A stretch of 29,104 nt of DNA, from positions 1 to 29,104 of the IMG/VR virus record IMGVR_UViG_3300025698_000035. One strand, written 5' to 3'. The first letter of the stretch is position 1. Each line of letters opens with the position of its first letter. This DNA is from a virus. Both the position numbers and the translations under genes were made by a program. Under the pieces are notes generated by a model, which did no database searches, was not told the DNA's origin, and saw only the letters and a list, made by a program, of their open reading frames with translations. Positions 1 to 29,104 of this stretch are shown piece after piece.

Positions 1-2440
1 CAGCCAAATCTGTTGCTGTACCTAATTTTACATACCAACTAAAAGTATATTCTACATTTGCTGTTAATCCTTCAACTCTCCTATAAAAATCAAAAACACT
101 ACTTGCTACGTTTAAAGTTGATGAAAAAGCAGTATTTGTTCCAAAAGCATCTAAATTATTAGTTGTTATTACTTGTGAACCTAATTTAGTCCAATTATTT
201 ACAGATTCATTTCGAAAAACTTGAGTGTCACTAAAAGGTAAATGATTAACACCAGCTGTATAACCTTCAGTTCTATTAGGAACAAATCTATCTTGACTAA
301 CCCAACTAAAACCTCCTTGCCAAATAACCTGATTATCTCGATTTCCTCTTTCATAAGAAGCTGATTGTGCACCTTCTGCTAAGTTGAATTTAGTACCATT
401 CAAATCTAAACCAAATCTTGTTCCTTCAAAAGTACCAACACTTGTTCCAGCACCTCGAACTAAACCAAAAGCATCAAGTGTAATATCAATTGCTGTTAAA
501 GTTGTTGTAGTTGTACTAACTACTATACTATCTTTTGAAACTTCTAACTTAACAACTCCACCATCTATATAGAAACGGAATCTAAATAATGAAATTACAC
601 CTTCGTCAATAATATCAGTTGTATAAAATGTAGTACCTGAATTAAAATTAAATCCAAACTTATCGTTTGCGTAAAATATCCTTGCAGCACCATTACTATT
701 AGCATAAACGTGTCCAGAACTGGCTGAAGTATCATCAATTTTCAAATACTCTTCGATATAAAACTCTTCTGTAAAGGTTACTGGTGTTTGTAATAAACCT
801 CCTCCATCAATACCATCTAATAATATTGCGTTATCATTTGCAATCCTAAAAGTGTCATCTTTATATGTACTAAATGCTGACGTATTGTACCACAAATAAG
901 GGTAGTCAGCCACGTTATAGGTGTTCCCGACTCTTAGTGCATCAATATTACAAAAGTCGTCTGTGTCCTTTAAAATCGTTGCAGCATTCTTATAGAAAGT
1001 ATAAAAGTCGTGTATAACATCTACGTCAATATTTGCATAAAATTCAGTTTCATTCTTCCAATTCTTAAAGTATTCGTATCGACTTGTACTTGCTTTCTTA
1101 TAAAATTCGTATTGCCCGTGCGTTCGTGAACCATCAATATAAGAAATGTCTTTATAGAAATCGTATTGTGTATTTGATGATTCGTTTATGCTCGACACAC
1201 CTAAATTCTTAAAGAATTGTGGTAAACTAACTCCTGTATCGAATGATAATGGAATACCAACAATTGAATAAGGTAGATTTACACCTGCTGTTGGTGAAAC
1301 ATATGTTTTTTGGTAATCTGAAGCAATTTCTTCCTGTAACTGTACGCCCCATACCCAAAAACCACCTGTTCCATCTCTTGTTGTAATTGAACTGGCTCTA
1401 ACTCTTAAAATAGTTTCTCCGGCTGGTTTTGTAAAAGTTGCTTGTATTCTAACCCATTCATTTGTAAGAGAAAAACCAGTACTGAAATATGTTACAGTTG
1501 ATGGTGAATTTGTAACTAAGAACCTCTGTGTTGTTCCTGTCCAATCCTTATTCTTAACATACATACTTAATGTATATACAGTTTCTTGTGTTGGTACGTT
1601 AATATTAACTGGTACGTTTCCATTATTCCCTGTAGGTAAGAATAAATCGGCTGTTGTTGTTCCATCTGGAGCAACTGTATCATTTGCAGTTATTGTACAG
1701 TTTGTTTTTGTCCAAAAGCTATCATCTAAATTCTCTGAATGTGCAATATAATTTACACCTAAAGTATAACCATCTATAAAGTTTGGGAAATATTCGTTTT
1801 GTTCTTTCCATTCATAACCTCCATTCCAAGTAATCTGTTTGGTTTGGTCATCTTTTGCGTAAGATGTTGTACTTGCTCCCTCAGCAATAGGAAATTCAGT
1901 AATGCTTCCATCTATCTGAAGTTTTAAACCATACAATTTACCATCAAATGGATGAGATGTATTGTTTGAACTACTACCCACTTTCATTTCATTTCCTGCT
2001 GTTGGATTAAAGTTTTTGTTTATTAAATTAACATCTGTTTCTGTACCTTTTAAAACATCATCAATAAAAAGCCGTCCTGTTCCTGTTGAATTATCAAAAT
2101 CTAATCTTAATAAATGCGGCAACCCGTCATTTTCGTTGTAAGCAACATTTGAAAACTCAATATAATTACCATTTCCATCGCAAATAGCTGTGTTTCCATA
2201 ATCATTTCCATTTGTTACCGATAACTGTATTCCCCTGTTGGTTAAAAGACTCCCTGTTCCTCTTGTGTCAAAAATTATCCATTCGTTGTCTGTGGTTTCA
2301 ATATACATTTCAATAGAAAAACTTACAGAATCAAAATCAAATAAAGATTTATCTAATGTTCCATAAGCACTACCATTTAATTGAACGCAATTATCTGCTG
2401 CTCCAATACTTTTTAAATAATCTGTTTGATTCGTTGTCAT
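1..2440 (-). CDS. Receptor-binding / tail fibre protein, N-terminal 813 residues (continues across circle junction)
   Basis: This is the 5' part of one 1125-codon gene that leaves the window at base 1 and continues in the same frame at 29030 down to 28093. The frame is open with no stop, and ATG at 2440 is the start. Residues about 1-190 look like a concanavalin/LamG lectin-type beta sandwich, and about 235-390 like a carbohydrate-binding jelly-roll (WVWGVQLQEE near its end). Residues about 420-485 hold a series of aromatic motifs (QYDFYK, QYEFYK, RYEYFK, FYTFYK). A second lectin-like domain covers about 530-690 and a second binding-like domain starts near 740. The bridging segment is duplicated: AEGA...SYA...ITWNGGYEW...GYTLGVN near 180-230 and AEGA...SYE...VIWQGGFSW...GYTAGVN near 683-735. 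I infer a trimeric or multimeric surface-glycan-binding fibre. Domain identities rest on pattern, not on a search. Confidence 0.75.
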   Translation of the reverse strand, partial: MTTNQTDYLKSIGAADNCVQLNGSAYGTLDKSLFDFDSVSFSIEMYIETTDNEWIIFDTRGTGSLLTNRGIQLSVTNGNDYGNTAICDGNGNYIEFSNVAYNENDGLPHLLRLDFDNSTGTGRLFIDDVLKGTETDVNLINKNFNPTAGNEMKVGSSSNNTSHPFDGKLYGLKLQIDGSITEFPIAEGASTTSYAKDDQTKQITWNGGYEWKEQNEYFPNFIDGYTLGVNYIAHSENLDDSFWTKTNCTITANDTVAPDGTTTADLFLPTGNNGNVPVNINVPTQETVYTLSMYVKNKDWTGTTQRFLVTNSPSTVTYFSTGFSLTNEWVRIQATFTKPAGETILRVRASSITTRDGTGGFWVWGVQLQEEIASDYQKTYVSPTAGVNLPYSIVGIPLSFDTGVSLPQFFKNLGVSSINESSNTQYDFYKDISYIDGSRTHGQYEFYKKASTSRYEYFKNWKNETEFYANIDVDVIHDFYTFYKNAATILKDTDDFCNIDALRVGNTYNVADYPYLWYNTSAFSTYKDDTFRIANDNAILLDGIDGGGLLQTPVTFTEEFYIEEYLKIDDTSASSGHVYANSNGAARIFYANDKFGFNFNSGTTFYTTDIIDEGVISLFRFRFYIDGGVVKLEVSKDSIVVSTTTTTLTAIDITLDAFGLVRGAGTSVGTFEGTRFGLDLNGTKFNLAEGAQSASYERGNRDNQVIWQGGFSWVSQDRFVPNRTEGYTAGVNHLPFSDTQVFRNESVNNWTKLGSQVITTNNLDAFGTNTAFSSTLNVASSVFDFYRRVEGLTANVEYTFSWYVKLGTATDLA

Positions 2441-2489
2441 ATAATTATGTTTACGTCTAAGTTGTCTTTTTTTAGTTCTTAGATTCGTT

Positions 2490-2882
2490 TTATGTTTTTT
2501 GCGACACGCTGTCGTCTATTGCATCCTCTGAATGATTTTCATCTAAGGCATCTAAAATAAATACTACAAATTCACCTAAACCAGTAAGTGAATTATCTCT
2601 TTTATTCTTACCTAATGCACTCGAAACAGTTTCGTCCATATTACCAAACTTGTTATATGCTCCACGTCTTATCAAAGTATTATCGAATAACGTTTTACAT
2701 ATTGCGTTTCCTGTCTGGTCAATACTTAAAGCAATCTTTTTAAAATATCTTACAAGGCTTTGTCCTCTTGTCTTTACAATTGAATGTATTATTTCAAATG
2801 CAACTGCAAAAGGAGCCAAGAACACGATTAAACTTATTGCGATAACTATTAGTAACGCACTTTTTATAATCTTATATATCAT
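2490..2882 (-). CDS. Small conserved phage membrane protein, 130 aa
   Basis: The function is unknown. I start it at ATG 2882 (MIYKIIKSALL), which leaves 14 bp after the upstream gene; an ATG at 2927 would add 15 residues and overlap that gene by 31 bp. An N-terminal hydrophobic segment (about residues 7-29) is followed by a basic stretch. Then comes a cytoplasmic-looking domain with DQTGNA, NKFGNMDETVSSALGKN and LDALDENHSED. I associate the FG..DETxSSxLGKN...LD..DxNH pattern with short proteins that are widespread in tailed phages and have no assigned role. It lies between the head connector and the receptor-binding protein. A membrane or host-takeover role is possible but not shown. Confidence 0.65.
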   Translation of the reverse strand: MIYKIIKSALLIVIAISLIVFLAPFAVAFEIIHSIVKTRGQSLVRYFKKIALSIDQTGNAICKTLFDNTLIRRGAYNKFGNMDETVSSALGKNKRDNSLTGLGEFVVFILDALDENHSEDAIDDSVSQKT

Positions 2883-2896
2883 TTCTTTATGTTTTG

Positions 2897-3451
2897 TTAT
2901 TTGGGCAAGTCCAGACCAAATGTACATTCTTCAAGACCACCATCACCAACGTATATACCTCCTATCATATTTCTACTGTGACTAGGTTTTAATTTGTCTA
3001 TCGTTGCATTCGTTATGTACTCTGGATATATGTCTGTGTGTTGTTTTAAGTACGATATAAGACGTTGATTGTAAAAGGAAGCTAAGTCATACACCGTTGA
3101 ACGAAGATACTTTAAATCGCTTAAATCACCTGCATCACTATATTCACTTTTACCCTTAACAATAGATTTATTCGTAAGTTTCAATGATATAAAAGGCATC
3201 ACTTCATATACAGTCCATTCATTCAAACAAGGTACAATATATTTATCTAATAATAGCTTATATGTTGCTGTCAATTGGTCGTTTTTAACATCAGACAATA
3301 GTTTATCATATAAGTCTGTACCCAACATTTCGTGTATGTGAGTAAATTGTGCTTTTTGAATATAAGGGGCAATCAATTTGTCATCCACGTTATCTTGTAT
3401 CGCAGAACTATTCTTTACGCTTTTTGGAGTTGTCAATAATACTAATCCCAT
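2897..3451 (-). CDS. Putative head-tail connector / adaptor protein, 184 aa
   Basis: It follows the portal gene directly. I prefer ATG 3451 (MGLVLLTTPKS) to an upstream TTG at 3490, because the ATG lies just beyond the portal stop and the TTG extension overlaps the portal. The protein is mostly helical, with a segment IAPYIQKAQFTHIHEMLGTDLYDKL typical of connector-like proteins in Bacteroidota phages (DUF6712-like). It ends in a short glycine-rich tail (GGIYVGDGGLEE). By position it should bind the portal ring in the capsid vertex and provide the tail docking surface. The family recognition is from memory and the exact role is inferred from context. Confidence 0.55.
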   Translation of the reverse strand: MGLVLLTTPKSVKNSSAIQDNVDDKLIAPYIQKAQFTHIHEMLGTDLYDKLLSDVKNDQLTATYKLLLDKYIVPCLNEWTVYEVMPFISLKLTNKSIVKGKSEYSDAGDLSDLKYLRSTVYDLASFYNQRLISYLKQHTDIYPEYITNATIDKLKPSHSRNMIGGIYVGDGGLEECTFGLDLPK

Positions 3452-3455
3452 ATTT

Positions 3456-4568
3456 TTAGTCGTTTGTTTCTTCAATCGAACTAAAGTCAATTGAATAATC
3501 TTTTAAATCGAGTTCTTCAGTCACACCAGCAAACTTAGCAATCTTTTGTAATTGTCTTAATAATATGCTTTGTTTACCCGATATATAAGTAGATTGAAAT
3601 ATTGCTAATGCTTCTAACATTTCAGACTTACCACCAAGACTACCAGCTTCTCGAATGCCAAATAGCATAGGTGACGTGACCGAGTGTCCAATAAATATTT
3701 CAGTTTGCATTTCTTTATGTATCAATATAAATCGTTCGTCAGAGTCGTTTAAATTGATTGGTGTTAGTTCTGGTGCTTGGTCTTTACCCTCAGTAAATGT
3801 GATAAGTACTTTACTTGCATTTGATGAACCTGCAAATTTTCTAGTTAGTTTTCTGTGTGCTTCGTCCATTGCTTTTGCTGTTGGTACACCAGTTGCTATA
3901 TTAAGCATAAATGATGGAGTAAAACCATTTTGAACACCAGACAAATGAAAATTAGAAATCTCACCATCTAATTCAATCCAATTAAGAGTTGAACTGTAAT
4001 ATGGTAAGGGGTAATAATCGACACCATTACTTTCTTCAACGTGATAAAATACTTGAGTTGTAAATTCTCTTGTATCTTTTGCTACTTTACCATTGAATCT
4101 TTTATAAGACACTGGCTTGTTTTCACCTCTACGTGTATTTGCCCAGTCTTTTGATACTAAGATGTAGTCCTCACATACGCTTAATCTTGCTTTATGAAAA
4201 GGTAACCATTCTACTTCGACAATTTTATTACCATCAATACTCCATTTTACAAATAAAGCAAATCCATTCATAATCTCTAAATCGAAATTCAAACGTATTG
4301 CAATTTCATCAATTGTTTTATCATTCCATTTATTAATATAGAAATCTTTTAATGGCTGTGTGACGGCATCTACAAATCCATTTCCGGAAGTCATATCGAC
4401 TTTTCGTGATATAATTGCTTTATGTTTATTACTTCTATTATGAAACACGTCAAGTAAATATATTGGGTACATATTGTCCTTACCATAGTCAATCCATTTA
4501 CCATTTGACGAAGTTGTAAATTTGGGTCTTTCCGCTTGTTTATTAAAGTTTAATATTTCTAAATTCAT
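3456..4568 (-). CDS. Phage portal protein, 370 aa
   Basis: It probably forms the dodecameric portal ring at the packaging vertex, through which the terminase pumps DNA. The 370-residue length is in the range of short HK97/PBSX-type portals. Seen in the sequence: an N-terminal WIDYGKDNMYPIYLLDVFHNRSNKHKAII region, a central alpha/beta core, GREFTTQ-like clip-region text, and a C-terminal helical wing with FIGHSVTSPMLFGIREAGSLGGKSEMLEALAIFQ. The SP.LFG....G.LG.KSE.LE pattern is a strong portal signature in this phage group. It lies unusually downstream of the major capsid gene rather than between terminase and protease. Start ATG 4568 has an A-rich leader. Confidence 0.8.
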   Translation of the reverse strand: MNLEILNFNKQAERPKFTTSSNGKWIDYGKDNMYPIYLLDVFHNRSNKHKAIISRKVDMTSGNGFVDAVTQPLKDFYINKWNDKTIDEIAIRLNFDLEIMNGFALFVKWSIDGNKIVEVEWLPFHKARLSVCEDYILVSKDWANTRRGENKPVSYKRFNGKVAKDTREFTTQVFYHVEESNGVDYYPLPYYSSTLNWIELDGEISNFHLSGVQNGFTPSFMLNIATGVPTAKAMDEAHRKLTRKFAGSSNASKVLITFTEGKDQAPELTPINLNDSDERFILIHKEMQTEIFIGHSVTSPMLFGIREAGSLGGKSEMLEALAIFQSTYISGKQSILLRQLQKIAKFAGVTEELDLKDYSIDFSSIEETND

Positions 4569-4591
4569 ATTATTATATATTATTTTGCCTT

Positions 4592-4963
4592 TTATGTATT
4601 ATCGCAATCGTAATAAATAACATCATTTGATGTATCGGCATACGTGATGTCTGGTTCAATACAGTTACCAATTCCAAGAATGTTAAGCAAACCAACTTCT
4701 AATATATTTGATGTAGTTGTAGGATTACCAATTGAATCATTTTCATACATCTTATAATTATAACTTCCATACTCTAAATCATTTGATATAGTCTGGAAAT
4801 CGAACTCTTGAAATACGTCTGTATTTGATATATTTATCAAATTAAAAAAAGTAAATACTTTACTGGTCTTATTTTCAATAGATATACAATACTCTGGTGC
4901 TGTTTTAGTAGGTGTTAGATAAAAAGCAATAGACTTTATCTCGTTTTTTTTAATTAAAATCAT
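4592..4963 (-). CDS. Small structural-type protein of unknown role, 123 aa
   Basis: I cannot name its function. The sequence is predicted to be mainly beta, with FYLTPTKTAPEYCISIENK, a central LEYGSYNYKMYEND segment and a late ILEVGLL strand. Short beta-sandwich proteins with a YxYxxYE...LEVGLL ending are common near head and tail genes of Bacteroidota prophages. It sits between the probable tail tube gene and the portal, separated from the former by a hairpin terminator at 4984-5015. It could be a decoration or head-tail joining protein. The start at 4963 has an A-rich leader and no Shine-Dalgarno sequence. Confidence 0.5.
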   Translation of the reverse strand: MILIKKNEIKSIAFYLTPTKTAPEYCISIENKTSKVFTFFNLINISNTDVFQEFDFQTISNDLEYGSYNYKMYENDSIGNPTTTSNILEVGLLNILGIGNCIEPDITYADTSNDVIYYDCDNT

Positions 4964-4983
4964 ATATTCGATATATTAAAAAA

Positions 4984-5015
4984 ACCCCTAAACATAAATC
5001 AATATATTTAGAGGT
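4984..5015 (-). terminator. Intrinsic terminator between tail tube gene and 123-aa gene
   Basis: In the minus-strand RNA, ACCUCUAAA pairs with UUUAGGGGU (9 bp with one G-U), and the stem is followed by a run of at least seven U. It lies 28 bp past the stop of the gene ending at 5044, so it may end or attenuate the capsid/tail-tube transcript before the portal gene. Confidence 0.65.
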
Positions 5016-5043
5016 CCTTGTAAATCTTTATTGTGTGGTATGG

Positions 5044-5550
5044 TTACGAAACTGTAAAAATACTAATATCATCAATTCGATATGCTGGTACAGGTTCTTT
5101 AGCTTGTAAGGCAATAACTACACCATTCATATCTCCGAATGCTTTACCAGTATTCATACTACCTGAAACAGTACGTACACCGTTATTCTTACCTAACAAC
5201 CAATACTCTTCACGTTGGTCTTGTATGATTACAGACATATTTGCTTGTGCTAAGACAATCAAAGTATTTCGTAATGCTGCATCATTTTTATGGAAAATCA
5301 TTCCTACATCTTGTGTAAAGAATACTGTTCCATTTTCAGTAGAAACTGTCATAGGTTGTGCAAACGAAGCTGACTCCATCTCTTGTTCAAATGTCTGATA
5401 ATCTACTGTACTTGTTGTTGCTGTAATATCTTCGGCTGTATCGAGAGTATATTCGGCTGCTGGGTCATAATTACCAATTAATACTTTTTTGACACCACCT
5501 ATACTATCTCTACATCCTAAAGCATATCCGCTTTCTATTAAACACGCCAT
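5044..5550 (-). CDS. Probable major tail tube protein, 168 aa
   Basis: It likely forms the stacked rings of the tail tube. The protein starts MACLIESGYALGCRDSIGGVKKVLIGNY and continues as a beta-rich domain with DVGMIFHKNDAALRNTLIVLAQ, a strand pair around EEYWLLGKNNG and GKAFGDMNGVVIALQAKEP. The order 'strand - helix with LAQ - YWLLG - GxAFGDMNG' is one I associate with small tail-tube-like proteins encoded just after capsid genes in Bacteroidota phages. It lies 71 bp downstream of the major capsid gene, behind a hairpin. The alternative is a head decoration protein; the length fits either. Confidence 0.5.
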   Translation of the reverse strand: MACLIESGYALGCRDSIGGVKKVLIGNYDPAAEYTLDTAEDITATTSTVDYQTFEQEMESASFAQPMTVSTENGTVFFTQDVGMIFHKNDAALRNTLIVLAQANMSVIIQDQREEYWLLGKNNGVRTVSGSMNTGKAFGDMNGVVIALQAKEPVPAYRIDDISIFTVS

Positions 5551-5570
5551 ATATTTTATATTTTTATAAG

Positions 5571-5602
5571 AAGCCCTTTATAACCTAAGTCATAAAAGGC
5601 TT
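5571..5602. terminator. Hairpin after the major capsid gene, possible terminator
   Basis: Arms 5571-5584 and 5589-5602 pair over 14 bp in minus-strand RNA, with two G-U pairs and a CUAA-type tetraloop. The minus-strand 3' side is only moderately U-rich (CUUCUUAU), while the plus-strand side has five U. This suggests partial termination that would set capsid above downstream gene expression. Confidence 0.5.
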
Positions 5603-5621
5603 TTTATTCTTAATTTTTTGA

Positions 5622-6545
5622 TTACGCTCCTGTGTACATAACTACGTAAGTAATAAATTCAACCTGAACACCAATCTTGAATTTAGAAATAAATCTTACT
5701 TCGTCATTATCCTGAGAATAAAATAATTTGAAATCTTCTGCATCATCAACTAAGTCAGTTCCAACTACGATATTTGAAGCTGGCGATAAAACTAAACGAT
5801 TGATTCCTCGTAAACCTCTAACTGCCATTACTTTCACATTTGTACCTGGGTGCATTTGTGAGAAGTTGTCACCTTGATTTTCTGCTCCTGTATAGTGAAA
5901 CAGGTTAGCATCTCTCAACGCTTTTGCATAAGTACGATAGTTAGCATAAGACATAAACAAAACTAAGTCCTCTGAATCAATAACGTCCTCATTCAACTTA
6001 CCAATCATTTCATCTACTGTATCAATAATATTTGCACTAAATGTAGCAATTGTATAAGTACCACTATATGGAGAAGTAACTTCTGCATCAAGTAATTTTA
6101 CTAAACCATTTGCTAATTCGAGATTACCAGAACCACTATCTTTATCGCCTTTCCAAATTAAATCTTCGATAAGTGCCTTTAGTAAATCTCTTTTGTTTTC
6201 TGCGAAGATTTGTTCAAATGGTAACTCCTCATTATATGAACCGGGATTCATCATAGTGGAAGTGTAGAAATCTTCTAAGTCATTCAAACAAAAAGATTCG
6301 TTGATTTTGATGTCATCAACTGTAATTGTACGCTGTGTCAAACTTGTTGAACCTGCTGAATTAAATCCACACGCTCCGGCTTGTGCTGTTAAACTTGAAC
6401 TCAAACGATTAATTGTCGCTGAATGTTTAATCTCTCCCTTTACTCGTACTGTTTCAACAGTTCTACCTGTAAGTACTGCTTCTTTAATTAACTCACCACT
6501 GTGTTGGTCAGTATATTCGCTCAACCCTGATAAATTTAATGCCAT
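5622..6545 (-). CDS. Major capsid protein, 307 aa
   Basis: This is the likely HK97-fold shell protein. Evidence: the position after an XkdF-like protease and an acidic scaffold, a length of about 300 residues, and characteristic text such as GLSEYTDQHSGELIKEAVLTGRTVETV at the N-terminus, NESFCLNDLEDFYTS and FAENKRDLLKALIEDLIWKGD in the middle, and a C-terminal beta strand EVRFISKFKIGVQVEFITYVV. The protein has no long acidic delta domain at its N-terminus, which agrees with a separate scaffold gene. Start ATG 6545 lies 4 bp from the scaffold stop. A hairpin follows the stop. Confident from context and pattern, though no search was run. Confidence 0.8.
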   Translation of the reverse strand: MALNLSGLSEYTDQHSGELIKEAVLTGRTVETVRVKGEIKHSATINRLSSSLTAQAGACGFNSAGSTSLTQRTITVDDIKINESFCLNDLEDFYTSTMMNPGSYNEELPFEQIFAENKRDLLKALIEDLIWKGDKDSGSGNLELANGLVKLLDAEVTSPYSGTYTIATFSANIIDTVDEMIGKLNEDVIDSEDLVLFMSYANYRTYAKALRDANLFHYTGAENQGDNFSQMHPGTNVKVMAVRGLRGINRLVLSPASNIVVGTDLVDDAEDFKLFYSQDNDEVRFISKFKIGVQVEFITYVVMYTGA

Positions 6546-6549
6546 AGTC

Positions 6550-7173
6550 TTATTTGTTTTTTCTTATATTACGAATAGATTCCAAAGTTGATAATTTGTT
6601 TTCTGCTGTAATATGTGTTTTAAATTTTTGTGTAATAGGTTTTGTATCGGCTGGTGTTTCTCCAACGTATTTTTCTAAAATTGATACGAAGTGTTCTTGA
6701 ATAGTTCGCATTTCTGCAATTTGCTCCCCATAAACAGAAACTCGATTAATTAATGTTTCAACTTGTGTAACATAATTATACTCTGGTTCTTTAGGTTCTT
6801 CTTCCGCTTCTACTTCAACTTCAGTTTCTGCTTCAAATTCCTCTGTGTCGGCTGGTTTGTCGTCTTCTAAGTCTTCTGCTTCAACATCAATTGGTTCAAC
6901 TACTGTTATCACCCCATTTGCAATTGTAAACGTATTACTATCAAAAATATAATCACCATCTAACGAATCATCTTCGATTAAAGTTACCGTTTCACCATCA
7001 TCACTAACAGTAGAAACTGCTAACCCTACTTCAAGTACATCTCCTTCAACTCGGATTGTAGCATCATCTAAGGGAATGTCAAGATATTTAATCTCTTGGG
7101 TTTCTTCAGTATCTTCTTTCGCTCGAAAATGTAAAAGGTCTTTAATCTTTTTTAAAATTTCGTGTTTTTCCAT
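6550..7173 (-). CDS. Putative capsid scaffolding protein, 207 aa
   Basis: The protein is strongly acidic, with a mid-section of alternating Glu, Asp and Val (DVEAEDLEDDKPADTEE, EVEVEAEEEPKEPE, about residues 96-130). A predicted coiled-coil C-terminal helix (YVTQVETLINRVSVYGEQIAEMRTIQEHF) leads to a basic tail (RNIRKNK). An acidic middle with a basic helical C-terminus is the usual layout of scaffolds that bind the inner face of the procapsid. It lies between the prohead protease and the capsid protein, the standard scaffold position. The sequence itself is not conserved enough to name a family; the role is inferred from composition and place. Confidence 0.6.
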   Translation of the reverse strand: MEKHEILKKIKDLLHFRAKEDTEETQEIKYLDIPLDDATIRVEGDVLEVGLAVSTVSDDGETVTLIEDDSLDGDYIFDSNTFTIANGVITVVEPIDVEAEDLEDDKPADTEEFEAETEVEVEAEEEPKEPEYNYVTQVETLINRVSVYGEQIAEMRTIQEHFVSILEKYVGETPADTKPITQKFKTHITAENKLSTLESIRNIRKNK

Positions 7174-7191
7174 ATTTATTTAAGTTATTAC

Positions 7192-7215
7192 AACTTTATA
7201 TATATATATAAAGTT
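7192..7215. repeat. 24-bp perfect A+T palindrome in scaffold leader
   Basis: AACTTTA, a TA-repeat core and TAAAGTT form a perfect self-complementary 24-mer. It starts 13 bp after the protease stop and ends 19 bp before the scaffold ATG. No U-run follows it on the minus strand, so it is a poor terminator for the phage genes. It could be a protein-binding site, an mRNA 5' stabilising hairpin, or chance in A+T-rich DNA. Confidence 0.5.
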
Positions 7216-7227
7216 TTTGTTTGGTTT

Positions 7228-7860
7228 TTAGTCTTTAACTACTTCCGCAATCTTAATCTTAATCGCTTCGTATATTTCCTCGTCGGACATTTCACTATTA
7301 AACAATTCAAGTAAATGATTAAATACTTGTTGTGTTTCATCTACTGGTGTTGCAGTCGCTTTAATTTCAACTGAAAACCCTTTAAGAATACCACTCTTTA
7401 AAAAGTCTTCCCAAACTGCATCATTATCTACTTTCATACTAACTACCCAATCACCTGCACGTATGTCACTCAATCCAAGTGTCATAGTTTTGTCAATTTC
7501 TGGGTCATATACAATCCAGGACTCAAATACGAATACATCTGAAACTTCGTATTTGTGTTCCAAATTAGTATCGTTCGTGTTTTGTCCTTTCTTAAAGTAT
7601 AATTCACAGGCTTTGACAACTGTTTCCTCACTAAAATACCCATAATACAATTCTTCATTCTCGTCTAGTCTGGCAATCTTTATATTAGGTCGCATAGCAA
7701 CACCTGTTACAATACGTTTATCTTCGTTTGTCACTTTAAATTTTAATTCAGCTTCTTTAAATAACATAAAGTCACTTTCCATTGCTGGTTCAGTAACTAA
7801 ACTGATTCGTTGTACTTCTCCAGTTATATCATCTAAGGTCCATTCTATTAATTTGTCCAT
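7228..7860 (-). CDS. XkdF-like prohead serine protease, 210 aa
   Basis: It probably cleaves scaffold and capsid precursors during head maturation. The text VTGVAMRPNIKIARL...YYGYFSEETVVKACELYFKK, followed by NLEHKYEV, VFESWIVYDPE and GDWVVSMKVDND, is the typical run of PBSX XkdF-type phage proteases. The candidate catalytic residues are His102 (LEH) and Ser163 (KGFSVEIK), in the H...GFS order seen in HK97-type prohead proteases. The length of 210 aa is normal. It sits 52 bp after the tape measure gene and upstream of scaffold and capsid genes. The tape measure to protease junction is atypical and supports block rearrangement of the late genes. Confidence 0.75.
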   Translation of the reverse strand: MDKLIEWTLDDITGEVQRISLVTEPAMESDFMLFKEAELKFKVTNEDKRIVTGVAMRPNIKIARLDENEELYYGYFSEETVVKACELYFKKGQNTNDTNLEHKYEVSDVFVFESWIVYDPEIDKTMTLGLSDIRAGDWVVSMKVDNDAVWEDFLKSGILKGFSVEIKATATPVDETQQVFNHLLELFNSEMSDEEIYEAIKIKIAEVVKD

Positions 7861-7912
7861 TGCTTATCGTTTTATTTATTTATCATTTTATATAATATAT
7901 CTTTTGATATTT

Positions 7913-10456
7913 CTAACCTATTTCACTTCTACGTCTGTATTGACTTAATGTATTTTGTGTTTCTGTAATATCTTGTTCAACTACATACGCTCGAATTGAT
8001 TGTTGGTTAGTTCCTGCACCTTGTGATTGTAAACTTGAACTACTGTCATTTGCTTGACCAAATAAACTAATGTTTGATGGTACAGGTGCTGCTCCTGCTG
8101 ATGGTATATTGGCTCCTCCTGCAGGTGGTGTAGCAATTGCTGAAGGTAATTCACCTAAAGCGGTTGGTTCAAACTTAGTCTTCGCCATACTTGCAATATT
8201 AATAATACCTGCTGCACTTGCAGCTGCTGCTGCTGCAATACCTAATGGGACACCAACAACAGGAATTGCTGATAAACTAGTAAATGCACCAATAGCACCT
8301 TTTACTACATCAACTGTTGCACTCGCTATATTCATAGCTTTATTAGCTATAAAAGATTTCTTACGTACCTCATTTAAAGCTACAATCTTCTTATTCTCAG
8401 CTTTAACTGTGGCTATATCAAAAACTAATGCTGCTGCTTCTATTGCGTTATCATATTCTTTTTGTGATAATTCACCACTACTTAATTTATCATCTAAAGC
8501 CTTTGTTTCAGCCTTATAGCCCTCATTAATTGCATCTGACTTAGCTTTTGCACTTCTTTCTACATCTGCTTCCTGATGGGCTGTAATTGCATCTACTATA
8601 TCTACTGCTGTTTGCATACCTTCTAAAACCCTATCGGCGGCTTCAAAACCTGCTGCTATTTTTGCTTCATTTTTTGCTTTTAATGCTTCTGCATCAACTA
8701 CTGCAACTTCCTCATTATGTGCTCTTGTGTTTTCTATTACTAATGCATCATAAGCTCCTTGTGATATTAAACCATCATCAAGTGACTTTTTCATCGCAGC
8801 AGCTTTATCAGCATAAAATTTATCAATCTCATCACGTTTTAAATCATATTCAGATTTAGTAACATCTACAAATTTAGGTTTAAAAGATTCTTCTAAATCT
8901 AATCTAGCTTGTTCTTTCTCCTCTAAATCTTTTTTAGCTTTTTTTGTAGCAACTTCTATGGCATCATTTTCACTAGTAGTTAAATCTTCTCGTTGTTTAG
9001 CAAAACCATCTCTAACTTTTTGTTTTTCTCCTTCAGTAGCTTTAAGTAAATTTAACTCAAATATCGCTGACTCCTCATCTATCTTGTTTTGTTTTATTGC
9101 AGCATCAAATTCAGATAAAGTAATATCAGTATTAGCTTCTCGCATTAAATCACTGATAGCTTTTACACGTTCCAGTTCTTCTAAGTCTATTTCTCTTGTG
9201 ACTTTCTTAACATCTTGTAATTCTATTTCATAGGCTGTCTGTGCTTCTATTTGTGCTGCTCGTGCTTCTGCTATTTGGTCTTCAAGTGCCTTGCGTTCTT
9301 CTATATTTGATGTAAAGCTACGTTGTAATTGTAATAAAGATAGATTTAATCTGGCTTCTTCACGAGAGTTATTAGCGATTGCCACTTGTGCTTCACCTGC
9401 CTTTAATAAAGCTGCTCTACGTTCTACATATCCCTTAGTAGTATCTTCACCAATCTGTTTTTGAGTTTCTAACTCTCTATTTAATTGTGCATTTTCTACT
9501 TTTACAGCGTTAATTGCTTTTCTTAAAGCTTCCTGACCATCTACAAGTTTTGCTGAAGCTACAACTGCTTCTTTAACCTCTTCAACAATCTCACCAAACA
9601 CTTCTTTAGCCTTTACTCCTAATTCTTTTGTCTTACCAATTAAATCTTCTTGACCGGTTGTAATCTTTAATACTGCGTTACCTGCTACTTCTGCTGCTCC
9701 ACTAAAATCACCTTTAAATGCAAGTTTAAGTGCTTTACCCATTTTAGGAAAGAACTCAATCACTCCTTGTAACGAGTTCATTAAAGAAACCTTAATAAAA
9801 TGCAAGAATTCATCCATATAAACTTTAGGATTATTGAACATATCAACCATAACAGTACCTGCTGCCATCGCAACTCCCATTAATTTATCAATAATTATCT
9901 TTATAGCACCTGTTGCTATTGCTAATGCTCTTGCTCCTTTCTCAGTATTCTTTAAATATCCAATTAACGCTACAAATCCTACAATTATTGCTCCGATACC
10001 TGTTGCCAAAACTGCTTTACCAATACCTCTAAATGCTTTCTTACCAGCACTCCCAACTGATGTTAACGCTCTCTTACCTGTTCGACCTAATCCTGTAAGG
10101 GTAAATTCTACTTTTCGTATTGATGTTAAACCGTCTTTGAATGAATCGGTTATTCGTTTTCCTGCTCCTTTAATACTTACTCCGAAAGCTAATGCACTAG
10201 CGATACCACTAGTCATAGCACCTTTTATAGCAGCACCAGCACTATCAATGGCACCTTTTATCGTTACAAATAGCGTTTTTAAAGACTGTAATTTACCTGC
10301 GGCATCTGATAATCCACCTAGTTCACTACCAAGTCCTCCAACAGAATCACTAACATCACTCACCGAATCCTTTAAATCCTTTACTGACTCAGTTGCCTTA
10401 TTGACATCTTGTACCCCATCGACTTTTATGTCTAATTTTATATTGTCTTTTGCCAT
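7913..10456 (-). CDS. Tail tape measure protein, 847 aa
   Basis: The protein would set tail length and line the tail lumen. It has an N-terminal low-complexity helix (VKDLKDSVSDVSDSVGGLGSELGG), a hydrophobic segment near 148-168 (ATGIGAIIVGFVALIGYL), a long charged coiled-coil region about 290-680 rich in Glu, Lys and Ala, a second hydrophobic Ala/Gly stretch near 727-757, and a Pro/Gly/Ala linker before a short conserved-looking end (AYVVEQDITETQNTLSQYRRR). If the usual figure of about 1.5 angstrom per residue applies, the tail would be about 125 nm, fitting a siphovirus. It is the first gene after the hairpin cassette and is separated from the tail chaperone by four other genes, which is unusual. 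Confidence 0.85.
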   Translation of the reverse strand: MAKDNIKLDIKVDGVQDVNKATESVKDLKDSVSDVSDSVGGLGSELGGLSDAAGKLQSLKTLFVTIKGAIDSAGAAIKGAMTSGIASALAFGVSIKGAGKRITDSFKDGLTSIRKVEFTLTGLGRTGKRALTSVGSAGKKAFRGIGKAVLATGIGAIIVGFVALIGYLKNTEKGARALAIATGAIKIIIDKLMGVAMAAGTVMVDMFNNPKVYMDEFLHFIKVSLMNSLQGVIEFFPKMGKALKLAFKGDFSGAAEVAGNAVLKITTGQEDLIGKTKELGVKAKEVFGEIVEEVKEAVVASAKLVDGQEALRKAINAVKVENAQLNRELETQKQIGEDTTKGYVERRAALLKAGEAQVAIANNSREEARLNLSLLQLQRSFTSNIEERKALEDQIAEARAAQIEAQTAYEIELQDVKKVTREIDLEELERVKAISDLMREANTDITLSEFDAAIKQNKIDEESAIFELNLLKATEGEKQKVRDGFAKQREDLTTSENDAIEVATKKAKKDLEEKEQARLDLEESFKPKFVDVTKSEYDLKRDEIDKFYADKAAAMKKSLDDGLISQGAYDALVIENTRAHNEEVAVVDAEALKAKNEAKIAAGFEAADRVLEGMQTAVDIVDAITAHQEADVERSAKAKSDAINEGYKAETKALDDKLSSGELSQKEYDNAIEAAALVFDIATVKAENKKIVALNEVRKKSFIANKAMNIASATVDVVKGAIGAFTSLSAIPVVGVPLGIAAAAAASAAGIINIASMAKTKFEPTALGELPSAIATPPAGGANIPSAGAAPVPSNISLFGQANDSSSSLQSQGAGTNQQSIRAYVVEQDITETQNTLSQYRRRSEIG

Positions 10457-10573
10457 CTTATTATTATCGTTTTTATTATATTTATAAATAGTATTTGGTA
10501 TATTTATGTATTTTTTAATGCGGTTCCTTTAAATCGTTGTGTATTATTCAAAGATAGATACTCGTTTTTAGTG

Positions 10574-10635
10574 TTTTGTAGTACACCTTTTTTCATTTAA
10601 TAAGAGAATTATACTAAAAAAGGTGTACTACAAAA
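10574..10635. repeat. Hairpin family 1, copy A (20-bp perfect stem)
   Basis: Arm TTTTGTAGTACACCTTTTTT (10574-10593) is a perfect inverse of 10616-10635, with a 22-nt loop at 10594-10615 (catttaataagagaattatact). The same loop occurs in copy B (10982-11039) and, inverted, in copy C (26020-26079). It is flanked on the left by a tttttagtgttttg repeat and on the right by repeat s1. Because the T-run is inside the arm and A's follow the stem, it does not look like a classical terminator in either direction. Confidence 0.9.
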
Positions 10636-10636
10636 A

Positions 10637-10666
10637 GATTCTGTCAAGGAATCACTGACGAGTAGT
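10637..10666 (+). repeat. Repeat s1, 30 bp, inverted copy at 26209-26238
   Basis: This stretch (gattctgtcaaggaatcact...gagtagt) is identical to the reverse complement of 26209-26238. It links hairpin family 1 and family 2 in this locus, and it adjoins a family-2 hairpin in the other. Confidence 0.9.
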
Positions 10667-10683
10667 ATTGATTTTGCTTCAAA

Positions 10684-10741
10684 CTGTCTTAAAACCACAT
10701 TCTTCTATTATATATAATAATAGAATGTGGTTTTAAGACAG
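10684..10741. repeat. Hairpin family 2, copy 1 (20-bp stem, candidate bidirectional terminator)
   Basis: Arm CTGTCTTAAAACCACATTCT (10684-10703) pairs perfectly with 10722-10741. The loop contains an inner palindrome TATTATA/TATAATA. In either direction the G-containing stem part GUGG is followed by UUUU, so it could stop transcription both ways. The terminal palindrome is shared with 26136-26189, while the stem bases differ and remain paired. Confidence 0.85.
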
Positions 10742-10751
10742 AATCTGTCAA

Positions 10752-10795
10752 AAAATCAAAAGATTACTTCTAGTCAGGCTTTAATCGTTTTTAGT
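10752..10795 (+). repeat. Repeat s2, 44 bp, inverted copy at 26081-26125
   Basis: The element runs from aaaatcaaaagattacttct to ttaatcgtttttagt. Its reverse complement is at 26081-26125 with one extra base. Its end (ttaatcgtttttagt followed by atttt) recurs at 10964-10983 just before hairpin copy B, and a partial version precedes copy A at 10561-10577. Confidence 0.9.
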
Positions 10796-10981
10796 ATTTT
10801 GTCTATAAAACATATTATAAAAAAGTATATGTGTCTGACTTTTGTATTCGTAAATTCTCGAAACGTTAAGCAAGGTATGACTAAAACCCAGACAGTAGCT
10901 GAACCAATAAAATGCTAAAAATGATTCGAGTATTTGTCATAAAGTATAAATGCTTCCTTAGAATTAATCGTTTTTAGTATT

Positions 10982-11039
10982 TTGTACACAACCTTTTTTC
11001 ATTTAATAAGAGAATTATACTAAAAAAGGTTGTGTACAA
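10982..11039. repeat. Hairpin family 1, copy B (18-bp perfect stem, covarying bases)
   Basis: Arms 10982-10999 and 11022-11039 pair perfectly around the same 22-nt loop as copy A (11000-11021). The inner CCTTTTTT/AAAAAAGG is unchanged, but four consecutive pairs in the outer stem differ from copy A: GTACACAACC here against GTAGTACACC there. Each change is matched in the opposite arm. Confidence 0.9.
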
Positions 11040-11052
11040 CACCAAGATACTG

Positions 11053-11092
11053 AAACGTCACCTCCTTAATAAGAAGAATGACGTTTTAAGAC
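11053..11092. repeat. Hairpin family 3 with 29-bp direct repeat s3
   Basis: AAACGTCA (11053-11060) pairs with TGACGTTT (11079-11086). The segment 11064-11092 (ccttaataagaagaatgac, then gttttaagac) recurs in the same orientation at 26269-26297 with two substitutions. It lies just past the stop of the 1074-aa gene, where a terminator is expected, though the minus-strand U-run is weak. Confidence 0.75.
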
Positions 11093-11098
11093 AAAAAA

Positions 11099-14000
11099 CT
11101 ATATGATTGATAAATCGACTACTCTATAACTGAATGTGATTACTATATCACTATCACCTGCTGTAGGTTCTTCGGTCAACTTGACATATAATCTATCATT
11201 TATCGCTGTTTGTGTCGCTGTTGTCGCTAAAACATTCAAAGATAAATTATATACACCAGAACTTGTACCAGATAAAATGTTTTCTCCTATCATTAATGGT
11301 TCAGTTGCATTCGTGTAGTATATCTCAATATCATTATCTTCTCCATATGCAGTTGAATTGAAATCTAAAAAGATACTTAAATTAGTAATATCATAATATT
11401 TGTCAGTTCCTGCAGTTTGTAATAATAATATTGGTGTAGTATCTAGTTCAAGGATTTGTGCTGATGTAATTCTAATAGATTTGTAATATATTTCACCTAC
11501 TACAACGTCATCAACGTATCTATCGCCTGTGATTGTATCGACTTTAAATTTCTCACCCAAATACACTTTATTAGAATCGTCAATATCTAAATTGGAAGCA
11601 CCTATAACTGAAGTGTTTATCGAACGAATTGTATTATTGGAACCATTCAATATAACTATTGAATTATTTTCAATGATATTAAAGTCACCTAATACAAATG
11701 ATTTATCATATAAAGCCTCATTATCATTTCCTAATACAAATTGATTATTTATTTTTGATACAAAACCTACAACATCATCTACATCTGTAACTTCTTCTAC
11801 TCTTAAACCTCCTAATAAATTGTTTGTACCAAATGATATACCATCATAAGCGGTATTAACATTTTGTTTTCTTGCGATTATACTTGGTGGAGTAGTTACA
11901 TAATAAGTAGTTGTATCTATCAACTCACAACTATTAGTATTTGCGTTCCAAACTCCTCCAAGACTATCACAACAATCTTCAGTAACAGCCTGATTAGATT
12001 CTGACTTGTATATATAAATCTTAGGTCCTCCTGTTGTTGCTGATGTATATTCTACTACAGTTAAATCGGTTGGACAAGCATCACTACCTACTGGAATTGG
12101 TGGTGCTATACCTTCATCAAGATAACCACCTAACTCTTCAACTTTTATTAACTCTACTTTTGTTACATCATTGGTTAAAGGATTATAATCAAAAACTTTA
12201 TTGATATAATAGTAAGCATCTTTAACCCATACTTTAAAAGATAAATTGTTTCTAATTTTTCTAATATCAGTTTCATTTAGATTAAAATAAGCTGTTAATA
12301 ATTTACCATTTGAAATCTGATTTATATATATACCCCAATATTTATTATATTGCGTATTATTGGTGTAGGCTATTGTATCATCAAAAAAGTAAAATCTACA
12401 AATATCAAAGTTTAAATCTAAAGTAGGTAGTATAGGGTCATCAAAATGCCCTGCATAAGGATATTGTCTTCTACTAGCACCATTTAAACTCCAAGTATTA
12501 TTTCCACTTAAGTTTTTTAAACCTCCATAATACAATACACGAGGATTACCCACAGGATTATATCTATTGATAGATGGTAAGTATGCACCAAAACTTGTCT
12601 TTACAGTTGGTGTTGGACTAAATGGCGATTGTATTAATTTATCACCAGTAACAAAATCGTTATCAAATACAATATCTACTTCCCCATAAATTTCATTAGT
12701 AGCACCATAATAATCAACGTTTACATCATTAGCAGTATCTTCTTTTGTATAAGTATATTTTATGGTTTTAAATTGCAATTCACTTAGTAACTTAATATCA
12801 TCTTCCCTCGAGTAATCTTTTTTACTACTCCAATCTAGTATTTCTGTATTATTCGCATAATAATCATTATAACTATCAAATAATAATATATTAGGATTAT
12901 CTTCGTCTATATGTATAATAAGATTATATCGCTTTATTAAATCTGATAATAAATCCTTTTGTTTTAACTTTGGTAAGAAATCTTTTAGTCTGACTTTACC
13001 TCCTACACTTACACTATCTGTTAATGGAATTAATTCTACTGTATTCACTCCATTAAATACAAGAGTATTCTCTAAGTCATCAGCAGAAGAAACAAATGGA
13101 GATGTGAGTTTCTTTACCTCCCCATAAATAGTATATCCTGTCACTCTTATTCTTACCTTATCACCATAATCTAATGAGAAATCATTAGTAGTGCCACTAA
13201 TAGATAAAGGTTGTAATCTATTATCATTAGCTGGTATTGGTCCTGGATTAAGTATGTTATCAATCATAAAAGTATCTATAACAGTAAAGGAAGCACCAGT
13301 AGGTGTTTTCCTTTCTACTTCATATATTAACCTATATGTCCAACTGTTAAAAAAGCCAATAATATTATTATATGGATTGATGAACTTCATTTGAAAGTTA
13401 AAATCATATTTGAATCTATATGAACCTGCCCTTTTTATATCAGCTTCAAAATTACTAGCAGACCACTGACTCCCTGGGTCATTAGTAATTTGTGTAAATG
13501 GTACTATAATTGAAGTTTTTGCAGTTGAATTTAATGGACTCCAAAATGCAGGACCTTTTACAAAACCACCATTAAAAACACTATTACGGTCTGTTGTAAC
13601 TCCAACTTCTAAACCAGCTTCAGCTTTATCAACTGCACTAATTTTAGGTAAACCATTACCTGTAAAAGGTAGAATCTCCTTTTCAAACTGTGGATTATCT
13701 TTAAAGCTTCCTCCCCAACCATAACCTGCTCCAGTAATAACAGCATCAAGTACTGCCTTATAAAAAGGTGCAGGATAAAAGTTTTTTACGGTATATTTAC
13801 TATCATCAAATTGTGTTCCAATCATAGGATATACATAACCATTTTCCCAAGTATGTAACCAACTCCCTACTACACTAAGTAATAGATAATCGTGATTATA
13901 AATATCGAGTGAAGATAAATCTTTTAGTTCTGCATCACCTAACTCACTCATTAAATCAATAGCATTTGAAAAGATAACCATATCATAAAATATACTGTTA

Positions 14001-14323
14001 CCTTGAGTATCTACATTACTTAATTTTCTGATATTAGTTAGATGTAAAAAACCATCTATAACTATCTCACTATTAACCAACAATTTAGCATCGGTCTTTT
14101 TATTTGGATTGAACAGAGTAAAATCTGCATTAATATCAAATAATCCACCAAGCACAAAGTTATTATTCTTAGTCCCAGGAATTACAATAGTTTTAGAATA
14201 ACTACCATTCCTTTTAGATATATCTCTAATGTCATTAAAGCTATAATTAAGTCCAATATTAAAATCACCCATATCCAACTCTAAGTTAGCTGGATTATTC
14301 AAAAACATCTGTATTTTATTCAT
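11099..14323 (-). CDS. Large tail hub / baseplate-type protein, 1074 aa
   Basis: The N-terminal 300 residues carry text that I associate with tail-tip proteins of Bacteroidota phages: NYSFNDIRDISKRNGSYSKT, IVIPGTKNNNFVLGGLFDIN and FNPNKKTDAKLLV. The middle (about 450-750) is beta-rich with many Tyr and Asn. A short Cys-bearing segment near 785-800 (CCDSLGGVWNANTNSCE) is followed by about 100 residues of repeated beta turns (FVLGNDN, FVLGDFN, VILNGSN, SVIGASN, about 865-920) resembling a beta-helix or trimeric fibre shaft. It then ends in a compact beta domain. I infer a distal tail hub with a fibre-like C-terminus. It is the last gene of its block; the hairpin cassette follows the stop. Confidence 0.6.
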   Translation of the reverse strand: MNKIQMFLNNPANLELDMGDFNIGLNYSFNDIRDISKRNGSYSKTIVIPGTKNNNFVLGGLFDINADFTLFNPNKKTDAKLLVNSEIVIDGFLHLTNIRKLSNVDTQGNSIFYDMVIFSNAIDLMSELGDAELKDLSSLDIYNHDYLLLSVVGSWLHTWENGYVYPMIGTQFDDSKYTVKNFYPAPFYKAVLDAVITGAGYGWGGSFKDNPQFEKEILPFTGNGLPKISAVDKAEAGLEVGVTTDRNSVFNGGFVKGPAFWSPLNSTAKTSIIVPFTQITNDPGSQWSASNFEADIKRAGSYRFKYDFNFQMKFINPYNNIIGFFNSWTYRLIYEVERKTPTGASFTVIDTFMIDNILNPGPIPANDNRLQPLSISGTTNDFSLDYGDKVRIRVTGYTIYGEVKKLTSPFVSSADDLENTLVFNGVNTVELIPLTDSVSVGGKVRLKDFLPKLKQKDLLSDLIKRYNLIIHIDEDNPNILLFDSYNDYYANNTEILDWSSKKDYSREDDIKLLSELQFKTIKYTYTKEDTANDVNVDYYGATNEIYGEVDIVFDNDFVTGDKLIQSPFSPTPTVKTSFGAYLPSINRYNPVGNPRVLYYGGLKNLSGNNTWSLNGASRRQYPYAGHFDDPILPTLDLNFDICRFYFFDDTIAYTNNTQYNKYWGIYINQISNGKLLTAYFNLNETDIRKIRNNLSFKVWVKDAYYYINKVFDYNPLTNDVTKVELIKVEELGGYLDEGIAPPIPVGSDACPTDLTVVEYTSATTGGPKIYIYKSESNQAVTEDCCDSLGGVWNANTNSCELIDTTTYYVTTPPSIIARKQNVNTAYDGISFGTNNLLGGLRVEEVTDVDDVVGFVSKINNQFVLGNDNEALYDKSFVLGDFNIIENNSIVILNGSNNTIRSINTSVIGASNLDIDDSNKVYLGEKFKVDTITGDRYVDDVVVGEIYYKSIRITSAQILELDTTPILLLQTAGTDKYYDITNLSIFLDFNSTAYGEDNDIEIYYTNATEPLMIGENILSGTSSGVYNLSLNVLATTATQTAINDRLYVKLTEEPTAGDSDIVITFSYRVVDLSII

Positions 14324-14397
14324 ATTTTTTATCTTTTTTTGTTAATATTTTAACATCATACAACCTCAACAATAATTGTTACGGCTACGAAGTCATA

Positions 14398-16320
14398 TTA
14401 CCCTGTCTGCATTTTGTTTTTTGTCGATAACTCAAATGTAAAAGTGTAATTGACTAATTGGTCATTAATAACTTGCTTACGTTCTACACTACCAACAGTT
14501 AAATTGACTGCAACTAATACCCCATTTTCTTTCTTCCAAAATACCTGAGGACTACTGACTAATTCCATTAAAAAATTAGATACTGCTTGAGAAACCCAAT
14601 TACTATTGATAGTAAAAACATCAGTAACTACAGTATCTAAGTTGGAAACACCTCTGTCATAAGATTTGTGTGTCCAATCATTAGTACTCGAGGCATATCT
14701 TTCATAATCGGTTTGATAATTAGTTTTACTAACAGTTTTATTTTGTTTATTAATCATATCAAAATGATAAGGAACAAATGAACCGAACTTATCCATAAAT
14801 ACTAACTGAATATCCTCATATTTGGAACATTTATCTTCCAAAACTATTTTATACCCTTTTATATCAATTCCACCAGTAGCTGGTTCAACTTTTCCAAAAA
14901 CAGTATAGCTTTTTGCAGTACTCGATATAATAGGTTGAACAGCCAGTTTATAACTAGGTGGATTAGTAGTTATGTCAACTACATAAATATCGTTTGTTTT
15001 ATTTATTTGTTCGACACCTAATCCAAAACTGAATATATCGGCACTTGAAACTGAACCAGTAACTTGTCTAAGAAAATAATTAGCATTATCACCTTCTACT
15101 TTTAGTGAAATCCAACTCTTACCATAAACACTTGTAACACCCATCATCAAGTTCTGGGCATTCAGTTGTAAATAAGAATTCCGTCTAAGATTATACTCTA
15201 ATAAGTAAGGACTTGCTACAGTACCTAAACCCGATTTTACAGGTAAAGTAGTTAAGAATTTAAGAGGACTAGGTGGTTCTAAATCCTTATCGTAATATAT
15301 ATCACTATCCCAACTTAAATTATCTACAAAATCATTTACCCCATTAAAAGCTATTTTAAAATCAGATACAATCTCTATATCAAATGATTGATTTCTATAA
15401 TTACTTAAATTCATAACACCTCCCTCACTTCCAGCAGTAGGTACAGCCTTAGCTTTATTAATAACTAACTGCCAGTCACCAAGCTGACCATTAAAAACAA
15501 TAGCTGTAATGATAGCATTACCATTATAAGATGGATTAGTATAACCAGCATTTTGTGTTATAGTAATTACATCACCAACATTAAAAAAAGTATTAGGATT
15601 TATATCACTAAGAAACGTAATATTATTTCCTGAAGCTAAATTATCAGAAAATGACCATTCGGGTCTAAATTCTTCTGCAAATGTCACAGTATAACTAACA
15701 TCAGCACCTGTTGCTGGTGCTATATTTTTCTTAAAATTCCAACTAGTTATATCTTGTTCTATTTTAAACTGTGAAAAGTTATTACTACCTCCTTGATTTG
15801 TGTTAAAATATGCTCTAAGTGTTCCAGCTGTAAAATCGGCTGTATAATTAGATACAATTGTAGCTGCTGCAACCGATAGATTATCAACTCTCATTACTTG
15901 ACTAGTCTGTAATAGTGTAACTGTACCAGTAAAACTTAAACCCACATTAGTATCAGTAAAATACATAATATCACCAATACTAACATTTGTTATCGCTTTT
16001 GAATCCCTTATAGAAAGATAAGTAGTTGCACTATCCCAGCTAAAATTCTCCATATTAGTTGTTATAGTCCTGCGTAAAATAGGCTCAAACTTATTAAAGT
16101 TATCGGATATTTGAGTCTGTAAATGTTTATGTATATCCAAAACTCCGTACCCTTCAGGATTAGCAGGATATTTTATTTTTGCTATAACTGCGTTATTAAC
16201 TATAACCTCACTAACAAATTTAAAGTTAGGTTGATTTACATTATCGGAAGATGATACAAAAATTATATCATTATATACTGATTGTAATATTTGTGGTTCC
16301 GTGTGGATTGTGATTGCCAT
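14398..16320 (-). CDS. Distal tail / baseplate structural protein, 640 aa
   Basis: It is encoded between the small tail-completion genes and the 1074-aa tail protein. It starts MAITIHTEPQILQSVYNDIIFVSSS and is beta-rich throughout, with several SWD and WISLKVEGDN-like strands. The C-terminal SPQVFWKKENGVLVAVNLTVGSVERKQV...YTFTFELSTKNKMQTG is a pattern I associate with tail structural proteins of Bacteroidota prophages. I see no catalytic motif. By position and composition it should belong to the tail tip. A 74-bp gap with only weak short inverted repeats separates it from the next gene. Role inferred. Confidence 0.55.
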   Translation of the reverse strand: MAITIHTEPQILQSVYNDIIFVSSSDNVNQPNFKFVSEVIVNNAVIAKIKYPANPEGYGVLDIHKHLQTQISDNFNKFEPILRRTITTNMENFSWDSATTYLSIRDSKAITNVSIGDIMYFTDTNVGLSFTGTVTLLQTSQVMRVDNLSVAAATIVSNYTADFTAGTLRAYFNTNQGGSNNFSQFKIEQDITSWNFKKNIAPATGADVSYTVTFAEEFRPEWSFSDNLASGNNITFLSDINPNTFFNVGDVITITQNAGYTNPSYNGNAIITAIVFNGQLGDWQLVINKAKAVPTAGSEGGVMNLSNYRNQSFDIEIVSDFKIAFNGVNDFVDNLSWDSDIYYDKDLEPPSPLKFLTTLPVKSGLGTVASPYLLEYNLRRNSYLQLNAQNLMMGVTSVYGKSWISLKVEGDNANYFLRQVTGSVSSADIFSFGLGVEQINKTNDIYVVDITTNPPSYKLAVQPIISSTAKSYTVFGKVEPATGGIDIKGYKIVLEDKCSKYEDIQLVFMDKFGSFVPYHFDMINKQNKTVSKTNYQTDYERYASSTNDWTHKSYDRGVSNLDTVVTDVFTINSNWVSQAVSNFLMELVSSPQVFWKKENGVLVAVNLTVGSVERKQVINDQLVNYTFTFELSTKNKMQTG

Positions 16321-16336
16321 AATTTTATTATTTTAT

Positions 16337-16687
16337 TTATTTGAGTATTTTTGATACTGTGTTTTGAAAAGCATTTGTATATATAGATTGGACAATATCA
16401 ATAAATTCTTGTGTTGTAGTCAGTTCTTTAGTAAAGAACCAAGGCTTATTTATATTTTTAGTGCCATTATCTAAATATTTATAATATTCGACTGCTTGAA
16501 TATTCAATTCTAACTTATCACTCTTTATACTTAAAATAGTTTTTAAGCTATTTCGTAATTTACCTGTATCATATTTAATCTTTTTGTTACTTTTACCACC
16601 TCTCTTGGTATCTACGATATGTAGAAGTAGTTTATTTAAGTCCTTGTTGGCTTTAACCAATACTTTTTTATCTAAGTTTTCTAACAT
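16337..16687 (-). CDS. HK97 gp10-like head-tail joining / tail completion protein, 116 aa
   Basis: The protein has the usual run of this family: helical N-terminus, then YDTGKLRNSLKTIL, a beta strand LELNIQAVEYYKYLDNGT, and KPWFFTKEL before a final helix. The DTGxLRxSL...Y..YLDxGT...PWFF pattern matches HK97 gp10-type proteins, which help join or complete the head-tail interface. The length of 116 aa is normal. Start ATG 16687 lies 1 bp from the upstream stop, so the two are probably coupled. Confidence 0.7.
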   Translation of the reverse strand: MLENLDKKVLVKANKDLNKLLLHIVDTKRGGKSNKKIKYDTGKLRNSLKTILSIKSDKLELNIQAVEYYKYLDNGTKNINKPWFFTKELTTTQEFIDIVQSIYTNAFQNTVSKILK

Positions 16688-16688
16688 A

Positions 16689-17186
16689 TTATACTGTTAT
16701 TGGATTGATACACACCTTGTCGTTCTTAGTCTTTAATGTAATAGTCGCTTGATTGCCACATACATCTCCGTCATCCTCATTATAAAAAGGTTCGACTGTT
16801 ATATCATCAATCAAAGTTACGTCACTAAAAAGCGATAGACTGTCCTCGCTTATTGTATTGATAAAGTCTAAAACATATTGGAACGTATTTGAAATTACAT
16901 CCAATTGATTGTCTTTGGCAATACCATACATATCTTCGTAACCTGTTTGTAAGTTTTTCTTATCACCTATTCGTAATACAAATGTAAACTCGATTCCCCG
17001 ATATCCATTATCCTCTGAATAATTTATATTATGTGAATCATCAGTCAACAACCACACATAAGGATAATATAGTGTATCTTGTTGTAAGTCATCTAACTGC
17101 CCACAACCAAACGAATGTATGCTTGGATGTAAGTCTGTTAGCGTTTTAAATCTCTTTACTAGTTCGTTTATTTTAACTGTTGCCAT
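16689..17186 (-). CDS. Putative tail terminator / completion protein, 165 aa
   Basis: This single-domain alpha/beta protein has HPSIHSFGCGQLDDL and TLYYPYVWLL near the N-terminus, a strand EFTFVLRIGDK, a helix (LDVISNTFQYVLDFINTI), and a late strand IDDITVEPFYNEDDGD. This layout (helix, YP.vWl strand, central sheet, ...D.V.GN..TITLK end) resembles tail terminator-like proteins in this phage group. It starts 13 bp inside the preceding frameshift product, so translation is probably coupled. Its place between chaperone and gp10-like genes agrees with a head-proximal tail role. Not certain. Confidence 0.5.
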   Translation of the reverse strand: MATVKINELVKRFKTLTDLHPSIHSFGCGQLDDLQQDTLYYPYVWLLTDDSHNINYSEDNGYRGIEFTFVLRIGDKKNLQTGYEDMYGIAKDNQLDVISNTFQYVLDFINTISEDSLSLFSDVTLIDDITVEPFYNEDDGDVCGNQATITLKTKNDKVCINPITV

Positions 17187-17439
17187 CTTTCTTTTTTAGA
17201 TTATCTTTTATGGTATATAGACTTAACCAATTCAAAGCCGATAAATAATTCATATCGAAAACTTGTTGTGGTGTCATATTTAATTCTTTAACGAGTCTGT
17301 CAACCATTAACAACCACATCCACTTCTTATCTATTTCATCTGTTGTTGGTTGACGACTTGTTTGTTCTTTATTTTTTGATGGTTTACCGAAAAACCCCTC
17401 GTAATTATAAAATATACTTCTTCGGTAATTCAAAAAAAA
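17173..17439 (-). CDS. Tail assembly chaperone, -1 frameshift extension (gpGT-like), 86 codons
   Basis: This ORF has no ATG near its beginning. The first possible start is a TTG (17433) that is itself the first codon after the slippage site, and the first internal Met is about 38 codons in. After -1 slippage the product would be ...VDFF-LNYRRSIFYNYEG..., 266 aa in total. The extension has a polar linker (GKPSKNKEQTSRQPTTDE) and a helical end, KKWMWLLMVDRLVKELNMTPQQVFDMNYLSALNWLSLY. This parallels the T domain of lambda gpGT, which recruits tail tube protein. The alternative is independent initiation at TTG. Confidence 0.7.
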   Translation of the reverse strand, partial: FFLNYRRSIFYNYEGFFGKPSKNKEQTSRQPTTDEIDKKWMWLLMVDRLVKELNMTPQQVFDMNYLSALNWLSLYTIKDNLKKKDGNS

Positions 17440-17972
17440 TCGACTACAAATAACACATCGGTAATCATTAATTGATGTAAAAACAATTCTTTATTTTGAG
17501 TATAGCTTTCCTTTGATACTTCATCTGGTGTCAAACAATTATTTCGAGCATCTAAAATACCTTTACGAATAAGTAATGGTAATATGTTACCTGTTAAATC
17601 ACTGTCGTTACTTGACGAAATAATCATTTCTAAATCAATAGTTTCACCCATAGTCAATTGCGTTAAGTCTTTAACCCTTACGTATGTCACTCCTTGAATG
17701 ACGTATTGTTCCTTTTTATTCTTCTTAGGTACTTCAGACATAAACGATAAACTTACTAAAAGATTATTGTAAACCTCTCGCTTGGTTCTTTTCAAACTAT
17801 CGACATCACAACCAATAAGTGCAGCAACCAGTTTAAGTTCGTGTAAGGTAGTTGCAGCATTTTCAGTTTGACTTGATGTAATATCTCGCATATTTTGAAA
17901 ACGATAAACGCTAACTTCATCCCAAGATGTCGGAACATCATACTTTATATCGTTGATTATTATTTTATTCAT
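17430..17972 (-). CDS. Tail assembly chaperone, zero-frame product, 180 aa
   Basis: It corresponds in place and layout to lambda gpG: a soluble helper that binds the tape measure before tube polymerisation. The N-terminus (KYDVPTSWDEVSVYRFQNM) is one I associate with chaperone-type proteins of Bacteroidota phages. The rest is helical with HELKLVAALIGCD and QLTMGETIDLEMII. It ends FVVDFF at a TGA that directly follows a run of eight T. A perfect T TTT TTT heptamer lies in frame just before the stop, so ribosomes can slip to -1 and enter the next ORF. It is unusually far from the tape measure gene (about 7 kb). Confidence 0.7.
   Translation of the reverse strand: MNKIIINDIKYDVPTSWDEVSVYRFQNMRDITSSQTENAATTLHELKLVAALIGCDVDSLKRTKREVYNNLLVSLSFMSEVPKKNKKEQYVIQGVTYVRVKDLTQLTMGETIDLEMIISSSNDSDLTGNILPLLIRKGILDARNNCLTPDEVSKESYTQNKELFLHQLMITDVLFVVDFF
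17433..17439 (-). promoter_or_regulatory. Slippery heptamer T TTT TTT for programmed -1 frameshifting
   Basis: On the minus strand the zero frame reads GAT TTT TTT TGA. Tandem slippage by one base gives TTT TTT TTG and continues in the open -1 frame for 86 codons. The stop codon immediately after the heptamer would add a pause. I did not identify a clear downstream pseudoknot. Confidence 0.75.
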
Positions 17973-17973
17973 A

Positions 17974-18198
17974 TTATTTTATTTTTTTTATAAACGTATA
18001 ATTCTTTTTATTTTGTTTGTCCCACCAATATCTAATACGTTTGAACAAATGCCTAACTGACCCAGGACAAGTGATACATATACCATTATACGGATATACA
18101 TATTTGACATATAGTTTGACGGCACTTCGTTTGTCTTCCATTGTTGCTGATTCTAATGTCAGTAATCGTTCTATTTCTAACTTCTCGCTTTTTAACAT
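17974..18198 (-). CDS. Small CxxCPGSVR protein, 74 aa
   Basis: The function is unknown. The protein is basic, with an N-terminal helix (EKLEIERLLTLESATMEDKRSAVKLYVKYV) and then GICITCPGSVRHLFKRIRYWW. I recall the C-x-x-C-P-G-S-[VI]-R segment from short proteins near lysis and terminase genes in Bacteroidota phages; the two cysteines could bind metal, but no second cysteine pair is present. It sits 1 bp upstream of the tail chaperone gene and 1 bp after the spanin-like gene, so it is part of the same transcript. Confidence 0.55.
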   Translation of the reverse strand: MLKSEKLEIERLLTLESATMEDKRSAVKLYVKYVYPYNGICITCPGSVRHLFKRIRYWWDKQNKKNYTFIKKIK

Positions 18199-18199
18199 T

Positions 18200-18676
18200 C
18201 TAATATAATTTAAGATTTGAAATCTTATTGAACAACCAACCTATAAATAATACAATCAAAATAAGTAAAATGATGTGATGTGGTCTAAATGTATATGATG
18301 GTCGTACTTCTTTTGTGGTGCTTTCTTTTGTTATGTATTTTGTCTTTACTCGTTCGACAATCACAGTATCGCTCTTTATTGTATTGATAATCCGATACTT
18401 AGTTACTTCGTTAACCTTATCTACATAAATGGTTGTAGTAAGGTTGTCGTTGTCCAATTCTATTGTGTCTGACGTACTATAAATAGTTGTGTCGTATGTT
18501 ATGCCATCTAGTGTAATCGTGTCGCTGTAGGCTATTAGAATCGTGTCTGTGGTTGTGCTAAATAAGTCAGGGTATTGACGTTTTATGTCTTCGACTTTCC
18601 TACCTGCTCGATTCATTTTACTTGAATACGAACATCCTATTAAACACACTAATAATAAAAATAAAAGGTATTTCAT
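18200..18676 (-). CDS. Candidate unimolecular spanin (lipoprotein with C-terminal membrane anchor), 158 aa
   Basis: The N-terminus MKYLLFLLLVCLIGC has a short hydrophobic signal and a lipobox (LIGC, Cys15), so the mature protein should carry lipid and reach the outer membrane. Residues about 132-149 (HHIILLILIVLFIGWLF) form a single C-terminal transmembrane segment for the inner membrane. The region between is rich in Thr, Asp and beta-branched residues (TTDTILIAYSDTITLDG, DTIELDNDNLTTTIYVD), predicted to be beta strands. This two-membrane layout is that of u-spanins such as T1 gp11, which fuse inner and outer membranes in the last step of lysis. Its ATG overlaps the stop of the preceding membrane protein gene (ATGA). 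Confidence 0.65.
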   Translation of the reverse strand: MKYLLFLLLVCLIGCSYSSKMNRAGRKVEDIKRQYPDLFSTTTDTILIAYSDTITLDGITYDTTIYSTSDTIELDNDNLTTTIYVDKVNEVTKYRIINTIKSDTVIVERVKTKYITKESTTKEVRPSYTFRPHHIILLILIVLFIGWLFNKISNLKLY

Positions 18677-18960
18677 AAAGTTGTTTTTGTATCGAAATAT
18701 TGATTTTTGATTATTTCGATTATTGAAATTATAATTGAAGTTGCTGCACTAACAAATAAATTACCTGTATATATCAAAGTGAACCAGAAACTGAAACACT
18801 TACTACAAGATAAGATATATGAAAATATTAAGATAATAATATTTACTGCCTTTGATTTGACTTGAATGTTAGTATGTAAAATGTCACCTAAAACTTCTGC
18901 CAAAGGTGATATTGCAATACATATTACAATCAATTGAATCACGTTGAATAAGTCTGTCAT
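18673..18960 (-). CDS. Small membrane protein with CSKCFSFW motif, possible holin, 95 aa
   Basis: Two or three hydrophobic segments are visible: residues about 5-25 (NVIQLIVICIAISPLAEVLG), 38-52 (AVNIIILIFSYILSC) and 58-84 (FWFTLIYTGNLFVSAATSIIISIIEII). A C-x-x-C-F-S-F-W motif lies at the start of the last. I do not recognise a named family. Size, membrane segments and translational coupling to the spanin-like gene (ATGA overlap at 18673-18676) make a holin or other lysis role reasonable. It also overlaps the sigma-like gene stop by ATGA. A second holin candidate lies at 26802-27071. Confidence 0.5.
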   Translation of the reverse strand: MTDLFNVIQLIVICIAISPLAEVLGDILHTNIQVKSKAVNIIILIFSYILSCSKCFSFWFTLIYTGNLFVSAATSIIISIIEIIKNQYFDTKTTL

Positions 18961-19562
18961 AATTTTAATTTTCGTTTTATATTATTTAAAGTATTTGTTA
19001 TTGATTTATGGGAATAATAAGTAGTCACTGTCAATAGGTTACCATTCTTTTTCCTACCAATTGCTAACTTCTTAGCTATTTTCCTGTATGATGATGTGGC
19101 TTTTGAACACGTCATATCGCACAACTCACCATCAATCATATTGTACTCTCCTATCTTATAATACAACTTAAATAACTCCCTATCAATATAATCCTCGTCT
19201 TCTAATAAGGTATTTATTTTATCTAACTTACGTTCCATATCGTTCAAGTTTTCAATTTCTGAAGTAACTAATAAACTATCGCTTTCAGTTTCACCCAACT
19301 CTTGATTTTTCACTTTTGAAAACTTGTAAAAGAAAGGTGATGTACTACTGTGGAATTGTTTTTTTAATATATTGATTACCAAATAATAAATATAATTTTT
19401 ATTGTGGGCATCAATTATTTTATCCTCTGGCATTTCACATAATATTATAAACAACTCGCTTTGCAAATCCTCTAAAAGGTGACTGCTACCTGCAATAGTT
19501 TGAAGTATCTCAGTAGTTCGTTTGCTATTAAATAGATTTGTAAGAATTTCGTTTTTTGTCAT
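18957..19562 (-). CDS. Putative sigma-70-like regulatory protein, 201 aa
   Basis: The N-terminal half resembles sigma region 2: HLLEDLQSELFIILCEMPEDKI, then NKNYIYYLVINILKKQFHSSTSPF, comparable to the DL.QE.FL.L and W...I..N...D..R blocks. The C-terminal half has a helix-turn-helix-like SSYRKIAKKLAIGRKKNGN preceded by a long acidic linker. I recall similar proteins next to terminase genes in Bacteroidota phages being annotated as sigma factors. If correct it would redirect host RNA polymerase to late phage promoters. The region-4 part is atypical, with a Cys-containing insert (DGELCDMTCSKA), so the call is tentative. Confidence 0.5.
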   Translation of the reverse strand: MTKNEILTNLFNSKRTTEILQTIAGSSHLLEDLQSELFIILCEMPEDKIIDAHNKNYIYYLVINILKKQFHSSTSPFFYKFSKVKNQELGETESDSLLVTSEIENLNDMERKLDKINTLLEDEDYIDRELFKLYYKIGEYNMIDGELCDMTCSKATSSYRKIAKKLAIGRKKNGNLLTVTTYYSHKSITNTLNNIKRKLKL

Positions 19563-19579
19563 ATACTATTTATTAACTT

Positions 19580-20899
19580 TCAAAATCTAAATGTAATAGC
19601 TGGTGTATATTGCGAACATTCAAAATATGTACGTAACATCATAACATCTGAATAATCGGGTGAACGACCTATCATACCCTTAACACTTGCTTTACTATTG
19701 ATTTGTAATTTTGCATCTTTATCTATATTGCTTCGTTGGACAACTGATAACTCTTGAATGATGTAACCTTTTTGTTGAAGACTACAATTGTAAATTTCAA
19801 TCATACCATCGTTTACTAATTGTGCCAATTTGTAATAGCACTGTGTTTTTAAGTTTTGATAATTCTCACCGCCTTTCGCTTTCGAGTTATTAACAAAATC
19901 GACACACCCAGGTAAGTAATCGACTACTCCTCCACCTACTCCGTCACCATCAATTACTACTTTTTGATTCGATATATTATAAAGGTTAGTCAATGATTTA
20001 ATTTTATCTACAATTTCGTTTATCAAGGATATTTTAAGTTCTATTATCTCGATTATTTTAAAGTTGTCCCATACACATATAACACATTTGTCTTTACCTT
20101 TACGTGCTACATCACAGGTAATATAATATTTAGCATTCGATTGTACGTATGGGTCAGACTTAAATATATTTAGTATGTTATCATATTTCATCAAAGCATC
20201 ACTGTCCTCATATTCCCATTCACCATTTAATAATCTACGTTTAGATAAGTCATCTAACTTTCGTAATTGCGTGATATAATGTTTTGATATGTTTGGATTG
20301 TCGGTTACTAATGCAGGTATGAATTTCTTATAGTCTTCCAATTGTAAGTTCTTATGTTTTTTATAGAACTGCTCGTACACCCAATTCTTAGCTGGATTAC
20401 AGGACATTAAAAGTTTGGGCATTAGATTATGTACTTCCAATTTATAACGAATACGTGAGGCTACTATGTTCTTTGCTTTCTCAGTGATTTGATTTACCTC
20501 ATCAATAAATGCACCCGTTATTTCGAGTGAACCCAAACTATCAAAGTTTGGGTCACTTGGATATAAGAATAAATCTTTTAGTATTATGACACTATTATTA
20601 TAAAACCTTATTTCACCTGACTGCTGGTTGTAATTATAATGCGTATCGTTCAATCCCCAATCTTGACATATTTCAAAAAATGTATTTAAAGTCGTTTGCT
20701 TTAATGCTTTTAGTTTAGCACGTCCCATCAACCATCTTGTATCAGAGTATTGAATACAATTAGATATTAACCAACAGCAGCCTAACCAGGACTTGCCACC
20801 TCCAGCACTTCCACCAAATAATACCTCGGTTGTTACGTCATCATTTAAGTAATCTATTGCGAGTTGTTGCTTTGTAGTTAGTTGTACATTAATTTCCAT
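19580..20899 (-). CDS. terL: Terminase large subunit, 439 aa
   Basis: This is the packaging motor ATPase and nuclease. The ATPase domain has Walker A GGSAGGGKS (residues 29-37), Walker B ITGAFIDEV with Asp133-Glu134, and a coupling motif MSCNPAKNW (165-173). The RNase H-like nuclease domain begins near 258 with ITCDVARKGKD (Asp263), then VVIDGDGVGGG (Asp317/Asp319), and PDYSDVMML (Asp418). All expected acidic residues are present, so the enzyme should be active. The length is typical of PBSX/SPP1-type large subunits. Its start overlaps the small subunit's end by 11 bp, consistent with coupled translation. Confidence 0.95.
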   Translation of the reverse strand: MEINVQLTTKQQLAIDYLNDDVTTEVLFGGSAGGGKSWLGCCWLISNCIQYSDTRWLMGRAKLKALKQTTLNTFFEICQDWGLNDTHYNYNQQSGEIRFYNNSVIILKDLFLYPSDPNFDSLGSLEITGAFIDEVNQITEKAKNIVASRIRYKLEVHNLMPKLLMSCNPAKNWVYEQFYKKHKNLQLEDYKKFIPALVTDNPNISKHYITQLRKLDDLSKRRLLNGEWEYEDSDALMKYDNILNIFKSDPYVQSNAKYYITCDVARKGKDKCVICVWDNFKIIEIIELKISLINEIVDKIKSLTNLYNISNQKVVIDGDGVGGGVVDYLPGCVDFVNNSKAKGGENYQNLKTQCYYKLAQLVNDGMIEIYNCSLQQKGYIIQELSVVQRSNIDKDAKLQINSKASVKGMIGRSPDYSDVMMLRTYFECSQYTPAITFRF

Positions 20900-21269
20900 T
20901 GTTAAAGTTTATTGTTATTGGTTCTCCTTTTGAATCTATTTCTAATTTTTGAACATAAAGCTGGTTACACTTATTTAATTCTTTTAATATTTCCAATGCG
21001 TGTTTACCATTGTTATCATATATCGCTGCTTGGAGCATATTCTCCATCAACATCACTGAATCCATTAAAGCATTCTTATTCATTTCGTTGAATGTCTGAC
21101 CTATCAATTGACTTGCTTCGTGATATAACAAATAGGAATATGTACTACCATATCCATATTCAGTTTGTAAAAATCTTACAATTGAAGATGTCGAATACCC
21201 AAACTTTATTCGCTTTTCGATTATATCTTGTATTACTATTTCCTTTGCTGGTATGTTTGTATTTGCCAT
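20889..21269 (-). CDS. terS: Probable terminase small subunit, 126 aa
   Basis: It should recognise phage DNA and recruit the large subunit. I choose ATG 21269 (MANTNIPAKEI). A longer frame from 21332 runs through a terminator and a promoter-like box, so the extension is unlikely. The N-terminal region KRIKFGYSTSSIVRFLQTEYGYGSTYSYLLYHEA looks like a helix-turn-helix DNA-binding domain. The middle is an oligomerisation-type helix pair (MDSVMLMENMLQAAIYDNNGKHALEILKELNKC), and a short beta tail, EPITINFNN, is typical of the C-terminus that contacts TerL. The box TTTGATAAATATATT lies 16 bp upstream of the ATG. Assignment rests on position and layout. Confidence 0.7.
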   Translation of the reverse strand: MANTNIPAKEIVIQDIIEKRIKFGYSTSSIVRFLQTEYGYGSTYSYLLYHEASQLIGQTFNEMNKNALMDSVMLMENMLQAAIYDNNGKHALEILKELNKCNQLYVQKLEIDSKGEPITINFNNGN

Positions 21270-21285
21270 TATATTGTTTCTTTTA

Positions 21286-21300
21286 AATATATTTATCAAA
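21286..21300 (-). promoter_or_regulatory. Leader box TTTGATAAATATATT with Bacteroidota-type -7 element
   Basis: On the minus strand the box follows TACA, giving TACATTTG, a perfect match to the TAnnTTTG -7 consensus known for Bacteroidota. It stands 16 bp before terS. The identical 15-mer precedes the plus-strand ORF at 27117, and a 14-bp version precedes the nuclease gene. No convincing -33 TTTG at the usual spacing was seen. Confidence 0.6.
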
Positions 21301-21325
21301 TGTATGTATTTATATAACAAATAAA

Positions 21326-21351
21326 AAGGCACAATCGTTAAATTGTACCTT
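21326..21351 (-). terminator. Intrinsic terminator after the nuclease gene
   Basis: In minus-strand RNA, AAGGUACAAU pairs with AUUGUGCCUU (10 bp, one U-G) around a 6-nt loop, followed by a U-run. It starts 8 bp after the nuclease stop, separating the replication block from the terminase operon. Confidence 0.75.
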
Positions 21352-21359
21352 CTTAATTA

Positions 21360-21902
21360 TTAAAATGTAATATCGTTGTGTGCTGGGTCGTTACTTAGTT
21401 CTTCTCGTATTGCTTGTTTGTCGATTATAAATTTATATTTTTGTGCTTCTGACGTTGGTAAGTTGAATACTCTTTTTTCAACGTCCTCATATGTATTTGC
21501 ACCTCTGGTAGTTTTTCTTGCCCAAATGCTTGTTAGTGTATGCTTTTCGTTTGCTTTCGATATGTCCCAAATGTAAGTAGCTTCTGGACAAAAGTTAACA
21601 TACAACAGTGTAACGTCCTTTCTAAATTTCTTAGTTGCAAATGCTATCTTATCCATTCCTAAAAACTTTGCGTGTTCGAGTATATAATCTGAATACGTTG
21701 CGTTTCTAACTTTAATTTCAACTAATACAGTTCGTTTTGTACCATCTTTAGTAACATAATCCCACGCTGCATCATAAGGTGAAAATCTTGCATCAGTGTA
21801 TCGTATTTCTAATTTACTATCAGGTCGATACTTTGCCATTAACTGCTCGAATGCTTTACGTCCTATTAATTCATCTACTATAAATCCTTTACCATTTTTC
21901 AT
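21360..21902 (-). CDS. PD-(D/E)XK-type nuclease, 180 aa
   Basis: It is probably a DNA endonuclease or exonuclease of the restriction-enzyme-like fold. Seen: an N-terminal helix (GRKAFEQLMAKYRP), then SPYDAAWDYV with Asp44, and the strand VLVEIKVRN with Glu62-x-Lys64. This is the D...ExK active-site pattern at the right spacing, followed by an alternating helix-strand region (KIAFATKK, VTLLYVNF). It lies in the replication block and has its own leader box and terminator. Possible roles are recombination-type DNA processing, resolution of branched packaging DNA or host DNA degradation; the sequence does not decide between them. Confidence 0.65.
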   Translation of the reverse strand: MKNGKGFIVDELIGRKAFEQLMAKYRPDSKLEIRYTDARFSPYDAAWDYVTKDGTKRTVLVEIKVRNATYSDYILEHAKFLGMDKIAFATKKFRKDVTLLYVNFCPEATYIWDISKANEKHTLTSIWARKTTRGANTYEDVEKRVFNLPTSEAQKYKFIIDKQAIREELSNDPAHNDITF

Positions 21903-21928
21903 AATGTTTTATTTGTTTGTTTGTTTAT

Positions 21929-21942
21929 AATATATTTATCAA
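21929..21942 (-). promoter_or_regulatory. Leader box TTGATAAATATATT upstream of nuclease gene
   Basis: This 14-bp match to the terS leader box is 26 bp before the nuclease ATG. The preceding bases give TAATATTG, one mismatch from TAnnTTTG at the fixed positions. It is likely a promoter for the nuclease transcript. Confidence 0.5.
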
Positions 21943-22139
21943 TATTAAATATATACAAACTGTAATATGTTGGAAAAGCAAATATATTAAGTCATTCTTT
22001 TGTCAAGATATACGAGCCTATTTAAAGGACTGTAACGAATGCGATAAATAAATGATATGTATATATGATAATGATTAGATAGTTATGTGAGGGACTTAAA
22101 ATCTCTATGTTACACTATATTACATCCCATAAAACAAAA

Positions 22140-22169
22140 AACCCTTGCAACTATTAAGTCGCAAAGGTT
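22140..22169 (-). terminator. Intrinsic terminator after the 131-aa gene
   Basis: In minus-strand RNA, AACCUUUGCGAC pairs with GUUGCAAGGGUU (12 bp with two G-U) around UUAAUA, followed by six U. The wobble pairs work only in the minus-strand RNA (A-C mismatches on the other strand), so the signal is directional and ends the primase-helicase transcript. Confidence 0.8.
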
Positions 22170-22278
22170 AAAAATAAAAAACAAAACATTAGTAAAAGTA
22201 TCTTTCTTATAATATATTTATTAGATGTATGATTCTAAAATGACTTTTATTGGGATTGTTTTGTCATTTGTTTGTCAT

Positions 22279-22674
22279 TTATGATTGGCGTGAAAATGTA
22301 GCGTTTTCATATTCTGCTACTTTCGTGATTACGTTTGGTATCATAACATATAGATAATTTCGTTCTGCACCTGTTAGAGGTCGAGTTGCTATCAATATTG
22401 TAAATAATAATGTAGTATGTGTCGCTAATGGTATCTTGCAGCAGTGTTGTATGAACTGAAGAGTTTGTTCCCAATCTTTAATTGGTTGTAGAATAACAAG
22501 TGGTACCCATTTACCACTTGTTGTATTTGTTACATACTCTTGTTCGTCCTCGTTGTAATTGTCGTCTGCAAATGAAAAGTCATTTCCAAATAAGTCTAAG
22601 TTTGGGGTAGGTTTAGTTTCTGTACCTACCCAAGTTAATTCGTGATTCGTTACTCTAGTTTCTGTTTTTAACAT
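22279..22674 (-). CDS. Hypothetical protein, 131 aa
   Basis: I do not recognise this protein. The N-terminal 55 residues are polar and acidic (LDLFGNDFSFADDNYNEDEQEYV), probably disordered. The C-terminal half looks folded: GKWVPLVILQPIKDWEQTLQFIQHCCKIPLATHTTLLFTILIATRPLT, then a helix. It starts 33 bp after the primase-helicase stop and before a strong terminator, so it is the second gene of the replication transcript. A role with the helicase is possible from context only. Confidence 0.6.
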   Translation of the reverse strand: MLKTETRVTNHELTWVGTETKPTPNLDLFGNDFSFADDNYNEDEQEYVTNTTSGKWVPLVILQPIKDWEQTLQFIQHCCKIPLATHTTLLFTILIATRPLTGAERNYLYVMIPNVITKVAEYENATFSRQS

Positions 22675-22707
22675 AATCTTCTTTTTAATTTTTAATTTTT
22701 TTATGTA

Positions 22708-25644
22708 CTATTTTAAGAATGAAAAGAAATCTCCTAATGATTCGATTGTCAATTCATTTTTTGCTTCATAATATTTGTCAGTATTTATATCTAAGTTAGT
22801 TGGATTCGTGTTTTCAATAACGAATTTCTTTAATTGCTTAGGTCCTTCGCTTTCAGGATTCAATACACGAACTGATTTTACACTAACAAACGTCTGTAAT
22901 ATTTGATTTGCTTTCATCTTTGAATATGTCGCTGAATAATCCCCAAAACATAAAACTCTAATTAGGTTCATCTTTTCACATATTTCATCTGACGAAATTA
23001 TCATATCTTTTTTAAATGACTCAATCATATATTTGTAAAAGTGTATAACATCTAAGTCTAACATCATTACTTTGCTATTGGTTTTCAATTTCTGAACTCT
23101 AACTGCTCGTTTGAATTTATTGAATGCTGATGTCCCATACCCAATATCTTGTAACACTTTACACGCTAAATCTAATTTGTCAGAATCTATGTAATTTGAA
23201 ATAAACGATACTTTAAATCTTATATCTCGTTGTAAGCTAGTCAATTTCGTATCTTCTAATTCGGTTCTATTTGTGTCGTGAGTTTCTTCTGAAATTATAT
23301 CTATTAGATTGTTAATTTCTAATATCTTTTCTTCTTTTTTAGAAGCAGTGATTTCCTTTGCACTCAAAATAGATTGTTGTGATAATGAATCGACAATCTT
23401 TTCAGTAAAAAATTCTTTGAATGAATACTTGGACAACTCGCTTGACATTAGTTCGTTATTATTATTTTGTATTCTAGTTTGTTCGCTAAACCAATCATAA
23501 GATTTGCTTAACTCGTCTATAACAATTGAACCATTTTGAATCATACAGTATCTACCAGTTAATGTGTTTTTCTCATTCAATAATTCACTCGACAATTGCG
23601 ATTCTAAATACACTTGATTATATTGTAACGCAGCATTAGCACGACCAATAATAACATCCTTTGTATATTCAGAGTTGAAGGTCACGATACTATCCTCATA
23701 ATGCTTTGACTTTAAAATAGTAACTGTCAATTTATCATATTTTCTGAATCTTGCTGTTGCTTGTTCAATCTCTTGTGCGTTAAAGTAAGTGTATAAAATT
23801 ACTGCGATATGCTTTGAATGTTTTGTGATTGAATTTCCTTCTTTCAAAACAGTTGTCGCAATAACTACATCATAATCAGACATATCACCTTTAACTACAA
23901 TATCATTATATTCCTTTGTATTCTTTTTTTCTGCATCAATAGATGTGACTTTTAGTCCCGCATCACGTAGAATCGCTTTTAGTGTTCCTAATGCACCATC
24001 TTCTTGCTTGTTGTTAAAATATATAACGGTTTGAATGTTATTCTTTTGATTACTAATACAAATGTCTTTTGTTGTAGCATTTCGATTTTCATAAGTTACA
24101 TACGTGAAATTCTTATCCTTTACTGTTTCGTGTACATATCGAATCGTTTTTAAATCACTGAATAAAGTATGAAAATTGAATGTGGGTGTTGCAGTCATAG
24201 TAAAGAATCTTTTGAATGTAGGTATGACAGACATAGTGCTGTTTAACGTATCTAATAAAAATCCTTTAGAAGCAGAAATAGTATAATTTTGAACTTCGTC
24301 TATGAATAAAAGGTATTTTGAAGCATCAATTTTTGTAGTTAGCAAATTCAAAGAGTTATAAGTAGTCACAATAAAGTCAGGTGATTCTCCAATCTCTTTG
24401 TTGTATTGATAAAATGGTATTGCATTATATTGTTCTGCCACTTGTTCTACTAATCCTGCTGTTCGTACAACTAAGACACGCTTTTCAGTCAACGTACCGA
24501 TAAATGCTGTTTTACCAGAAGCAGTAGGTGATACGATTGAGGCACTAATACTTAAATTAGGCTTCAAGTCACTTAGGTACTTTCCTTCAGGTATAATAAT
24601 CGCATTTGATTTATCTAAATTGAAATCTTCTAATTCTTTTTGTTCTCGGTCTTTTTGCATTTCAATATTAACACCAAATTGAGTAGAAGCATAATTTACA
24701 TACGCTCTTGTAAAATCACTCTTACGTGGTGCAAATTCATTCCCATTACGTAATTCTAAATATGCGATACAATCTTTTAATTCTACACCGAAATTCACAA
24801 TTGAACCTGCAAAACTAGTAAAGAACAAAGTGTTTATTACGCTGTTAGTTTTACTCGCTGCTCCGTAAGCAATATCACAATAAGATAATATTTGTTTTTC
24901 AGTATGATTATAGTTCTGACCTTCGCTTGGTGTAAATGTACCTAGATATTTGTTTACTGCTTTTTTTGATTTGCCCTTTGCTGTTACGATAACTTTACTT
25001 GCGTCAAACATAAATTGTGTTGCATCTAAGTTTAAGTAAGGTTCTGAATCATAAGATACAAACGATGGTTGATTTAATTGTAATTTATCAAACCACTTTG
25101 CGTCAATATCGAATTGTTTTTGAAACGCAGTATTAGCAGCAAGTACACAATCTAAATGATTATCTTCGTGTGCATTCGTTTGAACTAAAACTCTAAGCCC
25201 ACAACCTGAAGGTGAAATAGCACATAATGCTACCCAATCTAATTCTGATATTCTCGACTTAACATAGTTAGCTAATTCGATTCCTCCCTTTTTCTTGAAG
25301 TCAACATCAATTTGAATACAACCATTATAAATAGCATCAACTTTTCTATGTCCAAATAGATTAGTAGTTGAAAACATAAAAAATGGTAAACTGTTTTTGG
25401 TTGGTCTTATTTCTTCCTTTAGTGCTTTGATTATTACGCTCGTTTCTTCTTCAGTAGAATCGTTTTTAATCGAAGATAAAGCATATTTCACTTTCTCTTG
25501 CATATCATCATAGAACGCTGGTCTTTCACTTAAAGCTATAATGTCGTGCAATTCTTGAATACTAATTTGAGTATTAGTATGTTGGTAGTCATTTACTGTT
25601 GCTGTACTGTAATTGAATCTTAAATCTTTTAATTTTACTCGCAT
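22708..25644 (-). CDS. Primase-helicase fusion protein (BT4734/VirE-N-type primase domain plus SF2 helicase), 978 aa
   Basis: It is the only recognisable replication enzyme here. Residues about 80-215 look like an archaeo-eukaryotic-type primase domain of the BT4734/VirE-N group: CIQIDVDFK with Asp113 and Asp115, SPSGCGLRVLV (144-154), and a following QPSFVSYDSEPY segment. Residues about 365-650 form a superfamily 2 helicase: motif I SPTASGKT (372-379), motif II IDEV (448-451), motif III TMTATP (482-487), and a motif VI-like QATARFRKYDKL (628-639). The C-terminal 320 residues are helical and unassigned. It probably primes and unwinds phage DNA at the origin and hands over to host polymerase. 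Single polypeptide, no frameshift. ATG 25644 follows a long leader with hairpins. Confidence 0.75.
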   Translation of the reverse strand: MRVKLKDLRFNYSTATVNDYQHTNTQISIQELHDIIALSERPAFYDDMQEKVKYALSSIKNDSTEEETSVIIKALKEEIRPTKNSLPFFMFSTTNLFGHRKVDAIYNGCIQIDVDFKKKGGIELANYVKSRISELDWVALCAISPSGCGLRVLVQTNAHEDNHLDCVLAANTAFQKQFDIDAKWFDKLQLNQPSFVSYDSEPYLNLDATQFMFDASKVIVTAKGKSKKAVNKYLGTFTPSEGQNYNHTEKQILSYCDIAYGAASKTNSVINTLFFTSFAGSIVNFGVELKDCIAYLELRNGNEFAPRKSDFTRAYVNYASTQFGVNIEMQKDREQKELEDFNLDKSNAIIIPEGKYLSDLKPNLSISASIVSPTASGKTAFIGTLTEKRVLVVRTAGLVEQVAEQYNAIPFYQYNKEIGESPDFIVTTYNSLNLLTTKIDASKYLLFIDEVQNYTISASKGFLLDTLNSTMSVIPTFKRFFTMTATPTFNFHTLFSDLKTIRYVHETVKDKNFTYVTYENRNATTKDICISNQKNNIQTVIYFNNKQEDGALGTLKAILRDAGLKVTSIDAEKKNTKEYNDIVVKGDMSDYDVVIATTVLKEGNSITKHSKHIAVILYTYFNAQEIEQATARFRKYDKLTVTILKSKHYEDSIVTFNSEYTKDVIIGRANAALQYNQVYLESQLSSELLNEKNTLTGRYCMIQNGSIVIDELSKSYDWFSEQTRIQNNNNELMSSELSKYSFKEFFTEKIVDSLSQQSILSAKEITASKKEEKILEINNLIDIISEETHDTNRTELEDTKLTSLQRDIRFKVSFISNYIDSDKLDLACKVLQDIGYGTSAFNKFKRAVRVQKLKTNSKVMMLDLDVIHFYKYMIESFKKDMIISSDEICEKMNLIRVLCFGDYSATYSKMKANQILQTFVSVKSVRVLNPESEGPKQLKKFVIENTNPTNLDINTDKYYEAKNELTIESLGDFFSFLK

Positions 25645-25746
25645 TTTTTATTAGTCTTAAATCAGTTTTATTTTTTTTCTTACTGATTTGTAATTTTTTT
25701 TGTATCATATAATATGTGTCGTTTTTGAATGTGTTTAGTAAAAGTA

Positions 25747-25779
25747 AAACATAGTTAGATTATAAGCCTAACTATGTTT
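25747..25779. terminator. 12-bp perfect hairpin in primase-helicase leader
   Basis: AAACATAGTTAG (25747-25758) pairs with 25768-25779 around a 9-nt loop. On the minus strand the stem is followed by UUUUACUUUU, so it may act as a terminator or attenuator 100 bp before the primase-helicase start. It could also close transcription coming from the 27-kb genes. Confidence 0.6.
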
Positions 25780-25865
25780 CATCACAAACAAAAAAAATCA
25801 CTAATTAAAAATGATGAATGTATTGAGTTACTTATTGTGTGTAACAAAGTACATATATATAACGT

Positions 25866-25886
25866 ATAAAGTTGCAATAAAGTTGC
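25866..25886 (+). repeat. Two direct repeats ATAAAGTTGC, 11-bp spacing
   Basis: Copies at 25866-25875 and 25877-25886 are identical with one base between, about one helical turn apart. This could be an operator or a minimal iteron pair upstream of the replication gene. No third copy was seen nearby. Confidence 0.5.
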
Positions 25887-26019
25887 GTAAATGTCAATTA
25901 TTTTTAAAATAAATTATTATTATTTTTTATAATTAGTAATATGCTTTATAAGTTATACTATTTAGACGAACATTATTTAAAAAGTCACATATTTATAACA
26001 CAAAACCTAAAGAATCTTT

Positions 26020-26079
26020 TTTGTAGTACACCTTTTTTAGTATAATTCTCTTATTAAATGAAAAAAGGTGTACTACAAA
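26020..26079. repeat. Hairpin family 1, copy C (19-bp perfect stem, inverted loop)
   Basis: Arms 26020-26038 and 26061-26079 pair perfectly. The 22-nt loop (26039-26060) is the exact reverse complement of the copy A and B loops, so this copy is inverted. Its stem matches copy A rather than copy B. Confidence 0.9.
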
Positions 26080-26080
26080 C

Positions 26081-26125
26081 ACTAAAAACGATTAAAAGCC
26101 TGACTAGAAGTAATCTTTTGATTTT
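26081..26125 (-). repeat. Repeat s2, inverted copy
   Basis: This is the reverse complement of 10752-10795 with one additional base. It joins hairpin copy C to the family-2 hairpin. Confidence 0.9.
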
Positions 26126-26135
26126 GCTAGAATCC

Positions 26136-26189
26136 TGTCAAAAACCCGCATCTACTATTATATATAATAATAGATGCGGGTTTTTGACA
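26136..26189. terminator. Hairpin family 2, copy 2: bidirectional intrinsic terminator
   Basis: TGTCAAAAACCCGCATCTA (26136-26154) pairs perfectly with 26171-26189 around a loop whose core is the same TATTATATATAATAA palindrome as in copy 1. The GC-rich part CCCGC/GCGGG is followed by UUUUU in both directions. It is well placed to end the transcript from the 27-kb genes before the primase-helicase leader. Confidence 0.85.
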
Positions 26190-26208
26190 TAAATACAGCA
26201 AAATGATT

Positions 26209-26238
26209 ACTACTCGTCAGTGATTCCTTGACAGAATC
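26209..26238 (-). repeat. Repeat s1, inverted copy
   Basis: Identical over 30 bp to the reverse complement of 10637-10666. Next to it, 26241-26266 resembles the left arm of a family-2 hairpin (aaaacgtgcatctactattgta) without a matching right arm, probably a decayed third copy. Confidence 0.85.
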
Positions 26239-26268
26239 TGTCTTAAAACGTGCATCTACTATTGTAAT

Positions 26269-26297
26269 CCTTAATAAGAAGAATGACATTTTAACAC
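26269..26297 (+). repeat. Direct repeat s3, second copy
   Basis: This 29-bp segment matches 11064-11092 in the same orientation with two substitutions, unlike s1, s2 and hairpin 1, which are inverted between the loci. A near match to aaaaaactatat follows in both loci (11094-11103 and about 26313-26324). Confidence 0.8.
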
Positions 26298-26365
26298 AAA
26301 ATTTGATATAATAAAAAACTATATCCCATAAACAGCCTGACAATTTCAAGTCTTGCCCTAAATAT

Positions 26366-26533
26366 ATGATTGTGGTTAAAATCTTAGTATGTTTTTTCGT
26401 TTATGTAACACTTAATGATTTTAACGAAAAAACTATACCATCACTAAAAAACGTTAATCAATTGATACTCAGTGACTTACAAGTAAACTATATTTTAAAA
26501 TCGCATACAAAAATAAATAGTTTATATGTATAA
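26366..26533 (+). CDS. Possible small plus-strand membrane peptide, 55 aa
   Basis: ATG to TAA gives 55 residues with a hydrophobic N-terminus (MIVVKILVCFFVYVTL) that could be a signal or anchor, followed by a polar part (NDFNEKTIPSLKNVNQLILSDLQ). It lies against the direction of the phage genes, beside the hairpin cassette. An 11-bp hairpin (26391-26401 with 26423-26433) lies inside the frame. A TATAAT sequence is at 26307-26312, about 54 bp upstream. A frame of this size can arise by chance in A+T-rich DNA. Function unknown. Confidence 0.3.
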   Translation: MIVVKILVCFFVYVTLNDFNEKTIPSLKNVNQLILSDLQVNYILKSHTKINSLYV

Positions 26534-26674
26534 TGTTAAATATATTGTTAAATACTTAACACCCCTTTCGTTAATATGTTTTTTGAAGCCAATAGAAAAC
26601 TTTAACTTGTTTCCTCTCGAATTTCAGCCAATTGCTACTCGTTCGTGGTCTATTCTACTAATAAAAATCTTCAT
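26522..26674 (-). pseudogene. Possible decayed small ORF (one internal TGA)
   Basis: From ATG 26674 the frame reads MKIFISRIDHERVAIG, then TGA, then NSRGNKLKFSIGFKKH and on to a TAA at 26522. It would be 50 codons with a single stop at codon 17 (a TGG to TGA change would restore it). The remaining gap to 26801 has only a 16-codon minus ORF and a 10-bp hairpin (26734-26743 with 26761-26770). Weak evidence; it may be non-coding. Confidence 0.2.
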
Positions 26675-26733
26675 AACTCTTTTATTTTATTTATCATTTG
26701 TTTGAAACTTCAATCACAACCCAAATACTATCA

Positions 26734-26770
26734 TTAGAATCCATTATTAGACTTTTAATTTGGATTCTAA
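26734..26770. repeat. 10-bp perfect hairpin downstream of holin candidate
   Basis: TTAGAATCCA (26734-26743) pairs with 26761-26770 around a 17-nt loop. No U-run follows on the minus strand, so it is not a standard terminator. It lies 32 bp past the stop of the 89-aa gene and could be an mRNA 3' end stabiliser. Confidence 0.45.
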
Positions 26771-26801
26771 GACGTTTTAAATAGATTAGGACATAAGTAT
26801 A

Positions 26802-27071
26802 TCATATTTCGTTAGAGTCCTTTAAATCGCTTGTATCGTCTCGTTTAGACTTCTGCTTTTGTATTTGATTAATCATATACCCGCTTATCGCAAATTGTAA
26901 AGTTGCCCAAAAAGTGATGTCTGAAATTGTAAGGGTATCGTAATTCATAACAAGATATGTTATCATACCTACTTGACCAAGTGCAAAGGATACACCACTT
27001 TCGATTCGTTTTTTTGAAAAAAAGGATGTCTGATTACTGTAAACTTTTATTAATTCGTTTATATAATTCAT
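26802..27071 (-). CDS. Putative holin, two transmembrane segments, 89 aa
   Basis: Two hydrophobic segments are visible at about 26-44 (SGVSFALGQVGMITYLVMN) and 52-70 (ITFWATLQFAISGYMINQI). They are preceded by a short amphipathic N-terminus and followed by a charged tail (QKQKSKRDDTSDLKDSNE). Size, two membrane spans and a hydrophilic charged C-terminus fit a class II-type holin. It is the last gene of the transcript that begins with the head genes. No endolysin is next to it. Another holin candidate is at 18673-18960. The alternative is a membrane protein unrelated to lysis. Confidence 0.5.
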   Translation of the reverse strand: MNYINELIKVYSNQTSFFSKKRIESGVSFALGQVGMITYLVMNYDTLTISDITFWATLQFAISGYMINQIQKQKSKRDDTSDLKDSNEI

Positions 27072-27086
27072 ATTTGGTGTTGTTTA

Positions 27087-27101
27087 TTTGATAAATATAT
27101 T
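27087..27101 (+). promoter_or_regulatory. Leader box TTTGATAAATATATT on the plus strand
   Basis: The identical 15-mer to the terS leader, here pointing toward the 45-aa plus-strand ORF and 15 bp from its ATG. The upstream bases give TTTATTTG, one mismatch from TAnnTTTG. The 45-bp gap also contains the start region of the minus-strand holin candidate. Confidence 0.55.
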
Positions 27102-27116
27102 AAAGACAAAAACATT

Positions 27117-27254
27117 ATGAACGATTTTGTAAACCAAATCAAAAAAGATATTGAAACTGAAAATGTAGCATTCGAGTTAAGAAAAAAACGATTAACATAT
27201 TTGTATTTATTTGTGTTATTCTTAACAATCATACTCATACTTACAAACTGTTAG
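27117..27254 (+). CDS. Small plus-strand membrane peptide, 45 aa
   Basis: ATG to TAG encodes MNDFVNQIKKDIETENVAFE, a basic stretch (LRKKR), and one transmembrane segment (LTYLYLFVLFLTIILIL), ending in TNC. It stands against all surrounding genes. Support for it being real: a leader box identical to that of terS at nearly the same distance, and a 13-bp terminator hairpin 9 bp after its stop. Short single-span peptides of this type include type I toxins, lysis inhibitors and superinfection-exclusion proteins, but no family is recognised. It is too short for typical ORF cut-offs. Confidence 0.5.
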   Translation: MNDFVNQIKKDIETENVAFELRKKRLTYLYLFVLFLTIILILTNC

Positions 27255-27263
27255 AGAAAAACG

Positions 27264-27293
27264 AAACGCAATAACATCACTGTTATTGCGTTT
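27264..27293. terminator. Bidirectional intrinsic terminator
   Basis: AAACGCAATAACA (27264-27276) pairs perfectly with 27281-27293 around TCAC. On the plus strand UUUUU ends the stem, closing the 45-aa ORF. On the minus strand the stem is followed by CGUUUUUC, closing or attenuating the 92-aa gene whose stop is at 27297. Confidence 0.8.
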
Positions 27294-27296
27294 TTG

Positions 27297-27575
27297 TTAT
27301 TTCTGACTGATTGTTTTGTTCAAATCCTTAATCTCTTTTGTCAAAGCACCAATACTTGTAAATAGCATATCTATTTTATCGCTAAGATTTACAAATTTCG
27401 ATTCTGTTTTTACTTCAATCACTGCCATTGTAGTTTTATTTATAATTGTATTGTCTTTATTGGTTTCAATTCTATCTTCTAACTCGTCAATTTTATCCAT
27501 TGTTCGCTTTAAAAAATATCCAATTATTGAAACCACTAAGGCAATTATTAATTCTATTATGTATTTAGATTCCAT
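27297..27575 (-). CDS. Membrane-anchored coiled-coil protein, 92 aa
   Basis: There is one N-terminal transmembrane segment (residues about 5-22, YIIELIIALVVSIIGYFL), then a long amphipathic helix with heptad-like leucines and isoleucines (MDKIDELEDRIETNKDNTIINK, and LSDKIDMLFTSIGALTKEIKDLNKTI). The layout resembles i-spanin or XhlA-like accessory lysis proteins with reversed anchor order, but I recognise no family. It lies between the 154-aa gene and the holin candidate in the transcript following the receptor-binding protein. A lysis-associated role is an inference from context. Confidence 0.5.
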   Translation of the reverse strand: MESKYIIELIIALVVSIIGYFLKRTMDKIDELEDRIETNKDNTIINKTTMAVIEVKTESKFVNLSDKIDMLFTSIGALTKEIKDLNKTISQK

Positions 27576-27623
27576 ACTTTGTATATTTTATACTTATATA
27601 TAAAAACACACATACTTGTTTTA

Positions 27624-28088
27624 TTATGCTAAAATCGAATATACGTGACCAATCAAATCATTTAACGAACCTGTGTACGTTGGTCTGAAAGGGAAATATG
27701 TAGTATGTGCATTCTCTTTAAGTAGTACAATCAAAAATAAATAGTCTTCCAACTGAATCGCATACCATTTATGCTCAGTTGTTATAATACCATTATCTCC
27801 TAACGCTTGAAATATCGCATCTTGTTGAAAGTCTGTTAGTGTCGTCCCTCTGGGAACGTATGAATGTTCGACTCCTTCAGTGTCAATATACGTACTGGGT
27901 GATTTTAATAGTTCGGTTTGTACATAAGATAAAATATCTTGAATACTACCATTGACTAATACATCACCAAGCCCACCAGCATTAAAAACGGGTGGGTAAA
28001 CATTCTCTGAAAATACTTCTTTTGTCGCAATATCTTTATAGTTACTCAAATAGAACGTATTTTCATCTTTTATTTTTTTAAAAATCAT
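27624..28088 (-). CDS. Hypothetical protein downstream of receptor-binding protein, 154 aa
   Basis: I recognise no family. The protein is alpha/beta, with FYLSNYKDIATKEVFSENVYPPVFNAGGLGDV at the N-terminus, a middle helix (TLTDFQQDAIFQALGDNGIITTE), and a beta end WYAIQLEDYLFLIVLLKENAHTTYF. It has no signal peptide or transmembrane helix and no lysin motif. The ATG is 4 bp after the receptor-binding protein stop, which suggests tight coupling and a possible role as a fibre assembly chaperone or accessory tip protein. That role is inferred from position only. Confidence 0.55.
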   Translation of the reverse strand: MIFKKIKDENTFYLSNYKDIATKEVFSENVYPPVFNAGGLGDVLVNGSIQDILSYVQTELLKSPSTYIDTEGVEHSYVPRGTTLTDFQQDAIFQALGDNGIITTEHKWYAIQLEDYLFLIVLLKENAHTTYFPFRPTYTGSLNDLIGHVYSILA

Positions 28089-28092
28089 ATCT

Positions 28093-29104
28093 TTATATAT
28101 TTATTGTCCAGCCTTTACCTAATAAATTAGTCTTGGCTGCTTCACCTGCTGTTGTTAATGAACCTCCTCCAAAAATACTGCTTGTAAAACTACCGTTACT
28201 TAATCCGTGACTATCTAAATCAATCAATAATTGACTATTAACAGCAGCGTTTAAATTGTTTGAGTAAACGCTTAAAACAGTTAAAAGCGGATTGTTTGAT
28301 ATATCTAAATCATCTAAATTGTTCCCTCTGATTACTAAACGACTTAACAACGGATTATTAGATATATCTAAATTATCTAAATCATTTAGTTCTGCACTAA
28401 TATATGTTAGTAAAGGATTATTCGACAAATCTAAACTAGTAATATCATTTGCTCTACAAAGAATCACCTCCAATAAAGGATTATTAGATGTATTCAAAGA
28501 AGTTAAATCGTTTACCTGACAGTTTAAATTATCAAGTAAATAATTTTCTGACAAATCCAATATTTCCATTGAGTTACCTGCAAGGTTTAAGATTTGTAAA
28601 TTAGGAAACTTGCCTAATAATTCACTTGTAAAATCAGTTGTTAATGAGTTTGAGCGAATATCAATATTTGTAACACTTTCATAATCATCTCTATCACCAA
28701 AATCAGTACAAGCTGTTGGTAAATTACTATAAACACCACCTATTTTATAAGGTAATTTAGCATCTTCTGTTAATACTGCTGTAGTTGTCTGATATGGAGT
28801 AGATACACTTCCTTTTTGTATTTGTGCAAAACAAAAGAAAACTGTACCTGTTGATTGTGGAGCAGTTGGATTTGTTTGTGCATTTTTACCAATATGTAAA
28901 TTTATAATAGTACTTATTGGGGTAAAATTATAATCAATTCGAGTAAAAGTACTTGTATTCAAACCATCAGCTGCTGTATAAAGTCTATTGAAATGTAATG
29001 TGTTCCAAGCGAATCCATTATTAACTACAACAGCCAAATCTGTTGCTGTACCTAATTTTACATACCAACTAAAAGTATATTCTACATTTGCTGTTAATCC
29101 TTCA
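28093..29104 (-). CDS. Receptor-binding / tail fibre protein, C-terminal part with leucine-rich repeats
   Basis: This is the continuation of the gene that starts at 2440; bases 29031-29104 duplicate 1-74. The apparent start near 29037 is only an internal TTG, because the frame is open upstream and joins the 1-2440 frame exactly (3378 nt in total, 1125 aa plus stop). The first part completes the second carbohydrate-binding-like domain. Residues 971-1075 (28560-28246) form five 21-residue leucine-rich repeats of the type LDISNNPLLxxLxxxxNxL. They are followed by a 50-residue tail ending in GKGWTINI. A C-terminal LRR is a plausible distal receptor-recognition module. The next gene starts 4 bp downstream of the stop, so they are probably co-transcribed. 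The LRR call is firm; the receptor role is inferred. Confidence 0.8.
   Translation of the reverse strand, partial: EGLTANVEYTFSWYVKLGTATDLAVVVNNGFAWNTLHFNRLYTAADGLNTSTFTRIDYNFTPISTIINLHIGKNAQTNPTAPQSTGTVFFCFAQIQKGSVSTPYQTTTAVLTEDAKLPYKIGGVYSNLPTACTDFGDRDDYESVTNIDIRSNSLTTDFTSELLGKFPNLQILNLAGNSMEILDLSENYLLDNLNCQVNDLTSLNTSNNPLLEVILCRANDITSLDLSNNPLLTYISAELNDLDNLDISNNPLLSRLVIRGNNLDDLDISNNPLLTVLSVYSNNLNAAVNSQLLIDLDSHGLSNGSFTSSIFGGGSLTTAGEAAKTNLLGKGWTINI
28246..28560 (-). repeat. Five tandem 63-bp units encoding 21-residue leucine-rich repeats
   Basis: Read on the minus strand, the units begin LDLSEN, LNTSNN, LDLSNN, LDISNN and LDISNN, each followed by [PY]LL and a conserved N nine or ten residues later. 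The third to fifth units are close at DNA level (recurrent ggattatt and atatctaaat blocks on the plus strand). This suggests recent unit duplication and a potential for copy-number change by slippage or recombination. Confidence 0.85.
29031..29104. repeat. 74-bp terminal overlap identical to 1-74 (circular contig)
   Basis: The last 74 bases equal the first 74 exactly. The receptor-binding gene reads through the join in frame, so this is an overlap of a circular molecule or circularly permuted assembly rather than a coding duplication. The circle is 29,030 bp. Confidence 0.9.

Follow-up and report, generated by a model that had tools for sequence, protein, structure and literature searches.

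The two largest noncoding regions of this phage genome, R1 and R2 (642 and 1157 nt), carry inverted copies of a composite palindromic unit whose hairpin stems change in sequence and remain perfectly paired. As the likeliest explanation we favor, tentatively, a lineage-specific AT-rich palindromic repeat of organellar-type organization, with stems kept perfect by template switching during replication. The window (the whole stretch of 29,104 nt analyzed here, positions 1 to 29,104 of IMG/VR virus record IMGVR_UViG_3300025698_000035) has a 74-bp terminal direct repeat, bases 1-74 being exactly those of 29031-29104, and an ORF ending at base 2 runs on across the joint into the ORF 28093-29103. The simplest reading of the record is therefore a complete phage genome of ~29.03 kb in circularly permuted form. 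Its confident genes all point leftward, the minus strand bears nearly all coding sequence, and terminase, portal, protease, and tape-measure families were recognized among the ORFs. The TerL protein is 53% identical to that of Flavobacterium phage 11b and 50% to that of Cellulophaga phage phi10:1, the nearest record being IMGVR_UViG_3300033153_003684 (68%). These relatives suggest a flavobacterial affinity of the phage.

R1 lies between a tail protein gene (11099-14323) and the tape-measure gene (7913-10456), and R2 directly upstream of a primase-helicase gene. The features of both regions are the following:

10457-11098: R1, 642 nt noncoding, one interrupted cassette
10574-10635, plus strand: hp1 copy A, 20-bp perfect stem and 22-nt loop
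10637-10675, plus strand: m2, the composite palindrome's left outer arm, with its core at 10655-10675
10684-10741, plus strand: hp2 copy D, 20-bp perfect stem and TATTATATATAATA core
10752-10777, minus strand: m2', right outer arm, the m2 motif inverted
10781-10802, plus strand: m1 repeat, exact 22-nt direct repeat of 10964-10985
10803-10963: segment x, 161 nt between two exact m1 copies
10964-10985, plus strand: m1 repeat preceding hp1 copy B, exact 22-nt direct repeat
10982-11039, plus strand: hp1 copy B, 18-bp perfect stem, with four adjacent pairs unlike those of A and C
11055-11096 (approximately), plus strand: hairpin G, a degenerate family-2 (hp2) relative
22708-25644, minus strand: neighboring gene with a BT4734-like AEP primase domain and helicase motifs, a possible user of the cassette
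25645-26801: R2, 1157 nt noncoding, upstream of the primase-helicase gene, one inverted cassette
26020-26079, minus strand: hp1 copy C, inverted, 19-bp perfect stem
26077-26091, minus strand: m1 core adjoining hp1 copy C
26100-26125, plus strand: m2' of R2
26136-26189, minus strand: hp2 copy E, 19-bp perfect stem
26200-26220, minus strand: m2 of R2
26238-26302 (approximately), plus strand: hairpin F, degenerate and related to family 2, its two arms being of different types

On the plus strand, R1 reads m1 - hp1(A) - m2 - hp2(D) - m2' - m1 - x - m1 - hp1(B) - G, and the reverse complement of R2 reads F - m2 - hp2(E) - m2' - m1 - hp1(C). R2 is one unit, inverted with respect to R1, and R1 is one unit broken up by segment x, plus a preceding m1-hp1. 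The composite unit (outer inverted arms around hp2, m1, and hp1) is present in two inverted copies with partial or degenerate copies nearby. Within it, hp2 forms the tip of a ~120-nt imperfect palindrome, m2 and m2' being imperfect inverted repeats around it. The outer-arm motif of this palindrome (CTGACKAGWAGTAWT..ATTTT) occurs four times, as does the m1 core (TCGTTTTTAGTRTTT), three of whose four occurrences lie directly before hp1. Together with three copies of hp1 and two of hp2 plus two degenerate ones, all of them are found only in R1 and R2, and they show what characterizes a palindromic repeat, namely several copies, a conserved loop, and a paired stem. Segment x is not present in the R2 unit and contains a degenerate inverted m1-like stretch; it is bracketed by exact 22-nt direct repeats, as a segment inserted with target-site duplication would be, but these repeats are m1 itself. 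An inversion of a large segment between R1 and R2 was considered and rejected, the genes on both arcs all pointing the same way. Hairpin telomeres were another candidate, prompted by the 58-bp near-palindrome hp2, but no protelomerase was recognized.

A sequence-only reading of this DNA had described the five hairpins A to E, and all of them are in place with the perfect stems listed above, compared with a longest stem (loop of at most 30 nt) of 8-14 bp in 100 dinucleotide shuffles of the genome. It had also reported correctly that A, B, and C share an identical 22-nt loop, that four successive stem pairs of B are unlike those of A and C, each changed on both sides in our pair-by-pair check, and that D and E have a common core (TATTATATATAATA) and stems that differ yet remain perfect. 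In our comparison the loop of C is inverted, and the D and E stems differ by four substitutions and one indel in each arm, every one of them compensated, with one inner pair in E only. The predicted single-strand folds are far more stable than those of shuffled sequences (z of -10.3 for R1 as RNA and -13.8 for R2 as DNA); such scores express the palindromes once more and add no independent evidence of function.

The same reading had taken the preserved pairing as a pointer to selection on the fold, with arm correction by template switching as an alternative. The paired changes are real, but selection is not established by two or three copies per family from one genome, and the alternative turned out to fit better, given the changes in blocks, the variable stems, and the arms of E and F. 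Seven of the eight substituted pairs (four in hp1, four in hp2) are of transversion type and hence had no route through a G.U intermediate; they include all four adjacent changed pairs of hp1, each of them two-sided. Neither a one-sided change among the perfect stems compared between copies nor a G.U pair in any perfect stem was found. The cassettes accordingly display multiple adjacent two-sided changes, and the published signs of template switching are multiple compensatory changes, arm homogenization, and inversion of the loop or spacer (PMC8794818, PMC8604942). Between D and E, 5 of the 20 stem positions differ in each arm, whereas the flanks (outer arms and m1) are identical at 37 of 40 and 44 of 47 positions; the greater variability of the hp2 stem is only suggestive, as the Fisher test (p about 0.016) is post hoc, based on rounded counts and on segments picked after seeing the alignment. 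In flank-aligned orientation, the hp2 core is flanked by C..A in R1 and T..G in R2, so that it appears to be inverted between D and E, a result that two point changes would also give.

The degenerate hairpins add information on the arms themselves. Hairpin F has two unlike arms, and the E arms score 36 and 30 against its left arm and 14 and 14 against its right arm, with random genome segments scoring at most 26 as a baseline; E carries on both arms a sequence found only on the left arm of F. E could be a corrected derivative of an F-like arm, a direction of change that two or three copies from one genome, with no close relative, do not polarize. The best match of the D arms outside D is the right arm of G (40 and 36), but an origin of D from that arm is weakly supported because D also scores 32 against the left arm of F. 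Comparison of these paralogous copies points to template switching as the process. While single-stranded during replication, the palindromes would fold into hairpins or cruciforms, and the polymerase could jump template between the two arms, or between neighboring related hairpins, using one arm as the template for its partner. Any alteration on one side would pass to the opposite side in a single event and cores could flip, with the result that stems would drift yet stay perfect and covariation need not mean selection on RNA.

Since template switching can yield two-sided changes, covariation no longer demonstrates selection on the fold, although such selection may act besides it. In a shuffle test of covariation, the observed value is attained in 6 of 500 shuffles, but the statistic has almost no power because there are only two or three copies per family, from one genome, with no homologue found. 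The covariance-model search that the sequence-only reading had proposed was carried out for hp1, whose model matched the window alone among 45 sources and gave four matches at E<=0.01 per genome in 398 genomes, the number expected by chance.

Exact patterns of the hp1 loop, m1, and the m2 motif had no match in viral contigs, and 85,000 genomes contained no instance of the hp1 inner stem together with its loop. The hp2 core with its flanks was found in six viral contigs, where no stem of comparable length accompanies it. When R1 and R2 were compared with phages by blastn, and part of R1 with plasmids, nothing convincing was retrieved. The cassette searches relied on exact patterns, one model (hp1), or blastn, and records very near the window may escape the tools, so the lack of cassette homologues is provisional. 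The cassette is absent from five relatives (G001, G002, G003, G007, and G009), the nearest of which is only 68% identical in TerL. At the position of R1, the gap between the tail and tape-measure homologues is 3 nt in G009 (tape-measure gene assigned by position), one gene with gaps of at most 11 nt occupies the junction in G002 and G003, and three genes do so in G001. The largest gap in simple ORF maps of G001, G002, G003, and G009 is 259 nt, compared with 642 and 1157 nt here, and the longest perfect stem reaches 11 bp in the five relatives and 12 bp in the parts of the 11b and phi10:1 genomes examined. Because the relatives' junctions are filled with genes and have no comparable stem, R1 is best read as a probable insertion or expansion in this lineage. 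The nearest relative (G001, L177) has three 35-40-nt intergenic repeats of its own (TATATCTGTTTTATAAAAAA, at 17829-17863, 20825-20859, and 26562-26601), unrelated to the cassette. Phages 11b and phi10:1 also have intergenic repeats, with TATATTTG or TATCTTTG boxes (L011 11178-11249 and 20367-20440; L012 18229-18284 and 22404-22459), which are probably Bacteroidota-type promoters.

The neighborhood of R2 opens a different possibility, which we consider plausible but doubtful: that the hairpins, exposed on single strands, are replication elements acting as loading or priming sites for the AEP primase-helicase, one copy per strand in the manner of ssiA/ssiB, with loops and flanks read by sequence and stems by shape only. 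The gene directly downstream of R2 encodes a 978-aa protein with an AEP primase domain (PF08800, 41.6 bits vs a cut-off of 22.4; motif I IQIDVDF) and SF2-type helicase motifs, so the replicon encodes its own AEP primase, as expected of ssi-type sites. The cassettes are inverted, one on each strand, and divide the genome into arcs of 15.4 and 13.6 kb, close to halves; each has an AT-rich palindromic core flanked by inverted motifs. In plasmid RSF1010, the AEP-fold primase RepB', encoded by the same replicon, recognizes a hairpin site present once per strand (ssiA and ssiB; PMC4434180); that site is a 40-nt sequence with a small hairpin, far smaller than the composite of >200 nt found here. As an origin signal, GC skew is negative, with no switch at either R1 or R2, and the search for a primase relative in which to look for co-occurrence was negative: no full-length relative of the 978-aa protein appeared in the collections searched, none in phages, and none in viral contigs by exact peptides, the N-terminal domain alone being found in 7 of 298 genomes. 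An AlphaFold model predicted without an alignment was unusable (mean pLDDT of 33). Even less likely, in our estimation, is the fuller version in which the two inverted composite palindromes would be hairpin initiation sites for the BT4734-like AEP primase-helicase and constitute an undescribed phage element, its stems renewed by template switching and its recognized loops and flanks fixed.

A role in RNA, with transcript hairpins parting two late transcription units as RNase III sites, 3'-end stabilizers, or terminators and selection keeping their pairing, seems to us rather unlikely. Known hairpins between phage genes include RNase III sites as well as intrinsic terminators, RNase III could plausibly cut stems of ~20 bp, and the cassettes occupy the two largest intergenic regions of a genome transcribed in one direction. 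Between the tape-measure gene and hp1 copy A there is a -7 box of the Bacteroidota type (TATCTTTG), and in D as well as in E the C.A mismatch of the hp2 core reads as G.U on the gene-sense strand. However, R2 is inverted while the direction of transcription is constant, the palindromes are nested, and the perfect stems lack G.U pairs and change in blocks. The terminator scan, which considers loops of 3-8 nt only and is thus unsuited to hp1, called no stem followed by a T-run in the cassettes, only a separate hairpin at 25745-25781. Rfam gave no match at gathering score, and a low threshold produced only microRNA-type hairpin matches far below it. The orientation of R2 and the missing terminator calls weaken an RNA role, though hp2 may yet be a processing site. 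We regard as very unlikely a recombinase or transposase site served in trans (attC-, REP-, or MITE-like), the first two being types that the sequence-only reading had mentioned: the recurrence of the palindromes, the inversion of some copies, and the 161-nt segment between exact direct repeats would suit it, but the ORFs scanned include neither an integrase, such as the integron integrase that attC sites would need, nor a transposase or a RAYT domain, as REP elements would (the enzyme or RAYT could be encoded by the host), and the terminal stems vary in sequence, unlike those of transposase-read sites. Palindromes assemble poorly and this is a metagenomic assembly, yet an assembly or amplification artefact is highly improbable, as the cassettes differ at many positions and have distinct flanks, so that one cannot simply have been duplicated from the other.

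Among three possible uses, a self-maintaining palindromic repeat appears to match the anatomy best, and we infer that the element is mainly such a noncoding repeat and not a dedicated RNA. The absence of any copy outside R1 and R2 counts against this explanation, and persistence of the cassettes may need a benefit, since long palindromes tend to be unstable. The identical loops and near-identical flanks may reflect a sequence constraint, that is, function, or just recent duplication. The closest precedents are organellar: in Volvox organelles, nested AT-rich palindromes whose loops are conserved and whose stems vary were described as selfish repeats (PMC2670323). Like the cassette, the short palindromic repeats of Volvox mtDNA and ptDNA, yeast GC clusters, and Allomyces double-hairpin elements are ~50-60 nt noncoding palindromes with a conserved loop, variable stems, and nested or tandem copies, AT-rich in Volvox mtDNA (PMC2670323, PMC4478555). 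The cassette differs in residing in a compact dsDNA phage, with few copies in two regions and a longer hp1 loop (22 nt). It appears to share arm homogenization, block changes, and core inversion with quasipalindrome correction and template-switch mutation (PMC8794818, PMC8604942), although our case relies on paralogous copies and not on an ancestor-descendant pair. If correct, this explanation would offer a worked example of perfect 'compensatory' stem changes that arise with no need for selection base by base, would counsel caution when RNAs are sought by covariation among a few copies in a single genome, and would suggest that organelle-like palindromic repeats can persist in a compact phage; it would also provide a testable candidate hairpin site adjoining an uncharacterized AEP primase-helicase.

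Outside the cassettes, we observed two shorter hairpins of 12-13 bp, at 27264-27293 and 25745-25781, the latter being terminator-like on the minus strand according to the scan. The ORFs joined across the ends of the record (2-2440 and 28093-29103, both minus strand) encode a large protein whose C-terminal part resembles leucine-rich repeats (PHROG 7816, of unknown function; Pfam LRR matches below cut-off), a possible candidate for a tail fiber or receptor-binding protein.
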